DNA of 64,000 nucleotides from Parapedobacter lycopersici (lineage in GTDB: Bacteria; Bacteroidota; Bacteroidia; Sphingobacteriales; Sphingobacteriaceae), in assembly GCF_024643285.1 (NCBI RefSeq), contig NZ_JAMSLW010000001.1, forward strand, positions 679,239 to 743,238. The letters are read 5' to 3'. Below are positions 1-64,000 of this stretch, one piece after another; the stretch's first letter is position 1, and each line of letters starts with the position of its first letter. The notes below the pieces were generated by a model. That model ran no database searches, was not told the origin of the DNA, and saw only the letters and a list, made by a program, of their open reading frames with translations. The translations under genes and the position numbers were made by a program.

Positions 1-442
1 TCTTTACGGTAGCCGGTTCCGATACAACCTCGGCCCGGGGTTCGGACATCAGACCGATTCCAGGTCCGGCGTATGCATAGAGATTCAGTTTTTCCACCTG
101 TTTCCGAATACCGCCGGCAAGGTTCAGGATATAAATATTTCCCCGGCCCTTTTCCAGCGAATAAGGATAAGCCGGATCATTTTCCTGCTGATTGTATTCG
201 AACGTAAGAAAATCAACCGTGGGGTAAACAAAGTAATGCCGGTTGGCAAGCGAAATATCCAGTCCCAGACTATTAGAGAATTTCGGACGCAGCACATCGG
301 AAGTTTCGCCCAGTGAAAACCCCCAGCCCAGTCCACTCACCGCGTATATTTTACGGTGATGCAGGGTATCGGTATCGGTTTGGGCAACAGCATACCGTGT
401 TACACCTAACAACCATAAAAGAAGCAGTCCGTTTTTCCACAT
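1..442 (-). CDS. Outer-membrane beta-barrel protein, C-terminal part outside window
   Basis: The reading frame opens at an ATG at 442 and runs without a stop off the left edge, giving at least 147 residues. The N-terminus has a short charged start, a leucine-rich hydrophobic stretch and an A-V-A-Q cleavage-like site, so it is probably exported by Sec. The rest alternates polar and aromatic residues (for example GLGWGFSLGET and YAYAGPGIGL), typical of small 8-strand outer-membrane barrels. No specific family or function can be named. It is transcribed away from the small region before the GNAT-nitrilase gene. The gene is incomplete, so length and C-terminal residue cannot be judged. Confidence 0.7.
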   Translation of the reverse strand, partial: MWKNGLLLLWLLGVTRYAVAQTDTDTLHHRKIYAVSGLGWGFSLGETSDVLRPKFSNSLGLDISLANRHYFVYPTVDFLTFEYNQQENDPAYPYSLEKGRGNIYILNLAGGIRKQVEKLNLYAYAGPGIGLMSEPRAEVVSEPATVK

Positions 443-524
443 AAAGGTTTACTCATGAAGAATTATAGTAACGCAATAGATCGCATTAAAAACAGTCAGG
501 GGATCAAAATGTTTGTTCCAGCAA

Positions 525-2048
525 TTAATCATTACCTTTCAATAGCCGCAATTGGTACAAGTCATTACGCCGGTCTTTCATATTTTTCACCGTACCGTAC
601 TCGTGCAGCTCGCGCAGCAGATACAGGTCCACATCCGCCAGCAATACCATTTCGGTATTGGGTGTGGCTTCCGCTTTGATAGCATCGTTGGGGAATGCAA
701 AATCCGAAGGTGTAAACACCGCCGACTGGGCATACTGGATATCCATGTTATTAACTTTCGGCAGATTGCCCACTGCACCCGCGATCGCTACATAACATTC
801 GTTCTCAATGGCGCGTGCCTGTGCACAATGGCGCACCCTTATATAGCCGTTAGGCGTATCCGTAAGGAAGGGGACAATCAGCAGCTGCATACCCTGGTCG
901 GCCAGTATCCGGCTCAGTTCGGGGAATTCCACATCATAACAGATCAGGAGTCCCACCTTGCCGCAATCGGTATCAAAAACCTGTACCGAATTACCACCGT
1001 TCATGCCGTAATACTTTACCTCGTTGGGGGTAATGTGTATTTTCCGGTATTCATCCGTTTTACCGTTGCGATGACATAGGTAGGACACATTGAACAGCTT
1101 ATTATCATCATCAACCAGCGGCATGGTACCGGCAACGATGTTTACATTATAACTGACGGCCAGCTGCTGTACCTTTTCCTTGATCTCTTCCGTATAACCG
1201 GCCAGTTTGCGCATGGCTTCGGTCTCAGGCAGGTCGTTATAGGCACTCATCAGCGGTGTGTTGAAGAACTCAGGGAATACGGCAAAATCAGCTCCATAGC
1301 CACTGACCGCATCCACAAAAAATTCCACCTGGTCATAAAATGCATCGATCGAACCAAACAGTCGCATCTGCCACTGCACAAGCCCCAGCCGGATCGTACG
1401 CTGCGCGGGAGAAATAGACCTTGACGCCGGCTCGTAATAAATATTGTTCCACTCAAGCAGGGTGGCAAACTCCCGTGATTCCGTATCGCCGGGAAGGTAG
1501 TTTTTAAGTATCTTCTTTACGTGGAAATCATTGGCCAGCTGAAACCGCAGCGTAGGGTCGTATATCTCGTTGCTCTTTACTTTTTCGATATATTGCCTGG
1601 GCGATAGCTCATGGGCATATTCGTGGTAGTTGGGGATCCTTCCGCCGGCGATAATGCCCCGCAGGTTCATCTGTTCGCAAAGCTCTTTACGTGCATCGTA
1701 CAACCGCCGTCCAAGACGCAGCTGCCGGAAATCCGGATGCACAAAAACCTCAATGCCGTATAATACATCGCCTTCTGCGTCATGCCGGGTAAATTTCCCG
1801 TAATCGATAATTTCGTAATAAGACTCGTTACTGTCCGTTTTGGTAGCATCCACAATGATCGACAGTGCACAGGCCACCACCCTGCCATCTACCTCGACAC
1901 AAAGCTGTCCTTCCGGAAACAGGTCAATCAGGTCCGTAATATTCTTTCTGGACCAGATTCCCACCGGCGAACCTTCATAGGCCTCTTTCATCGAGGCTTT
2001 AAGGTCATTATAATCCTGTTTGCTGAGTAACCGTACTGTGATATCCAT
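525..2048 (-). CDS. GNAT acetyltransferase fused to carbon-nitrogen hydrolase (nitrilase family)
   Basis: A 507-residue two-domain protein. Roughly residues 1-185 look like a GNAT N-acetyltransferase, with the acetyl-CoA loop around FRQLRLGRRLYDAR. After a linker, residues from about 215 to the end form a nitrilase-family hydrolase with the expected Glu-Lys-Cys triad: Glu in FAVFPEFF, Lys in EYRKIHITP, Cys in GLLICYDVEFPE. Nitrilase domains of this type hydrolyse amides or nitriles; the substrate is unknown. I chose the ATG at 2048 because the longer frame to 2078 adds ten residues unlike a GNAT start, while A-rich sequence with AGGAT precedes 2048. This domain pair is known in other bacteria, but its joint reaction is not established to my knowledge. 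Cytoplasmic, no signal peptide. Confidence 0.85.
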   Translation of the reverse strand: MDITVRLLSKQDYNDLKASMKEAYEGSPVGIWSRKNITDLIDLFPEGQLCVEVDGRVVACALSIIVDATKTDSNESYYEIIDYGKFTRHDAEGDVLYGIEVFVHPDFRQLRLGRRLYDARKELCEQMNLRGIIAGGRIPNYHEYAHELSPRQYIEKVKSNEIYDPTLRFQLANDFHVKKILKNYLPGDTESREFATLLEWNNIYYEPASRSISPAQRTIRLGLVQWQMRLFGSIDAFYDQVEFFVDAVSGYGADFAVFPEFFNTPLMSAYNDLPETEAMRKLAGYTEEIKEKVQQLAVSYNVNIVAGTMPLVDDDNKLFNVSYLCHRNGKTDEYRKIHITPNEVKYYGMNGGNSVQVFDTDCGKVGLLICYDVEFPELSRILADQGMQLLIVPFLTDTPNGYIRVRHCAQARAIENECYVAIAGAVGNLPKVNNMDIQYAQSAVFTPSDFAFPNDAIKAEATPNTEMVLLADVDLYLLRELHEYGTVKNMKDRRNDLYQLRLLKGND

Positions 2049-2126
2049 TTTTATCCTGTTAACGTGACATCTGCACATCTGCTAAAACAAAAGAAGCATT
2101 TAGATGGTTTACCTCAATAAAACATC

Positions 2127-2285
2127 ATGAGAAGCTTCCTATTCATCTTAGCCTTTATCTTGCTGGCCGTTTGGGGTATCGGTATTTTTTGGTATGCCCT
2201 TAAAGGCCTGTTCAATATTCTGATCTTCTTTGCTGCCGTGGCATTTATCATGGCCCTGTTCAGCGGGCGTAAAAGAACGGATTAG
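2127..2285 (+). CDS. Small membrane protein, lmo0937/DUF5670-like
   Basis: A 52-residue ORF starting ATG at 2127 and ending TAG at 2285. It is almost entirely hydrophobic, with two membrane-length segments (FLFILAFILLAVWGIGIFW and FNILIFFAAVAFIMALF) joined by a short turn, and a basic tail SGRKRTD. The size, the two-helix plan and the closing SGR(K/R)R motif fit the lmo0937/DUF5670 family of small membrane proteins, whose function is unknown. It sits between two minus-strand genes and reads the opposite way, so it must have its own promoter. Confidence 0.6.
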   Translation: MRSFLFILAFILLAVWGIGIFWYALKGLFNILIFFAAVAFIMALFSGRKRTD

Positions 2286-2291
2286 GCGCCA

Positions 2292-2600
2292 TCAGGCCTG
2301 TGCCGTCGGGCCGCCGAAATTCATAGGAAACGGAGGCTCATCGTGCGCGTCGATGGTACCGTTTGCCGCTTCAAATTTGGCAACGTTATCTTCCAATGCC
2401 CTCAGCAGGCGTTTGGCGTGTTCCGGTGTAAGAATTATCCGCGACTTAACCTTGGCCTTGGGTACCCCGGGCATTACCCGGATAAAATCCATCACAAATT
2501 CGGTATTGGAATGCGTGATGATTGCCAGGTTGGAGTAAATGCCTTCAGCCACCTCTTCCGTTAATTCAATATTCAGCTGGTTTTCTTTCTTTTCTGTCAT
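2292..2600 (-). CDS. DUF3467 domain protein
   Basis: A 102-residue protein covering the whole DUF3467 family: IELTEEVAEGIYSNLAII, then TEFVMDFIRVMPG, then RIILTPEHAKRLLRALEDN. The family is common in Bacteroidota and is of unknown function; it is small, soluble and has no signal peptide. I start at the ATG at 2600 (MTEKKENQ) instead of 2618, since the family begins just before the conserved ELTEEVA segment and the six extra residues look like untranslated leader. The gene ends 7 nt from the convergent small membrane protein gene. Confidence 0.8.
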   Translation of the reverse strand: MTEKKENQLNIELTEEVAEGIYSNLAIITHSNTEFVMDFIRVMPGVPKAKVKSRIILTPEHAKRLLRALEDNVAKFEAANGTIDAHDEPPFPMNFGGPTAQA

Positions 2601-2689
2601 TATACGTATACTAAGCATTCATAATTCGAAATACATTTTGGAGGCCTTCTCACCACGTGATACGCAACCTTCATTGCCGCCATCGCACA

Positions 2690-3424
2690 TCACTGGGCGG
2701 TCTTCGAAAATAACCGGTGTGTCGCCTGTCTATACCTCATCTTAAAGGCATCGTAAAAGGTAATGGTCACAATAATACCCGAAGGTATAAAAAACGACTC
2801 ATACGCCCAAAGACGGAAAAAGAATGCACCCGCAATTCCACCGGCAAGGAAAAATAAGATAATATTGACACGCAGGACCAGCTGCTCTTTCAACGATTTG
2901 TTCAATTTAAACTTCCTATGTACCGTTTCCGCCAGGGCGATACCCAAATCCGTCAGTATGCCGGTAAGGTGGGTGGTTCGGACTACAGCCCGTGATATAA
3001 CCGTTACTAGTGCATTCTGCATACCCATGGCAAACAATAAGCCGCTGGCAATGGATGCCGGCGATACCACAATCTCCTTTTCCCACCACCCGTGTGTGGC
3101 TACGAGGCACAGGATACTGAATTCAATTAATAAGGGGACAGTATATACATACCGTTTATATTTACCCATCCACCCGATGTACCAGCTCGAAAACGTGGCC
3201 CCGGCAAGAAACAGCAATAACCATTGCAGAATAGTGAATGCAACATCCATATTGCCTGCCTCCAGGTCAATCGCCAGCAACGCCGCATGTCCGGTGACAT
3301 TGGTAGTAAGCACCGCGCATGCCAATAACCCAGCCGCATTTACAAAGCCTGCCGTGAGGCTGAGTAATATTGCCAGTTTCAAATTGTGTTGATATGTCCG
3401 CCGTTGGCCGGTATGACGAATCAC
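2690..3424 (-). CDS. YoaK/DUF1275 family membrane protein
   Basis: A 244-residue integral membrane protein with about six hydrophobic segments. It carries the DUF1275 (YoaK) hallmarks: an N-terminal TAGFVNAAGLL segment, TTNVTGHAALLA, a middle GMQNALV motif and a late LTGILTDLGIALAE segment. The family is widespread and its transport or other role is unproven. The only available start in this frame is GTG at 3424. It lies about 10 nt downstream of the M42 peptidase gene on the same strand and could be co-transcribed with it. Confidence 0.8.
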   Translation of the reverse strand: MIRHTGQRRTYQHNLKLAILLSLTAGFVNAAGLLACAVLTTNVTGHAALLAIDLEAGNMDVAFTILQWLLLFLAGATFSSWYIGWMGKYKRYVYTVPLLIEFSILCLVATHGWWEKEIVVSPASIASGLLFAMGMQNALVTVISRAVVRTTHLTGILTDLGIALAETVHRKFKLNKSLKEQLVLRVNIILFFLAGGIAGAFFFRLWAYESFFIPSGIIVTITFYDAFKMRYRQATHRLFSKTAQ

Positions 3425-3434
3425 GAGAAGACAT

Positions 3435-4553
3435 TTACTTCACAAAAGTCCGGAAGTCCTGCCCCGACTTAACCGTCAACAGTGTTTCATAAATTAAACG
3501 GATGACGTTATCCACATCTTCCTTATGGATCATTTCAACGGTCGTATGCATATAGCGCAGCGGCAGCGACACCAGTACCGAGGGCACGCCGCCGTTGGAG
3601 TAGGCGAATGCATCGGTGTCCGTTCCCGTCCAGCGGGAAGACGCCTGCCGCTGAAACGGTATGCCCTTCTTTACTGCAGTATCAACCAATAGCTTATTAA
3701 AATTTATCTGCACCGATGGTGCATAAGAGACAACCGGCCCTTTTCCGCAGGCCAGATCCCCCTGGGTTACCTTGTTGATCATCGGCGTCTGGGTATCATG
3801 CGTTACGTCGGTAATGATGGCTATGTCCGGTTTAATCCGGTCAGCAATCATTTCCGCACCCCGCAGACCGATTTCCTCCTGTACGGAATTGACGATATAC
3901 AGTCCGAACGGCAGGGTCTTTTTATTTTCCCGGAGTAAACGGGCCACTTCGGCAATCATGAAGCCTCCTGCACGGTTATCCAGCGCACGGCCCACATAAT
4001 ACCGGTCGTTCAGCACCATGAATTCGTCCTCATACGTTACCACGGAACCAACATGTATACCCAATGCCTCTACTTCCTCTTTACTGGAACAGCCGCAGTC
4101 GAGGAAAATATTCTTCAGTGACGGTCCTTCCTCCTTTTCACCCGAACGGGTGTGGATTGCCGGCCAGCCGAACACCGCTTTTACCACACCTTTTTCGGTG
4201 TGGATATCCACGCGCTTCGAAGGTGCAATCTGGTGATCAGCCCCCCCGTTGCGGATTACGTAAATCAATCCATCTTTGGTTATGTAGTTGACAAACCAGG
4301 AAATTTCATCCGCATGTGCTTCAATAACGACTTTAAAAGCCGCCTTGGGATTAATTACCGCCACGGCAGTGCCGTAATGATCGGTAAACGTTTCATCCAC
4401 ATAGGGCTTTATATAATCGAGCCACAAGCGCTGTCCTGCCCATTCAAATCCTGTCGGCGACGGATTGTTAATGTATTGCTCAAAAAATTTCAGCGATTTG
4501 GGAGTTACCACCGGTATATGTTGCTGTGCCGTTTCTTTTTTTCCTTTTGCCAT
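3435..4553 (-). CDS. M42 family metallopeptidase (glutamyl aminopeptidase-like)
   Basis: A 372-residue cytoplasmic peptidase of family M42, which trims N-terminal residues from short peptides using two metal ions. The metal-binding and catalytic segments are all present in order: EAHADEISW (His, Asp), LDNRAGG (bridging Asp), QEEIGLRGA (catalytic Glu pair), ITDVTHD (Asp) and YMHTTVEM (His). The frame extends upstream to 4655, but the extra 34 residues are not family-like; the ATG at 4553 begins MAKGKKETAQQ and gives the usual length. A DUF1275 gene follows within 10 nt. Confidence 0.88.
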   Translation of the reverse strand: MAKGKKETAQQHIPVVTPKSLKFFEQYINNPSPTGFEWAGQRLWLDYIKPYVDETFTDHYGTAVAVINPKAAFKVVIEAHADEISWFVNYITKDGLIYVIRNGGADHQIAPSKRVDIHTEKGVVKAVFGWPAIHTRSGEKEEGPSLKNIFLDCGCSSKEEVEALGIHVGSVVTYEDEFMVLNDRYYVGRALDNRAGGFMIAEVARLLRENKKTLPFGLYIVNSVQEEIGLRGAEMIADRIKPDIAIITDVTHDTQTPMINKVTQGDLACGKGPVVSYAPSVQINFNKLLVDTAVKKGIPFQRQASSRWTGTDTDAFAYSNGGVPSVLVSLPLRYMHTTVEMIHKEDVDNVIRLIYETLLTVKSGQDFRTFVK

Positions 4554-4681
4554 ATTATTTTTGTTTTCTCCGGAAATGGAATATGGAGCCAAATTTACAA
4601 AATATCCGCATAGCGCGGGAGCCGACCCGCGCACAAAACCGAACATTGAAAACAAAGGTATTCACCAACCGTTAATCAAGT

Positions 4682-4825
4682 ATGAAAAAGGGCTTTTTTA
4701 AAATGCTGGTTAAGCTGAACAACTCGCTGTTGCCCCGGTACTCGGGACAGGATCCCGCCAAGCTGACTAAAAGGCAACAGGCGATCCTGGGTTTCCGCTA
4801 CTGGGCACTGGTCAACTCACTTTAA
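4682..4825 (+). CDS. Conserved small basic protein
   Basis: A 47-residue ORF, ATG at 4682 and TAA at 4825, with the pattern KKGFFKMLVKLNNSLLPRYSGQ then KRQQAILGFRYWALVNSL. It resembles a family of about 45-50 residues that I recall in Sphingobacteriaceae genomes, where it is sometimes labelled SsrA-binding protein, apparently without good ground: true SmpB is about 150 residues. Basic and partly amphipathic. Its last 9 bases overlap the end of the convergent terC gene. Function unknown. Confidence 0.55.
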   Translation: MKKGFFKMLVKLNNSLLPRYSGQDPAKLTKRQQAILGFRYWALVNSL

Positions 4826-5602
4826 CGGCAGTTTAGGGACATTTCCCCCGCTTTTGGCTGCCTTTCTTCGCTGTGCGCGCAGATTGAGGTATTCAACCAA
4901 TACGGAGAACGCCATGGCAAAATAAATGTAGCCTTTGGGAATGTGCTGGTTAAAGGCTTCTGCCGTAAGGGATACACCGATCAGCAGCAGGAATGCCAGT
5001 GCCAGCATTTTCACGGTCGGGTGCCGATTAACAAAATTGCTGATTGCCCCCGCAGAGATCATCATAATGATCACGGCAATAATCACGGCCGCAATCATCA
5101 CATAAATCTGGTCGACCATGCCCACGGCGGTAATGACCGAGTCCAGTGAAAAAACAATATCCAGTATAAGAATCTGCAGGATTACGTTGCCGAATGTAAC
5201 CGCTTTGCCCCGCATTTCATGTGCTTCCTCACCACCTTCGATCTTGTGATGGATTTCAGTCGTGCTTTTATAAATAAGGAACAACCCTCCGATGAGCAGG
5301 ATCAGGTCGCGGCCCGAAAGATTAAGGAAGGTCTGCGCCACCTCACCCTCCAGATTGAACCAATCCGCTAAATTAATAAGGGTTCCCGTCAGCGACATCA
5401 CCCATTTAATGGAAAATAGCAGCGCCACCCGCATAACCAGGGCCAGCATCAGTCCCAGCTGCCTGGCTTTCTGCTGCTGTTCCTCAGGCAGTTTACTGCT
5501 TAAAATGGAGATAAAAACAATATTGTCGATGCCTAATACGATTTCCAGCACCGTAAGGGTGAGCAGGGATATCCAGATTTCAGGGTTGAGTAGCCATTCC
5601 AT
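4817..5602 (-). CDS. TerC family integral membrane protein
   Basis: A 261-residue membrane protein of the TerC family, linked to metal (manganese) export and tellurite resistance in characterised members. Conserved acidic membrane motifs are visible: EIVLGIDNIVFISIL near the N-terminus and DIVFSLDSVITAVGM in the middle. About seven membrane segments are present and there is a basic C-terminus. I start at the ATG at 5602 (MEWLLNPEIWISL), the usual start of Bacteroidota homologues; the frame to 5650 adds 16 residues. The gene follows the acyl-CoA dehydrogenase gene on the same strand with about 50 nt between them. Confidence 0.85.
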   Translation of the reverse strand: MEWLLNPEIWISLLTLTVLEIVLGIDNIVFISILSSKLPEEQQQKARQLGLMLALVMRVALLFSIKWVMSLTGTLINLADWFNLEGEVAQTFLNLSGRDLILLIGGLFLIYKSTTEIHHKIEGGEEAHEMRGKAVTFGNVILQILILDIVFSLDSVITAVGMVDQIYVMIAAVIIAVIIMMISAGAISNFVNRHPTVKMLALAFLLLIGVSLTAEAFNQHIPKGYIYFAMAFSVLVEYLNLRAQRRKAAKSGGNVPKLPLK

Positions 5603-5654
5603 ATACAAGTAAATATCCCATAAAAATAGAAATTGATTCCAAATCGGCAAACGG

Positions 5655-6806
5655 TTACTTCAATATTTCCCGGGCAATAACCAGTTTCTGTATTTCGGAG
5701 GTTCCCTCCCCGATGGTACAAAGTTTGGCATCCCGGTAGTATTTCTCTACCGGAAAATCCTTGGTGTATCCGTAGCCGCCAAAAACCTGTACCGCTTCCG
5801 TGGCACATTTCACCGCAACTTCCGATGCATAATACTTAGCCATCGCCGCTTGTTTGATTACAGAAACACCCCGGTTCTTCCGATCCGCTGCCTGTCTGGT
5901 CAGCAATTCAGCCGCCTCAATTTCCGTAGCCATATCCGCCAGCTTGAAGGATATTCCCTGGAAATTGGCGATCGGCTGCCCGAATTGATGACGTTCTTTC
6001 GCGTAGCGCACCGCTGCTTCATGTGCACCCTTTGCGATTCCCAGCGCCAGCGCCGCAATCGATATCCGTCCACCTTCCAGCACCTGCATGGCCTGTTTAA
6101 AGCCTTCCCCTTCCCTACCCAGCAAATTCGCTTTTGGCACCCGGCAATTGTCAAATATCAGTTCCGTGGTTTCGGACGCCCGCATACCCAGTTTATTTTC
6201 CTTTTTCCCGGACACAAATCCAGGCGTACCCTTGTTGACAACCAGCGCAGATACGCCTTGCGACCTGCCCTTTTCCCCTGTGCGGACCATCACCACGACA
6301 ATGTCACCGCTTTGGCCGTGGGTAATCCAGTTTTTGGTACCATTGACCACATAGCAGTCGCCATCCGACACGGCCGTTGTGGCCATTCCCAGCGCGTCCG
6401 ATCCTGTTCCTGCTTCGGTAAGCGCCCAGGCGCCAATCCATTCCGCACCGGTTAACCGCGGAAGCCAGCTGCGCTTCTGCTCCTCGTTTCCAAATGCGAG
6501 AATGTGACCGGTACACAGGGAGTTGTGCGCGGCAAGCGAGAGGCCTACCCCACCGCATACCCGGGCAATTTCAACAATGACATCCACATACTCCTGGTAC
6601 CCCAGTCCGGCGCCGCCATAGGTTTCCGGAACGAGCAACCCCATAATGCCAAGCTGGCCCATGGCCTTAAAGGTCTCAACCGGGAAATGCTGCGCTTCGT
6701 CCCATTCCATTACATGCGGACGAATGTTTTTTTCCGCAAATTCGCGAACCATATCGCGGACCAGCTGCCGGTTTTCATCTTCCTGTTTTTCTGAATGTAA
6801 CTGCAT
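5655..6806 (-). CDS. Acyl-CoA dehydrogenase
   Basis: A 383-residue flavoenzyme of the acyl-CoA dehydrogenase family, introducing the 2,3 double bond into acyl-CoA and passing electrons to electron-transfer flavoprotein. The N-terminal helical domain, the middle beta domain ([14 protein letters not shown] signature) and the C-terminal domain ([22 protein letters not shown] signature) are complete. The catalytic base is the Glu in IGEGTSEIQ, as in short- and medium-chain enzymes. Chain length preference cannot be read from sequence. The partner etfB/etfA genes lie at 55.5-57.3 kb in the same window. Confidence 0.9.
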
Positions 6807-6916
6807 AATAAATCACTGGTTTTCACAATGATAATTATTATATCGCAGATTACAAACCAAAGAAAATAAGGTATAATGGAGTATAAAATGGTATCGGGTT
6901 CAAATTCACAGCCCGA

Positions 6917-7444
6917 TCAATAATCGACCAATGAAATGACATTCGGGCTGTAAGGCAACAGCTGTTTTCTGCCATTCAGAAAAGTAAGGGTAACGATAAA
7001 CGCGTATCCTTCGATGATGCCGCCAAGCTGCTGCACCAGCCGGCTGGCCGCGGAAACAGTGCCACCGGTTGCCAGCAGGTCATCGTGAATAAGCACATGC
7101 GCGCCCGTAGGGAACGCATCACGATGGATTTCAATGGCTGCATGCCCATACTCCAGTTCGTATTCCTCCTTCACCGTCAGGTACGGCAGTTTGCCCTGCT
7201 TGCGAATAGGCACGAATGGCACACCCAGCCGATTTGCCAGCATCAGGCCAAAAAGAAAACCCCTGCTTTCGATGCCCGCCACAACATCAATGGTAAGCGT
7301 GTCCAGGCGTGCTATAAATTCATCCAATATCGCATTACAGAGTTCCGGATGCTGTAGCAGCGGCGTAATATCCTTAAAAACGACTCCCTTTCTGGGGAAA
7401 TCGGGGATGTCGCGGATGGTAGCTTTAAGTTGCTGATCAATCAT
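6917..7444 (-). CDS. apt: Adenine phosphoribosyltransferase
   Basis: A 175-residue enzyme that joins adenine to PRPP to make AMP in purine salvage. The PRPP-binding signature VLIHDDLLATGGT is present, along with the family N-terminal segment IPDFPRKGVVFKDITPLL and the GIESRGFLFG loop. Length is normal. The ATG at 7444 overlaps the end of the upstream HhH-protein gene by 8 nt, so the two are probably translated from one message. Confidence 0.95.
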   Translation of the reverse strand: MIDQQLKATIRDIPDFPRKGVVFKDITPLLQHPELCNAILDEFIARLDTLTIDVVAGIESRGFLFGLMLANRLGVPFVPIRKQGKLPYLTVKEEYELEYGHAAIEIHRDAFPTGAHVLIHDDLLATGGTVSAASRLVQQLGGIIEGYAFIVTLTFLNGRKQLLPYSPNVISLVDY

Positions 7445-8354
7445 GGGTGATTTTCAAGTACGGTGCAATTCTACGGAAAATTTCAGCATCCATCACCGCA
7501 ATTCCAAACAAATCCGACAACTGCCGGTAAGGGCCGTGCTGTTTACGGTACCGGACAATAAGCCGCGCAAGCCCGGATCCGATGAAGGGATGCCTCCGCA
7601 GCTGATCGTAATCGGCCGAGTTCAGGGGTATCCGCTGTACCGCAGTGGTGTCCACCGATATAAACTCCCTTAAGCCATCGTATCTGGCCGAATCCATCCC
7701 ATATACCTGGAGCAGTTGCGCAGCATCGTGGAAGCCGCCTAAAAGGTCGCGGAAACGGACGATCCGTGACGCGTATACCGGTCCGATTCCCGGCAATGCC
7801 TGCAACGCCAGGGAATCCGTGGCGTTCAACTCAATTCGCAGCGGCACGTCGGATTGCCGGGCCGCTCCGTCGGCCTTTGCGGGTACATTGGACACTTGAC
7901 GCCGGAGTGGCTGCGTACGCTCCGTATGAGCACGGGTTGTTTTCCGTATCCGGATATAAGGAGCCAACCGGGCATAATCCGCGTCGGTGATGGCGTAAAT
8001 TTTTCCCAGGTCCGCATTTTCCCGGAAACGGCCACCCTTGGCTTCGTAGTTCTTGATCATCCGGATCTGCCGGTCGGTCAGCCCAAGGCGCTGCCAGTCC
8101 GCCACAGGCAAGCCATTCGGATCAAACATGAAAAGCTCCGCTGTAGCCGGTCGCGCGGCCTGCTGCTTGGATGAGGCGGCAAGAAACTGCTCGATTTCAA
8201 GAATGTCCACAGCCCGGTTTCCCCGCGCTCCCGGAAACCAATGACGGTATGTCCACGGACCAACCCAAAGCAACAGCAGGACGATCGTTAATACGATCAT
8301 CCCCTGCAACTCCCGATGGCTGAACCTGAAATATTTTTCAAGCCATTTGAGCAT
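7437..8354 (-). CDS. Membrane-anchored helix-hairpin-helix (ComEA-like) protein
   Basis: A 305-residue protein with one N-terminal membrane segment (about residues 17-35, MIVLTIVLLLLWVGPW) followed by several helix-hairpin-helix units. The clearest is ELNATDSLALQALPGIGPVYASRIVRFR, with a second beginning PLNSADYDQLRRHPFIGSGLA and a further one near residues 75-115. Such repeats bind DNA without sequence specificity; ComEA uses them in DNA uptake, but most Bacteroidota members are uncharacterised. The end overlaps apt by 8 nt. Confidence 0.75.
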   Translation of the reverse strand: MLKWLEKYFRFSHRELQGMIVLTIVLLLLWVGPWTYRHWFPGARGNRAVDILEIEQFLAASSKQQAARPATAELFMFDPNGLPVADWQRLGLTDRQIRMIKNYEAKGGRFRENADLGKIYAITDADYARLAPYIRIRKTTRAHTERTQPLRRQVSNVPAKADGAARQSDVPLRIELNATDSLALQALPGIGPVYASRIVRFRDLLGGFHDAAQLLQVYGMDSARYDGLREFISVDTTAVQRIPLNSADYDQLRRHPFIGSGLARLIVRYRKQHGPYRQLSDLFGIAVMDAEIFRRIAPYLKITHD

Positions 8355-8389
8355 ACTCGTGGTTTAGGTGCCCGGCACCGGACCGACAG

Positions 8390-8734
8390 TTATGCTACGG
8401 AACTGTCGTCGGCCAGTAATTCTTTGTGATTGCTTGCCTTAGTACGTGTTTTTGTTTTATGCTTATTGATCTGTCGCCGTAACGACTCCACTGCAAGGTC
8501 CGTTGCCTCTTCGAAGGTCTTTGCCTGTCCCTTGGAAAAAAGCTGGTTACCGGGGATGTTAATCTTAAATTCCGTTATCTTATTTGCCTCGTCTTCCACA
8601 TTCTCCAGTTTCAGGTAACATTCACCGTCGATAATCTGATCAAAAAACTGATCTAATTTGTCCACTCTTCGCTGGATGAAGCTGATTAATTTACGGTCAG
8701 CATTAAACCTGATGGATTGCACAGTGATATTCAT
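8390..8734 (-). CDS. hpf: Ribosome hibernation-promoting factor, HPF/YfiA family (short form)
   Basis: A 114-residue protein of the ribosome-associated sigma-54 modulation/HPF family, which binds the 30S decoding region and silences ribosomes in poor growth conditions. It begins MNITVQSIRFNADRKLISFIQRRV and contains the conserved SKGQAKTFEEATDLAVESLRRQI stretch. It is the short type without the dimerising C-terminal domain. An unusually good Shine-Dalgarno (AGGAGG, 8739-8744) stands 4 nt before the ATG. It lies in the rpsU-recombinase-hpf cluster typical of Bacteroidota. Confidence 0.88.
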   Translation of the reverse strand: MNITVQSIRFNADRKLISFIQRRVDKLDQFFDQIIDGECYLKLENVEDEANKITEFKINIPGNQLFSKGQAKTFEEATDLAVESLRRQINKHKTKTRTKASNHKELLADDSSVA

Positions 8735-8749
8735 GTTTCCTCCTTTTTG

Positions 8750-9631
8750 TTAAGCCTTTGGATGGGCTTGTTTATAAATAGATTTTAAACGTTCGACTGA
8801 GTTATGCGTATATACCTGTGTGGCGGCAAGCCCCGCATGCCCCAACAGTTCCTTGATTGCATTCAAATCCGCACCGTTATTAAGCAGGGCGGTCGCAAAC
8901 GTATGCCGCAACACGTGGGGGCTCTTTTTTGTCTGTGAGGATACGGCGCCCAGGTAATGCGTTACGATGCTGTAGATCAACCGCGGATAGGCATGCTTAC
9001 CTTCTTTGGTAACGATTAACTGGGCACTATTGTTATCAAATTGTTGTCTTTTTTTCTCGGCTAGGTAATGCTGCAGCAATTGACTTAGCGTACGGTTCAG
9101 CGGCACCAGCCGTTCCTTGTTCCGTTTACCGAAAATCAGCATATTACCGTTGTAAAAATCAATATGGGTATCCTGGGCCTGCAGCAGCTCGGAAAGCCGT
9201 ATCCCTGTTCCGAAAAGAAGTTCCAGCACGACTTTATCCCGAAGGCCCTCAAAGGTGTCGGGAAACACTTCTTCGCGGTCCAGCAAGGCCGATAATTTCC
9301 CCTCATCAACCGTTACCGGAAGCTTCTTGGTTGTTTTTAGTGCCTTAACCGATGCAAAGGGATTTTGAAGAACCAGCTGCTCCCGCAGCAGGAATTTATA
9401 ATAAGTACGGAGGGCGGACAGGCTGCGGTTGATGCTGGCAGGGAGCTGTCCCTGTTCAAGCAGTACGGCAATATAGGATCTGGCCTGCCGGTAGGTAACG
9501 GTTTCCACGTCAATAGCCTGGGCAGTCAGGTAGGTCAGGTACCTCGTCAATTCGTGTTGATAGGCAACGAGTGTATGCCCAGCATAACGCTTTTCGTATT
9601 TCAGGAAGTTGATAAACCGATCCGTAACCAT
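8750..9631 (-). CDS. Tyrosine-type recombinase (XerC/XerD-like)
   Basis: A 293-residue recombinase with an N-terminal SAM-like core-binding domain (about residues 1-90) and a C-terminal catalytic domain. The catalytic set is complete: Arg145 (GTGIRLSELL), a Lys in GKRNKERLVPL, His239 and Arg242 (HVLRHTFATALL), His265 (LLGHAGLAATQ) and nucleophile Tyr274. It is probably one of the chromosome-dimer resolving Xer enzymes, as implied by its conserved place between rpsU and hpf, and not a phage integrase. Start is ATG at 9631; the frame begins one codon earlier at TTG. Confidence 0.85.
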   Translation of the reverse strand: MVTDRFINFLKYEKRYAGHTLVAYQHELTRYLTYLTAQAIDVETVTYRQARSYIAVLLEQGQLPASINRSLSALRTYYKFLLREQLVLQNPFASVKALKTTKKLPVTVDEGKLSALLDREEVFPDTFEGLRDKVVLELLFGTGIRLSELLQAQDTHIDFYNGNMLIFGKRNKERLVPLNRTLSQLLQHYLAEKKRQQFDNNSAQLIVTKEGKHAYPRLIYSIVTHYLGAVSSQTKKSPHVLRHTFATALLNNGADLNAIKELLGHAGLAATQVYTHNSVERLKSIYKQAHPKA

Positions 9632-9670
9632 CAAAAAAAATCCGTATATTCTTGACGTTGAATATACGGA
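9632..9670 (-). terminator. Intrinsic terminator after rpsU
   Basis: On the minus strand, an 11-bp perfect stem (9660-9670 with 9641-9651), an 8-nt loop, then a run of eight T. It directly follows rpsU and lies just before the recombinase start, so it probably ends or attenuates rpsU transcripts. Confidence 0.85.
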
Positions 9671-9719
9671 AATTTATTTAACAGGGCAAAATATATTGCC
9701 GCTTAAATTCGGAGAAAAC

Positions 9720-9911
9720 TTAGATGGTTTCCTGGTTCAGGCCTTGCTTGTAGATTGCCTTTTTCACCTGGATACGACGGGTAACCGACTTTTTCTCATA
9801 GGCCTGGCGAGAACGCAATTCCCTCAACACACCCGTCTTCTCGAATTTCTTCTTGAAGCGCTTCAATGCCCGGTCCAACGACTCACCTTCTTTTACATTT
9901 ACAATAATCAT
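9720..9911 (-). CDS. rpsU: 30S ribosomal protein S21
   Basis: A 63-residue basic protein matching bS21 throughout: [22 protein letters not shown] followed by [17 protein letters not shown] and a basic tail. It is a component of the small ribosomal subunit. The ATG at 9911 is preceded by a strong AGGAGGT (9922-9928); the frame extends to 9953 but the added residues are leader. In this phylum many 16S rRNAs occlude the anti-Shine-Dalgarno sequence, and rpsU with a strong Shine-Dalgarno is a known exception that may sense S21 levels. A strong terminator follows. Confidence 0.93.
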
Positions 9912-9921
9912 GTTTTCAGAT

Positions 9922-9928
9922 ACCTCCT
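9922..9928 (-). promoter_or_regulatory. Strong Shine-Dalgarno of rpsU
   Basis: AGGAGGT on the minus strand, 10 nt before the rpsU ATG. Strong sites are rare in this window, so it is worth marking; in Bacteroidota this site has been linked to S21 autoregulation. Confidence 0.65.
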
Positions 9929-9982
9929 TTCGTACATTTTTTATGGATTGCAAAGGTAAGATAATGATCCCGATTTATCAAA

Positions 9983-10621
9983 CTATTTTTTCCAAACGCC
10001 GATCCGGCCCAGCAGTTCCGGCAGGGTATCCCCCTCTCCGAGCAACTCGGCCCGGATACCAAGCTGTTGTGCTGCCGCCACGTGCTGTGGACTGTCGTCA
10101 ATAAAAAGGGTTTCCCCCGGCTGCAGGTCATGGCGGTCCAATACAAACTGAAAAATCGCAGGGTCGGGCTTGCGCATGCCCATCAGGTGGGAGTAATAAT
10201 CCTGCTCAAAAAAGACCGAATTATCTACCAGGCCGTGTTCCCGTTGGAGGTAGTCGATAATCCATTGGTAGTGAATCTCGTTGTTATTACTCAACAGAAA
10301 AGTGCGGTAATGCTGCTTCAAGTCCCGTAAGAGATCGTGGTATCCCTCGGGAACACCAACAAGTAATGTGCTCCATGCCTTCGTAATCTCACTATCAGTC
10401 AGCTCCGGTTTACCGGCCGCCTCGCGAATGACGTTCAGGAATTCCGGGGCTGGCAGCTGTCCTTTGTCTAATGCGTCGACCCACGGGTTTTGCGTGGCAT
10501 GGGAAAAAAACGCATTGGCATCCCGGATACCCAGGTCAACAAATGCCTGCCGCAGTGCAGGAAAGTCAAGCATGAAGATCACGTTACCGTAATCAAAGAT
10601 GATGTTTTTGATTTTTTGCAT
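9983..10621 (-). CDS. HAD superfamily hydrolase (subfamily IA phosphatase-like)
   Basis: A 212-residue HAD-family protein. Motif I is IIFDYGNVIFMLD, with the nucleophile Asp in FDYGNV as in YihX-like phosphatases; motif II is LLSNNNEIH; the Lys of motif III is in MRKPDPAIFQ; motif IV is LFIDDSPQHV with the Asp pair. The family removes phosphate from small phosphorylated metabolites; the substrate cannot be told. Soluble, normal length, ATG at 10621. It reads away from the tRNA at 10695. Confidence 0.85.
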   Translation of the reverse strand: MQKIKNIIFDYGNVIFMLDFPALRQAFVDLGIRDANAFFSHATQNPWVDALDKGQLPAPEFLNVIREAAGKPELTDSEITKAWSTLLVGVPEGYHDLLRDLKQHYRTFLLSNNNEIHYQWIIDYLQREHGLVDNSVFFEQDYYSHLMGMRKPDPAIFQFVLDRHDLQPGETLFIDDSPQHVAAAQQLGIRAELLGEGDTLPELLGRIGVWKK

Positions 10622-10694
10622 TGCAAAATTTTAAATATCCACTGCAAATATGTAAAATTGCAACCGCAAATCCGCGTTTGTAGCGGGTTTCACC

Positions 10695-10768
10695 GCGCCT
10701 ATAGCTCAGTTGGTTAGAGTAGAAGACTCATAATCTTTTGGTCCCTGGTTCGAGCCCAGGTGGGCGCA
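10695..10768 (+). tRNA. tRNA with CAT anticodon (Met, or Ile2 if modified)
   Basis: A 74-nt cloverleaf: acceptor GCGCCTA pairs with TGGGCGC, D stem GCTC, anticodon stem GAAGA/TCTTT around loop CTCATAA (anticodon CAT), T stem CCTGG/CCAGG with TTCGAGC loop. CCA is not encoded. CAT may read AUG or, after lysidine modification, AUA; the TATAGCTCAG start and CTCATAA loop recall the Ile2 type, but sequence alone does not settle it. It does not look like initiator tRNA, because the first acceptor pair is matched. Confidence 0.9.
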
Positions 10769-10775
10769 CTTCAAT

Positions 10776-10811
10776 AAAAAGCCGTCCCGAAATGATTCGG
10801 GACGGCTTTTT
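10776..10811 (+). terminator. Intrinsic terminator after tRNA(CAT)
   Basis: A 10-bp perfect G+C-rich stem (10781-10790 with 10797-10806), 6-nt loop, with A5 before and T5 after; the symmetry suggests it can work in both directions. Confidence 0.9.
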
Positions 10812-11038
10812 CCGTTTCTCAGGGCACCTAATAATAAATAAAACGAATGTTTCCAAGCATACAAATATGACATTGTACTGTCCTTTAGACAGGTTTAATA
10901 AACCGGATCTGCCCCCTTGCTTCATGGCCAAGGAATAAGCCGAATTAAAATAGGTAGCCAAAGTTGTCCAATTTCTGAAATTCAAAGCATCATTAGTGAA
11001 ATAACCAACTATTCAATAACAATTAAAATAAAATAATT

Positions 11039-11464
11039 ATGGCTAATTTTAAAAATGAAGCGGTGATAAAACACGCTGAATCGGAAAAGAAAGAAAGATG
11101 GACAACAATTGCGAAGTGGACTTATTGGATATTGACGCTGTCATTTACCACGACGATGTTCATTGCAGGTATTATGCTTCTGGCGGGGGTCGATTCCAAT
11201 GTCGATGGGATAACGCACTTAGGCTATCCTGCTTACATTTGTAAAATCTTGGGTGTTGCGAAGGTACTTGGAAGCGTCGCGATCGTATATGGACGGTTTC
11301 CGATCCTCAAAGAATGGGCCTATGCGGGATATTCCTTCAATCTGATAGGTGCGGCTGCCTCATATGCTTTTTATGGAGATAGCTTTGGAAAAATGCTCGT
11401 CCCAATCATCATTCTTATCGCAGTTTTGGCCTCCTACCGACAATGGAAGAAGGGTTGGATGTAA
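11039..11464 (+). CDS. DoxX family membrane protein
   Basis: A 141-residue protein with a charged N-terminal 24 residues and four membrane segments: about 25-47 (WTYWILTLSFTTTMFIAGIML), 65-85, 92-110 and 114-133. The GYPAYICKILGVAKVLGSVAI segment and the closing ASYRQWKKGW tail fit DoxX-like proteins, membrane proteins of loosely defined redox or stress roles. It lies about 100 nt before the DGPF protein and ECF42-type sigma genes on the same strand. By eye this stretch is more A+T-rich than the surrounding genes. Confidence 0.75.
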   Translation: MANFKNEAVIKHAESEKKERWTTIAKWTYWILTLSFTTTMFIAGIMLLAGVDSNVDGITHLGYPAYICKILGVAKVLGSVAIVYGRFPILKEWAYAGYSFNLIGAAASYAFYGDSFGKMLVPIIILIAVLASYRQWKKGWM

Positions 11465-11563
11465 GTTCTTCAAAATTATTTATGCTACGCTGTCCAATTT
11501 CTTTAATCTCGATCATTATCAAAGTATAACAAACATTTAATTTGAATTAAAATCAATAACAAA

Positions 11564-11899
11564 ATGAAAGAATTCATGCTTTTGTTCCGTCAGCCGGACT
11601 ATGACTACAGCAACACCTCGCCAAAAGAAATGCAAGCGCTTGCAAAAAAATGGCAGGATTGGGTGGAAGTCATCACTTCACAAAAAAAATTGGCCAGCCA
11701 TGGCCCTCGGTTGGCTATGGAAGGCAAGGTCCTTAAGCCCGGTGGTGTTATTACGGATGGGCCATTCGTTGAAATTAAAGAAAAACTGGGCAGCTTTATT
11801 ATTATAAAGGCGAAAAACCTGGAAGATGCGACAACCCTGGCCCATGGCTGTCCGGCATTGGACATGGGAGGCAGCGTTGAAATCAGACCTATTTTTTAA
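11564..11899 (+). CDS. YciI-like DGPF protein
   Basis: A 111-residue protein of the YCII-related superfamily with the name-giving DGPF motif at residues 65-68 (GGVITDGPFVEIKEKLGSF) and the N-terminal KEFMLLFR strand. The fold is a ferredoxin-like barrel; no enzymatic role is established. DGPF proteins are the known genomic partners of ECF42 sigma factors, and just such a sigma factor gene follows 61 nt downstream, so it probably belongs to that regulon or signalling module. Confidence 0.85.
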   Translation: MKEFMLLFRQPDYDYSNTSPKEMQALAKKWQDWVEVITSQKKLASHGPRLAMEGKVLKPGGVITDGPFVEIKEKLGSFIIIKAKNLEDATTLAHGCPALDMGGSVEIRPIF

Positions 11900-11920
11900 T
11901 AAATTAATATCCAGAACATC

Positions 11921-11948
11921 AAATCCACCTTTATACAAGGGTGGATTT
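11921..11948 (+). promoter_or_regulatory. Stem-loop between DGPF gene and sigma factor gene
   Basis: A 12-bp stem (11921-11932 with 11937-11948, one G-T pair) closes a 4-nt loop, followed by a short T-rich stretch and then the sigma factor ATG at 11961. It may act as a partial terminator lowering sigma factor expression relative to the DGPF gene, or be a dispersed palindromic repeat. Confidence 0.5.
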
Positions 11949-11960
11949 TGTTCTTCAACT

Positions 11961-13205
11961 ATGGAAAAGGAAAAAGCATTTTTAAAACATTTGTTCCAGC
12001 AGGAATTCTCAAAAATGGTAGCTGTTATCAGCAAAATTTTTGGATTACAACATATTGAAATAGCAGAAGACATCGTGAGCGAAACATTTTTGCTGGCCTC
12101 GGAAACATGGGGACTTAAGGGTATTCCCAAAAATCCGACAGCATGGCTGTATGCTGTTGCCAAGCAAAAAATGCTTTATCATTTTAGAAGAGATAAGATC
12201 TTTGGTGAAAAAATACTGCCTGAACTAAATCACAACCAAGAAAACACGTATACCATCGCAGAATTAGATTTCTCAGCAGCAAATATTAAGGACAGTCAAT
12301 TACAGATGCTTTTTGCCATTTGTACACCTTCAATTGCCAGTGAGGCGCAAATAGGGCTGGCCTTGCGCATTCTTTGCGGTTTCGGTATCGATGAAATAGC
12401 AGAGGCCTTTTTATCCAACAAAGAAACCATTAATAAAAGGTTATTCAGGGCAAAAGAAAAATTACGGACAGAAAACGTGCAACTGAAATTACCGTCTGAA
12501 AGCGAAATAGCTTATCGGCTCACCAATGTTTTGCATATCATCTACCTGCTGTTCAACGAAGGCTATTATTCAAAAACCCAGAATACCATTCTAAGAAAAG
12601 ACCTGTGTTTGGAAGCCATGCGTTTAGGCTTGATGCTGACCGAATACAAGGGGACAGACCAACCGAAAACCAATGCCTTAATGGCACTCATGTGTTTTCA
12701 TACTTCCCGGTTCAACGCCAGGCAAACCAATGATGAGGACCTACCGGGATTGGTCTTGTACGATCAACAGGACGAAACCTTGTGGGATCAGGGGCTTATC
12801 AATAAAGGCATGCACTTTTTAAACATTTCAGCACAGGGCGACGAGCTAAGTTCTTACCATTTGGAAGCCAGGATAGCTTACTGGCACTGCATAAAAGAAG
12901 ATACCGAAGAAAAATGGAGAGAAATCCTTGTTTTGTATGATCAGCTTTTGCAGGTCAATTATTCCCCGAGTGTTGCCCTTAACCGCGCCTTTGCACTATA
13001 CAAAGCACAGGATTGGCAAACGGCACTGGTAGAGACTGAAAAACTCAAACTAGAAAACAATCATTTTTACTTTGTACTGCTTGGCGAACTTTACAAGAAT
13101 ATGGATAAGCACAAAGCCAGGCATTGTTTCAAAAAGGCTTACGCCTTAGCCAAAACGCTGGCCGAGAAACAACATATTCAGGCCAAGATTGATAGGATTG
13201 GTTAG
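11961..13205 (+). CDS. ECF sigma factor with C-terminal TPR-like extension (ECF42 type)
   Basis: A 414-residue RNA polymerase sigma factor. Region 2 is near residues 10-75 (IEIAEDIVSETFLLASETW, then AWLYAVAKQKMLYHFRRD); region 4 is near 110-165 (LALRILCGFGIDEIAEAFLSNKETINKRLFRAKEKLR). The remaining 240 residues form a DUF6596/TPR-like extension with YLLFNEGYYSK and late tandem helices (SPSVALNRAFALYKAQDW). This architecture and the DGPF neighbour define group ECF42, which has no classical anti-sigma factor; the C-terminal domain is thought to control activity. The frame extends upstream to 11826 over the DGPF gene, but the ATG at 11961 starts the sigma domain. Confidence 0.87.
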   Translation: MEKEKAFLKHLFQQEFSKMVAVISKIFGLQHIEIAEDIVSETFLLASETWGLKGIPKNPTAWLYAVAKQKMLYHFRRDKIFGEKILPELNHNQENTYTIAELDFSAANIKDSQLQMLFAICTPSIASEAQIGLALRILCGFGIDEIAEAFLSNKETINKRLFRAKEKLRTENVQLKLPSESEIAYRLTNVLHIIYLLFNEGYYSKTQNTILRKDLCLEAMRLGLMLTEYKGTDQPKTNALMALMCFHTSRFNARQTNDEDLPGLVLYDQQDETLWDQGLINKGMHFLNISAQGDELSSYHLEARIAYWHCIKEDTEEKWREILVLYDQLLQVNYSPSVALNRAFALYKAQDWQTALVETEKLKLENNHFYFVLLGELYKNMDKHKARHCFKKAYALAKTLAEKQHIQAKIDRIG

Positions 13206-13326
13206 AAAGGTCAATTGGATTTACATTTCGGCAATGAGTGACTTTGCATGCCATTTTTTATAATTTGGGCACTTAACAGCAGGCCGTTTTGGCTCGATCA
13301 TGTCCAGGATCATTTTGGGCGGAACA

Positions 13327-14796
13327 TTACCCATATTGTTGAACTGCAGTATTAATAGCATTTATACTACGGTCAATCTCCTCGAAATTCAGAGATGCAA
13401 ACCCTAACCTAAGACCGTTTAAATCGCTAAATAAAATGTTACTGCTGCAAGCAATACCTTGTTTTTTTAATGATGAAACGATTCGCCCGACATCATAATT
13501 GCTGTTAAAATTCATCCATACGGCCATCCCGCCGGACGGCACCTGGTAGGACACATAATGTCTTAAATACGTGTCCAGCTGCATACACATGTAGTCACGC
13601 CGCTCTTTGTACGTTTTGGCTGACTTCCTCAGGTGACGCTGCATCTCCCCATTTTCAAACAATGCCGCAACAGCATGCTCCATTAAAACATCCCCCCGGA
13701 TATCAATGGTCTTCCTGATCGCAGCAATGGCATTGATCAGGTCATCCGGCCCTACAATAAACCCAAGCCTTAACGAGGATGAAAAACATTTGGACAGACT
13801 GCCGATATAGATGACCCTGCCACCGTGATTGTAACTTGCCATGGGTAAGTAAGGTGCGGACGAATAATGGAAGTCATAATCATAGTCATCTTCTATGATG
13901 ACAAAATTATACGTATGGGCTAACGATAGCAACCTAATCCTTCTTTCCGGAGAAAGTGTCACCGTTGTAGGGTAGTGATGATGGGGAATTACATATACCC
14001 CCCGAACGTGCACTTGTTCACACACCTCAGCAATTTTCTCTACATCAATACCATAATCATCAACCGGAATCTCAATAACGCGCGCGCCGTTTGCTTCAAG
14101 TGATAATGTAGCGATACGATATCCCGGACTGCCGACAAGGTATACGTCACCCGCATTAATGAGCGCTTTACCAAGCAGGTAAATCCCCATCTGCGCACCA
14201 TTGGTGATAAAAATATTGGAGACGGAGTGATTGATACCACGCGTGCCGGCAAGGTGCGATACCAGCGTATCTTTTAACCGGGAAGATTTATATGCAGAAC
14301 CATAATTAGCTCCCCTTAGCTGGTAGTCCCGATCAGTCAGCGATTTAAATTCCCTTAGCAGCGCTTTATACGGGGCCATTCTCGAATCCGGCAAACCATC
14401 ATCTATAAAAATGTCACCGAAGCTTTCTACGTTGTCAGCAAACTGAGGGATCCTGTTCTTTAAGGAAACTGGTGATTTGCCCGGATATCTTGGTCCCGAC
14501 ACGGTTTTGTTAGGAATATCAGCGATCAAAATGTCGGAATTTACATAATAGCCGCTTTTGTTTTTTGAAATGATCCATCCCTGGATAATCAATTCCTCAT
14601 ACGCCGAAACGATCGTTTTTCGATGCAACTGAAGTAAATCCGCAAGCATACGCGAGCTTGGGAGTTTAGTGCCTGCCGGAATAGTACCGCTATTTATCAG
14701 GTTAACCAAACACATCGCGATCTGTTCATAGACAGCTCTTTTACTACTGGGATCAATGCTTATTAATGTTTGATAGGGAAGCATCTGGACTACCAT
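13327..14796 (-). CDS. MocR-type regulator (GntR DNA-binding domain fused to aminotransferase domain)
   Basis: A 489-residue regulator of the MocR/PdxR group. Residues about 10-80 form a GntR winged helix (VYEQIAMCLVNLINSGTIPAGTKLPSSRMLADLLQLHRKTIVSAYEELI). From about 110 on it is a fold-type I PLP domain, with the expected PLP lysine in YIGSLSKCFSSSLRLGF and FIIEDDYDYDF upstream. Such proteins use the aminotransferase domain to sense PLP or amino compounds. I start at the ATG at 14796; the frame begins at GTG 14814, and ATG 14784 is also possible. It is divergent from an AhpD-like gene and an acetyltransferase gene, its likely targets. Confidence 0.87.
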   Translation of the reverse strand: MVVQMLPYQTLISIDPSSKRAVYEQIAMCLVNLINSGTIPAGTKLPSSRMLADLLQLHRKTIVSAYEELIIQGWIISKNKSGYYVNSDILIADIPNKTVSGPRYPGKSPVSLKNRIPQFADNVESFGDIFIDDGLPDSRMAPYKALLREFKSLTDRDYQLRGANYGSAYKSSRLKDTLVSHLAGTRGINHSVSNIFITNGAQMGIYLLGKALINAGDVYLVGSPGYRIATLSLEANGARVIEIPVDDYGIDVEKIAEVCEQVHVRGVYVIPHHHYPTTVTLSPERRIRLLSLAHTYNFVIIEDDYDYDFHYSSAPYLPMASYNHGGRVIYIGSLSKCFSSSLRLGFIVGPDDLINAIAAIRKTIDIRGDVLMEHAVAALFENGEMQRHLRKSAKTYKERRDYMCMQLDTYLRHYVSYQVPSGGMAVWMNFNSNYDVGRIVSSLKKQGIACSSNILFSDLNGLRLGFASLNFEEIDRSINAINTAVQQYG

Positions 14797-14828
14797 GCGT
14801 TTTATATCTGGCACACAAAGCTAGTCCA
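14786..14828. promoter_or_regulatory. Candidate MocR operator, divergent promoter region
   Basis: Two perfect inverted 7-mers, TGGACTA (14786-14792) and TAGTCCA (14822-14828), 29 nt apart. Between and beside them lie two -7 type boxes: TAGCTTTG on the minus strand (14816-14823) for the MocR gene, and TATATTTG on the plus strand (14838-14845) for the AhpD-like gene. Neither has a clear TTG at -33, consistent with regulator-dependent promoters. Confidence 0.5.
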
Positions 14829-14861
14829 AATTGTCGATATATTTGAAAAAATAAAATAGAT

Positions 14862-15299
14862 ATGGCAAAGCGGAAATTTTTAAGAGACGTAGACCCGAAG
14901 GCATTTGAAGTGATGTTAGGATTTGAGAACTACCTGGCGAAAAGCTCACTGGACCGGATACACGCAAACCTGATTAAAGTCCGTGTGTCACAAATCAATG
15001 GCTGCGCCTACTGCATTGACAAACACATCGAGGAGGCGCTTAAAGCCGGAGAAGACGCCCGCCGGATATTTGTATTGGCCGCATGGCATGAAACCCCTTT
15101 CTTCTCAACGGAAGAACGGGCAATATTGGCCTTAGCAGAAGAAATGACACTGATTGTGCAACACGGTGTTTCTGATGCGGTTTATGACACGGCTATAGCT
15201 GTGCTGGGACAGCAATATACAACCGAGGTCATGATGGCAATCATTGCGATGAATGCCTGGAACCGCGTTGGCATTACCACCGGGCGCAAACCCCAATAA
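14862..15299 (+). CDS. Carboxymuconolactone decarboxylase/AhpD-like protein
   Basis: A 145-residue protein with the AhpD redox motif: Cys48-x-x-Cys51 and His55 in GCAYCIDKH. Members are alkylhydroperoxidase-like disulfide reductases or, in one branch, decarboxylases; the CxxC-His arrangement favours a peroxide- or disulfide-related role. All-helical, soluble, no signal. It is the first gene after the divergent MocR regulator and is followed 7 nt later by a GNAT gene, an arrangement I recall as common in Bacteroidota. Confidence 0.88.
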   Translation: MAKRKFLRDVDPKAFEVMLGFENYLAKSSLDRIHANLIKVRVSQINGCAYCIDKHIEEALKAGEDARRIFVLAAWHETPFFSTEERAILALAEEMTLIVQHGVSDAVYDTAIAVLGQQYTTEVMMAIIAMNAWNRVGITTGRKPQ

Positions 15300-15306
15300 G
15301 ATCACT

Positions 15307-15711
15307 ATGGCAGACGAAATCGCATATAAAACCGGCATGATACCTGACATAGAACTTGTTATCGCATTATATATTGCTGCAGGCCTAAAAAGGCCTGTTG
15401 AAGATAAGGAAAGAATGAAAAAAATGTTCCTGAACTCCAACCTGGTGGTGACGGCCTGGCATCAGGATGTCCTTATCGGCATTTCACGAACGATGACCGA
15501 TTACGGTTATTGGTCCTATCTGGCTGATTTAGCCGTCCATCCCGATTATCAAAAGAGGGGTATCGGCCGTAAGCTCATTGCTGAAACAAAGATCAGGGCA
15601 GGAAACGATTGTACGTTGTTACTGCTTGCTGCACCGTCTGCCCTTTCGTATTATCGGCAAGTCGGTTTCAGGAATTTAACTAATGCCTTTGCTGCCGACA
15701 GGGAAACATAG
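15307..15711 (+). CDS. GNAT family N-acetyltransferase
   Basis: A 134-residue single-domain acetyltransferase. The acetyl-CoA binding motif is LADLAVHPDYQKRGIGRKLIAET (Q/R-x-x-G-x-G), and a later LLAAPSALSYYRQVGF strand-helix completes the fold. The substrate is unknown. The frame opens at 15253 inside the preceding gene, but the ATG at 15307, 7 nt after that gene's stop, starts the domain properly. Probably co-transcribed with the AhpD-like gene under MocR control. Confidence 0.85.
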   Translation: MADEIAYKTGMIPDIELVIALYIAAGLKRPVEDKERMKKMFLNSNLVVTAWHQDVLIGISRTMTDYGYWSYLADLAVHPDYQKRGIGRKLIAETKIRAGNDCTLLLLAAPSALSYYRQVGFRNLTNAFAADRET

Positions 15712-15758
15712 CAGCCCGGCAAGGTTTGTCACCTAAACTTCAGGTTTTAAAAAATCCC

Positions 15759-15789
15759 TTGCGCCGAAGGGCAACTCGTGTTACTTTTG
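15759..15789 (+). promoter_or_regulatory. Promoter of the TetR gene
   Basis: TTG at 15759-15761, 20 nt, then TACTTTTG at 15782-15789: a full match to the Bacteroidota housekeeping promoter pattern. The TetR-type operator begins at the last base of the -7 box. Confidence 0.75.
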
Positions 15790-15803
15790 CTAACGCTGTT
15801 AGG
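15789..15803. promoter_or_regulatory. TetR-type operator, copy 1
   Basis: GCTAACGCTGTTAGG: an imperfect dyad sharing CTAAC...GTTAG with the perfect palindrome upstream of the efflux operon. It overlaps the predicted transcription start of the TetR gene, fitting autorepression. Confidence 0.75.
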
Positions 15804-15816
15804 GAAGGTAACCAAG

Positions 15817-16425
15817 ATGAGTATTGTAGAAAGAAGATTACGGGAGAAAGAAGCCATGCGGACCAACATCCTCACCACGGCTTGGCAGATCGTAAAGGAC
15901 GAGGGCTGGCAATCGTTGTCTATCCGCAAAATCGCCGATGCGATCCAATACAGTGTACCCGTAATCTACGATTACTTTGAAAACAAGGACGCCATCCTGC
16001 TTGAGTTTGGCAAACAGGGATTTGAACAGCTCATTGCGAAACTGGCAGCAGCAAAGGACAGTACGCCGGATCCGGCGGAGCAGCTCAAGGCAATAGCCGA
16101 TGCGTATTGGATATTTGCTTTCAAGAATAAGGAATTCTACCAGCTGATGTGGGGAATGGGTGCGCCCACCTGTGAAATGGATAAATGCATGCCTGAGCGC
16201 TCAATTTTCAGGGACCTGGTAATGGCACCCATGATTGAAGTCATCAACAAGGCAAACGGTGAGGATGCTGAAACCAATGCGTGTCTTAAATACCATACTT
16301 TCTGGTCCATCCTGCACGGATTGGTTTCCATTAAGATGGTGGCACCGGCGGACGACACCGAGCAACTGAATAAACTGGTGCTCGACGACGCCATCACCGG
16401 CTTTATCAAAAACCTGAAGATCTAG
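15817..16425 (+). CDS. TetR/AcrR family transcriptional repressor
   Basis: A 202-residue regulator with an N-terminal TetR helix-turn-helix (about residues 15-60: ILTTAWQIVKDEGWQSLSIRKIADAIQYSVPVIYDYFENKDAIL) and a ligand-binding C-terminal domain of the TetR_C_33/WHG type (FAFKNKEFYQLMWGMG). The frame starts at 15778, but the ATG at 15817 gives the normal N-terminus and lies downstream of the predicted promoter. A matching palindrome stands before this gene and before the efflux genes that follow, so it very probably represses itself and the pump, with release by a pump substrate. Confidence 0.88.
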   Translation: MSIVERRLREKEAMRTNILTTAWQIVKDEGWQSLSIRKIADAIQYSVPVIYDYFENKDAILLEFGKQGFEQLIAKLAAAKDSTPDPAEQLKAIADAYWIFAFKNKEFYQLMWGMGAPTCEMDKCMPERSIFRDLVMAPMIEVINKANGEDAETNACLKYHTFWSILHGLVSIKMVAPADDTEQLNKLVLDDAITGFIKNLKI

Positions 16426-16445
16426 GTTTTTTTTTACCCCCTGAA

Positions 16446-16460
16446 CCTAACAGTGTTAGG
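16446..16460. promoter_or_regulatory. TetR-type operator, copy 2 (perfect palindrome)
   Basis: CCTAACAGTGTTAGG: 7-bp arms around one central base, perfectly symmetric, 69 nt before the adaptor gene. It is the consensus-like version of the site at 15789-15803. Confidence 0.8.
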
Positions 16461-16528
16461 AAATTTAATATCGATAGGAAATAGCAGAATAATAACCGTT
16501 TACATCATCAATAATAAATAAATAGACC

Positions 16529-17719
16529 ATGAACAGTAACTTTCCAACTCATGTGAAATATACCCCAACCCGATTTTTATTGCCGCTCGTCGGACTTACC
16601 CTGCTCGTTATCGCCCAGGCATGCAGCACATCCACCGGAAGTGAACAAACGGCCGAGTCGCCGCAACGCCTGCCGGTATTGACCCTGCACCCGCAGCAGG
16701 CCACCACTTACAACGAGTACCCTGCGGCCCTCGAAGGCAGCAAGGATATCGAAATACGTCCCCAGGTGGAGGGTCAGCTTGAACATATTTATGTCGACGA
16801 AGGTGCATTTGTACAACAGGGGCAGCCGCTCTTCCGCATCAATGCCCGGGTATATACCGAGCAGCTCAATAACGCCAAGGCAACCTTGGCCGCAGCAGAG
16901 GCCAACCTCACCAATGCGCGGATCGATGTCGGCAAGCTCACCCCATTGGTCAAAAACCAGGTTCTTTCGGACGTGCAGCTGGATGCTGCCCTGGCAGCCG
17001 AACGGGTTGCCGAAGCTAATGTACTGCAAGCGAAAGCCCTGGTCGAAAGCGCACAGATCAACCTCGGTTACACGGTAATATCAGCTCCGGTATCCGGCTA
17101 CATCGGCCGTATCCCCTTTAAAATGGGCAGCCTCGTTGGTACATCAACACCTCAGCCGTTGACCGTACTCTCAGAAATCCGGAACGTGTTTGCTTATTTC
17201 TCCCTGAGTGAGAATGATTTCATCGGGTTCAAGAACCGGGTAGCGGGCAACACGATCGCCGATAAGATCAGCAATATGCCACCTGTAGAACTGGTGCTGT
17301 CCGACGGAAGTACCTACGCCCAGAAAGGAAAGGTGGAGGTCGTTTCGGGACAGTTTGATGACCGTACAGGCACCATTACCTTCCGGGCGGTATTTCCAAA
17401 CGAAGAAGGTTTGTTACGTTCCGGCAATACCGGGAAAATCCGGATACCTGATGTATCACCGTCGGTCATCCTCGTGCCGCAGGAAGCGACCTTCGAATTG
17501 CAGGACAAGGTGTTTGTCTTTGTTCTGGCCGACAGCAACCGGGTGGAGAGCAAGCCGATACCCGTCGCGGGCCGGAGTGGTACGTACTACCTGGTCGAAG
17601 ACGGCGTGAAGGCAGGCGACCGCATCGTGTATGCCGGATTGGACCGCCTGCAGGATGGTTCGCGCATCATACCGGAGCCCGTAGCTCCGGATAGCCTGAT
17701 TGCCCGGGCGACGCTATAA
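16529..17719 (+). CDS. RND efflux periplasmic adaptor (membrane fusion protein), lipoprotein
   Basis: A 396-residue adaptor linking the inner-membrane pump to the outer-membrane channel. The N-terminus is a lipoprotein signal with lipobox-like VIAQAC, acylated Cys at 32. Then come the first lipoyl half (IEIRPQVEGQLEHIYVDEGAFVQQGQPLFRI), a coiled hairpin (AKATLAAAEANLTNARIDVGKLTPLV...), the second lipoyl half (LGYTVISAPVSGYIGRIPFKMGSLV), the beta-barrel and the membrane-proximal domain. This is the AcrA/MexA layout. It is followed after 44 nt by the pump-channel fusion gene. Confidence 0.93.
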   Translation: MNSNFPTHVKYTPTRFLLPLVGLTLLVIAQACSTSTGSEQTAESPQRLPVLTLHPQQATTYNEYPAALEGSKDIEIRPQVEGQLEHIYVDEGAFVQQGQPLFRINARVYTEQLNNAKATLAAAEANLTNARIDVGKLTPLVKNQVLSDVQLDAALAAERVAEANVLQAKALVESAQINLGYTVISAPVSGYIGRIPFKMGSLVGTSTPQPLTVLSEIRNVFAYFSLSENDFIGFKNRVAGNTIADKISNMPPVELVLSDGSTYAQKGKVEVVSGQFDDRTGTITFRAVFPNEEGLLRSGNTGKIRIPDVSPSVILVPQEATFELQDKVFVFVLADSNRVESKPIPVAGRSGTYYLVEDGVKAGDRIVYAGLDRLQDGSRIIPEPVAPDSLIARATL

Positions 17720-17763
17720 AACAGGGCACTCTTATTTTTCTTAGTTAAAAACAACACGATTCG

Positions 17764-20700
17764 ATGTTACAAAAATTTATCGAACGGCCGGTGCTATCGA
17801 CCGTCATATCCATCTTATTGGTTATACTTGGCGCAATTTCAGCGTTCACACTGCCCATTTCCCAGTTTCCGGACATTGCCCCGCCCACCGTGGTGGTAAC
17901 GGCTTCATATCCCGGTGCCAACGCCGAAACGGTGGCCCGCTCGGTGGCGACGCCCATTGAGGAAGCGGTAAACGGGGTGGAGAACATGACTTACATGACC
18001 TCCAATTCGAGCAACGACGGCAGCATGACGCTGACTGTATTTTTCAAACAGGGAACCGACCCGGATATCGCGGCGGTAAACGTGCAGAACCGCGTGTCCA
18101 AAGCAAGCAATAAAATCCCACAGGAGGTAATCCAGGCGGGCATATCCACGCAAAAGCAGCAAAACAGCTTCCTGATGTTCGTGGCGCTCACCAGCAAGGA
18201 CAGCCTGTATGATGAAGCATTTATCCAGAATTACCTCAAGATAAACGTTATCCCGCAGATGCAGCGGATACCGGGCGTAGCAGAGGTGCAACCGTTCGGC
18301 GGGCGTGAGTACGCCATGCGCATCTGGTTGAAACCGGACCGCCTTATGGCGTACAACCTGTCGCCCCAGGATGTTATGCGAGCCATTGGCGACCAGAACG
18401 TGGAAGCGGCCCCCGGCAGACTGGGACAAAGCAGTCCCGAAATGTTCGAATACGTACTGAAGTACAAAGGCAAACTCAGTCAGCACGAAGACTACGAAAA
18501 CATGATCATCACGGCAACCAACGACGGACAGCTTATTCGCCTGAAAGACGTGGCCCGGGTGTCGTTCGGTTCGTTTTCCTATGCGACCAACAGCCGCCTG
18601 AACGGGGGTGCTACCTCGGGTATTGCGCTGCTGCAGACCGCGGGTTCCAATGCCAACGAAATCCTGATCGAGGCAAAACGGCAGATTGATGTGCTTTCAG
18701 AAACACTGCCCAAAGGCATTGAGCCGGTCATCATGTTCAACGCGAAGGATTTTCTCGACGAATCGATCAGTCAGGTAAATCATACACTCATCGAAGCGTT
18801 CTTCCTGGTGTTCCTTGTCGTGTTCATTTTCCTGCAGGATTTCCGCTCTACGCTTATTCCGGCCATCGCCGTACCCGTAGCCATCATCGGTACCTTTTTC
18901 TTTATGCAGCTTTTCGGGTTCAGCATCAACCTGCTTACACTGTTTGCGCTGGTGCTGGCCATCGGCATCGTGGTCGACGACGCGATCGTCGTCGTGGAGG
19001 CCGTCCATTCGAAAATGGAACGGACGGGGCTGTCGCCCCGGGATGCCACCCAGGAGTCGATGAAAGAAATATCCGGTGCCATCGTTTCCATCACGCTGGT
19101 GATGGTGGCCGTATTCGTGCCGGTTACTTTCATGCAGGGGCCTGCCGGCGTGTTCTATACCCAGTTTGCCTTTACGCTGGCCGTGGCCATTCTTATTTCG
19201 GCACTGAACGCACTGACACTCAGCCCGGCGCTTTGCGCCCTGTTCCTGAAGCACACGCACGCCGACGGCCATGAAACCGGCAACAGCGGCGGGTTCCTGA
19301 AACGGTTCTTTACCGCGTTCAATGTGGCATTTACTGCCATCACCGAAAAATACGTGAAATCCCTACAGCTGCTGATGCGCCGTAAATGGGTCGTGATATC
19401 GGGTCTGGCATTGGTTTCTGCGGTCACGGTGGTTATGATCCAGCGCACCCCCACGGGGTTCATTCCCACGGAAGACCAGGGTTTTGTGCTGTATGCCGTA
19501 AATACGCCGCCGGGCAGTTCGCTGGCACGGACAGAACGGGCAATGAAAAAAATTGAGGACATTGTGGCCAATGAGCCGTTTACCCTGAACCATTACCAGG
19601 TGGATGGACTTAACTTCATCTCAAATGCCAATGCAGCTCCCTATGGGGCCGGGTTTATCCGTACAAAACCGAAAGACCAGCGCGGACCCATTAAGGATTA
19701 TGAAGCCATCGCAGCAAGCCTCACCCAAAAAGTAGCGGAAGAAGTAAAGGGCGCGCAGGCCGTATTCTTTACCTTCCCCACCGTGTCCGGTTTCGGCAAC
19801 GTCGATGGCTTCGAGTTCATGCTGCAGGACCGCGGCAATGGGTCGCTCGAAAAACTCGATGCCACCGCCAAGGCATTTATCGCTGCATTGTCCGAACGGA
19901 AGGAAATCGCATTTGCCTTTACCACGTTTGCGGCCAACAACCCGCAATATGAACTGGTAATCGACGATGAAAAGGCCAAGCAGCTGGGCGTCAATATAAG
20001 CGACCTGCTGCAAACGGTGCAGATCTATTTCGGAAGCACTTTCGTGTCGGACTTCAACCGTTTCGGAAAATTCTACCGGGTCATTGCGCAGGCCGATATT
20101 CCCTACCGCGCCAGCGCCGCATCCCTCAACGAGATTTATGTAAAAAATGCCGAGGGTGGCATGGTAGCTGCCAATACAATGGTGACCTTGAACCGCGTAT
20201 ACGGTCCTGAAACGGTAACCCGGAATAACCTGTACAACGCGGTGACCATCAATGGAAAACCCAATGTGGGATATAGTACCGGGGATGCAATCGCGGCCAT
20301 TGAGGAGACTGCCAGTGAGGTGCTGCCGCGCACATTCGCCTACGAGTGGACCGGCATGACCCGCGAGGAAAAAAGCGCGGGGTCACAGCTTACCGTCATC
20401 TTCATCATGAGCCTGGTGTTTGTCTTCTTTCTGCTGGCGGCACAGTATGAAAGCTACATTCTTCCGCTGGCGGTGGTCACCACCATCCCCCTGGGGATAT
20501 TCGGTGTTATGCTGTTCATCAACCTGATGGGTATCGAAAATAACATCTACGTGCAGGTGGCCATGATCATGTTGGTCGGTCTGCTGGCAAAGAATGCCAT
20601 CCTGATTGTGGAGTATGCGCTGCAGCGGCGAAAGGCAGGCATCGGACTGCTTGAATCGGCGTTGGAAGCCTCACGGTTGCGGCTTCGTCCCATCCTGATG

Positions 20701-22329
20701 ACCTCCTTCGCCTTTATCGTGGGTATGATTCCCCTGCTGCGTGCAACAGGTGGATCGGCTTTGGGCAACCATTCCATCGGTGCCGGCGCCGTGGGCGGAA
20801 TGCTCACCGGGGTTGTGCTGGGTATATTCGTCATCCCGGTGCTCTTCGTGATTTTCCAGTACCTGCAAGAGCGCGTAAGTGCCAAACGGAGCGGTAAGCT
20901 GGCCATGCACCCCGTCGCCCTGCTGCTGGCGTTTTCGGCCCTTGCCTATTCCTGCAGTACCGGCAGGGAAGCGGTTCACACCGACGGCACGGTGCCGGAC
21001 ACCTTCCGGACAACAGCACTCTCCCCTGCCGGCGGACCGGTGGAAGATTCCACCAGCATTGCCCAGCTGGAATGGAAGCAGTTCTTTACCGATACTGCCC
21101 TGCAGCATATTATCGATAGCGTACTGGCGCGCAACTTCGACATGCAGGTGGCCCTAAATACCATTACACTGAATGAGGCATACCTGAAACAGGCCCGCGT
21201 AGCCTGGCTACCCACCGTGCAGGCCAATGTGTCCGCCAATACGTCGCGGCCGTCGCAAAACAGTTTGAATGGCCTTAACCTGGCCGATTTTATCGGCACC
21301 AACCATATTGAGGATTACACCGCATCCCTGGGTGTGAGCTGGGAAGTGGATGTATGGGGTAAGATACGGCAGCAGAAACAGGCTTCCCTGGCAGCTTACC
21401 TGCAAAGCACGGAAGCGGTTAAGTCGCTCCAGACCCGCCTGATCACGGCTTCCGCGTCAGCGTACTACACCCTGCTGATGCTGCACGAACAACTTGATAT
21501 CACCCGGCGCAACATCGCGCTGAACGACAGCACACTGCGTGCCATCCGTCTCCAATACACGGCCGGGCAGGCATCCATCTTAGCCGTGCAGCAGGCCGAG
21601 GTACAGCTGGAAAAGACAAAAGCCTGGATACCCAGGCTTGAACAGGCACTTGCCATGCAGGAAAACGCCCTGAGCATCCTGATGGCCAATGAACCGCAGG
21701 AGATCGGGGTCAGCACACAGTTGCACCGATTTTCCGTACCCGAACAGTTTGCCGTTGGCATACCGGCGGCCATGGTGAGCCGCCGACCGGATGTGAAAGA
21801 AAGTGAATATGCGCTCGACATTGCCAATGCGCAGGTCGGTATTGCACAGGCCAACCGCTACCCGGCTTTGCGCATTACCGCTGCGGGCGGACTGAATGCA
21901 TTCCAGGCCAGCAACTGGTTTGTTACGCCTGCGTCGCTGTTCGGCAACTTGGCAGGCAACGTCATGCAGCCCATATTCAACAGCCGCAAACTGAAGACAC
22001 AGTTTGAAGCCGCCAAGATCCAGCGGGAGAATGCCGTGATCCGCTTCAGGCAAACCGTATTAAACGCCGTCGGCGAAGTATCCGACGCGCTCGTACAGCT
22101 CGATAAACTGAAAGCCCAGATCGAAATCACGCAGTCGCAGCAGAACAGGCTCGAAAAGGCCATTCCCAATGCGCAGCTGCTTTTTGCCAGCGGCATGGCA
22201 TCTTACCTGGAGGTAATTACGGCCCAGCAAAATGCACTGCAGAGCGAATTGGAACTGGCCGAACTGAAGCGGCAGCAGATCGAAGCATACGTACTGCTAT
22301 ACCGGAGTCTGGGCGGCGGTGTTAATTAA
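17764..22329 (+). CDS. RND multidrug efflux pump fused to its outer-membrane channel
   Basis: A 1521-residue protein. Residues 1 to about 1045 are a complete HAE1/AcrB-type pump: the TM4 proton-relay Asp405-Asp406 (GIVVDDAIVVVE) and the TM10 Lys943 (LVGLLAKNAILIVEYAL) are intact, as is the FIPTEDQGF loop. From about 1048 to the end is a full NodT/TolC-type outer-membrane factor of some 474 residues (LGVSWEVDVWGKIR, VSRRPDVKESEYALDIANAQVGIAQANRYP). Both parts have the length of the stand-alone proteins. At the joint, Met1048 begins a hydrophobic stretch ending in lipobox-like ALAYSC (Cys1064), like the signal of a free lipoprotein channel. No stop separates them. It may be cleaved by signal peptidase II, or the channel may also be started internally at 20905. 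Confidence 0.92.
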   Translation: MLQKFIERPVLSTVISILLVILGAISAFTLPISQFPDIAPPTVVVTASYPGANAETVARSVATPIEEAVNGVENMTYMTSNSSNDGSMTLTVFFKQGTDPDIAAVNVQNRVSKASNKIPQEVIQAGISTQKQQNSFLMFVALTSKDSLYDEAFIQNYLKINVIPQMQRIPGVAEVQPFGGREYAMRIWLKPDRLMAYNLSPQDVMRAIGDQNVEAAPGRLGQSSPEMFEYVLKYKGKLSQHEDYENMIITATNDGQLIRLKDVARVSFGSFSYATNSRLNGGATSGIALLQTAGSNANEILIEAKRQIDVLSETLPKGIEPVIMFNAKDFLDESISQVNHTLIEAFFLVFLVVFIFLQDFRSTLIPAIAVPVAIIGTFFFMQLFGFSINLLTLFALVLAIGIVVDDAIVVVEAVHSKMERTGLSPRDATQESMKEISGAIVSITLVMVAVFVPVTFMQGPAGVFYTQFAFTLAVAILISALNALTLSPALCALFLKHTHADGHETGNSGGFLKRFFTAFNVAFTAITEKYVKSLQLLMRRKWVVISGLALVSAVTVVMIQRTPTGFIPTEDQGFVLYAVNTPPGSSLARTERAMKKIEDIVANEPFTLNHYQVDGLNFISNANAAPYGAGFIRTKPKDQRGPIKDYEAIAASLTQKVAEEVKGAQAVFFTFPTVSGFGNVDGFEFMLQDRGNGSLEKLDATAKAFIAALSERKEIAFAFTTFAANNPQYELVIDDEKAKQLGVNISDLLQTVQIYFGSTFVSDFNRFGKFYRVIAQADIPYRASAASLNEIYVKNAEGGMVAANTMVTLNRVYGPETVTRNNLYNAVTINGKPNVGYSTGDAIAAIEETASEVLPRTFAYEWTGMTREEKSAGSQLTVIFIMSLVFVFFLLAAQYESYILPLAVVTTIPLGIFGVMLFINLMGIENNIYVQVAMIMLVGLLAKNAILIVEYALQRRKAGIGLLESALEASRLRLRPILMTSFAFIVGMIPLLRATGGSALGNHSIGAGAVGGMLTGVVLGIFVIPVLFVIFQYLQERVSAKRSGKLAMHPVALLLAFSALAYSCSTGREAVHTDGTVPDTFRTTALSPAGGPVEDSTSIAQLEWKQFFTDTALQHIIDSVLARNFDMQVALNTITLNEAYLKQARVAWLPTVQANVSANTSRPSQNSLNGLNLADFIGTNHIEDYTASLGVSWEVDVWGKIRQQKQASLAAYLQSTEAVKSLQTRLITASASAYYTLLMLHEQLDITRRNIALNDSTLRAIRLQYTAGQASILAVQQAEVQLEKTKAWIPRLEQALAMQENALSILMANEPQEIGVSTQLHRFSVPEQFAVGIPAAMVSRRPDVKESEYALDIANAQVGIAQANRYPALRITAAGGLNAFQASNWFVTPASLFGNLAGNVMQPIFNSRKLKTQFEAAKIQRENAVIRFRQTVLNAVGEVSDALVQLDKLKAQIEITQSQQNRLEKAIPNAQLLFASGMASYLEVITAQQNALQSELELAELKRQQIEAYVLLYRSLGGGVN
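20905..20955 (+). other. Internal lipoprotein signal at the pump-channel joint
   Basis: In-frame ATG at 20905 (Met1048), then a 16-residue n-h-c type signal closing in A-Y-S-C with Cys1064. A basic patch (AKRSGK) precedes it, so the whole could insert as a thirteenth membrane helix or serve as a lipoprotein signal. Confidence 0.65.
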
Positions 22330-22357
22330 TTCAGGCGCGGGGCAGCCATCCGTTGGT

Positions 22358-23608
22358 TTATCCCCCGGTTACCTGCCGGATCACGCGGAGCCAGTTCAGG
22401 CCCAGGATCTTTTTGATCCGCTGATCGCTGTAACCCAGCCGCTGCATCGCGAGGGTGATCTGCGGAAAATCACTGATGTCCTTGATTTCGCGCGGCAGTT
22501 CCGGGCCACCGTCTAAATCGGTCCCGATGGCCATGTGGTCCTCGCCTACCAGATTTACACCATAGTCGATTACCTTCGCCAGCTGGTCGACATGCATCCA
22601 ATATTCGTCAGGGATGGTTCCCCTGAAATTCAGCGGAACCTCTTTGGCGACTTCCCGGTCCACCTCTTCAATGGTCTGCACGGCAGCTTGCTGCACGGTA
22701 GTCGGCTTCGTTTCCCGGGGTGTCCCCTGCCCCACTACCCAGTCACGGTAGGCCGGATTGTTAAAGAGACTTCCGAAGTGGATACCGATTACACCGCCTT
22801 TTGCCGCAACGGCCTTTGCCGCTTCGTCGGTAATGCAGCGGGGATGGTCGACAATACTGTAAAACCCGCCATGGCTATAGATTACGGGGTGCTTGCTTGC
22901 CTCGGCAGTTTGCAGGATCGCGTCATTGGATGCATGGGCAACGTTGATGACCATACCAAGGCTGTTCATTTCCGCGATAATCTTCTTTCCCAGATCGTTG
23001 ATGCCACCCCAGCGGCTGACGTCATTGCAGGAGTCGATAAACGCGTTGGTTGTATTGTGTGCGGTCAGCTGCATGGAACGGAGGCCCAGGCGGTAAAGTG
23101 CCCGGAGCAGGTTAATATCCCCATCCAGGTCGTAACCGCCTTCCAGGTCCAGGAAAGCCGCCATCTTGCCTTTCTTATTGATACGCTCGATATCAGCGGC
23201 GGTCAGTGCCAGCTCAATCACCGAACTGTTCTTTTCGATCTGGTCCAGCGCCAGATTCACTACACGGAAGGTATTTTTCGTTTCAAACCTTCCGGGATAA
23301 TAATGTTCCGGCGTATAAACGGAGAAAAACATCGCATCCACACCGCCTTCCCGGGCTCTCGGGAGATCCACGGTACCGTCCGGATAACGCTGGCCGATAT
23401 CGGTTCCCATCAACAGCTCGCGGGTCATCACATGGGTGTGCCCGTCCATCACAAATGCCTTGCGGTGAAGTTCAGGCATCGGCTTCTGCTGAAGATTAAA
23501 AGGGATCTTGTTTCCGGTCGCAGGGGCGGATAACAGGGATTCTATCGGAAAAACGCTTCCGGCCAGCGGAAGCATGGTTAAGCTCTTTAATACGTCTCGT
23601 CGTTTCAT
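22358..23608 (-). CDS. Membrane dipeptidase-like protein, peptidase family M19, Tat-exported
   Basis: A 416-residue zinc peptidase of the renal dipeptidase (M19) family. The N-terminus MKRRDVLKSLTMLPLAGSVFP is a twin-arginine-type signal, placing it in the periplasm. Metal-site segments are visible: DGHTHVMTR (HxH-like; the classic HxD is DGHTH here), FLDLEGGYDL with the bridging Glu, INVAHASND and YSHGGFYSIVDHPRCI histidines, and GTDLDGG near the C-terminus. The family splits dipeptides including D-amino acid ones. Convergent with the efflux operon; 117 nt downstream of another Tat-signal gene. Confidence 0.87.
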   Translation of the reverse strand: MKRRDVLKSLTMLPLAGSVFPIESLLSAPATGNKIPFNLQQKPMPELHRKAFVMDGHTHVMTRELLMGTDIGQRYPDGTVDLPRAREGGVDAMFFSVYTPEHYYPGRFETKNTFRVVNLALDQIEKNSSVIELALTAADIERINKKGKMAAFLDLEGGYDLDGDINLLRALYRLGLRSMQLTAHNTTNAFIDSCNDVSRWGGINDLGKKIIAEMNSLGMVINVAHASNDAILQTAEASKHPVIYSHGGFYSIVDHPRCITDEAAKAVAAKGGVIGIHFGSLFNNPAYRDWVVGQGTPRETKPTTVQQAAVQTIEEVDREVAKEVPLNFRGTIPDEYWMHVDQLAKVIDYGVNLVGEDHMAIGTDLDGGPELPREIKDISDFPQITLAMQRLGYSDQRIKKILGLNWLRVIRQVTGG

Positions 23609-23725
23609 TGGGTTACTTCATTTAAATTCATATGATCAACGCAAAAGGACAAGGATTGGGGGCATAAGTACCCCAATCCCCGTCCGTATGCCATTCTCTT
23701 TATGCTTTGGTTCCGATTCCGCACG

Positions 23726-25096
23726 CTATTGATCAAACCCCCGGATGTACGGGCGGCTCGGCGGACGCTCCCCGGTGCTGAACTGCGCACCGCGTGTGGT
23801 CCGGTATTTCATATTCAGGACAGGCGTTTCGACCCGGCGTCCGACAGCTGCATAACGGCCGTTCTCCCAGTTGGATTCCATGTAATAGTTCACGATTCCG
23901 GTTGACAGCAGCAACCGTTCCGCGTTGAATGGCTCTTTCTTGGTCACCATCATCTCGGTAATCCAGTGCGGCTGGGCATTCGAGGCATGGTACTGGTCGA
24001 AAGGTCCGGGCCAGCCAAGCATGGAAACGATCGTTGGCTCTTCCTGTCCTTCGATTTCCCCGGCATAGGTCCACCCCACTTCCCTTGCACCGATTACCGC
24101 GGCCATTGTTCCATCATTATACTCCACAACACATATATTGGTCTGCGGAGTCTGCTGAAAATGGCCTGGCTCAAACTTAAATCGCTTCGCCACGGCATCA
24201 AGTAACCTGGCCGCCCAGGAATTATTTTCGACCCACTTCCACGCCTCGGACCCCTGGATGGACTGCACCGACCGGACTCCGGTCTCTCCTCCCTTGCGGC
24301 GTTCCACAAAGGATTGAAGTACGTCAATGGCATGGAAAATAGCCCCTTCATCCGCGGTGCCGCCAAGCATAACCGAATGCTTTATGGGCGTATCGGAAGG
24401 AAGTTCTACTTCGGGTTCGCGGTAGTAGACCGGTATGGATGAGCCTCCGGTCAATGGAAAGTTCAGCTCACGGGACTTGTCAAACATCCATTTGGCTTCA
24501 TTCCAGTTATAGGAAAGGTGCTTGTCGTTAAAGACTGGCACCGAGCGCTTGCTCTGCTCGAAAACCTTGATGACCTGGCTATAGATCCACCAGCGTGGCA
24601 GGAGCCAATGTCCCTGGAGATCTTTTCGGTAATTCCCGTGTTCCGCGACGATGACCACGCCGTCCACGGCAAGCTCCTCCCCTCCGAGGGTGATCGCCTC
24701 ACCTACAGTATTAAAAATCGGGATTCCTTTTGCTTTACATATTTTTTGGCCAAGTTGGCTTTCGTCAAGCTGGTGGATGTAAACCGAGACCACCTCCACG
24801 CGCGATTCCTTGTGGGCACCTTCCCACCAATAACCGTCCAGCAGCTTGGTCACAATCCAGTCCGCATGGGATCTTGTTGCGGCCCAATAGCTGGCAAGAA
24901 AGGCGATGCGGGGCCGTTGTTGCGCAGTCCGTGGAACAGCACCGGATGCCATGCTGGTCAAAGCCGTCAAACCGGCCACGCCGGCCACACCCAGCATTTC
25001 ACGACGGGTGAAGCGTAAATTCGATACTGTAGTTTCAGTGTTTTGAGATGAATCTGCCGCCCTGCCGGCTGCAGCTCCGGGTTGTTTATCTGTCAT
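23726..25096 (-). CDS. Tat-exported protein of unknown function
   Basis: A 456-residue protein with a long polar leader and then a clear twin-arginine signal near residue 30 (FTRREMLGVAGVAGLTALTSMASGA). The mature part starts RIAFLASYWAATRSHADWIVTKLLDGYWW and has a Rossmann-like feel (VDGVVIVAEHGNY, HSVMLGGTADEGAIFHAIDVLQSF) reminiscent of Gfo/Idh/MocA-adjacent proteins, but I recognise no catalytic motif and assign no function. It resembles conserved Tat proteins encoded near oxidoreductases and peptidases in Bacteroidota. It is upstream of, and in line with, the M19 peptidase gene, so a shared pathway is possible. Confidence 0.65.
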   Translation of the reverse strand: MTDKQPGAAAGRAADSSQNTETTVSNLRFTRREMLGVAGVAGLTALTSMASGAVPRTAQQRPRIAFLASYWAATRSHADWIVTKLLDGYWWEGAHKESRVEVVSVYIHQLDESQLGQKICKAKGIPIFNTVGEAITLGGEELAVDGVVIVAEHGNYRKDLQGHWLLPRWWIYSQVIKVFEQSKRSVPVFNDKHLSYNWNEAKWMFDKSRELNFPLTGGSSIPVYYREPEVELPSDTPIKHSVMLGGTADEGAIFHAIDVLQSFVERRKGGETGVRSVQSIQGSEAWKWVENNSWAARLLDAVAKRFKFEPGHFQQTPQTNICVVEYNDGTMAAVIGAREVGWTYAGEIEGQEEPTIVSMLGWPGPFDQYHASNAQPHWITEMMVTKKEPFNAERLLLSTGIVNYYMESNWENGRYAAVGRRVETPVLNMKYRTTRGAQFSTGERPPSRPYIRGFDQ

Positions 25097-25185
25097 AATT
25101 TAATGTTTCAGTGATATAGGAATGCATATCCTGTATGGTCATTTCGGTTGTAAATCTACATAAATAATTCACAATCGTATCCGCG

Positions 25186-25220
25186 ATTACGTAAAGTTTA
25201 TGATGAAAAACCTACGTAAT
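25186..25220. promoter_or_regulatory. Inverted repeat in divergent intergenic region
   Basis: ATTACGTA (25186-25193) and TACGTAAT (25213-25220), perfect 8-mers separated by 19 nt, between the Tat-protein gene and the beta-barrel gene. A possible operator for either gene; nothing else was recognised in the 260-nt gap. Confidence 0.35.
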
Positions 25221-25356
25221 TCCGCCTTTGGGCGGCCAGGAAACAGCGGAGCAGCCCCCGGTTCCGTTTTTTATTGTCCCGGCCGTCTTCAAAACCGCTC
25301 TTGTTCGATATTTTACCTTATTTTGGCCGAATATTCAGATCGGCCACAGTAAACGG

Positions 25357-28155
25357 ATGATGAGGTTAAAACTTTTTTTACTGTTCTTCGCGGGATGCAT
25401 TGCCAGTCCGTTAGCTGCACAAATCCAGCGGGAGGTAACCGGGATTGTACGTGATACAGCCAATTCCAATATTATCGGGGCCATGGTAACCCTGGCGCCG
25501 GCGACCACCCCGGCCGATACGCTGCTAACCCGGACGGATCAGGATGGTCGTTTCGTTTTTAACGGAAGGATTCCTTCGCAATTTACCCTCACCGTGCGCA
25601 GCCTGGGATATACCGAAGTACGTATACGTTCGGTTAACGACGAAGCAGCCACGCGCATTGTCCTGGCTACGCCGATCATACTGCGGGAAGGCATGGTGGT
25701 GCTCGAACAGGTGGTGATTAACGGTGCGCCGCCGGTGGTTATCAAGCAGGATACGGTTGAATATTCTGCAGATGCCTTTAAACTGAAGGAAAATGCCGTG
25801 GCGGAAGACCTCCTGAAGCGGCTGGATGGTGTGGAAGTAGACCGGAATGGTAACGTGACCGCACAGGGCAAATCCATCACGCGCGTCAGGGTAAATGGCC
25901 GTGACTTCTTTGGCGGCGACCTGAAAACGGCGACTAAAAACCTACCGGTAAACGTGATTGATAAAATCCAGCTCGTGGACGATTACGGGGACCAGGCCAA
26001 CTTTACGGGTATCAAGGACGGAGACCCCGAAACCATTATTAATATTACCACCAAACCGCGCGCAGCCGACGGCATTATCGCAAATGCCACCGTGGGTGGA
26101 GGTACCGACAGACGGTACCAGCTAGCCGGATTCGCGAACCGCATCAACGGCGAACGGAACATCGGTTTTACGGCCAACCTGAACAATAACGGTGCCCAGA
26201 TCGGCGGAAGCGGCTTCGGCGGGCGTGGCGGACCGAGCACGGTTACGCGGGTCAGTTTATCCGGCGGTAGCGGCAGTTTCGGCGCCAGCGACGGCAGTGC
26301 TGCCGATGGCAGCGCCGGCATTACCACACTGAGTTCGATTGGTTTAAACTACAGCAACCAATGGGGCCCGAAGCTAAACGTGACCGGCGGGTACTATTTT
26401 AACAGCAGCGACAACAATACCGTCAGCAACGTACTCAATCAGTATGCAACTGCCATGGGAACGGTCTCCGGTAGCTCGGATGCCGATATCACCACCGACA
26501 GCCGTTCGCATAATATGAACGCACGAATCGTTTATACCATCGGGCCAAAGGACATGCTGATCGTATCACCCTCGGTTGGTTTTACGTCAGGCGGCAACAG
26601 CCTGGTCCGGTCCAGCTTCCAGACGGGAGTCATCCGGCAGGACCAGGTAACCAATGGCAGGAACCGCATCAATACCCCGAGTGTTGGCGGCAATGTCCTG
26701 TACACGCACCGGTTCCGGAAAGCAGGACGCGACTATTCATTAAACGTCGGCGCCCGGTCAAACGGAGTCAACAACGAAGACGACAATACAAACCGCATCC
26801 GGTATTATGATCCGGCTACCGGTACGCTTGAGCACGACTCGCTGGATCACCGGATCAATAAACTGGACAACATGACGTTGTTAACGGCAGTCCGGTTCAT
26901 TTACAGCGAGCCGTTGAGCCAAGCCAGCCGGCTGCAGTTCAGCTATAACATGAACTACAACCATTACGACAATAGCCGGGTCACCAACCGGGCCAATCCG
27001 GCCGGTGACCTCGAACGGATAGACTCGTTGAGCAACGCATTCAACTATTCGTTTGCATCGCACCAGTTCGGCGTAAACTACGCTTATAAAGCATCCGCCG
27101 ACGAACTTTCCCTCGGGGTTACAGCTAATCCAGCCCAGCTATCGGGAAATTCCGCGGATCCGGAAATCACGATCAGCCGGGCTAACTTCTTCCTGGCTCC
27201 TATTTTCCGTTATACACACACCTATTCCCGCACAAAAAACCTCCAGGTAACCTACACCAGCCGGGCAGGTGAGCCGACATTCTTCCAGCTGCAGCCCGTA
27301 CGCGACGCATCCGATCCGCAGCGTCCGGTGGTAGGTAACCCGGAACTGAACAGTTCGTTCAGTCACACGGTCAATGCCAGTTACAACGCGTCAAACCCCC
27401 AACAGCACCGTTCCTTCTTTCTGCGATTCCAGGGGTCGCTCACGAACGACCGGATTGTGCCAAACGTGCTGCTGATACCGGATGCTTACGGCAGTTTCAA
27501 ACGGGAAGTCCATTACCGCAATACCGACGGCACGTACGCCTACAACGGAACTTACAGTTGGCAGCAGGCATTCGCCGACCGCCAGTACACCATACGCCTG
27601 AACGGTAACGCCGGCTATAACCGGAACGTGGCTTTTGCCGACAATGTCCGGAATATTGCAAAGGAATGGGGCATTTGGCACGGCGTGGGCCTGCAGATCA
27701 ATCCGGGTTCCTGGCTCGAATTTACACCGACGCTCGCCTACCGGTATTCCACCGTTGCGTATACGCTGCCAACGAGCACTGACATCGCAATACACACTTA
27801 TTCCATTGATGTGGACGGCAATGTGTTCTTTCTTCACAACCGGTCGCTGATCTGGCGGTTCAACGGTGTCAAAAATTTCAATACCGGCTATTCGGGTGCA
27901 CTGAATGTGAATCCGCTGGTGGTCAATTCATCCATTGAAAAGGCGTTTCTCAGCGACCGCAGCGCAACGCTGAAATTCGAAGTGTTTGATCTGTTTAATC
28001 AGGCCAACAACATCCACCGGAATATTACCGATAACGGCTTCGCCGATATCAGCACCAACCGCCTCACCCAGTATTTCATGCTTTCGCTGACGATGCGACT
28101 TAATCCGCTTACAGGTAACACTGCTGCCACTGCCCAGCGCACGAACGACAGGTAA
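25357..28155 (+). CDS. Outer-membrane beta-barrel protein, TonB-receptor-like, with carboxypeptidase-like N-terminal domain
   Basis: A 932-residue exported protein. It has a Sec signal (MMRLKLFLLFFAGCIASPLAAQ), a carboxypeptidase-regulatory-like domain (about residues 25-105), a plug-like region (IKQDTVEYSADAFKLKENAVAEDLLKRLDGVEVDRNGNVTAQGK then VRVNGRDFFGGDL) and a long C-terminal barrel of aromatic-alternating strands. This is the outer membrane protein beta-barrel family seen widely in Bacteroidota, related to TonB-dependent receptors but without a SusD partner here. A Gly/Ser-rich loop lies near residues 285-325. The substrate is unknown. The start at 25357 (or 25360) gives a proper signal; the frame opens at 25228. 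Confidence 0.85.
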   Translation: MMRLKLFLLFFAGCIASPLAAQIQREVTGIVRDTANSNIIGAMVTLAPATTPADTLLTRTDQDGRFVFNGRIPSQFTLTVRSLGYTEVRIRSVNDEAATRIVLATPIILREGMVVLEQVVINGAPPVVIKQDTVEYSADAFKLKENAVAEDLLKRLDGVEVDRNGNVTAQGKSITRVRVNGRDFFGGDLKTATKNLPVNVIDKIQLVDDYGDQANFTGIKDGDPETIINITTKPRAADGIIANATVGGGTDRRYQLAGFANRINGERNIGFTANLNNNGAQIGGSGFGGRGGPSTVTRVSLSGGSGSFGASDGSAADGSAGITTLSSIGLNYSNQWGPKLNVTGGYYFNSSDNNTVSNVLNQYATAMGTVSGSSDADITTDSRSHNMNARIVYTIGPKDMLIVSPSVGFTSGGNSLVRSSFQTGVIRQDQVTNGRNRINTPSVGGNVLYTHRFRKAGRDYSLNVGARSNGVNNEDDNTNRIRYYDPATGTLEHDSLDHRINKLDNMTLLTAVRFIYSEPLSQASRLQFSYNMNYNHYDNSRVTNRANPAGDLERIDSLSNAFNYSFASHQFGVNYAYKASADELSLGVTANPAQLSGNSADPEITISRANFFLAPIFRYTHTYSRTKNLQVTYTSRAGEPTFFQLQPVRDASDPQRPVVGNPELNSSFSHTVNASYNASNPQQHRSFFLRFQGSLTNDRIVPNVLLIPDAYGSFKREVHYRNTDGTYAYNGTYSWQQAFADRQYTIRLNGNAGYNRNVAFADNVRNIAKEWGIWHGVGLQINPGSWLEFTPTLAYRYSTVAYTLPTSTDIAIHTYSIDVDGNVFFLHNRSLIWRFNGVKNFNTGYSGALNVNPLVVNSSIEKAFLSDRSATLKFEVFDLFNQANNIHRNITDNGFADISTNRLTQYFMLSLTMRLNPLTGNTAATAQRTNDR

Positions 28156-28497
28156 TCCGCCGCGTCCGCGCGTGCAGCTGTGTTTTTCGACTGCGCTTCG
28201 AGTGTCCTTCGGGAACTGTTCGGGGCGGCTTCGAGTACGCTTCGACTGTTGTTCGACCCTTGTTCGACTCTTGTTCGGGGCGGCTTCGACTCCGCTTCGG
28301 GGCTGGTCGGCGTGCAATCCGTTGCGTTCCGAAGGGCTTCGAAGCGGAGTCGAAGCCACCCCGAAGCAGGGTAAAGGGAATCCCGAACAAGGGTCGAAGC
28401 ATTGCCAATGGATACCCGATGGCTCGCAAACGTTAAAAAAACAGGAAAGACACCGATTTTGCTTACTTTTACGTGATCATTCAAAATCGTTACGGCC
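28156..28497. repeat. Intergenic TTCG/CGAA-rich region with nested inverted repeats
   Basis: The left part (28186-28300) has many TTCG tetramers spaced about 7-16 nt apart, the right part (28330-28400) the complementary CGAA. Two nested dyads stand out: an inner pair of 26-nt arms (28274-28299 with 28340-28365) with one mismatch, containing an 18-bp perfect core (28282-28299 with 28340-28357); and an outer perfect 15-bp pair (28252-28266 with 28384-28398). Open frames cross it on both strands but look like by-products of the repeats. It follows the beta-barrel gene and precedes the yqgE-like gene. Confidence 0.8.
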
Positions 28498-29064
28498 ATG
28501 TTTAACAAAAATGCACCTGAAACCGCGAGCCTGCTCATCTCAGAGCCTTTCATGCTCGATCCCAATTTCCAGCGCGCGGTCGTACTCTTGTGTGAGCACG
28601 ATGGCGAAGAGGGCACGGTTGGCTATGTACTCAACCAGCCAGCCACCATCCAGCTGAGGGATGTGGTGGACAGTTTGCCTGACGCTGACTTCCCGCTGTT
28701 TTTCGGTGGACCGGTAGCACAGGAAAGCATCCATTTTATCCACAAATGTTATGATCGCCTGAACAGCGGCATCGGACTCGGAAACGGGATTTTCTGGGGT
28801 GGCAATTTTGAAAGCCTGAAAGTACTCATCCAGCGCGGGGAAATCAAAGAAGAAGAAATCAAGTTCTTTATCGGGTACTCCGGATGGAGTCCCGGCCAGT
28901 TGGATCGCGAACTCCAGGAAAACGCCTGGGTGGTAAGCAATCAATATAATCCGGATATCGCTTTCGTAAACGATGGCGAAAATCTCTGGAAGGAAGCCGT
29001 CGTATCCCTGGGGCCGAAGTATGCCCACGTAGCCAATTTCCCGCAAAACCCGATGTGGAATTAA
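28498..29064 (+). CDS. YqgE/AlgH family protein
   Basis: A 188-residue protein covering the DUF179 (YqgE/AlgH) family. Conserved parts are FMLDPNFQRAVVLLCEHDGEEGTVGYVLNQP near the N-terminus, FFGGPVAQESIHFIH in the middle and FFIGYSGWSPGQLDREL further on. The family is widespread, soluble and of unclear function; AlgH has been tied to alginate regulation only in Pseudomonas. Normal length and ATG start at 28498. Confidence 0.92.
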   Translation: MFNKNAPETASLLISEPFMLDPNFQRAVVLLCEHDGEEGTVGYVLNQPATIQLRDVVDSLPDADFPLFFGGPVAQESIHFIHKCYDRLNSGIGLGNGIFWGGNFESLKVLIQRGEIKEEEIKFFIGYSGWSPGQLDRELQENAWVVSNQYNPDIAFVNDGENLWKEAVVSLGPKYAHVANFPQNPMWN

Positions 29065-29078
29065 CGCGGCTACGTACC

Positions 29079-29990
29079 CTAAGTGATCATATCGATGATA
29101 CCATGCCGCATTTCAATGCGGATTACTTTCCCTTTCTTATGTGTAATCAGTTCATCATCCACATGAACCAGCCGGTTTTCGCAACGGATGGTAACTTCAT
29201 GCATGGCCGTTATCGTATTCCAGGGTACCGCCGTACCCGGATGGCTTCCGCGCATCAGGCGGCGGACCGTATCAGCAAATGCGCTCCGGTCGGCCTCCTT
29301 TAACAACACCACTTCGAATTTACCGTCTGCCGGACTTGCATCGGGTGCCAGGATCAGGTTGGGACCAACCGACCGGATATTCAGGATTTCGACTAATAGG
29401 TAATCGTCCTCGTACACCTTGCCGTCTATGGTAACTGTCGCCCGTTTGGCACGGTAATTTTCCGATATTTCCAGCAATTTCCCCAATGCAACCTGCAATT
29501 CCTCGTCTGCCGTGCGGATTTTTGCCGTGTCCAGTGCTTTCATTTCCGTGATCAGCCGGGGAATCAGGCCGCAACCCATTCCCTCCATGAAAAATTGTGC
29601 ATCCCGCAGGTTATCAATGGCGCCTATATCGATTTTCCTTGTATTCCAACCGGCCAGACTGCGTTGGAAGTCGGCAAGTTCTGTCGAAATCCCCAGTGTC
29701 TTTGCGAAATTATTAGCGGTTCCGCTTGGCAGCAGGGCAACCGTAAGCCGACGATCAAGCACCCGGCGCTTCAATAGCTTTTTCATGACTTCCCGTACTG
29801 TTCCATCGCCGCCTGCAATCACGACGAGGGTTGTGTCGCTTCGGAACCGTTTCCAGCTTTTGTCTTTGATCGAAGCGTACTGACAGGTAAAACCATGCGA
29901 TTCGATCGTATTGATCAGTCCCTCTTTTATGGGATCCTGATCGCCTGCTTTAGGGTTGTGCAGCAGGTGAACGTGAAGGCCATTTCTCAT
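29079..29990 (-). CDS. Diacylglycerol kinase family lipid kinase
   Basis: A 303-residue kinase of the DAGK catalytic superfamily (YegS/DgkB type), which phosphorylates lipids using ATP. Visible motifs: LLHNPKAGDQD at the N-terminus, the nucleotide-binding VVIAGGDGTVREVMKKL, LLPSGTANNFAKTLGI, and the late PDASPADGKFEVVLL. The frame extends to 30023, but the ATG at 29990 starts just before the first conserved strand. The lipid substrate is not determined. It is convergent with the yqgE-like gene. Confidence 0.87.
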   Translation of the reverse strand: MRNGLHVHLLHNPKAGDQDPIKEGLINTIESHGFTCQYASIKDKSWKRFRSDTTLVVIAGGDGTVREVMKKLLKRRVLDRRLTVALLPSGTANNFAKTLGISTELADFQRSLAGWNTRKIDIGAIDNLRDAQFFMEGMGCGLIPRLITEMKALDTAKIRTADEELQVALGKLLEISENYRAKRATVTIDGKVYEDDYLLVEILNIRSVGPNLILAPDASPADGKFEVVLLKEADRSAFADTVRRLMRGSHPGTAVPWNTITAMHEVTIRCENRLVHVDDELITHKKGKVIRIEMRHGIIDMIT

Positions 29991-30094
29991 CTTGTTGTTG
30001 CTATACGGTAATCGGAAAAACAAAAAATTGCCGGCACTTGTTTTAACTACGGTACGCCGACCGGCATTTCAGCCGGCGACCGGAAACAAAGCTT

Positions 30095-30847
30095 ATGCGG
30101 ATTTTAGTTACCAATGACGACGGAATATACAGTCCGGGCATCAACGCACTGGCCAGCATTGCGGCCAGGTTCGGGGAGGTAGTGGTGGTTGCGCCCGATG
30201 TGGAACAGTCTTCCATGGGGCATGCGGTAACCCATTCCCGCCCCCTTTCCTATAAAAAATCCCCCATTGAATTCGACGAAGGCATTGAAGCCTACCGGGT
30301 AAACGGCACACCGGCCGATTGCGTGGCCCTGGGTACACACCTGCGCAATAACATCCAGGTGGTGTTATCCGGGATCAATATGGGACCGAATCTCGGAAAT
30401 TCCATGTGGCATTCGGGCACACTGGCTGCCGCTAAACAAGCGGTATTACTTGGCAAAAAAGGCATTGCACTCAGCACACCGGTCGGGAATACTGAGCCCG
30501 ACTTTGATTTGCTGACACCATACGTTGAAGAAACCCTCGGGTTGCTGCTCGAAAACCCGGAGGAAATCGGGCTGTATAATGTAAACTTCCCTCCCCAGCC
30601 AAAGGGAATGCGGTGGACACGGCAATCGGTCCGTTTTTACGACGGCAAGATTCTGCCGGGAAAGGATCCAATGGGACGGAAACATTACTGGTTTACGGTC
30701 AGTCCGCTGGAACCGGCCGAACAGGACACCGACCGCTGGGCCGTGGAGCATGATTTCGTTTCCATTACACCGCTCCGGCTCGACCTCACCGATGAAAAAA
30801 AACTGGAGCAGCTAAAGGGCTCGCCTGTCGAATCAATGGACCGTTAA
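30095..30847 (+). CDS. surE: 5'/3'-nucleotidase SurE
   Basis: A 250-residue metal-dependent phosphatase acting on nucleoside monophosphates. The SurE signature starts the protein: ILVTNDDGIYSPGINAL, with the metal-binding Asp-Asp pair, followed by APDVEQSSMGHAVT (Ser and Gly ligands), NGTPADCVALG and LSGINMGPNLGNSMWHSGTLAAAKQAVL with the conserved Asn. Full length, ATG at 30095, cytoplasmic. Confidence 0.95.
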   Translation: MRILVTNDDGIYSPGINALASIAARFGEVVVVAPDVEQSSMGHAVTHSRPLSYKKSPIEFDEGIEAYRVNGTPADCVALGTHLRNNIQVVLSGINMGPNLGNSMWHSGTLAAAKQAVLLGKKGIALSTPVGNTEPDFDLLTPYVEETLGLLLENPEEIGLYNVNFPPQPKGMRWTRQSVRFYDGKILPGKDPMGRKHYWFTVSPLEPAEQDTDRWAVEHDFVSITPLRLDLTDEKKLEQLKGSPVESMDR

Positions 30848-31023
30848 GGTATATTGTACGTTCCCCCAAAGCGAACACCTATCCGTATTTTATCTGTAAA
30901 AAAACGTTAATTGAATTAGCGTTTAAATACCATTCATTAATAATTGAATTTCAACTATATATAAAGTAATTTTTAATAGTGTAATAATGACACTAAGTAG
31001 ACAAATCAAGCAGCAATAATGTG

Positions 31024-31031
31024 TACATTTG
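31024..31031 (+). promoter_or_regulatory. -7 box before small basic peptide gene
   Basis: TACATTTG fits TAnnTTTG, 43 nt before the ATG at 31075; no TTG is found at the expected distance. The box lies within a 6-bp inverted repeat TGTGTA/TACACA (31020-31039), possibly an operator. The 170 nt upstream are A+T-rich with no gene recognised. Confidence 0.4.
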
Positions 31032-31074
31032 CATACACAATAAGATACTATTATTCATATAATTTTTAACAGTC

Positions 31075-31245
31075 ATGATCGAGGAAATTTTAGTACAGGA
31101 CGTACAGAAAAAACAATCTACCGCTCCCAGCACTACCTTATCTGCTAAACGCAAGTCGACTTTTATCCCGGCGCGCTTCTCAGTCAACAGACTTAGAAAA
31201 CACCCCGGAATACAAAAAGACCGGAACCCCATTGTTATTCAGTAG
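31075..31245 (+). CDS. Small basic peptide, hypothetical
   Basis: A 56-residue ORF from ATG 31075 to TAG 31245. The first third is acidic to neutral (MIEEILVQDVQKK); the remainder is strongly basic (SAKRKSTF, NRLRKHPGIQKDRNP). No membrane segment or cysteine. I do not recognise a family. Support for its reality: a -7-like box upstream and a strong intrinsic terminator 23 nt after its stop, which bracket a transcript of just this size. It could instead be a small RNA locus with an incidental ORF. Confidence 0.5.
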   Translation: MIEEILVQDVQKKQSTAPSTTLSAKRKSTFIPARFSVNRLRKHPGIQKDRNPIVIQ

Positions 31246-31267
31246 TGTAAACTCCTTTTTATTAAAG

Positions 31268-31303
31268 GGCTGATACCGGGCAAACTTGTATCAGCCTTTT
31301 TTT
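31268..31303 (+). terminator. Intrinsic terminator after small peptide gene
   Basis: A 9-bp perfect stem (31268-31276 with 31288-31296), 11-nt loop and T7. Confidence 0.88.
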
Positions 31304-31362
31304 ATTCCGGATTCAGGGTTACGGGATAGGAAAGGAAGATAAACCCCTAATAATCAACAAAT

Positions 31363-31393
31363 AAAAAAGGCGCCTACTTTCGTAAGCGCCTTT
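31363..31393 (-). terminator. Intrinsic terminator after tRNA-His
   Basis: On the minus strand a roughly 10-bp stem with one G-T pair is followed by T6, about 10 nt past the tRNA 3' end. Confidence 0.75.
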
Positions 31394-31402
31394 CCAATCC
31401 GG

Positions 31403-31476
31403 GGTGGATAATCGGGCTCGAACCGACGACCCCTAGAACCACAATCTAGTGCTCTAACCAACTGAGCTATACCCAC
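31403..31476 (-). tRNA. tRNA-His (GTG)
   Basis: Cloverleaf on the minus strand: acceptor GTGGGTA pairs with TATCCAC, D stem GCTC/GAGC, anticodon stem CTAGA/TCTAG around loop TTGTGGT (anticodon GTG), T loop TTCGAGC. The identity is confirmed by a G at position -1 (complement of 31477) opposite discriminator C73, the special mark of histidine tRNAs. Confidence 0.95.
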
Positions 31477-31603
31477 CGTGTTTGGACTGCAAAAGTAATA
31501 ATTAAACCATAATCAAGCAATAGTTTTAAAAAAAAGCGGACGGAAAACTTCTTTTATGTATTCGTCTCCGTCCGCTTGATGACTGGGCTCCGCCCAACGG
31601 TTA

Positions 31604-33493
31604 TTAACCGATCAGGCTGACGCTTCGTTTCACGAAATTAGTCAGGTCGCTGCCCGTAAGTAACCCCTTGGATAACAGTGCCAGATCAAATGCCTGTTTG
31701 GCCAGCTGGGCTTGTTCCGCTTCATTATCAACAGCAACGATGCGCTTAATCAGCGGATGGTTTCCGTTTACCGTAACTTTGTAATTGTCGGGCATGGATC
31801 CGTAGAAGCTCATTCCGCCCCCCGTCTGCGCCATGTCTTTCATCCGCCGCATAAACTCGTCTATCGTTACCGTAACAGGGAGCTCGCTCTCGCTGAGTGC
31901 CTCCACATGGACTTTCATGTTTTCCCGGCTGATCGCTTTCTCAAAGAGTTCGGTAGCCTTCTTGCTTTCTTCTTCGGTAAGCTCGAGCTTTTTGCTCTCC
32001 TCCTTCTCGATCAGCTTGTCAATGACATCCGCATCCACGCGCTTCAGCTGTGTCTTTTCGGTTTTTTGTTCCAGGTAGCCAATGAAGTGGCTGTCTATGG
32101 GCGAATCCAGCACCAGTACGTCATAACCGCGTTCGCGGGCTGTGGCAACGTAGCTGTCCTGCTGCGCGGCATCGTTGGTATACAGGTAAATCACGTTCCC
32201 TTCTTTATCCTGCTGGATATCCTTCACCTTTGCGGCATATTCCGCTAAGGTATATACCTCGCCCTCTGTATTTTTCAGCAGGCAGAAATCCGCAGCCTTT
32301 TCCGCAAATTTATCATCGCTCAGCATGCCATACTTCACGAACAGGCCGATATCTTTCCACTTTTCTTCAAAGCCCTTACGGTCGCTTTTAAACAGCTCGG
32401 CAAGTTTGTCGGCCACCTTCTTGGTAATATAGGTGTTGATTTTTTTGACATTGCTGTCGGCCTGCAGGAAACTCCGCGATACATTCAGCGGAATATCCGG
32501 TGAATCAATCACCCCGTGCAGGAGCATCAGGAATTCAGGCACAATGTCTTTTACCTCATCCGTGATAAATACCTGGCGGGAATACAGTTTGATCTTGTTT
32601 TTCTGTATCTCAAAATTCTCCTTGAGTTTTGGAAAATACAGGATTCCCGTCAGGTTGAACGGATAATCCACATTGAGGTGGATCCAGAACAGCGGCTCAT
32701 CGAAAGAGTAAGGATATAGCTCGCGGTAGAAGGCCAGGTAGTCCTCGTCTTTCAGTTCAGCAGGCGCTTTTGTCCATGCAGGAGCCGTGTTGTTGATGAT
32801 GTTATCAACCTCAACGGATTTATATTTCGGTTTCCCTTCCTCGTCCTCGCCGTCCGGCTCACTGGTCGTCCGGATACCGAACCGGATGGGTACGGGTAAA
32901 AACTTAGCGTATTTGTCCAGGATTTCCTGTAATCTTCCTTTGTTCAGAAATTCTTCGGCGTCTGCATTGACATGCAGGATAATATCGGTTCCCCGTTTGG
33001 TGCGGCTGCCTTCCGAAATCTCGTATGAGGTACTGCCGTCACATATCCATTTTGCGGGCTCGGCACCCTCCTGATAGGACAGTGTCTGGATCTCCACCTG
33101 GTCTGCAACCATAAAGGCCGAATAGAAACCCAGGCCGAATCGACCGATGATCTCATTCGCATCCTTCGCTTCCTTGAACTTCTCCACAAACTCGGTGGCA
33201 CCGGAGAAAGCAATCTGATTGATGTATTTCTTGACTTCTTCGGCCGTCATCCCGATCCCGTTATCGGAAATGGTAATGGTTTTTGCCGTTTCGTCAAATG
33301 CGACATCGATGGTCTGATCGCCCAGTTCACCGGTATACTGGCCCAATGACGAAAGCCGCTTAATTTTCTGCGTGGCGTCAACGGCGTTGGAAACCAGCTC
33401 ACGGAGAAAAATTTCATTGTCTGAATACAGAAACTTCTTGATAACCGGAAAGATGTTCTCGGTGTGAATGGATATATTCCCTTTTTCTTGCAT
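31604..33493 (-). CDS. htpG: Molecular chaperone HtpG (Hsp90)
   Basis: A 629-residue bacterial Hsp90. The N-terminal GHKL ATPase domain is clear: FLRELVSNAVDATQKI, ITISDNGIGMTAEEV, and GRFGLGFYSAFMVAD for the lid and ATP site. The middle domain (FWIHLNVDYPFNLTGILYFPK; DSPDIPLNVSRSFLQAD) and C-terminal dimerisation domain are complete. I start at ATG 33493 (MQEKGNISIHTENIF), the standard start, not the longer frame at 33529. Probably a single-gene unit; the purL terminator lies upstream. Confidence 0.95.
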   Translation of the reverse strand: MQEKGNISIHTENIFPVIKKFLYSDNEIFLRELVSNAVDATQKIKRLSSLGQYTGELGDQTIDVAFDETAKTITISDNGIGMTAEEVKKYINQIAFSGATEFVEKFKEAKDANEIIGRFGLGFYSAFMVADQVEIQTLSYQEGAEPAKWICDGSTSYEISEGSRTKRGTDIILHVNADAEEFLNKGRLQEILDKYAKFLPVPIRFGIRTTSEPDGEDEEGKPKYKSVEVDNIINNTAPAWTKAPAELKDEDYLAFYRELYPYSFDEPLFWIHLNVDYPFNLTGILYFPKLKENFEIQKNKIKLYSRQVFITDEVKDIVPEFLMLLHGVIDSPDIPLNVSRSFLQADSNVKKINTYITKKVADKLAELFKSDRKGFEEKWKDIGLFVKYGMLSDDKFAEKAADFCLLKNTEGEVYTLAEYAAKVKDIQQDKEGNVIYLYTNDAAQQDSYVATARERGYDVLVLDSPIDSHFIGYLEQKTEKTQLKRVDADVIDKLIEKEESKKLELTEEESKKATELFEKAISRENMKVHVEALSESELPVTVTIDEFMRRMKDMAQTGGGMSFYGSMPDNYKVTVNGNHPLIKRIVAVDNEAEQAQLAKQAFDLALLSKGLLTGSDLTNFVKRSVSLIG

Positions 33494-33610
33494 AATATAA
33501 AATAGATGAATGCTTATGTTAAAATTCAACAGTTTGCTACCAAGATGTGTTCCATCCTGGATAAATACGACAAGATGACAGTGTTCCGACGGGAAATACC
33601 TGAAATAAGA

Positions 33611-33640
33611 AAGCCCGGATAAACGATCTTATCCGGGCTT
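33611..33640 (-). terminator. Intrinsic terminator after purL
   Basis: A 12-bp perfect stem (33611-33622 with 33629-33640) with a 6-nt loop, 33 nt past the purL stop, followed by a T-rich stretch on the minus strand. Confidence 0.8.
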
Positions 33641-33672
33641 GTATAAGCAGGTCTACGACCGTCAGCTGATTA

Positions 33673-35895
33673 TTAATCGCCTAATATACCGTGCAATACG
33701 TTATCATAGACGTCCTTTGCATGGCTAACGGTATCATAAAGTTCACCGTCTACAACAAAACCGTTTTTCGTAACGGCACCGAGCAACGAAAACTCCACTC
33801 CGCTCGCGGCCATGAATTCAACAAAAGCCTCCTGATCTGCCGGTTTTACCGAAACGGTAATCCGTCCCTGGGCTTCACCGAATAGGAAAGCGTCTTTACG
33901 GATTTCACTATCTGAGTCGATGGCAAAGCCAAAGTTGCCCGCCATGGCCGATTCGGCCAACGCAATATACAGGCCACCATCGGCCACGTCATGGGCCGAT
34001 GCGATCAGCCGCTCCCGGATCAGGTGCTTGATGACCTGGTGTGTGGCATACTCCTCATCCAGGTTGAAATAAGGTGCTGGCGATGCTTTTACTCCATGGT
34101 AGGAAGCCAGGTACTGCGACGAGGCAATATCATTATGCGATTCGCCGACCAGGTAAATAAAGTCACCCTCGGCCTTAAAGTCAAGCGTCATCAGGTGCTC
34201 AGTATTATCCAGCACGCCCAGCATACCGATGGTAGGTGTCGGGAATACCGATCCTCCGTCGGGCGACTGGTTGTAAAAGCTGACGTTACCGCCGGTTACA
34301 GGGGTTTCAAACTTCAGGCAGGCTTCGCTCATGCCCTCAATGGCTTTCACAAATTGCCAGTAGACCTCCGGAATGTATGGGTTACCGAAATTGAGGCAGT
34401 TCGTAATGGCTGACGGCTCTCCTCCCGCACAGGTAATGTTACGGGCCGCTTCCGCCACGGCAATCGCACAACCCGTCTTCGGGTCAGCATGTACATAGCG
34501 GGCATTGCAGTCGACCGTCAGCGCAACCGCCTTATTGGTTCCTTTGACGGCCACCACCGCAGCGTCACTTGGCCGGTTGGTAATCATATTGACGGTACCA
34601 ACCATGGAATCGTATTGCTTGGTAACCCATCGTTTGGATGCAATGTTCGGGTGCGACAACAGGTGCTGCGCTACTTCGCGTAGGTCCGCAGGCTCAGCAA
34701 CGGTTTCCATGCGGAACTTCTGATATTCCGCAAAATATGCGGGTTCTTTATATTCCCGGTGGTATACCGGCGCTCCGCCACCCAGCACCAGGTCATTTGC
34801 CGGCACGTCGGCCACCAGCTCGCTGTCCATGTAATACTCCAGCCGGCCGGTGTCGGTTACCTCGCCGATAATGGCGCAGTTTAGGTCCCATTTATCAAAC
34901 ACGGCCTCTACATCGGCCTCACGGCCTTTTTCCACGACAATCAGCATGCGCTCCTGTGATTCGGAGAGCAGGATTTCGTAAGGTTTCATATGGGGTTGGC
35001 GCGTAGGCACTTTATCCAGGTCGATCCGCATGCCGTGTTCGCCTTTGGCGGACATCTCAGAGTTGGAGCAGATAATGCCCGCAGCCCCCATGTCCTGCAT
35101 GCCGATCACGGCCCCGGTCTGGATGACCTCCAGCGTTGCCTCCAGCAGCAGTTTCTCCTGAAAAGGGTCGCCAACCTGCACGGCCGGCAGGTCGTTCACT
35201 GAATCTTCGGTAATATCCTTGGAGGCAAAGGCTGCACCGTGGATGCCGTCTTTCCCCGTCGCTGAACCTACAATGTATACCGGATTGCCCACACCATAGG
35301 ATGTGGCGGATACGGTGTCCCCAGCCTTGACGATACCCGCAGACATCGCATTTACAAGGGGGTTCACCTGGTAGCAGTCGTCAAAAAAGACCTCTCCGCC
35401 CACCGTGGGAATCCCAAATGCGTTGCCGTAGTCGCCAATACCTTTTACCACTCCCCTGATCAGCCATTGCGTACGCGGATTGTTGATGTTGCCAAACCGC
35501 AACGAATTGAGCTGGGCAATCGGGCGCGCACCCATGGTAAAGATATCGCGGTTAATGCCCCCCACTCCCGTGGCCGCACCCTGATAAGGTTCCAGCGCCG
35601 AAGGGTGGTTGTGCGATTCTATTTTGAAGGCACAGGCAAGTCCATCTCCGATATCCACCAGTCCGGCATTTTCCTCTCCGGCTTTAGCCAGCATATGCGG
35701 ACCGTCCTTCGGCAGCTTCTTCAGCCACACAATGGAGTTTTTGTAAGAACAGTGCTCACTCCACATCACCGAAAAGATAGACAGTTCGGTAAAGTTCGGC
35801 GTCCGGCCCAGGATTTCCTTTATGCGGTCAAACTCTTCGGGCAACAGGCCCAGTTCCTTAGCGGTATCTACGGTGGTCAATTCCAGTGTTTCCAA
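33673..35895 (-). CDS. purL: Phosphoribosylformylglycinamidine synthase, PurL subunit
   Basis: A 740-residue small-type PurL, catalysing the fourth step of purine synthesis (FGAR to FGAM) with ammonia from PurQ and help from PurS, which are not in this window. Family segments: [42 protein letters not shown] (catalytic His), [17 protein letters not shown], and in the second half [20 protein letters not shown] and [10 protein letters not shown]. The start is TTG at 35895: no ATG or GTG lies between it and the upstream stop, and the N-terminus matches relatives exactly there. Confidence 0.94.
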
Positions 35896-36167
35896 GATGA
35901 AGAATTATAAAGTAAATGAATTGGCACAAAAATAGGAATAAATACCCATTGGTTGGCAGGTATTCCCAAAATAAGCAAAGCACGCAAGGCTGTGTTTAAT
36001 CAGAAAAAATCATAATTTTACCGGCAAAGCGCAATAGATGAAACCCGCCATGCCGGCGCCTTGGGTAAGAGGCAATGAAAATGCAGGTTCCATGGGGTCG
36101 TTAAGAACAATTGCGAAGCATTCATTGATGCGTTAAAAACAAGCAGTGGATCAATAATTATTTTTTG

Positions 36168-37223
36168 ATGAAAAAAATTCTTTCGATCGATGGCGGTGGA
36201 ATTCGGGGAATCATTCCGGGTATGCTGTTGGTGGCACTGGAACGGCGACTGAAACGTGAAACGAAAAATGATGAGGCGGCGATCGTTGATTATTTTGATT
36301 TTTTCGCCGGGACCAGCACCGGCGGTATCCTGACCTGCCTGTTGCTCTGTCCGGACGAGCAGCATCCCGACCGGCCTAAATTTTCGGCCAAGGAAGCACT
36401 CGATCTCTACATCAGTCACGGCAGCAGCATCTTCAAGGCGGGTTTTTTCAGGCGGCTGATTGCCAAATTCGGCCTGTTGAGCGAACGGTATCCGAGCGCG
36501 ACACTGGAACATATACTGGATGTTTATTTTGGTGGAACCAAGCTGAGCCAGCTGCTCAAGCCCTGCATCATCACGGCTTATAATATTGAATTGCGGAAAA
36601 CCCATTTTTTCCGGCAGCAGGCGGCGATTACCCGTGGCGAAACAAGGGACTTTCTGCTGCGGGATGTATGCCGGGCAACTTCCGCGGCACCGACTTACTT
36701 CAGTGTTGCCGAAATTTATTCGCTGGCCGGCACCCGCTATCCGCTGCTTGATGGTGGTGTTTTCGCCCCCAACCCGTCAATGAGTGCATTGGTGGAAGTG
36801 ACCAAAGCCTTTAACCAGACAAAGATCAATGATATTTCGATTCTGTCGCTGGGGACGGGCCGGTCGCGAAAGGCATATGACTATGAACATTTCAAAAAGA
36901 GCCGCGCCATTACCATTGGTCCGGCATTAATCGATATCATGATGAGCGGAGCCGCCGAAAGCAGCGACTTCTTCCTGCAGGAACTTTATAAATCCGTTGA
37001 AAGAGGCAGCCAGTACGTGCGGATTGAACCGCGGAACCTGCATAGCATCAACGAGGCGCTGGACGCGGCCAGCCAGGAAAATATTGAGCGGCTCGTCGCG
37101 CTGGGCGACCGGATGGTCAGCGACAATGACGCGCTGATCAGCCAGCTGGTCACCTGGCTGATCAGTGAAAAGGAAAAAGCGACACCTAAAAACCCATGGC
37201 GGTTCTTATCGACCAAAGACTAA
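36168..37223 (+). CDS. Patatin-like phospholipase
   Basis: A 351-residue serine acyl hydrolase of the patatin family. It has the oxyanion segment DGGGIRG (residues 8-14), the nucleophile Ser50 in GTSTGG, and the catalytic Asp195 in LLDGGVFAPNP, so the Ser-Asp dyad is complete. Members release fatty acids from phospholipids. No signal peptide; cytoplasmic or membrane-associated. Start is ATG at 36168; a TTG one codon earlier opens the frame. Bacterial patatins sometimes serve as phage-defence effectors (CapV), but no cyclase gene is nearby, so a household lipase is more likely. Confidence 0.9.
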   Translation: MKKILSIDGGGIRGIIPGMLLVALERRLKRETKNDEAAIVDYFDFFAGTSTGGILTCLLLCPDEQHPDRPKFSAKEALDLYISHGSSIFKAGFFRRLIAKFGLLSERYPSATLEHILDVYFGGTKLSQLLKPCIITAYNIELRKTHFFRQQAAITRGETRDFLLRDVCRATSAAPTYFSVAEIYSLAGTRYPLLDGGVFAPNPSMSALVEVTKAFNQTKINDISILSLGTGRSRKAYDYEHFKKSRAITIGPALIDIMMSGAAESSDFFLQELYKSVERGSQYVRIEPRNLHSINEALDAASQENIERLVALGDRMVSDNDALISQLVTWLISEKEKATPKNPWRFLSTKD

Positions 37224-37273
37224 CCGCCGTATTTTTAATCAATCAAACAGTTAAAAAATAATTCAGCATACAA

Positions 37274-37642
37274 ATGGAAGATAAAACCATCGCATTAATT
37301 GCCCACGACGGTAAGAAGCCCGAAATGGTGGGATTCGTAAAAGATCATATCGAACAGCTGCGGAAGGCCCGGCTGGTAGCCACAGGCACCACCGGTTCTT
37401 ACATCCGGCAAACGGGGCTGGAGGTGGAGCTGAAGCTGAGCGGCCCGAAAGGCGGTGACGCCCAGATTGCCGCGATGGCTGCCGAAGGCAAAATCGACGC
37501 CATCATCTTTTTCCGCGACCCGCTGGGAAAACACGCACACGAACCGGATATCCAGATGCTGATGCGGGTCTGCGACGTTTATAATGTGCCATTGGCCACC
37601 AATCCGGCCGCCGGCGCGCTTTTTCTCCAGGGCATGTTCTGA
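37274..37642 (+). CDS. mgsA: Methylglyoxal synthase
   Basis: A 122-residue enzyme turning dihydroxyacetone phosphate into methylglyoxal and phosphate, a bypass that relieves sugar-phosphate stress. The N-terminal LIAHDGKKPEMVGF, the TTGSYIRQTGL phosphate loop, the catalytic Asp62 in PKGGDAQIAAM and the HAHEPDIQMLMRVCDVYNVPLATNPAAG segment are all present. Length is slightly short of the E. coli enzyme (152) at both termini, normal for this phylum. Confidence 0.93.
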   Translation: MEDKTIALIAHDGKKPEMVGFVKDHIEQLRKARLVATGTTGSYIRQTGLEVELKLSGPKGGDAQIAAMAAEGKIDAIIFFRDPLGKHAHEPDIQMLMRVCDVYNVPLATNPAAGALFLQGMF

Positions 37643-37720
37643 TACAACCCGGCTAACTAACTTCCATGCCACGGTAAGCCTTTTGAAGCGTACCGTGGCG
37701 TATCCGGACCTAACGTAAGA

Positions 37721-37751
37721 TTGCATATAAACGTGAATTTAGCTAAGTTTG
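37721..37751 (+). promoter_or_regulatory. Promoter of coaA
   Basis: TTG at 37721-37723, 20 nt, then TAAGTTTG at 37744-37751: a full match to the Bacteroidota pattern. Predicted transcription start near 37758, 18 nt before the chosen ATG, which rules out the longer reading frame opened at 37749. Confidence 0.75.
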
Positions 37752-37775
37752 CAACCTCCATTAACCCCAGGCGGC

Positions 37776-38729
37776 ATGGTTAAAACAATGGATTCGATTG
37801 CATATTCTCCTTTCCGGCATATTTCACGGGCGATGTGGAAGGACCTCAACGGTCACCTCTCCTACCCGATTGCCAATGAAGACATCCACCAGTTGAATGC
37901 GCTGAACGAGCCATTGACCATGCGCGAAATCGAGGAAATCTATTTTCCGCTGAGTCACCTGCTGCGCATCCACGTGGATTGTTACCGCAGGCTCCATCAA
38001 AACGCCAACGCGTTTTTCAATAACCAGGCGAAGCGCCTCCCTTTCATCATTGGCATTGCCGGCAGTGTGGCGGCTGGTAAAAGTACCACCGCGAGGGTAC
38101 TGCAAAAGGTACTGTCGCTCGGACCGGATAACCCGAAAGTGGATCTCATTACCACAGACGGCTTTCTATATCCAAACGAATACCTCGAAGCGCGGGGAAT
38201 ACTCAACCGGAAAGGGTTTCCGGAGAGCTACGACACCAAGCGGCTGCTTGGCTTCCTATCCGATATCAAATCCGGAAAAGAGGTGGTTTTTTCCCCGGTA
38301 TACTCACACCTGGTTTATGACATTATCCCCAACGAGCTGCAGCAGGTGACCCAACCGGACATCCTGATCGTGGAAGGCATTAACGTATTACAGGTAAATG
38401 TGCAAGCCCTGCGGGGACCGAAAGTATTCGTATCCGATTTTTTTGACTACTCCATTTATGTGGATGCCGACCCGAAGAATTTGCTTCAGTGGTACATCCA
38501 GCGTTTCCAGTGGCTCCGTAAAACCGCCTTTCAGCAGCCGGATTCCTATTTCCATCGGTATGCCGACCTCAGTGAAGCACAAAGTATTGAAATGGCAACA
38601 ACCATCTGGGAGGAGATCAATAAGCCGAACTTAATCAAAAACATCCTGCCTACACGCCTGCGTGCAGACCTGATCCTGGAAAAGGGTAGCCATCATTTCG
38701 TGAAAAGCGTTAAGATCCGGAAAGGCTAG
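37776..38729 (+). CDS. coaA: Type I pantothenate kinase
   Basis: A 317-residue kinase carrying out the first step of coenzyme A synthesis. The P-loop is [12 protein letters not shown] (Lys102, Ser103), followed by [21 protein letters not shown] with the catalytic Asp, [14 protein letters not shown], and [16 protein letters not shown]; the late [10 protein letters not shown] and [14 protein letters not shown] segments are typical of CoaA. The ATG at 37776 is chosen from the upstream promoter; ATG 37788 is also possible. Most Bacteroidota have type III CoaX, so a type I enzyme is notable but not unique. The end overlaps the MscS-type gene by 4 nt, tail to tail. Confidence 0.93.
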
Positions 38730-39616
38730 TGCTCCGGGCGCTGTTCGGCATCATACCGGATGACTTCCCGGAAAATATCATTCCGGATCTGTCTCCTGCG
38801 GATGGCATCCTTGGAGTGGGTAATAATCTGTAATTTATAATGAACGGCGTCTTTATTTACGCCAACTACCTTCAGCTGAAAGCTGCCCTCCACAATGATC
38901 TCCTGATGGCGCTGGATGACCGTAACGAGGTGTTTTTCCAGGTCGGTATGGCTACCTGCATGGGCCAGCGGCAATTCGAAATCCATAGTCAGCTTGGTGG
39001 AGTTCTGCAGTGACTGGTTAATGATGTTGGTCGTGAATGCCGAATTGTTAGGTATCAGAACGATATCGTCGTCTTCATTCCTTACTACGATATTGGCCAG
39101 TGTAATGTCCACAATTTTCCCCTGGTGTTCGCCCATGCGTATGGTATCCCCGATGGTAAATTGGTCGGAAAACATCAGGAAAAGCCCGCTGATCATATTG
39201 GTAATGTAATCGCGGAACAGCAGGGCTATGGCCATGGCCACGATCGTAATGCTCGTCAAAAAATCCTTCGGGTTGATGCCGAATATCAGCATGAGCCCGA
39301 TCACCCCGAACAGCACATTCAATATCGTCGCAAACTGGTTGATCCCCAGCACGTAATTGCCCCGGACACGGTTATGCTTCTTATTCCGGCGCTTATACAA
39401 TGAAATCAGGCTGATCCGGGCGATGGAGATCAGGATACTTCCCGTTAAAAAAACGTTGACTCCGTAGGCCAGCTGACCGAAAATCGGATTATTGCGGTAA
39501 AAAGCCGAGGTTTCCGTAAACGAATAGCCGATGGCCAGCCAAAGAGCTACCTTTAGGATAAAGAAGAGGCCTTCTTTCAGCGGTTGCCGCTCTGTTGTTG
39601 ATGTCTTGTGTATCAT
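38726..39616 (-). CDS. Mechanosensitive ion channel, MscS family
   Basis: A 296-residue membrane protein with about four membrane helices (roughly residues 17-35, 48-68, 92-115, 120-145), then the MscS beta domain ([52 protein letters not shown]) and a C-terminal alpha/beta domain. These channels release solutes on hypo-osmotic shock. The pore helix is [25 protein letters not shown]-like. ATG at 39616; 15 nt from the convergent-side folA end on the same strand. Confidence 0.88.
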
Positions 39617-39631
39617 CGATGTAAAAATACA

Positions 39632-40147
39632 TCATTCGGCGCTATTTTCCCTACGCTCATATTGCATGAATGTATATGCAAAGGCATGCCGCTCATCCGC
39701 ATCGTGATGTATGGCGCTGACCAGTTCCCATTCCGCTGGATTTATATCCACGAAATAGCTATCGCCATCCACATGTGTGTGCACCCGTGTCAGGTAAATC
39801 CGGTCGACTACCGGCAGGGCCTGCCGGTAAATTTCCGCACCGCCGCCGATAAACACCTCGGCATCAGCCTTACAGCGCGCAAGGGCATCGGCAAGCGAAT
39901 GAACCACCTCGGCACCGGCCGGGTGATAATCGCGCTGGCGGGTAATGACGATATTTCGCCGCCTGGGCAGTGCCCCGTTCAGCGATTCGAACGTCTTCCG
40001 CCCCATGATCAGGCTTTTCTCCAGCGTTTTCTGTTTGAAGAACTTAAAGTCGTTGGGCAGGTGCCAAAGCAGCTGATTGCCTTTGCCTATTGCATTATTT
40101 TCAGCAGCGGCAACAATAATGGAGATCACTTGCTTTTCCATCATCAT
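39632..40147 (-). CDS. folA: Dihydrofolate reductase
   Basis: A 171-residue enzyme reducing dihydrofolate to tetrahydrofolate with NADPH. Family segments: ISIIVAAAENNAIGKGNQLLWHLPNDFKFFKQKT (substrate site, Asp in LPNDFK), MGRKTFESLNGALPRRRNIVITR (NADPH) and VFIGGGAEIYRQALPVVDRIYLT. Three ATG codons in a row open the frame, the first overlapping the thyA stop (TAATG), so the two genes are translationally coupled. This pairing makes sense because ThyA generates the dihydrofolate that FolA recycles. Confidence 0.95.
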   Translation of the reverse strand: MMMEKQVISIIVAAAENNAIGKGNQLLWHLPNDFKFFKQKTLEKSLIMGRKTFESLNGALPRRRNIVITRQRDYHPAGAEVVHSLADALARCKADAEVFIGGGAEIYRQALPVVDRIYLTRVHTHVDGDSYFVDINPAEWELVSAIHHDADERHAFAYTFMQYERRENSAE

Positions 40148-40968
40148 TAAACCGCTACCGGTGCTTTGATGTGCGGATACGGTTCGTAATCGGTCAACCT
40201 GAAATCTTCGAAGGTGAAGGCTGAAAGATCCTTTACCTCCGGATTAAGCACCATGGTGGGCAATGGCTTCGGTGTCCGGCTCAATTGCAATGCCGTCTGG
40301 TCAAAATGGTTGCTATACAGGTGGGCGTCGCCCAGTGTGTGGACAAAGTCTGCCGCATCCATATCGCACACCTGGGCTACCATTAAGGTAAGCAGCGCAT
40401 AGGAAGCGATATTAAAGGGAACGCCCAGGAAAATATCGGCGCTCCGCTGATACAGCTGGCACGAAAGCCGCGGCCGGTGATGCCCTTTAGCGGGTTCGGC
40501 GGGTGCCACATAAAACTGAAAAAAAGCATGGCATGGCGGAAGGGCCATGTGCTCGATTTCGGCAACATTCCAGGCAGATACGATAATACGCCGCGAATCG
40601 GGATTGGTCTTCAGCTGCTGAATGACCTGTGCGATCTGATCAATGTGCCTGCCGTCGGGGGTGGGCCATGAACGCCACTGCGACCCATATACCGGTCCCA
40701 GCTCGCCCGCTTCGTCCGCCCATTCATCCCAGATGCTTACCCCATTGTCTTTCAGGTAGCGGATATTTGTTTCTCCCTTGAGAAACCAGATCAGCTCATG
40801 GATGATCGAACGCAGGTGCAGCTTCTTCGTTGTAACCAGCGGGAAACCCTCCTGTAGGTTAAAACGCATCTGGTAGCCGAAAACGCTACGCGTGCCCGTG
40901 CCCGTGCGGTCGTGCTTTTCCACGCCATTTTCATATACATGGCGCATTAGATCGAGGTACTGCTTCAT
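40147..40968 (-). CDS. thyA: Thymidylate synthase
   Basis: A 273-residue enzyme that methylates dUMP to dTMP using methylene-tetrahydrofolate. Catalytic Cys146 stands in [13 protein letters not shown]; the phosphate-binding Arg is in [14 protein letters not shown], and [26 protein letters not shown] is the folate/nucleotide signature. Normal length with the family C-terminus ending in a valine-rich KAPVAV. It is the first gene of a thyA-folA pair with overlapping stop and start. Confidence 0.96.
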
Positions 40969-41021
40969 GGTTGCCTTTCCATTTCCGGACGTAAAGATAG
41001 CGAATTTTAGTTGTTTTTGTG

Positions 41022-41029
41022 TATTTTTG
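41022..41029 (+). promoter_or_regulatory. -7 box of mtaB
   Basis: TATTTTTG, fitting TAnnTTTG, ending only 9 nt before the mtaB ATG, so the transcript would have almost no leader. The -33 TTG is not evident. Confidence 0.45.
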
Positions 41030-41038
41030 CTCCCTCAA

Positions 41039-42361
41039 ATGAGTAAAAGAGTAGCCTTTTATACGTTAGGTTGTAAGCTGAATTTTTCGGAAACCTCAGC
41101 TATTGGCCGTATTTTCCAGGATGCCGGATACGAACCGGCACCGTTTAACAGCCGGGCAGACGTCTATGTGATCAATACCTGCTCAGTAACAGACAATGCC
41201 GACAAGAAATGCCGGAAGGTGGTCCGTGAAGCCCTGAAGTATTCCCCGGATGCCTATGTGGCCATTGTCGGATGCTACGCCCAGCTGAAACCCCGGGAAA
41301 TAGCCGAGATACCGGGCGTGGACATGGTATTGGGGGCCGCAGAAAAATTCAACATCATTGAGCACATTAACGACCTCACCAAGCAGCCAAAGGCACTCAT
41401 CCGGCATGCTCCCATTGACGAGACCAACCAGTTTATACCGGCTTTTTCCATTGGCGACCGTACCCGCACCTTCCTTAAGGTACAGGACGGATGTGACTAT
41501 TCCTGCACCTTCTGTACGATTCCGATGGCGCGGGGCATCAGCCGGAGCGGCACCATCGCCGAACTGGTTGACCAGGCCGAAAAAATTGCAGCCTCCGGTG
41601 TAAAGGAGATTGTGCTTACGGGGGTGAACATCGGTGATTTCGGTATCCGGAATGGCAAACGGGAGGACCGGTTCCTCGACCTGGTAAAGGAACTTGACGG
41701 GGTAACGGGAATCGACCGCTTCCGCATCTCTTCCATCGAACCCAATCTGCTCAGCAATGATATTATCGATTTCGTTTCGCAGTCCAACCGCTTCGTCCCC
41801 CATTTCCATATGCCGCTGCAGTCGGGTTCCGACAAGGTACTCCGGCTGATGCGCAGGCGTTATCAACGGGAACTGTATGCCGAGCGCGTGGCCCGCATTA
41901 AGGCGCTGATGCCCGATTGCTGCATCGGTGTTGATGTGATCGTCGGGTTTCCGGGCGAAAGCCGGGAAGACTTTCTGGAAACGTATCATTTCCTCAACGG
42001 GCTGGACATTTCATACCTGCATGTATTCACCTATTCTGAGCGGGAGAATACCATCGCTGCGCAGATGGAGGGTGCAGTACCTGGCGCACAGCGTGGCGAA
42101 CGCAGTAAAATGCTGCATATATTATCCGAGAAAAAACGGCGTGCATTTTATCAGACGCAGCTGGAGCGTACCCAGCACGTACTGTTTGAAGGCGATGTCA
42201 AGGACGGTTACATGCACGGATTCAGTCGCAACTATGTGAAAGTGCGGACACCCTATGACCCGCTGCTGGTGAATGAGATCGTTCCGGTCAGGTTATCGCA
42301 TATCACGGACGAGGGCGAGGTGGAAGCAGCCGAGATAACCCCCGTATACAACACCCACTAA
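41039..42361 (+). CDS. mtaB: tRNA (t6A37) methylthiotransferase MtaB
   Basis: A 440-residue radical-SAM enzyme that adds a methylthio group to t6A37 of tRNAs reading ANN codons. It has the N-terminal UPF0004 domain with cluster-binding cysteines (TLGCKLNFSETS, INTCSVTDNADKKCR, VGCYAQ), the radical-SAM triad Cys152-x3-Cys156-x2-Cys159 (CDYSCTFCTIPMARG) and a C-terminal TRAM-like part. The GCKLN start and CTFCTIPxARG form point to MtaB and not MiaB or RimO. ATG 41039 is used; the frame from 40892 runs into thyA. Confidence 0.92.
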   Translation: MSKRVAFYTLGCKLNFSETSAIGRIFQDAGYEPAPFNSRADVYVINTCSVTDNADKKCRKVVREALKYSPDAYVAIVGCYAQLKPREIAEIPGVDMVLGAAEKFNIIEHINDLTKQPKALIRHAPIDETNQFIPAFSIGDRTRTFLKVQDGCDYSCTFCTIPMARGISRSGTIAELVDQAEKIAASGVKEIVLTGVNIGDFGIRNGKREDRFLDLVKELDGVTGIDRFRISSIEPNLLSNDIIDFVSQSNRFVPHFHMPLQSGSDKVLRLMRRRYQRELYAERVARIKALMPDCCIGVDVIVGFPGESREDFLETYHFLNGLDISYLHVFTYSERENTIAAQMEGAVPGAQRGERSKMLHILSEKKRRAFYQTQLERTQHVLFEGDVKDGYMHGFSRNYVKVRTPYDPLLVNEIVPVRLSHITDEGEVEAAEITPVYNTH

Positions 42362-42379
42362 TTACCGCAGGTTAACTAG

Positions 42380-43378
42380 CTACTGCTGGGGTGCAGCGGC
42401 CTTCGCCGCCTTTTCAGCCGCCCGTTGCTGCTTGCGGAAAAATCCACGGAACAGGAAATTATGTTGCAGGGCTTCCATATTTTGGTTGAGTTTTTCACTG
42501 CTCTGCTCCAGGTTCTGCATCGTCTGCCGGATGGTTTCCGCCATTTCGGGATCGTTCAGCAGCACACCGACGGCATTATCCCGGTCATCTAATTTTTCGG
42601 TCGTCTGGTTCAGGTTGGTCACCAGCGCGGAGGCTGTCTGTGTAATGCCCTGCAACTGGGCAACCGCTTCCTGCAAATTACCGTAAATTACCGTATCGGT
42701 CAACAGATCATTAATCAGGGTACCTTCTGCGCTTAACTTGGTGGTCAGCTGAGCCAGTGCCTGCGAGGCTTTTGCCGTATTGGCTGACGTCTGGTTCAGG
42801 TTGGCAATCATCTGTTTCACATGTAGGGCCATCAGGGAATCCGTCAGTACTGCCCCCACCGTTCCTTCGCCCCGGGCAATCCGGGCGCTCAGGTCGCCAA
42901 AATTACGGGTAACCTCCACCAGGTTTTCGTTGTTTACCTGAAGGGTTTTCAGCATGGCATCCATCCCCCCGTCAACAGCCGACTGCAGTACGTCGCCGTC
43001 TTCAATGGCGGGTACGTTGTTGCTGCCTCCTTCAATCACGATCAGCTTATTTCCGATGAACCCCTCCGAGCCAATCTTCGCAACGGCATCCTTGCGGACA
43101 AACTGCCGGGATTTTTCTTCGATGACCATCTCAATCTCCACTTCCTGCAGATTCTTGAAATTAATCGCCTTGATTGTTCCTATTTTCACACCTGAAAACC
43201 AGACGTTATTGCCTGATTTCAGTCCGCTTACATCATCAAAAACCGTGGACACCTTTACCGTACTGGAAAACCGGTTCTGCTGTCCACCCAGCACCAGTAT
43301 TCCGGCTACCAGGATTATAATCCCTACCAATACGAAAATCCCTACAATGATGGTTCGTTTATTTTCTGCAGCATTCAT
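42380..43378 (-). CDS. MlaD family (MCE domain) protein
   Basis: A 332-residue substrate-binding subunit of an Mla-type lipid transporter. An N-terminal membrane anchor (about residues 10-30, TIIVGIFVLVGIIILVAGILVLGG) is followed by the MCE domain (STVFDDVSGLKSGNNVWFSGVKIGTIKAINF), then a long helical part (about 150-310) with heptad-like NLNQTSANTAKASQALAQL repeats, ending in an Ala/Lys-rich tail. It sits in the inner membrane facing the periplasm and moves phospholipids or other hydrophobic molecules. Third gene of the E-F-D unit. Confidence 0.9.
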   Translation of the reverse strand: MNAAENKRTIIVGIFVLVGIIILVAGILVLGGQQNRFSSTVKVSTVFDDVSGLKSGNNVWFSGVKIGTIKAINFKNLQEVEIEMVIEEKSRQFVRKDAVAKIGSEGFIGNKLIVIEGGSNNVPAIEDGDVLQSAVDGGMDAMLKTLQVNNENLVEVTRNFGDLSARIARGEGTVGAVLTDSLMALHVKQMIANLNQTSANTAKASQALAQLTTKLSAEGTLINDLLTDTVIYGNLQEAVAQLQGITQTASALVTNLNQTTEKLDDRDNAVGVLLNDPEMAETIRQTMQNLEQSSEKLNQNMEALQHNFLFRGFFRKQQRAAEKAAKAAAPQQ

Positions 43379-43456
43379 AAGCTATCGTCAATGTCGTTGG
43401 CTTCAGGAGCGTTGCAGTCCACCCGGTTTACCGGAGGCACGGATCGCCCCTTGCAG

Positions 43457-44230
43457 CTATTTAATAAAATTATAGTCGTAAAACGGCTTCACCCGTTCGT
43501 CGTCTGTGTCAAATATGGCATCAAAACTGCCTTCCCGTTCAAACCGGCCATCAAGCAGCATGACAATGCGGTCGCCTACCGATTTGGCGCAGGCCAGATC
43601 GTGCGTGATGATGATGGACGAGGTCTTATATTTTTCCTGTACTTCGTTAATCAGGCCGTTGATCTCAATACACGTAATGGGGTCGAGACCGGCCGTTGGT
43701 TCGTCATACAGCATGATTTCCGGCCTTAAAATCAGGGTACGCGCAATGCCGATCCGTTTGCGCTGGCCACCGGACAATTCCGACGGCATCTGATTAATTG
43801 CAGGCAACAGCCCCACGGAGTCCAGCACATCCTCTACTTCGTGGTTAATTTCACCGCGGGTAAGGTGCCGTTTATTGCGCACCAGGGGAAACTCCAGGTT
43901 TTCCCGGACGGTCATGCTATCGTACAGGGCGCTGTTCTGAAAAGAGAAACCGATCTTCAGCCGAAGCAGCTGCAGTGCTTTTTCATCCAGCTCATTCACC
44001 TGTTCGCCGAGCACTTCAATGGTGCCGGTATCCGGGCGGAGCAAGCCGGATATCAATTTAATTAACACCGACTTCCCTGTCCCTGAACGGCCAAGTACCA
44101 CCAGGTTTTCGCCTTTGAACAATTGCAGGTCGACCCCACGCAGCACGTCCAGCTTGCCAAACGATTTGCTTACGTTCCTGACGTCAATCACGCTTGTTTC
44201 GTAGTCGATATGTCCGTGTGCCTTGATCAT
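43457..44230 (-). CDS. ABC transporter ATPase, MlaF type
   Basis: A 257-residue ATP-binding subunit. Walker A is VVLGRSGTGKSVLIKLI, the signature is ELSGGQRKRIGIAR, Walker B is IMLYDEPTAGLDP, and the switch His is in IIITHDL. GRSGTGKSV and DEPTAGLDPITC are typical of MlaF/Ttg2A-type ATPases. It starts 2 nt after the permease gene ends and pairs with it. Drives lipid transport through the MlaE permease. Confidence 0.93.
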   Translation of the reverse strand: MIKAHGHIDYETSVIDVRNVSKSFGKLDVLRGVDLQLFKGENLVVLGRSGTGKSVLIKLISGLLRPDTGTIEVLGEQVNELDEKALQLLRLKIGFSFQNSALYDSMTVRENLEFPLVRNKRHLTRGEINHEVEDVLDSVGLLPAINQMPSELSGGQRKRIGIARTLILRPEIMLYDEPTAGLDPITCIEINGLINEVQEKYKTSSIIITHDLACAKSVGDRIVMLLDGRFEREGSFDAIFDTDDERVKPFYDYNFIK

Positions 44231-44232
44231 GG

Positions 44233-44991
44233 TTATGCCCGCATGGCCTGAATGATTTGTACAATCAAAATTTCCTCGACAAAAATAAGAAACATCGACA
44301 TCACCACCGCCCAGTTCGCTGCCTTACCTACCCCTTCGGTACCTTTGGAAGAGTTATATCCCTGATAACATCCCACAATGCCAATAGTGAATCCGAAAAC
44401 AACTGCCTTGAGCACCAATGAAAAAACATCCAGGTAGCTGACCGCCTCAAATACCTGGTTCACGTATACCGTAAAACTGGTAGCCTCAAACTGGTTCACA
44501 CTGAGAAAAGCCCCCAGCAGACCCACGCAGGCCGTATAGCAGGAAAGAATGGGAATGGTGATCGTGGTGGCCACTACCCGGCTGACTACCAAGAATTTAA
44601 ATGGGTTCGTGCCGGACACTTCCATGGCATCTATCTGTTCTGTTACTTTCATTGAACCGAGCTCCGCGCCAATCTGTGAGCCTACTTTCCCTGAAGCAAT
44701 CAGCGCGGTTACCAGCGGGGCCAGGGCCCGGATAATGGCAATGGAAATCAGTGCGGGCAGCCACGATGTGGCACCGAACTCCGCCAGGGACGGACGCGAC
44801 TGGTTGGTAAACACAAGCCCTGTAATAAAACCGGTCAATGAGATCAATGGCAGGGATTTCCATCCGACTTCGTAGCACTGCCGGATAATTTCCTTCACCT
44901 CATAGGGCGGCAGTACCAACTCACGGAAAAATTGCATAACAAACCGATGGATCTGGGCCAATTCGATCAGTATACGGCTAACTTTCTTCAA
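44233..44991 (-). CDS. ABC transporter permease, MlaE type
   Basis: A 252-residue inner-membrane permease with five to six membrane segments and the MlaE family core: SLPLISLTGFITGLVFTNQSRPSLAEFGA, then ALAPLVTALIASGKVGSQIGAELGSMKVTEQIDAMEVSGTNPFKFLVVSRV. The only start that gives the family N-terminus (MKKVSRILIELAQIHRF) is TTG at 44991; the next ATG is at 44937. First gene of the mlaE-mlaF-mlaD unit. Confidence 0.9.
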   Translation of the reverse strand: MKKVSRILIELAQIHRFVMQFFRELVLPPYEVKEIIRQCYEVGWKSLPLISLTGFITGLVFTNQSRPSLAEFGATSWLPALISIAIIRALAPLVTALIASGKVGSQIGAELGSMKVTEQIDAMEVSGTNPFKFLVVSRVVATTITIPILSCYTACVGLLGAFLSVNQFEATSFTVYVNQVFEAVSYLDVFSLVLKAVVFGFTIGIVGCYQGYNSSKGTEGVGKAANWAVVMSMFLIFVEEILIVQIIQAMRA

Positions 44992-45168
44992 TATTCGTGG
45001 GTTTTAATTACACAAAATCAATGGCCGCTGCCAAAGGAAATTACCTGAGCGACAAAAATAGGACTTTCTGTTTAATTTAGGAGCACCAAAGCAAATTAAA
45101 GGTATTTAGGGGTAAAAAGCCGGAGGCAGAGGGGAACGCGGGCATATAAAATAATGGGGGGATTAAAC

Positions 45169-45198
45169 CATAGGTAGGCGGAATGGGTCATACCTATG
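45169..45198. promoter_or_regulatory. Inverted repeat before the DUF6600 gene
   Basis: CATAGGTA (45169-45176) and TACCTATG (45191-45198), perfect 8-mers with 14 nt between, 37 nt before the chosen ATG. A possible operator or leader hairpin. Elsewhere the 45.0-45.23 kb gap shows only a TATTTTTG-type box on the minus strand (45053-45060), which may serve mlaE. Confidence 0.4.
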
Positions 45199-45234
45199 AG
45201 AATTAACAGCATGTTACACAAAAATCGAAGTGTT

Positions 45235-46536
45235 ATGAAAACGTTAAAAGCAACCGGACGCTTATTATTTACGGCAATCGCTTTCCTGACATTTACCACA
45301 ATTAAGACGGCAAATGCGCAACCCGGTGTAAGCGTTTCATTTCAGTTATTTTACGATGAATTGGCGCCATATGGCGAATGGATTGACGACCCCGATTACG
45401 GTTATGTCTGGCTTCCGGATGCGGGAGGCGGTTTCCAGCCTTATGCAACAAACGGACACTGGGTTATGACCAATTATGGAAACACCTGGGTTTCCGACTA
45501 CGACTGGGGTTGGGCACCCTTCCATTACGGCCGTTGGGTATATACAGATTATTACGGCTGGGGCTGGGTTCCCGGATATGAGTGGGGACCGGCCTGGGTG
45601 AGCTGGCGCAGTGGCGGCGGATATTACGGATGGGCGCCGCTGGGACCGCAGATGAGCATCAGCGTGAACGTGGGCATGCCCAATCATTATTGGGTATTTG
45701 TCCCCCAGCGTTACATCGCCAGCCCGCGGATCTACAATTATTACGTACCGCGCAGGAACCGGGTAACAGTTTATAACCACACGACCATCATTAACAATAC
45801 GTATGTATACAACAACCGTACATATGTAAGCGGCCCCGGACGGCATGAAATTGAACGGGCCACCCGCAGCCGGATTTCGGTCAGGGACGTGCAGTCAGGC
45901 AATCGGCCGGGAAGGGCACGTGTGGATAGCCGGTCCGTAAACCTGTACCGTCCGGATGTCGACCGGAACAGCCGCACGTCGGCACGTCCGGCACGGGTTT
46001 CCCGCGCGAGCGAAGCACGGGCGAACACGAATTCGCGTAGCGCGGCTTCGCGTAGCACGGCCACCCGGGCGGCAGACAACCGGGGCACGACTACCCGCTC
46101 GGCACGTCCGGCCACACGTGATAATACAGCTACTGCACCCCGCACCCGTAACCGCAGCAATGATGCCGTAGCGCCACGCATGGAAAACCGCGGATCGGAA
46201 CGCGCCGTACGGCCCTCCGGAACGACCGGCAGGGAGTCCGGAACACGGAGTACACGTCCGGCTCGCACGAACAGTACGGAACGGGCTACACAGCCCCGGA
46301 GCCAGCAAATGCAGCGCAGCCAGTCGCGCACCGCACCGGAACGTAATTCGGTACGTGCATCCTCGCGGACCCAATCCCGGAGCAGTGAGGCCAGCCGGGT
46401 ACGGCCAGAGGCGCGTTCACAGTCGCGGCCAGCGGTATCTTCCGGCCGCTCTTCGGAAAGCAGGGGCAATGTCTCGCACAGCAATAACCGTGGATCGGAA
46501 CGAAGCGGCCGCTCGTCTTCCCGGGGTGGCAGGTAA
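45235..46536 (+). CDS. DUF6600 protein with Arg/Ser-rich C-terminal tail
   Basis: A 433-residue exported protein. After a Sec signal (MKTLKATGRLLFTAIAFLTF...ANAQ) comes a Trp/Tyr/Gly-rich DUF6600 domain of about 150 residues with repeats such as YGEWIDDPDYGYVWLPD, TYGNTWVSDYDWGWAPFHYGRWVY and GWGWVPGYEWGPAWVSW. The last 230 residues are low-complexity, made of Arg, Ser, Ala, Thr and Pro (SARPAR, NRGSER repeats) and very basic, so probably disordered; it may bind peptidoglycan, LPS or nucleic acid, but nothing proves this. Starts at 45196 and 45211 are possible; 45235 gives the best signal peptide. A terminator follows. Confidence 0.8.
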   Translation: MKTLKATGRLLFTAIAFLTFTTIKTANAQPGVSVSFQLFYDELAPYGEWIDDPDYGYVWLPDAGGGFQPYATNGHWVMTNYGNTWVSDYDWGWAPFHYGRWVYTDYYGWGWVPGYEWGPAWVSWRSGGGYYGWAPLGPQMSISVNVGMPNHYWVFVPQRYIASPRIYNYYVPRRNRVTVYNHTTIINNTYVYNNRTYVSGPGRHEIERATRSRISVRDVQSGNRPGRARVDSRSVNLYRPDVDRNSRTSARPARVSRASEARANTNSRSAASRSTATRAADNRGTTTRSARPATRDNTATAPRTRNRSNDAVAPRMENRGSERAVRPSGTTGRESGTRSTRPARTNSTERATQPRSQQMQRSQSRTAPERNSVRASSRTQSRSSEASRVRPEARSQSRPAVSSGRSSESRGNVSHSNNRGSERSGRSSSRGGR

Positions 46537-46566
46537 TAAGTTCATAAATAACAACAACAACCTATG

Positions 46567-46590
46567 AGGAGGCTCCGGCCTCCTTTTTTT
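46567..46590 (+). terminator. Intrinsic terminator after DUF6600 gene
   Basis: A 7-bp G+C-rich stem (46567-46573 with 46578-46584), 4-nt loop, then a run of T. Confidence 0.88.
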
Positions 46591-46654
46591 ATGTACCTAT
46601 TGCGGACAGCCATAAATATGCTATTTTTGAAAACACCTATTAAATAACCACCTG

Positions 46655-47407
46655 ATGAATAAGAGCAGAAGAACGTTTATTGGCCGTTCCCTGGCAGGCG
46701 CAGCGGCTACCATCAGTATCCCGGACCTGGTGTCGGCCGCAATCGGCAAACCGCATCGCGCTCCCGTCGTAAAAATAGCACCGGATGATGTTGTGCTTTT
46801 CCAGGGGGATTCCATTACGGACGCCGGAAGGAATCGCGACGAACAGGCCCCGAATAACAGCCGCGCATTGGGAACTGGATATGCGTTTCTTTCCGCGGCC
46901 CGGCTGCTCCGTGAGCATACCGACCAGGTAAAGGTATTCAACCGCGGTATCAGCGGCAACAAGGTTAATCAGCTGGCAGAACGCTGGGATGCCGACTGTA
47001 TCCAACTTAAGCCGGATGTCCTGAGTATCCTCATCGGCGTCAACGACTACTGGCATACGCTCACCGGCGGCTATACCGGCACACTGGCCGTATACCGCGA
47101 CGATTACCGGAAGCTGATCGACCGGACACTGACGGCACTCCCGGATGTCAAACTGATCATCGGCGAGCCTTTTGCCGTTAACCACGTGAAAGCAGTTACC
47201 GACGACTGGTTTCCGGCGTTTGATACATACCGGCAAACTGCACAGGAAATCGCGGATGAATATCGGGCAGCGTTCATCCCCTACCAACGCGTATTCGATG
47301 AGGCAGCCCGCAGCGTATCACCCGGTTATTGGACGACAGATGGGGTACACACCACCCTGGCAGGTGCCCAATTGATGGCCGAAGCCTGGTTAAACGTGAT
47401 TGGATAG
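46655..47407 (+). CDS. SGNH/GDSL hydrolase, Tat-exported
   Basis: A 250-residue esterase or lipase-like hydrolase. The N-terminus MNKSRRTFIGRSLAGAAATISIP has a twin-arginine signal, so it is periplasmic or further exported. Block I with the nucleophile Ser is VLFQGDSITDAG; block II is NRGISGNKV with the conserved Gly; block III is SILIGVNDYWH with Asn; block V is TTDGVHTTLAGAQLMAE with Asp-x-x-His. The substrate (acetylated sugars, esters) is unknown. The next gene's ATG follows its stop by one base. Confidence 0.9.
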   Translation: MNKSRRTFIGRSLAGAAATISIPDLVSAAIGKPHRAPVVKIAPDDVVLFQGDSITDAGRNRDEQAPNNSRALGTGYAFLSAARLLREHTDQVKVFNRGISGNKVNQLAERWDADCIQLKPDVLSILIGVNDYWHTLTGGYTGTLAVYRDDYRKLIDRTLTALPDVKLIIGEPFAVNHVKAVTDDWFPAFDTYRQTAQEIADEYRAAFIPYQRVFDEAARSVSPGYWTTDGVHTTLAGAQLMAEAWLNVIG

Positions 47408-47408
47408 G

Positions 47409-48575
47409 ATGATCAGCTCCATACTGGATAACGACTTTTACAAGTTTACCATGCAGCATGCAGTGGTCAAACGATTCCCCAAGGCACGCGCGCGGTACCA
47501 GTTCATCAACCGGGGCGGACATCAATTCCCGGATGGCTTTGCCGAAGAACTGCGCAACGCCATAAACGGGTTGGCTCAGCTGCAGCTGACCCGTCATGAA
47601 AAAACGTATTTCGCCGCTACCTGTCCCTATATCGATCCCACGTATTTCGACTTCCTACAGGGGTACCGGTACGATCCGGACGAGGTTATGGTCCGGCAGC
47701 AGGGCCGTGAACTCCAGGTTGCGGTTGAAGGTTACTGGTACAGGACCATTCTCTGGGAAGTGCCTATTATGTCACTCATCTGCGAGCTGTACTACCAAAT
47801 GACCGGACAGCAGCGGCACGCCGATGAAACCGTGATGTTGACGGCCCGCGAAAAAATAGAAAAATACCGTAAGTTGGGGGTAACCATCGCCGAATTCGGC
47901 ACGCGGAGGCGGCATTCCTATGCCGTACACCAGCTTGTTGTCCAGGCCCTCCGGCAATACGGGGAAAACACATTCATCGGCACCAGTAACGTCCACCTAG
48001 CCATGCAGTACCAGACGAAACCCATTGGCACGCATGCCCATGAATGGTTTATGTTCCACGCCGCTAAATATGGTTTTAAAATGGCCAACCTGCTCGGCCT
48101 TGAACACTGGGCGGAGGTGTACCGCGGCGACTTGGGGATTGCCCTGTCGGATACGTATACAACTGATGTCTTCTTCACGCAGTTCGACAAGAAATTATCC
48201 AAACTTTTCGACGGGGTACGCCACGACAGCGGCGACTCACTGCTTTTTGCCGACAAAACCATCCGCCATTACCAGCAGAAAGGTATCGACCCGCTGTCCA
48301 AGACAATCGTTTTCTCCGATGGGCTTAACTACGATAAAGTGGCCCGGATTGCGGCATACTGCCGCGGAAAAATCGGATTTTCATTCGGAATCGGCACCAA
48401 CTTTACAAACGACGTGGGGTTACCTCCCCTCAATATTGTGCTGAAAATGACCGAAGCGTTCCCTGAAGAGGCGCAATGGGACCCGGTGATCAAGCTGTCC
48501 GACGATCCGGGAAAACACACGGGCGATACCGAAACGGTGAAACTGGCCAAGCAAATCCTGATGATTCCTGAATAG
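47409..48575 (+). CDS. pncB: Nicotinate phosphoribosyltransferase
   Basis: A 388-residue enzyme making nicotinate mononucleotide from nicotinate and PRPP in NAD salvage. Typical segments: SSILDNDFYKFTMQHAV at the start, EFGTRRRHSYAVHQLVVQAL (His is the autophosphorylation site region), FIGTSNVHLAMQY, GTHAHEWFMFHAA, and GVRHDSGDSLLFADKTIRHYQ. Length is typical. The ATG at 47409 lies right after the SGNH gene stop; the frame opens at a TTG at 47400. Part of a tight three-gene run ending with a methyltransferase gene. Confidence 0.93.
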   Translation: MISSILDNDFYKFTMQHAVVKRFPKARARYQFINRGGHQFPDGFAEELRNAINGLAQLQLTRHEKTYFAATCPYIDPTYFDFLQGYRYDPDEVMVRQQGRELQVAVEGYWYRTILWEVPIMSLICELYYQMTGQQRHADETVMLTAREKIEKYRKLGVTIAEFGTRRRHSYAVHQLVVQALRQYGENTFIGTSNVHLAMQYQTKPIGTHAHEWFMFHAAKYGFKMANLLGLEHWAEVYRGDLGIALSDTYTTDVFFTQFDKKLSKLFDGVRHDSGDSLLFADKTIRHYQQKGIDPLSKTIVFSDGLNYDKVARIAAYCRGKIGFSFGIGTNFTNDVGLPPLNIVLKMTEAFPEEAQWDPVIKLSDDPGKHTGDTETVKLAKQILMIPE

Positions 48576-49271
48576 ATGGCGGTCGATATCCTTGGAACAG
48601 CGCTGCAGGATTACCTGCGTGGACAGTTTATGTCCCCCCTCCTGCTGCATACGAGCTATGGTGAAACAGAGGAAATGCCTGTTGATGAGTTTTTCCGCGG
48701 ACCCGGTGATTTCCCCGAACTGGAGCACATGGCCCTCTCCTTTTGCAGTGGGAAAACGCTTGATGTAGGTGCCGGGGCCGGTAGCCATGCCTTATACCTT
48801 CAGCAACGGGGCATGGATGTACATGCGCTTGATATCTCTCCCCTGGCGGCAACCGTGATGAAACAACGCGGTGTGGAACAGGTCAGCACAGCGGATATTT
48901 TCAATTACCATACCGGTCAGTATGACACCCTGCTGTTTCTGATGAACGGTATCGGACTGTGCGGCGACCTGGAAAAACTGAAGGTGCTGCTGCGCCGCTG
49001 CCGTTCCCTGCTGCGTGCAGGCGGACAGCTGCTGTTCGATTCATCGGATATTGCGTATTTGTATGCCGATGGGTCGGTAACCCGGCCAAGCGGGTATTAC
49101 GGGCAGATCCGGTATCAGTACGAATACAGGGGAAACCGGGGTGCACCCTTCAACTGGCTGTACATCGACCGGGATACGCTCACGCACCTGGCGCAGGAAG
49201 CCGGCTGGGCCGTACAGATATTATTTGAGGACGGGAATGACCAGTACCTGGCGCGTCTGGTTATCCGTTAA
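48576..49271 (+). CDS. Class I SAM-dependent methyltransferase
   Basis: A 231-residue methyltransferase with the SAM-binding glycine loop TLDVGAGAGSHALYLQQRGMDVHALDISPLA and following motifs YDTLLFLMNGIGLCG and LLRAGGQLLFDSSDIAYL. The substrate is unknown. Its ATG immediately follows the pncB stop, so it is translated from the same message. Its last 4 bases overlap the convergent serS gene. Confidence 0.88.
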   Translation: MAVDILGTALQDYLRGQFMSPLLLHTSYGETEEMPVDEFFRGPGDFPELEHMALSFCSGKTLDVGAGAGSHALYLQQRGMDVHALDISPLAATVMKQRGVEQVSTADIFNYHTGQYDTLLFLMNGIGLCGDLEKLKVLLRRCRSLLRAGGQLLFDSSDIAYLYADGSVTRPSGYYGQIRYQYEYRGNRGAPFNWLYIDRDTLTHLAQEAGWAVQILFEDGNDQYLARLVIR

Positions 49272-50539
49272 TCAATCCACTCAAACCCGGTGTAAGGGAC
49301 GAGCACGTCGGGAATCCGGATTCCGCGGTCCGTTTGGTTGTTCTCCAGTATGGAGGCCAGGATACGGGGTAGCGCCAATGCACTTCCATTCAGTGTGTGT
49401 ACCAGCTGGGTTTTACCGCTTTCTCCCTTAAAACGCACCTTTAAGCGGTTGCTCTGGTAGCTTTCGAAATTGGATACAGATGAAACCTCAAGCCAGCGCT
49501 GCTGTGCGGCGCTCCACACCTCCATATCGTAAGTCAATGCCGATGTAAATCCCATATCGCCGCCGCAGAGTCGCAATACCCGGTATGGCAGGTCCAGCGC
49601 CTGAAGCAACGACTGTACATAACTGCTCATTTCCTCAAGCACCTCATACGACCGCTCGGGGTGCACCAGCTGGACCACTTCCACCTTATCGAATTGATGC
49701 AGCCGGTTCAATCCGCGTACATGGGCGCCGTAAGAACCTGCCTCCCTGCGGAAACAGGGCGTATATGCGGTTAATTTTACCGGAAAGTCGGCTTCTTTTA
49801 CAATGACGTCGCGATACAGGTTCGTAACGGGCACCTCTGCCGTGGGGATCAGGTAAAGATCATCTACACCCACGTGGTACATCTGCCCTTCTTTATCCGG
49901 AAGCTGGCCGGTACCGAAACCGGAAGCTTCGTTGACCAGCAGCGGGGGCTGCACTTCGAGATAGCCAGCCTGCTGAGCCCTGTCCAGGAAAAAGTTGATC
50001 ATGGCCCGTTGCAGCCGCGCGCCTTTTCCTTTGTATACCGGAAAACCGGCACCGGTTATTTTGGTTCCGAGTTCAAAATCGATGATTCCGTACTTTGAAG
50101 TCAATTCCCAATGGGGCACGGCATCCTCCGCCAACGATGGTTTATTGCCGTGTTCCAGCACTACTTCGTTGTCTTCCGCTCCTACCCCGGCCGGTACCGA
50201 TGTATGGGGAAGATTCGGAAGCAGCACCAGCTTTTCATGCAATTGCTGCTCCAATTCGCCCAGTCGGTCAGTTAACTGCTTAATCTGTTCTTTATATCCG
50301 CCCGATGCTGCCTTAATCGCTTCAGCCTCATCGCGCTTGCCCTGGCGCATCAGTTCACCGATCTGCCGTGCGCTCGTATTGGCCGATGCCGCCAGGGCAT
50401 CCGACTCCGTCTGGATCTGGCGTCGTTGCTCGTCCAGGGCAACAACTTCATCAACCAGCGTAGTCTGCTTGAAATTTCTCAGGGCCAATCGCTCAATCAC
50501 ATGGTCACGGTTCTCACGGATATAATTAACTTGCAGCAT
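49268..50539 (-). CDS. serS: Serine--tRNA ligase
   Basis: A 423-residue class II aminoacyl-tRNA synthetase. The N-terminal coiled-coil arm (residues about 25-105, VALDEQRRQIQTESDALAAS...) is followed by the catalytic core: motif 2 in TPCFRREAGSYGAHVRGLNRLHQFDKVE and motif 3 in LNGSALALPRILASILENNQ. It charges tRNA-Ser and tRNA-Sec acceptors with serine. ATG at 50539, normal length. Confidence 0.96.
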   Translation of the reverse strand: MLQVNYIRENRDHVIERLALRNFKQTTLVDEVVALDEQRRQIQTESDALAASANTSARQIGELMRQGKRDEAEAIKAASGGYKEQIKQLTDRLGELEQQLHEKLVLLPNLPHTSVPAGVGAEDNEVVLEHGNKPSLAEDAVPHWELTSKYGIIDFELGTKITGAGFPVYKGKGARLQRAMINFFLDRAQQAGYLEVQPPLLVNEASGFGTGQLPDKEGQMYHVGVDDLYLIPTAEVPVTNLYRDVIVKEADFPVKLTAYTPCFRREAGSYGAHVRGLNRLHQFDKVEVVQLVHPERSYEVLEEMSSYVQSLLQALDLPYRVLRLCGGDMGFTSALTYDMEVWSAAQQRWLEVSSVSNFESYQSNRLKVRFKGESGKTQLVHTLNGSALALPRILASILENNQTDRGIRIPDVLVPYTGFEWID

Positions 50540-50632
50540 ATTTTCGTTTGCTTAATTTTCTTCTTTATCGGCTGTGAAGCTGTCCTGATTTTTGAAAATC
50601 AAGACGGTTTTGTTTATTTTGTGGCAAAGATA

Positions 50633-50640
50633 GGAAGGAG
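50633..50640 (+). promoter_or_regulatory. Strong Shine-Dalgarno of rsmI
   Basis: GGAAGGAG directly before ATG 50643 (2 nt apart), closer than usual; supports that start. On the opposite strand a TATCTTTG box (50625-50632) may serve serS. Confidence 0.5.
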
Positions 50641-50642
50641 AT

Positions 50643-51341
50643 ATGATATTTGAGCCATTATCGGAGAGAAGATCCGTGCTATACCTCATCCCCACCCCCA
50701 TCGGCAACCTGGAAGATATGACGTTCCGGGCCGTTCGGCTGCTGCGGGAAGCGGATATTATTCTGGCTGAAGATACCCGTACCAGCGCGCCCCTGCTGAA
50801 ACATTTCGGTATCGACAGGAAGGTGTTTGCACATCACCAGCATAATGAACATAAAGCAGTAGCCGAAATCATCCGGTTCCTGAACGAAGGGCAGACCGTG
50901 GCCCTGATCTCGGACGCGGGGACGCCGGCGATCTCCGACCCGGGCTTTCTACTGGTACGCGAAGCCATCAAAAACAACATCCCGGTATACTGCCTGCCGG
51001 GTGCAACAGCCTTTGTACCGGCGTTGGTAAGTTCGGGCCTTCCCTCCGACCGCTTTTGCTTTGAAGGATTCCTTCCGGTAAAAAAAGGGCGGCAGACGCG
51101 ACTGAAAGCGCTTGCAGATGAGAGCCGTACGCTGGTTTTCTATGAATCACCCCACCGCCTGCTCAAAACCCTCGGGGAATTCATAGACACCTTTGGTGGC
51201 GACCGGCAGGCTGCTATCTCCCGGGAAATCAGCAAGGTTTATGAAGAAACGGTACGCGGCACCCTGCTTGAACTGAAGGCATACTATGAAACCAATCCCT
51301 TAAAGGGCGAATTTGTGGTTTGCGTACAGGGTTTGGGATAA
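50643..51341 (+). CDS. rsmI: 16S rRNA (cytidine(1402)-2'-O)-methyltransferase RsmI
   Basis: A 232-residue tetrapyrrole-methylase-fold enzyme that 2'-O-methylates C1402 of 16S rRNA. Diagnostic parts: LYLIPTPIGNLEDMTFRAVRLLREADIILAEDTRTS at the start, LISDAGTPAISDPGF and VYCLPGATAFVPALVSSGLPSDRFCFEGFLP. The Bacteroidota form lacks the C-terminal extra helix domain, giving this shorter length. The ATG at 50643 gives ten residues before the conserved start; a GTG within could also serve. Divergent from serS. Confidence 0.92.
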   Translation: MIFEPLSERRSVLYLIPTPIGNLEDMTFRAVRLLREADIILAEDTRTSAPLLKHFGIDRKVFAHHQHNEHKAVAEIIRFLNEGQTVALISDAGTPAISDPGFLLVREAIKNNIPVYCLPGATAFVPALVSSGLPSDRFCFEGFLPVKKGRQTRLKALADESRTLVFYESPHRLLKTLGEFIDTFGGDRQAAISREISKVYEETVRGTLLELKAYYETNPLKGEFVVCVQGLG

Positions 51342-51372
51342 AACTTGCTAACTTAGCATGGTAAAATAACCC

Positions 51373-51954
51373 ATGAACATCGATCATTACATCAACGACG
51401 GACAGGACCCCAAAGTAGTGGAAAAACTCCTGCTTAAATTGCAGGACATGTTGGTTCCCAATGAAACCGTGGCCTATGTCGCCGTGCAGAAAATGCCGGC
51501 AGTAACCCTTTTTCCGGACAGTGTGGCGCTTACAGCGCGGCGGATTTTGCTGTGTGAGTCGACCAAACTGGGTTTGGCTACCGATTTTAAGATTTTTCCG
51601 TGGAACGTCATCCGCGATGTTTCGTTTAAGGAAGGTATTCTGGGTGCCCGGTTTGTGCTCGTACTGAAAAATGGCGAGCAGGTGGAAATCACCCACATCC
51701 CCAAAAACCAGGCCCGCAAACTGTACCAGCAGGCCAGCAGCTTTTTCGAAGAATATCAACGGGAAGCGGAAACCGGCGAAACAATCCGTTCCGGCACGGA
51801 GGTACTCGAAAGCGCCTTGCCGGTGCCCTGCCCGTCCGAGATCGTTGACGAACTCACGTCCAAACTGCAGAAATTGAAATCCCTGTTCGAAAAACAGCTC
51901 ATCACCCAGGCGGAATACGAACAGAAAAAAAACGAATTGTTATCCCAACTGTAA
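51373..51954 (+). CDS. PH domain protein with C-terminal SHOCT motif
   Basis: A 193-residue soluble protein. Residues about 25-120 match bacterial PH-like domains (bPH, YokE type): NETVAYVAVQKMPAVTLFPDSVALTARRILLCES and IFPWNVIRDVSFKEGILGARFVLVLKNGEQVEITHIPK. The tail, SKLQKLKSLFEKQLITQAEYEQKKNELLSQL, is a SHOCT motif, an oligomerisation element. Function unknown. It precedes lnt by 6 nt and may be co-transcribed. Confidence 0.85.
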   Translation: MNIDHYINDGQDPKVVEKLLLKLQDMLVPNETVAYVAVQKMPAVTLFPDSVALTARRILLCESTKLGLATDFKIFPWNVIRDVSFKEGILGARFVLVLKNGEQVEITHIPKNQARKLYQQASSFFEEYQREAETGETIRSGTEVLESALPVPCPSEIVDELTSKLQKLKSLFEKQLITQAEYEQKKNELLSQL

Positions 51955-51960
51955 GCCGTC

Positions 51961-53604
51961 GTGAAAAAAAATTACCTACTGGCCTTATTAAGTGCATTCC
52001 TGCTCTGGTTAGCCTGGCCGCCCATACCATTTACCGCTCCGCTCCTATGGATAGCACTTGTACCGCTGCTGTGGGCCATGGAAGCGGTTATGCGGGACCC
52101 ATACAACAAAAAGGGTCTTAAAATAACGCTGCTTGGCGGTTTTACCGGACTCCTGTGGAATACAGCATCCATTTATTGGGTTTTCAATGCGCTGAATGCG
52201 GCAATGCCGGTCTACGCCGCCGCATTGGTATCTCTTATTCCCTTTGCACTGGCGGCCGCGTTGATGGCGCTGGCCTTCCGGCTGTATTACCAGCTGCGCA
52301 AGCACCACGGCATCGGGCTTTCGATGGCCGGACTGGTTTCGTTCTGGATAACGTATGAATACCTGCATCAGACCTGGGATCTGGCTTTTCCATGGATGAA
52401 CCTGGGCAATGGTTTTGCCAGCAGCCACCAGTTGGTCCAATGGTACGAATACACCGGGGTATACGGGGGTACGCTGTGGATCTGGCTGGCTAACATATTG
52501 CTGTTTATGGGAATATTATCGGTCAAAGACAAATTCGGTCCCATCCACCGATACAAATGGTTCGTCGGTTTTCTGCTCCTGGTTACATTACCCTCCGGCT
52601 GGTCGCTCTACCGGTACACGACCTACGAAGAGCACATAAACCCGGCTGATATCGTCGTTGTCCAGCCCAACATCGATCCTTACGGAAAATACAGCTTCCT
52701 TTCCCCCGAATCCCAACTCGACCAGCTGATCCGGTTGTCTGACTCGGTGGCCCAGCCGAATACCGAATTCTTTATCTGGCCGGAAACGGCTATCGCCAGT
52801 CCACGGGGATATAACGAAGATGAGTTCCGCGAAAACCCCGCATTTCTCCGCCTGCAGGATTTTCTCTCTAATTACAAGAACGGCAATGTGCTTTCGGGGA
52901 TCGAAAGTTACCGTGTGTACCATCAGCCCGAAACACCTACGGCACGTAAGTTTGAAGGGGCCGAGCTATATTACGATGCCTTTAATGCAGCCGTTTTAGT
53001 TGAAAATTCGGCCCGGCTGCAGTTTTACCACAAATCCAAGCTGGTCGCCGGCGTGGAGCAGCTGCCCTTCGGAAGCGCCCTGGCGTTCATGACCCCGCTA
53101 TTCCAGGCATTCGGCGGCACAACCGGAGGATATGGCAGCCAGGAAACACCCTCGGTCTTTTACTCGCAAAGCGGCATCGGTGCCGCGCCGGTAATCTGTT
53201 ACGAATCCATATGGGGCAGCTATGTTGCCGAATACGTAGAGCAGGGGGCACAATTCATCGCCGTGATTACCAATGACGGCTGGTGGGGCAATACCGCGGG
53301 GAAAGACCAGCATCTGGCCTACGCCAAATTGCGCGCCATCGAAACCCGCCGCTGGGTGGCCCGTTCGGCAAATACGGGGATCTCGGCGTTCATCAATCAA
53401 CGCGGTGATGTGGTCCAGCAAACCGACTGGTGGACTGCTGATGCACTGAAACAGGACATCAACCTGAATGAGGCGATTACCTTTTATGTGCGTGCAGGTG
53501 ATTACCTGGCTTATGCAGGGTGCGCGGGAAGCCTGATTTTCGGCACCGTATTGCTGGTCACCTTTGGAAGAAGATCCAGGTATCGCAAACAGGCACAGCC
53601 TTAA
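51961..53604 (+). CDS. lnt: Apolipoprotein N-acyltransferase
   Basis: A 547-residue inner-membrane enzyme that adds the third acyl chain to lipoproteins. Six to seven N-terminal membrane helices precede a periplasmic nitrilase domain with the triad Glu275 (IWPETAIAS), Lys358 (FYHKSKLVAG) and Cys413 (PVICYESIWG); one more helix follows. The start codon is GTG at 51961, 6 nt after the previous stop. The usual YxKxxLVPFGE motif appears altered as KLVAGVEQLPFGS, common in Bacteroidota. Relevant to the lipoprotein adaptor and channel of the efflux operon here. Confidence 0.92.
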   Translation: MKKNYLLALLSAFLLWLAWPPIPFTAPLLWIALVPLLWAMEAVMRDPYNKKGLKITLLGGFTGLLWNTASIYWVFNALNAAMPVYAAALVSLIPFALAAALMALAFRLYYQLRKHHGIGLSMAGLVSFWITYEYLHQTWDLAFPWMNLGNGFASSHQLVQWYEYTGVYGGTLWIWLANILLFMGILSVKDKFGPIHRYKWFVGFLLLVTLPSGWSLYRYTTYEEHINPADIVVVQPNIDPYGKYSFLSPESQLDQLIRLSDSVAQPNTEFFIWPETAIASPRGYNEDEFRENPAFLRLQDFLSNYKNGNVLSGIESYRVYHQPETPTARKFEGAELYYDAFNAAVLVENSARLQFYHKSKLVAGVEQLPFGSALAFMTPLFQAFGGTTGGYGSQETPSVFYSQSGIGAAPVICYESIWGSYVAEYVEQGAQFIAVITNDGWWGNTAGKDQHLAYAKLRAIETRRWVARSANTGISAFINQRGDVVQQTDWWTADALKQDINLNEAITFYVRAGDYLAYAGCAGSLIFGTVLLVTFGRRSRYRKQAQP

Positions 53605-53608
53605 GCCA

Positions 53609-53639
53609 TTGCGTATTAGCCAACATTCCATTACCTTTG
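53609..53639 (+). promoter_or_regulatory. Promoter of the cysteine desulfurase gene
   Basis: TTG at 53609-53611, 20 nt, TACCTTTG at 53632-53639. The box ends 5 nt before the ATG, so the predicted transcription start (about 53646) falls on the start codon and the mRNA would be leaderless. Confidence 0.7.
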
Positions 53640-53644
53640 CAACT

Positions 53645-54781
53645 ATGCAAGTATACTTAGACAATGCGGCTACCACGCCTATTGACCCTGAGGTCATCAA
53701 AGCAATGGTCGAAACCATGGAAAACGATTTCGGCAATCCGTCGTCGATCCATGCGCATGGCCGTAAAGTAAAAACCATTATTGAAAGAGCCCGTAAAACG
53801 GTAGCGGGACTGCTACACGTGTCGCCCGCCGAGATATTTTTCACGTCGGGAGGTACCGAGGCAGACAATACCGCCATTGTAAGGGGGATCATTGATAATG
53901 GGATCAGCCACGCCATCACCTCTCCGCTGGAACATCATGCGGTATTGCATACGCTGGAGGAGCTGGAGCGGACGGGGACCATCCGGTTAAGCAAACTCGC
54001 GGTAAATGCCCAGGGATACGTAGACCTGCAACAACTGGAGCAGTTGCTCCGGGAAAATCCGCATTCCTTTGTTTCGCTGATGCATGCCAACAATGAAATC
54101 GGTACGCTTACCGATATCGAATATGTATCCGCACTCTGCAAGCAGTATGGCGCCATCTTCCATTCGGACACCGTACAGACGATGGGTCATTTCGCCCATG
54201 ATCTCCATAAGCTGCAGATCGATTTCGTTACAGGAGCTGCGCATAAGTTTCATGGCCCTAAAGGTGTTGGGTTTATTTATGTAAACCACAACACGAAGAT
54301 AAAGCCATTTATCCATGGCGGCGCACAGGAACGCAACATGCGCGGCGGCACCGAAAATGTATACGGCATTGTGGGACTTGCCAAGGCACTGGAAATCTGC
54401 CATGCGCACATGGAAGAACACCGGCAATATATCCAGGGCCTCAAAAGCTACATGATTGACCAGCTGACTGCCCACGTACCCGATGTGCGGTTCAACGGTG
54501 CCATAGCACCGGAAAATAGCCTGTATACGGTGCTTAACGTTTCCTTTCCATGCACAGACATTGCCGATATGATGCTCTTTACATTGGATATCGCGGGTAT
54601 CTCGGCATCCGGCGGGAGCGCCTGCAGTTCCGGTTCCGACATCGGATCCCACGTGCTCCAGGCAATCGGCGCGGATCCGCAGCGCCCCTGTGTCCGTTTT
54701 TCATTCAGCAAATACAACACAAGGGAAGACATTGACTACGTCGTCGATAAAATTAAGGAATGCTGCCTCGACAAAGTCTGA
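53645..54781 (+). CDS. Cysteine desulfurase (NifS/IscS-like)
   Basis: A 378-residue PLP enzyme that takes sulfur from cysteine, giving alanine and an enzyme persulfide for Fe-S clusters and thio-tRNAs. PLP lysine is Lys201 (GAAHKFHGPKGVGFIY); the persulfide Cys327 is in GGSACSSGSDIGSHVL; the start VYLDNAATTPIDPEVIKAM and the HHAVLHTLEEL region are standard. The frame extends to 53564 inside lnt, but the promoter and alignment support ATG 53645. No iscU or iscR gene is adjacent, so its scaffold partner lies elsewhere. Confidence 0.93.
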   Translation: MQVYLDNAATTPIDPEVIKAMVETMENDFGNPSSIHAHGRKVKTIIERARKTVAGLLHVSPAEIFFTSGGTEADNTAIVRGIIDNGISHAITSPLEHHAVLHTLEELERTGTIRLSKLAVNAQGYVDLQQLEQLLRENPHSFVSLMHANNEIGTLTDIEYVSALCKQYGAIFHSDTVQTMGHFAHDLHKLQIDFVTGAAHKFHGPKGVGFIYVNHNTKIKPFIHGGAQERNMRGGTENVYGIVGLAKALEICHAHMEEHRQYIQGLKSYMIDQLTAHVPDVRFNGAIAPENSLYTVLNVSFPCTDIADMMLFTLDIAGISASGGSACSSGSDIGSHVLQAIGADPQRPCVRFSFSKYNTREDIDYVVDKIKECCLDKV

Positions 54782-54847
54782 TCCGGTGAAACAATAGCTT
54801 CTCCCGCTTGTTGCCATACATAACAAAGGTAAAGACAGGAGGACAAA

Positions 54848-55042
54848 ATGGAAACGAAAAAACCCATCAACACCGCACGGGAAAATGACAGCAGGGATGA
54901 CCGGAAATTTCCGAGGGTTACCCCTGACCGGGAAGAATCGCTGGAAAAGGAAGAAGCACTGAAAAAGAAAGATTATAGCGACCGTAGCCACGGCCGCACG
55001 CACGACTCGGCTATAGACGTCGATAATCCCGGAACGGTATAG
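54848..55042 (+). CDS. Small hydrophilic protein, hypothetical
   Basis: A 64-residue ORF with one of the best Shine-Dalgarno sites in the window (AGGAGGA, 54837-54843, 4 nt before the ATG). The protein is almost wholly charged or polar (runs such as ARENDSRDDRKF and SLEKEEALKKKDYSDRSHGR), has no hydrophobic core or Cys, and is probably disordered. I do not recognise a family. It lies between the desulfurase gene and the convergent TPR gene, 12 nt from the latter. Confidence 0.6.
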   Translation: METKKPINTARENDSRDDRKFPRVTPDREESLEKEEALKKKDYSDRSHGRTHDSAIDVDNPGTV

Positions 55043-55054
55043 CGAAGGACCCCG

Positions 55055-55393
55055 CTAATCTTCATCATCTTCATCCAGTCCAAGGGCGCTCCGATACACG
55101 GCCTGCAATTCCGAGAGCGCATGCCGGTCGCGCTTCTGCTGTGCAATCTCCATGCCCTGCCGGTAGGTGGCAATTGCATTGTCTCTTTCCCCGAGGCTTT
55201 CGTACAATTTTCCCAGATGGTAATACGTACCTACGTAGTCCGGGTGGTCGGTCCGTAACCGTTCATAGTAACGAAGTGCGTCGGCCGTCTGACCGGCTTT
55301 GAGGTATTCCGTGGCAAGGGCGTACAGCAAAAACGGGTCGTTTGGGTTGTCGTTCAGAAATTCAATTAACTGCTGGATGCGTTGGCTCGTCAT
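55055..55393 (-). CDS. Tetratricopeptide repeat protein
   Basis: A 112-residue protein holding about three TPR units: NPNDPFLLYALATEYLKAGQTADALRYYERL, HPDYVGTYYHLGKLYESLGERDNAIATYRQG and a partial closing helix, ending in an acidic LDEDDED tail. A small protein-protein interaction module with no enzymatic part. The ATG at 55393 is chosen; the frame opens at 55414 but the extra residues are not TPR-like. Convergent with the small hydrophilic gene. Confidence 0.85.
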   Translation of the reverse strand: MTSQRIQQLIEFLNDNPNDPFLLYALATEYLKAGQTADALRYYERLRTDHPDYVGTYYHLGKLYESLGERDNAIATYRQGMEIAQQKRDRHALSELQAVYRSALGLDEDDED

Positions 55394-55512
55394 AATGAAT
55401 CGGATAATGATCACCGCAAAGGTACGTATTCGCCAGGCGATTGCATGCAGGGTTTGGTGTCCTCCGTTTCAAATATGGAAAAATTATGGTAGGTTTGTGA
55501 AAACGACTGCTC

Positions 55513-56247
55513 ATGAAGATATTAGTTTGCATTAGCCAGGTCCCCGATACTACTTCAAAAATCACGTTTACCGATAATAATACGCAGCTCAATACCACGG
55601 GTCTCCAGTACATCATTAATCCTTACGATGAAATTGCGCTTTCGAAGGCACTTGAGCTGACGGAAAACGGCAATGGCTCGGTAACGGTGATCCATGTGGG
55701 CGAATCGCCTGCAGACGCCACCATCCGGAAAGCCTTGGCAACGGGAGCGGATGAGGCGGTGCGCGTTAATGCTGCCCCCCGTGATGCCTGGTTTGTAGCT
55801 AATCAGGTTGCAGGTTACGCCAAAGACCAGGGATTCGACCTTATTTTAGCCGGGCGTGAGTCCATTGACTACAACGGCTCGCAGGTGACCACATTCGTGG
55901 GAGAACTGCTGGGTATCCCGTCGGTCAACGCGGCGAAAAAAGTCACGCTCGAAGGCACTGCAGCCGTGGTCGAACGGGAAATTGAAGGCGGTAAAGAGGT
56001 GCTCTCTATTCCATTGCCGGCAGCCATCGGTACCTCGGAAGGCGTCGCTGAACCCCGCATACCCAACATGCGGGGTATCATGAGTGCCCGCACCAAGCCG
56101 CTGACGGTGATCGATCCGGTGGATGTACCCGTACTGACACGGGTCATCCGCTATGAATCCCCGGCCCCGAAGGGGGCTGTTACCCTGGTTGATGCCGGGG
56201 AAACCGAAAAACTGGTTGATTTACTGCATAAGGCCAGGGTTATTTAA
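55513..56247 (+). CDS. etfB: Electron transfer flavoprotein, beta subunit
   Basis: A 244-residue ETF beta subunit, which with EtfA carries electrons from acyl-CoA dehydrogenases to the quinone pool. The start KILVCISQVPDTTSKI and the segments INPYDEIALSKALEL, GRESIDYNGSQVTTFVGELLGIPSV and RIPNMRGIMSARTKPLTVI fit EtfB. A TAGGTTTG box (55490-55497) lies 15 nt before the ATG, though its -33 element is imperfect. etfA follows 58 nt later. Confidence 0.93.
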   Translation: MKILVCISQVPDTTSKITFTDNNTQLNTTGLQYIINPYDEIALSKALELTENGNGSVTVIHVGESPADATIRKALATGADEAVRVNAAPRDAWFVANQVAGYAKDQGFDLILAGRESIDYNGSQVTTFVGELLGIPSVNAAKKVTLEGTAAVVEREIEGGKEVLSIPLPAAIGTSEGVAEPRIPNMRGIMSARTKPLTVIDPVDVPVLTRVIRYESPAPKGAVTLVDAGETEKLVDLLHKARVI

Positions 56248-56305
56248 CCATGCACCAGTATAACATGTTCGTTCATGATCTTTACATTAGCCTAATACGA
56301 TAATT

Positions 56306-57283
56306 ATGTCCGTTTTAGTATATACAGAAAGTGCTTCCGGCAAATTCAAGAAATCCGCTCATGAAGCCGTTTCCTATGCCAGGGCAGTAGCCGAACAGCT
56401 GGGTACCGACGTAACGGCCCTGTCAATCGGCGACGTGGATGCTTCCGAATTACAGGCATTGGGAAATTACGGTGCTTCAAACGTATGGAGCGTATCCGCC
56501 GACCGGTTAAAAAATTTCATCAACCAAGCTTATGCCAGCATCATTGCCCAGGCAGCTGATCAATCGGGTGCCTCGGTCATTATCATCTCAAACACTTTCA
56601 GTGGCCGGGGACTGGCACCGCGCGTGGCGGCTAAACTCGGGGCGGGCCTGGCCGACGGTGCAGTTGACCTGCCCGAGGTAACGGGCAACGTCCTTACGGT
56701 AAAGAAGACTGCTTTTTCGGGCAAGGCATTTGCCTATACGGAGCTGGTTTCGCCGAAAAAAGTGATCGCACTGAATCCCAATGCGTTTGAGCTGCGTGAA
56801 ACCGGAGGCGATGCGCAGGTTGAAGCCTTCAATCCGATTGTCGACGACCGTGACCTCACCACCGTAATAAAAGAAATTGTCCATGCCGTGGATAAGGTAC
56901 CGTTGCCGGAAGCGGAAATTGTCGTTTCCGCCGGCCGCGGGCTCAAGGGCCCGGAAAATTGGGGAATGATCGAAGAACTGGCCGACGTATTGGGCGCCGC
57001 CACCGCCTGTTCGAAACCGGTGTCTGACGCCGGCTGGCGACCACATGCGGAACACGTCGGGCAGACCGGCATCGCCATCAGCCCAAACCTGTATATTGCC
57101 ATCGGCATATCGGGTGCAATACAGCACTTAGCGGGAGTAAGTGCATCGAAAACCATTGTAGTCATCAACAAAGACCCCGAAGCACCGTTTTTTAAGGTAG
57201 CGGACTACGGTATCGTCGGCGACGCATTTGATGTAGTACCCCGACTGACTGCTGCTATCCGGGCCTATAAAGGCAATCCGTGA
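56306..57283 (+). CDS. etfA: Electron transfer flavoprotein, alpha subunit
   Basis: A 325-residue ETF alpha subunit that holds FAD. The C-terminal FAD domain is clear: VVSAGRGLKGPENWGMIEELADVLGAATACSKPVSDAGWRPHAEHVGQTGIAISPNLYIAIGISGAIQHLAGV, with NKDPEAPFFKVADYGIVGDAFDVVP at the end. Together with etfB and the acyl-CoA dehydrogenase at 5.7-6.8 kb it supports fatty acid or branched amino acid oxidation. Confidence 0.95.
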   Translation: MSVLVYTESASGKFKKSAHEAVSYARAVAEQLGTDVTALSIGDVDASELQALGNYGASNVWSVSADRLKNFINQAYASIIAQAADQSGASVIIISNTFSGRGLAPRVAAKLGAGLADGAVDLPEVTGNVLTVKKTAFSGKAFAYTELVSPKKVIALNPNAFELRETGGDAQVEAFNPIVDDRDLTTVIKEIVHAVDKVPLPEAEIVVSAGRGLKGPENWGMIEELADVLGAATACSKPVSDAGWRPHAEHVGQTGIAISPNLYIAIGISGAIQHLAGVSASKTIVVINKDPEAPFFKVADYGIVGDAFDVVPRLTAAIRAYKGNP

Positions 57284-57394
57284 ATTTGATCATTTCCCGA
57301 AATCGTGCTATCTTTATCCAATCGGTTTTGAAGATCGCATTTTGTATTACCAGCTTAAGTTTTGCATCTTTGCAGTTCGCGCAATGCACCAGGC

Positions 57395-58000
57395 ATGAAG
57401 AAGATTAAGTTAGATATTGTTGGTTTATCTTATAGCCAGACGCAGTCCGGAGCTTACGCGCTCGTCTTAGGTGAGATTTCCGGCCGCAGGCGCCTGCCGA
57501 TAATCATCGGCGGCTTTGAGGCACAGGCCATTGCCATCGAGATCGAGAAGATGACACCCAGTCGCCCGCTGACGCACGACCTTTTCAAAACCTTCGCGGA
57601 AACGTTCCATATCAAGATCGAAGAAGTAATTATCTATAATCTGGTGGATGGTATTTTTTACGCCAAGATTATTTTCAACGACGGCCGGAAACATACCGAA
57701 ATCGATGCCCGGACATCTGACGCTATTGCGCTGGCCGTACGTTTTAAAGCACCGGTATATACCTACGAATTCATCCTGGCTTCTGCCGGCATTGTCATCG
57801 AGGGAAATGATTTCGTATTTCTCGAAAATATCGAGTCCGCCGGCGGCGATCCGGAAACCAGGACAGCTCCGGACACGACATCCTACTCGTCGATGACGGA
57901 AGAGCAGTTGCAGGAAACGCTGGCCAAAGCGCTGGCAGATGAAATGTATGAAAAGGCAGCGCGCATACGGGATGAGATTACCCGAAGAAAATCCTCCTAA
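57395..58000 (+). CDS. Bifunctional nuclease (DUF151) family protein with UVR motif
   Basis: A 201-residue protein with an N-terminal DUF151/bifunctional nuclease domain (VGLSYSQTQSGAYALVLGEISGRRRLPIIIGGFEAQAIAIEIE, then RTSDAIALAVRFKAPVYT) and a C-terminal UVR-type helix pair (MTEEQLQETLAKALADEMYEKAARIRDEI). Plant members have DNase and RNase activity; bacterial ones are little studied. ATG 57395 is chosen over 57362, as it begins right at the conserved strand. Confidence 0.88.
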   Translation: MKKIKLDIVGLSYSQTQSGAYALVLGEISGRRRLPIIIGGFEAQAIAIEIEKMTPSRPLTHDLFKTFAETFHIKIEEVIIYNLVDGIFYAKIIFNDGRKHTEIDARTSDAIALAVRFKAPVYTYEFILASAGIVIEGNDFVFLENIESAGGDPETRTAPDTTSYSSMTEEQLQETLAKALADEMYEKAARIRDEITRRKSS

Positions 58001-58037
58001 CGAATTCCACTGACCATCAGCTAAATCCCGGCGATCT

Positions 58038-59264
58038 ATGTCGATAAAAATACGGCTTATCGCGATGAGTTTTCTCCAGTTCTTCATCTGGGGGGCATGG
58101 CTGATTTCCCTGGGAAGCTATATGGGAAGCCAGTTGAACTTTTCGGGATTCCAGATCGGATCCGTATATGCCACCATGGGTATCGCATCCGTATTCATGC
58201 CGGGATTATTGGGCATCGTGGCCGACCGGTGGGTCAACGCAGAACGCGTACTTGGTGCGGCACACCTCATCGGCGCATCCACATTGATAGGTGTGGCCAA
58301 TGTAACCGATTTTCAGTCGTTTTACCTGCTCATGCTGCTCAACTCCCTGTTTTACATGCCCACCATTGCCCTGTCCAACTCGGTTTCATATAATGTGCTG
58401 ACCCAGAAAAACCACGATGTGGTGAAGACCTTTCCGCCCATCCGCGTATGGGGTACCGTGGGTTTTATCATGGCCATGTGGGCGGTTGATTTCCTGGGCT
58501 GGACGGCGCATGGCAATCAGCTCTACGTAGCGGCGGGGGCCGGCCTGCTGCTGGGCTGCTACGCATTTACCCTACCCCCATCCCCCCCTTATGCGGGTAG
58601 AACGCGGAAAAAATCATTAGCTGTTTCGCTGGGACTGGATGCGTTGGTGCTGTTCCGGAAACGGAAAATGACGGTTTTTTTCCTGTTTTCGCTCATGTTG
58701 GGCGCGGCACTGCAAATTACCAATGCGTTCGGCGGACCGTTTCTGAGTGATTTCAGAAACAGTTATCCGGAGTCCTTTGGTGTGCAGCATCCCAATCTCC
58801 TGCTCTCCATCTCACAGCTGTCCGAAACGTTCTTCATCCTGCTGATTCCCTTTTTCCTTACCCGGTTCGGCATCCGCAATGTCATCCTTTTCAGCATCAT
58901 CGCCTGGATGCTGCGCTTCGGGCTTTTCGGCCTGGGGAATCCGGCTGATAAACTTTACCTGCTTGTATTATCCATGGTGGTTTACGGCCTGGCTTTCGAT
59001 TTTTTCAATATATCGGGTTCCCTCTTTGTAGAAAAGGAGGCCGACCCGGCTATCCGTTCCAGCGCGCAGGGGTTGTTTATGATCATGACCAATGGATTCG
59101 GCGCCATTATTGGCGGGATCGGCAGCGGCTGGGTCGTGGATCATTTTACGGATGCAACAGGCGTCAGGGACTGGCCAAGCATCTGGTTTACTTTCGCAGG
59201 CTATGCGTTGGTATTGGCGGTGCTGTTCATGATTACATTCCGGGATAAACGCATGGCGCAGTAA
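58038..59264 (+). CDS. MFS transporter, nucleoside:H+ symporter (NupG) type
   Basis: A 408-residue transporter with about twelve membrane helices. The N-terminus MSIKIRLIAMSFLQFFIWGAWLISLGSYM and the segments GIVADRWVNAERVL, PTIALSNSVSYNVL and PPIRVWGTVGFIMAMW match the nucleoside:H+ symporter branch of the major facilitator superfamily, common in Bacteroidota. It would import nucleosides, in keeping with the salvage genes apt and surE in this window, though not co-transcribed with them. Confidence 0.87.
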   Translation: MSIKIRLIAMSFLQFFIWGAWLISLGSYMGSQLNFSGFQIGSVYATMGIASVFMPGLLGIVADRWVNAERVLGAAHLIGASTLIGVANVTDFQSFYLLMLLNSLFYMPTIALSNSVSYNVLTQKNHDVVKTFPPIRVWGTVGFIMAMWAVDFLGWTAHGNQLYVAAGAGLLLGCYAFTLPPSPPYAGRTRKKSLAVSLGLDALVLFRKRKMTVFFLFSLMLGAALQITNAFGGPFLSDFRNSYPESFGVQHPNLLLSISQLSETFFILLIPFFLTRFGIRNVILFSIIAWMLRFGLFGLGNPADKLYLLVLSMVVYGLAFDFFNISGSLFVEKEADPAIRSSAQGLFMIMTNGFGAIIGGIGSGWVVDHFTDATGVRDWPSIWFTFAGYALVLAVLFMITFRDKRMAQ

Positions 59265-59284
59265 TTAGCTCACCCACCCGTCCC

Positions 59285-59761
59285 CTATCTCATGTTGATG
59301 TCGATGAGCCGGCTATCTACCGGCAGCCGTTCTACGGATGCGACCTTCACGAGGTCGTGATAGCCGGCAAACAGTGGATTCAACAGGCAATTGAATTCCT
59401 TCCGGTTCACAGCCGAGCGCACGCGGACACCAAGGTACCGGGCTTCGTGCATCCATCTGTCACCAAGGTGCTTATTTTCCAGGTTACCCAGCTTCATCCA
59501 GTTTTTAGGGTATGATGCATCAGGCAAGGTATAAATCAGATCGGGGTTCCCGCTCACTTCAATACTCAGAATAAACAACTTCGGAGGAATAATGGCCGAA
59601 TCAAAATGAACCAGATTTTCGAGGTAAGCCAGCGAGCTGTTCTCACTGGTATAGAGCATATAAGCGCCCGGATTATTCCACCGGCCGCCAAACGTATATG
59701 CGCCCGTCCCCGAAAGGTCCGTGGCCCGTTTCGCCGATTTGGCAATCCGGTATAGCAGCAT
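59285..59761 (-). CDS. RES domain toxin (NAD+ phosphorylase type)
   Basis: A 158-residue RES-family protein. Characterised members are toxins that break down NAD+ in type II toxin-antitoxin pairs. Key residues are in place: Arg in LLYRIAKS, the RES-like Gly-Arg-Trp segment TFGGRWNNPG, Tyr and Glu in LYTSENSSLAYLENLVHF and the closing region SVERLPVDSRLIDI. Its ATG overlaps the antitoxin stop (TGATG), so it is translated only along with the antitoxin. Toxicity is inferred from the family and arrangement. Confidence 0.9.
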   Translation of the reverse strand: MLLYRIAKSAKRATDLSGTGAYTFGGRWNNPGAYMLYTSENSSLAYLENLVHFDSAIIPPKLFILSIEVSGNPDLIYTLPDASYPKNWMKLGNLENKHLGDRWMHEARYLGVRVRSAVNRKEFNCLLNPLFAGYHDLVKVASVERLPVDSRLIDINMR

Positions 59762-60231
59762 CAGGAGTACACCCCTTCTTCAATGCGCCCCAGTATAGTA
59801 TTCACCAGTGCAAGTCCGGTAGGCATATAAAACAGTTCCAATGGGCAAAGGTTGTTCAGTGCCCTATTCGGTGTAGCCAGCCAGTCGCGCACCTTTTCCT
59901 CATCCTCAAAAACGGCAACGGCATGCTCCACCACCTTGGCGATTTCAATGATATGGGAAGATGTATGCCGGTCGAGCCGGTCATCGCTCTTTTTGCGTTC
60001 GATGGTCTTTACCGACATACCGAGGAGTTCCTCCACGAACTGTTTTCTGGGAATACCCAGAAAAGCAATCAGCGCCTCCAGCGACGCCTTAGTCAGCCCG
60101 TCATTGCTCAGCGCGATCAGGTCAAATTCCGTTTTGATGTTCCGGCCGACCGTATCCGTTCCGCCCAATAGGGAAGATACGGTCCAATGCGTCTTGATTT
60201 CCTTTTTATTTGACAGTGCCATGTGCGACAT
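59761..60231 (-). CDS. Xre/MbcA/ParS-type antitoxin (DUF2384)
   Basis: A 156-residue antitoxin. The middle has an Xre-like helix-turn-helix (SLEALIAFLGIPRKQFVEELLGMSVKTIERKK), and the C-terminal toxin-binding domain is DUF2384 (VFEDEEKVRDWLATPNRALNNLCPLELFYMPTGLALVNTILGRIEEG). The frame opens at 60264, but the -7 box of its promoter lies at 60238-60245, so that start cannot be on the mRNA. ATG 60231 coincides with the predicted transcription start (leaderless); ATG 60222 is the other option. It should neutralise the RES toxin and repress its own promoter through the surrounding palindrome. Confidence 0.9.
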   Translation of the reverse strand: MSHMALSNKKEIKTHWTVSSLLGGTDTVGRNIKTEFDLIALSNDGLTKASLEALIAFLGIPRKQFVEELLGMSVKTIERKKSDDRLDRHTSSHIIEIAKVVEHAVAVFEDEEKVRDWLATPNRALNNLCPLELFYMPTGLALVNTILGRIEEGVYS

Positions 60232-60269
60232 TTTATCCAAAGGTAAGGATAATTTGTCGCACATTCAAA
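60222..60269 (-). promoter_or_regulatory. Toxin-antitoxin promoter inside a nested palindrome
   Basis: On the minus strand: TTTG at 60269-60266, 20 nt, TACCTTTG at 60245-60238, a full match to the phylum pattern. The same bases hold an outer 9-bp perfect dyad (TGTGCGACA at 60222-60230 with TGTCGCACA at 60255-60263) and an inner 6-bp dyad (TTATCC at 60233-60238 with GGATAA at 60247-60252). Binding here would hide the whole promoter, so antitoxin autorepression is likely. Confidence 0.8.
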
Positions 60270-60310
60270 TTAATCCAATGAATCAAATTTGAAAAACCAG
60301 TAAAAATCTT

Positions 60311-60340
60311 TTGTTGTATTATCAAAAGATACTATCTTTG
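60311..60340 (+). promoter_or_regulatory. Promoter of the unknown gene at 60370
   Basis: TTG at 60311-60313, 19 nt, TATCTTTG at 60333-60340, 29 nt before the ATG; divergent from the toxin-antitoxin promoter. Confidence 0.7.
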
Positions 60341-60369
60341 TTGTAATCAAACCAACAAACCTAATTCCA

Positions 60370-61143
60370 ATGAAATCAGTAAGACAAGCACATTTTCGTT
60401 ATTTAACAAAGAAAGAGGCAAAAAACCCGCTATATACCGTCGCGTACTTTTGCCGTAATGTAACCGGCTTAGCGCATTGGAGGCGTGATATCGACCGGGT
60501 CATCCGGATCAGTGCCACCAACGGTATCGGATTAAAACCAATCGACTTTGCCAACCTGCATTTCTGCTGGCAACAGCTCTACCAGCACATTGAATTAATT
60601 TACGTATTAAAACACGTGGTCCGCCACTGGGAAATCGAGTCCGAATCCCCACACTACACCCTTACACGATACCCCCGCACCGCCATTATTTTCGACCGCA
60701 CCTTATTTCGCGGCACTTATCTTGAATTCGATCGCCTATCCCGGAAGGAGTTTGACAACATTGGTCTTTTCATCGATAAGTTTTTCGCCTTCAAATCCTT
60801 GCAGGCCTGGCAGCGATTAATGGATAAACTGCTGATCACACTGCTCAGTGAGAATAGACTGGGTGACTACTCCAAATACGACCGGCAGGATTCAAAGATA
60901 TACCGTTACCTCGAAAAACTGACCGAGGTGTTCTTTCTGATTTACGCAACGAAAGCCATAGCGCATATCGTTGCGCATCATGCAGCCGATTTTCTGCTGG
61001 ATGAGCCGGATGACAGACCCGATGGCAGTACCGTTTCGGAAGGACAGCAAGAGAAAACCTCGTTAACATCCGAAATCCCAGATGAGCGGACACATCCACC
61101 GGTGGAGCGGGACGGCCAACCCGCAGGAGAAGCTCGCAAGTAA
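60370..61143 (+). CDS. Protein of unknown function next to the RES/Xre pair
   Basis: A 257-residue protein. It is basic at the start (MKSVRQAHFRYLTKKEAKNP), then mainly helical with many aromatic residues (FCWQQLYQHIELIYVLKHVVRHWEIE; FFLIYATKAIAHIVAHHAADFLL), and ends in about 50 polar residues that look disordered. One mildly hydrophobic segment near residues 185-210 is too polar to be a sure membrane helix. I do not recognise a family; a remote RteC-like relation crossed my mind but cannot be supported. It has its own promoter and terminator, so it forms a single-gene unit divergent from the toxin-antitoxin genes. Confidence 0.7.
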   Translation: MKSVRQAHFRYLTKKEAKNPLYTVAYFCRNVTGLAHWRRDIDRVIRISATNGIGLKPIDFANLHFCWQQLYQHIELIYVLKHVVRHWEIESESPHYTLTRYPRTAIIFDRTLFRGTYLEFDRLSRKEFDNIGLFIDKFFAFKSLQAWQRLMDKLLITLLSENRLGDYSKYDRQDSKIYRYLEKLTEVFFLIYATKAIAHIVAHHAADFLLDEPDDRPDGSTVSEGQQEKTSLTSEIPDERTHPPVERDGQPAGEARK

Positions 61144-61169
61144 GGAAACTACTAGGTAAACCTAACATG

Positions 61170-61222
61170 CACCCTCCGGGCGGCAGCCGCCAGAAAAGCT
61201 GTCCGGGGGTGTTTGTTTTTTT
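61170..61222 (+). terminator. Branched intrinsic terminator
   Basis: Outer stem of 9 bp with one bulge (61170-61179 with 61203-61211), an inner small hairpin (GGCGG/CCGCC near 61179-61191), then TTTG and T7. It ends the unknown gene and stands 15 nt from the helicase gene's end. Confidence 0.75.
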
Positions 61223-61236
61223 ATGAGCCGCCCTGG

Positions 61237-64000
61237 TCAGGACAACAGGTTCAGTAACTGATCCCGGTCGAGCCCCTGGAAAAACGAGGTGTCGTTGCTT
61301 ACCAGTCCGCCCGCTAGGCTCTGCTTGGCAGCTTGTAACAGGAGTACCTTTTCCTCCACAGAGTTTGGCGTAATCAGTCGATAAGCTGTCGTTTTCTTAT
61401 CCTGCCCGATCCGGTGTACGCGGTCAATCGCCTGTGCCTCCACGGCCGGGTTCCACCAGGGATCCACCAGGTACACCACATCCGCCGCCGTAAGGTTCAG
61501 GCCGGTTCCGCCTGCTTTAAGGCTAACGAGAAAAACACGCACGGCTGGGTTTTCTTGAAATGCATCAACCACCTGTCCCCGTTGCCGGGTAGCACCCGTT
61601 AAGCTGACGTACGGCACCGCAATCTCCGTCAGCATGCGTTCAATCTGATGCAGCATCGAAACAAACTGCGAAAAGACAACGATCTTATGGTGAGGCGCCT
61701 TATCGGTAATCTGCTCCTTCAACAGTTCAATCTTGGCCGAAACAGCGGTATTTAACATGCCATCGGGCAGCAGCGCGGGTGAATTGCAGATCTGCCGCAA
61801 CCGCGTTAACCCCCTCAGCACATACATCGGACTCCGGTCCAGCTCTTCCCCGGAAAGCGCACAGATGAAATCGCGGAACTCCTTTTCATAGGCATCGTAA
61901 ATTTTCCGCTGTGCGTCACCCATTTCACTATAGAGGGTAAGGATAACCTTTTCGGGAAGCGCATCAGCCACTTGCTGTTTCGTCCGACGAAGGATAAAGG
62001 GCTTAATTTTCTGCTGGAGCTCCTTCCTGCGTTTCCGGTCCTTGAATTGATCAATAGGCCGGCCGTAAATATCCCGAAAATACCGTTTGCTACCCAGCAG
62101 TCCCGGACAGGCGAAAGACAGCTGGCCATACAGATCAAACGAACTGTTTTCAAACGGTGTCCCACTGATGGCGATCCGGTTCCGTGCCTGCAGCAGGCGG
62201 GCGGCTTTATAGCGCTGTGATTCCGGATTTTTGATATGCTGGGATTCATCCAGGTATACGTAATTGAACATGAAGTGTTTCAAAAAGCGGATATCGGCCA
62301 GCAAGGTCGTATACGATGTGAGCACCACGTCATAGTCCCGGAAGCCATCCGCTGTTTTCAGGCGCCGGGCCCCGTAAAGCGTCAATACGCGCAGCGAAGG
62401 TGCTAAAGTCACCAGCTCCCGTTGCCAGTTGAAGATCAGCGTGGCCGGGACCACAACCAGGTCGGTACCTTTTGTACCCGATTCCCGTTGCGACAGCATA
62501 AAAGCAATGACCTGGACCGTTTTTCCCAATCCCATCTCGTCGGCCAGTATTCCACCGAAATTGCACTCATCAAGAAAATGGAACCATCCAAGTCCCTGCC
62601 GCTGGTATGGGCGGAGAGTAGCCTGCAACGCGCTGGGTTCTCCGACCTGCGGCATGGAGTCGAAATCCTGGACGCGGCTGCGGAATGCCGCAATCTCGCT
62701 GGCCGCCTGCTCGTCCAGCATGGATGCATCATAGAGTGCGGTCACCGTTTCAAAATTTGTTTTTGCAAACCGGATGACGGTATCATCAACTGCTTCCCCC
62801 GCGTGAAAATACTGTGTGAATTTTTCGATCCACGCGGCTGGCAGAATGCCCCGGGTTCCATCGTCAAGCACTACATACCTGCTTTTGTTCCGCAACGCTG
62901 CCTGGATTTTTTTCAGCGATGCCCGCTTCTTTCCAAACCGGACATCATAGGTTGCGTTGAACCAGTTCAGCCCACTGATGATTTTAATATCTATTTTTAC
63001 CTGATTGGTATTTAGTTTATTGTTATCTAATTCATTAAACCCAAATACTTCAATACCCGCTTCATGCCATGTAGCAAATGTTGGCAGGAACCACTCCTCA
63101 TCCAGGAAGTGACGTTTGTGCAGGTAAAAATAATACAGTTGATTATCCAGTTGCTCAAGCAGGTATGGATGCTGTTTGATCAGCAGCGAAATAAACTGCT
63201 GTTCAAGCACCCCATTCCGTGGCACCAGAAAATCACTTCCATCCTGGTCAACCGCTTTCACCTGTTTTTCTGTACGGATAGCCACTTCCGTACCGCCGTA
63301 CCGCATCACGGGTATCATCATCACATGGTCGCCAAAATCAGACAGATAAATCAACTGATCCGGTGTTTTGCCAAAGCCGCCACCGGCCAGCTGCCGCGCA
63401 GTACCCGGCTTAAGGTCGGGGTATTCAATGGGGACGCGATCGGCCAACTTATCAAGCAGCTGCTGCTGAAAAGCATGGAATTTGCTGCTGTGAATAAGCA
63501 ACGAACCACCATTTTCATTCAGCAGTGCTACAACTGACAGCAAAAGCGGATTGGCAATCAGGTAAAACACTTCATTAAGCAGGATAAAATACCCGAACTT
63601 AAACGGCAGCTCCTGCAGGTTGTACCTTTTGCCATCCAGCATAATGGTACCCGTAATGGTATAGAAGGAATCGTTGGACCTGACCGACAACCGCACGGTA
63701 TCCGGGGCGATGGCCGCCTGTATAGGTATCAATGTCCGGGATGCCAGTTGTTCGCCGAGCCGGTCATCATGGTAATACAACCGGTAATTGTTTTCCCTGA
63801 CAACAGTACACAGGGCATTTCCTATCGATTCGGCGCTGCCAGCGGTCAGCTGCTGCAAGGTTGCGATAGCGGCATAGAATTTCGCCCGGGCGGACTCAGT
63901 GGTAGCTGATATCAGGTCCAGCGGTGGTATCCGGGTAAACGGTGGCTTCAGCTTACCTGATTTCGTACACTCGGCATCAATAAGTTCCACGGTCAGGTTA
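61237..64000 (-). CDS. SNF2-type DEAD/DEAH helicase, 5' end outside window
   Basis: At least 921 residues of a SWI2/SNF2 family ATPase. Motif I is GGILADEMGLGKTVQVIAFML, motif II is YVYLDESQHIKNP, motif III SGTPFENS, and the C-terminal helicase motifs are HKIVVFSQFVSML, LVSLKAGGTGLNLTAADVVYLVDPWWNPAVEAQAIDRVHRIGQ. These enzymes move along double-stranded DNA and remodel bound proteins; Bacteroidota have one or two copies of unknown exact role. A GTG at 63990 could serve as start, but the frame runs open to the window edge (N-L-T before V), and the N-terminal part looks incomplete, so I treat it as truncated. Confidence 0.9.
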   Translation of the reverse strand, partial: NLTVELIDAECTKSGKLKPPFTRIPPLDLISATTESARAKFYAAIATLQQLTAGSAESIGNALCTVVRENNYRLYYHDDRLGEQLASRTLIPIQAAIAPDTVRLSVRSNDSFYTITGTIMLDGKRYNLQELPFKFGYFILLNEVFYLIANPLLLSVVALLNENGGSLLIHSSKFHAFQQQLLDKLADRVPIEYPDLKPGTARQLAGGGFGKTPDQLIYLSDFGDHVMMIPVMRYGGTEVAIRTEKQVKAVDQDGSDFLVPRNGVLEQQFISLLIKQHPYLLEQLDNQLYYFYLHKRHFLDEEWFLPTFATWHEAGIEVFGFNELDNNKLNTNQVKIDIKIISGLNWFNATYDVRFGKKRASLKKIQAALRNKSRYVVLDDGTRGILPAAWIEKFTQYFHAGEAVDDTVIRFAKTNFETVTALYDASMLDEQAASEIAAFRSRVQDFDSMPQVGEPSALQATLRPYQRQGLGWFHFLDECNFGGILADEMGLGKTVQVIAFMLSQRESGTKGTDLVVVPATLIFNWQRELVTLAPSLRVLTLYGARRLKTADGFRDYDVVLTSYTTLLADIRFLKHFMFNYVYLDESQHIKNPESQRYKAARLLQARNRIAISGTPFENSSFDLYGQLSFACPGLLGSKRYFRDIYGRPIDQFKDRKRRKELQQKIKPFILRRTKQQVADALPEKVILTLYSEMGDAQRKIYDAYEKEFRDFICALSGEELDRSPMYVLRGLTRLRQICNSPALLPDGMLNTAVSAKIELLKEQITDKAPHHKIVVFSQFVSMLHQIERMLTEIAVPYVSLTGATRQRGQVVDAFQENPAVRVFLVSLKAGGTGLNLTAADVVYLVDPWWNPAVEAQAIDRVHRIGQDKKTTAYRLITPNSVEEKVLLLQAAKQSLAGGLVSNDTSFFQGLDRDQLLNLLS

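Follow-up and report, generated by a model that had tools for sequence, protein, structure and literature searches.

The pump and the channel of a tripartite RND exporter are usually viewed as the products of separate genes, which meet across the periplasm. The HAE1 systems AcrAB-TolC and MexAB-OprM have in common with the locus described here the pump, adaptor and lipoprotein-type channel domains as well as adjoining regulator and adaptor genes; in these systems, however, pump and channel are separate genes, whereas at our locus a single frame carries both, with a lipoprotein signal inside it. Bacteroidota also possess CusA/CzcA-TolC single-gene fusions, in which an RND pump is likewise followed by an in-frame channel with a signal peptide at the joint. 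These differ in combining a heavy-metal pump with a TolC-type channel and an xxA|Q signal-peptidase-I motif, in contrast to the lipobox found here. FbcH, the cytochrome b/c1 precursor of Bradyrhizobium, is a polytopic protein with an internal signal and a second subunit, and is split by a signal peptidase. It resembles our fusion in that the second subunit lies behind an internal signal after a polytopic membrane protein, but it belongs to a respiratory complex, is processed by signal peptidase I and gives two products that both stay with the inner membrane.

Domain databases may list a pump–channel architecture. A description of a natural RND pump–channel fusion was not found in the open-access literature (most subscription papers lie outside it), nor does one appear in the accessible portions of PMC8277102, PMC11960050, PMC5837995, PMC13082787 and PMC4446572. 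Here we describe a bacterial gene that codes for an inner-membrane efflux pump and, in the same frame, for its outer-membrane channel. Comparison with its relatives suggests that the product is probably synthesised as a single long chain, which the cell then cuts into two matched parts.

One reading frame for a pump and a channel

The locus lies in a stretch of 64,000 nucleotides from Parapedobacter lycopersici, referred to below as the window. Its features are as follows, in window coordinates:

15778..16425, + strand: gene of a TetR-family regulator, preceding the adaptor gene (Pfam TetR_N 41.9 bits, TetR_C_33 34.5 bits)
16529..17719, + strand: periplasmic adaptor (membrane fusion protein) gene (TIGR01730 264 bits, cut-off 95)
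17764..22329, + strand: pump–channel fusion ORF, 1521 aa (ORF reading)
17764..20856, + strand: RND pump part, residues 1-1031, with D405, D406 and K943 (PF00873 and TIGR00915 above cut-offs)
20857..20910, + strand: net-positive stretch, residues 1032-1049 (..QERVSAKRSGKLAMH), predicted n-region of the internal signal
20905..20907, + strand: ATG codon of Met1048, a proposed internal start that is not conserved
20911..20952, + strand: hydrophobic, uncharged run of 14 residues (1050-1063) that reaches lipobox position -1
20953..20955, + strand: Cys1064 codon, encoding the residue predicted to become +1 on cutting by signal peptidase II (Cys in 31/31 fusions)
20953..22326, + strand: NodT/OprM-type outer-membrane channel part, residues 1064-1521 (full TIGR01845 profile)
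52147..53409 (contig 731385-732647), + strand: lnt (apolipoprotein N-acyltransferase) match, unlinked to the fusion (TIGR00546 246.6 bits, cut-off 132.9)

The ORF scan of the window finds 1521 uninterrupted amino acids between the ATG at 17764 and the stop at 22327-22329. Pfam ACR_tran (PF00873) matches residues 1-1031 over profile positions 1-1020 of 1021 with 1041 bits, and the NCBIfam model TIGR00915, which we take to stand for HAE1, covers residues 2-1039 with 1076 bits, above its curated cut-off of 940; for NF000282, a pump model closer to this sequence, the score of 1196 stays below the cut-off of 1250. The relay residues D405, D406 and K943 presumably correspond, by motif, to D407, D408 and K940 of AcrB, that is, to the Asp-Asp pair of TM4 and the Lys of TM10 in the proton relay. 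Together with the full-length ACR_tran and TIGR00915 matches they mark the pump half as an HAE1 RND permease, and its solved relatives include MexB and AcrB. The channel half matches TIGR01845 (NodT, NCBIfam) over residues 1056-1519 and profile positions 2-460 of 460 with 277 bits, above the curated cut-off of 210, and this full-length match identifies it as an outer-membrane factor of the NodT/OprM type; Pfam OEP matches the fusion ORF in two stretches. Solved relatives of the channel half are OprM (the best, at 157 bits), SilC and CusC. A complete pump and a complete channel in 17764-22329 had been predicted from the DNA letters, and the stop-free frame and the full-length Pfam and NCBIfam matches bear this out; D405, D406, K943, M1048 and C1064 are likewise all found at the positions originally given.

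Since the adaptor gene adjoins the fusion gene, two structural genes could encode the whole tripartite system. The N-terminus of the adaptor is itself lipoprotein-like as judged by eye (..LLVIAQAC32). In eight of nine relatives' loci chosen for this check, four fused (L098, L099, L100, L102) and four split (L101, L103, L115, L170), a TetR gene and then an adaptor gene lie upstream; at the ninth, L106, the adaptor is present upstream but a TetR match is absent. Profile searches of the source genome gave matches above cut-off for lspA (two), lgt (one) and lnt (one).

Further genes surround the efflux cluster. Upstream of it, a GntR/aminotransferase fusion at 13327-14814 (-), which we assume to be MocR-like, diverges from a carboxymuconolactone-decarboxylase-family gene at 14862-15299 (+). 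A 456-aa ORF at 23726-25096 (-) has an N-terminus that resembles a twin-arginine signal (..FTRREMLGVAGVAG..) and gave no Pfam match at E 0.001.

Recurrence of the fusion among relatives

The same fusion is present without interruption in five other genomes at 74-93% identity; Parapedobacter pyrenivorans, P. indicus and P. defluvii are the species that three of these genomes match. With the window's own genome these form clade A (six genomes from two genus codes; 6 of 121 family genomes), whose members share a mean identity of 88% in the pump and 76% in the channel. Three further pump–channel fusions occur in the source genome: two belong to the CusA type, and the third has a lipobox at its joint. 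This third one is a second HAE1-NodT fusion, 44% identical to the window protein, and belongs to clade B, which comprises at least 24 of 122 family genomes from six genus codes and was confirmed by ORF scan in 24/24. A single additional HAE1-NodT fusion occurs in Flavitalea sp. BT771 (L102); it is placed separately in the tree and has a Pro/Ala-rich linker of 60 residues and the joint lipobox FSAC.

On a FastTree phylogeny of 188 pump sequences (145 split pairs, 31 fused, and 12 uncounted, with the channel out of view or cut off), the fused or split state changes three times, giving fused groups of 6, 1 and 24 genomes, with support of 100 for clade A and 100 for clade B; as the root was not inferred, the tree counts changes and by itself gives no direction. 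The 11 split sisters of clade A have a separate channel gene just downstream of the pump, with a signal that ends in Cys. The start of the channel gene was scored in seven of them and lies 4-16 nt past the pump stop in six and 254 nt past it in one. With channels that begin 4-16 nt after the pump stop, fusion via loss of the stop would be simple. Among all split pairs, 55 of 145 share a frame, which is near the chance expectation of one third. At L054 (G057:C30:3758-8320) one TAG separates an in-frame pump and channel.

A fusion was counted only after an ORF scan, since the length of an open frame misleads: some frames of ~1550 contain a pump and then a stop (e.g. L050). Conversely, L200 (G050) had the look of a split pair but is fused, through a long hydrophilic linker. 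In this clade B locus (G050:C1, ~342990-346118) the linker is Asp/Gly/Pro-rich and is followed by another lysine-rich stretch, after which comes the internal signal, the linker being 58 residues long versus about 22-31 in the other 23 clade B members.

Four fused loci (L098, L099, L100, L102) are among the 80 named best-scoring loci. A fused form outside the family was absent from the best 29 new loci (L207-L235) of a phylum sample of 395 genomes, and the best 28 new loci (L271-L298; all with a pump) of a phylum sample of 296 genomes contained 0; rare or distant fusions could escape such scans of best loci, and Flavitalea proves the existence of at least one such case. Among the plasmid matches listed for the window protein (12 of at least 5000), permease and channel features are both named in 10, while one (H16) has TolC-family features alone and one (H22) has no annotation.

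Signals at the joints of HAE1- and CusA-type fusions

A lipoprotein signal ending A-Y-S-C1064 had been proposed at the joint, and a reading of the residues agrees with it: the order is ..QERVSAKRSGKLAMH-PVALLLAFSALAYS-C1064.. The joint thus comprises a charged n-region, an h-region and a lipobox with Cys at +1, which we take to be the sequence pattern of an LspA substrate. By the rules assumed here AYSC is a weak lipobox, with Ala at -3 and Tyr at -2; the clade A relatives in the second genus (g7) have the lipoboxes LYSC and LSAC.

The lipobox Cys is present at the joint in 31/31 HAE1-NodT fusions from three fused groups. A Prosite-style lipobox rule, in the form assumed here, fits 31/31 fused joints and has 0 matches within the same 31 pump domains. 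Because the joint Cys was located by an [AGS]-Cys motif, the joints satisfy the final two pattern positions by construction; L055 and L062 each offered two [AGS]C candidates, of which the later was taken. Whole-protein MAFFT alignments, which are independent of the motif, place the Cys in one column in 6/6 members of clade A and 24/24 of clade B. When the clade B rows are anchored on the Cys, this residue alone is invariant across 36 columns, with an entropy of 0 against 1.26 bits for the next lowest column and a median of 2.42 bits. The surrounding joint drifts: in pairwise comparison, clade B members share a mean identity of 26% in the joint and 31% in the 35 residues past the Cys, compared with 56% in the channel and 80% in the pump. 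The channel part is without any other Cys in 27/31 fusions, and the uncharged stretch before the Cys measures 13-17 residues in 30/31 and 28 in L102. In clade A, part of the conservation could reflect inheritance, the clade being young.

The strict lipobox rule fits 130 of 145 split channels; the 15 that it misses include four sister channels, which have LNAC. In the survey of homologues that the original prediction had called for, fused forms keep the lipobox Cys (31/31), and in split sisters a pump stop is followed by a channel gene. These fused proteins, each a single ORF with an internal signal that persists across the three fused groups, are candidate polyproteins.

The CusA-type fusions provide a parallel. 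Both L008 (G000:C19:80710) and L010 (G000:C12:47085) of the source genome consist of a CusA/CzcA-type pump followed by a TolC-type channel (domains were checked in one of the two), and their joints end GALA|Q and GARA|Q. Across 31 distinct CusA-type fusions the joint has xxA|Q in 31/31 and a lipobox in 0/31. The pattern requires A and Q and the loci are the best-scoring matches to a fused query, so that they give no frequency and the informative figure is 31/31 versus a 9% background (59 of 647 control windows of the same CusA-type proteins). Split CusA pumps also occur, as several of the matches listed fit the pump half only. In Bacteroidetes, cleavage by signal peptidase I exposes Gln at +1 in most substrates (PMC5837995). 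An ATG 40 to 15 codons before the Gln is missing from 19/31 CusA-type fusions. The 12 plasmid matches listed for a CusA-TolC fusion bear one heavy-metal pump annotation each, named either 'CusA/CzcA family heavy metal efflux RND transporter' or 'heavy metal efflux pump, CzcA family'.

The class of the predicted internal signal follows the class of the channel, a lipobox with NodT and A|Q with TolC-type channels. Such tracking fits what cutting would require, rather than a mere membrane helix.

Proposed processing, rival readings and implications

We consider it highly likely that the gene encodes a pump–channel precursor whose internal lipoprotein signal is cut by LspA before Cys1064. The C-terminus of a twelve-helix RND pump is cytoplasmic. 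Export of the channel part would be restarted by the internal lipoprotein signal that the charged tail forms with the hydrophobic stretch of 14 residues; Lgt would transfer diacylglycerol onto Cys1064, LspA (signal peptidase II) would cut before this residue, and Lnt may acylate the N-terminus of the freed channel. The lipoprotein channel would reach the outer membrane while the pump would remain in the inner membrane, and the two would meet again via the adaptor encoded just upstream. A cut at Cys1064, if it occurs, would entail equal production of pump and channel; RND pumps and channels both act as trimers, and one-to-one synthesis would therefore suit assembly. Topology, cleavage, export, lipidation and equal production are what we infer from sequence comparison. 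The proposed cut by signal peptidase II at Cys1064, one of the routes in the original prediction, is well supported by that comparison, given the Cys in 31/31 fusions, the drifting joint and the lspA, lgt and lnt matches in the genome.

The same prediction had also raised an uncut protein, in which the joint forms a thirteenth membrane helix and ties the pump covalently to the channel across the periplasm. The single uninterrupted frame agrees with this, and a membrane-crossing segment is needed in any case to place the channel on the periplasmic side. A plain helix, however, needs no terminal small residue and Cys, yet 31/31 HAE1 fusions have both, and the xxA|Q motif is found in 31/31 CusA joints; moreover, an uncharged stretch of 13-17 residues in 30/31 fusions is short for a membrane helix by the yardstick that we assume. 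The comparison therefore disfavours a covalently tied complex, which we regard as unlikely. A cut at the joint by another protease, with a different role for the Cys, appears more improbable still: a charged n-region, a hydrophobic stretch and a lipobox form the known signature of Lgt and LspA, and the channels of the split sisters bear the same type of signal.

The remaining readings concern the translation and the integrity of the gene. The channel might also, or mainly, be made from an internal start at Met1048, whose ATG lies 16 codons ahead of the Cys in the window, and 29/31 fusions have some ATG, GTG or TTG 40 to 12 codons before the Cys, so that weak internal starts may exist in individual fusions. 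The Met1048 codon itself is TTG, CTG and ATC in three congeners and ATG in the window only, and both relatives of genus g7 lack an ATG in that interval, so that this Met is absent from all five other members of clade A. More widely, ATG is missing from this interval in 21/31 fusions, and in two the interval contains neither ATG, GTG nor TTG. A scan of 20700-21100 gave no sigma-70-type promoter match, a scan that omits Bacteroidota promoters and is silent on translation starts. As a main route the Met1048 start was rejected on the grounds that its codon is not conserved, and we hold a contribution from it to be very unlikely. The conserved Cys in a drifting joint, together with the unconserved Met1048, favours a cut by signal peptidase II over an internal start. 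The oddity of the arrangement might by itself evoke an assembly error or a decaying gene, but the frame is intact in six genomes at 74-100% identity, both halves are full length in the window, and clade A retains 88% identity in the pump and 76% in the channel. The five other genomes with the same fusion argue that it is not an assembly error, and this reading has next to no probability.

Extending cleavage of the precursor to both types of fusion, we think it likely, if with less confidence than for the window's gene, that many Bacteroidota build tripartite RND pumps from pump–channel polyproteins whose internal signal is cut by a peptidase matched to the channel. LspA would serve the NodT lipoprotein channels and signal peptidase I, with Gln at +1, the TolC-type channels. 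If this is true, the polyprotein fixes the ratio of pump to channel at one to one, and one reading frame yields two proteins for two membranes. A single chain would give rise to an inner-membrane pump and an outer-membrane lipoprotein, in an arrangement that arose more than once. It would also correct annotations that name the pump half alone for fused genes, and would show signal peptidases working on a signal placed after twelve membrane helices. The fused systems would thereby allow the need for one-to-one production of pump and channel to be tested in a natural setting.
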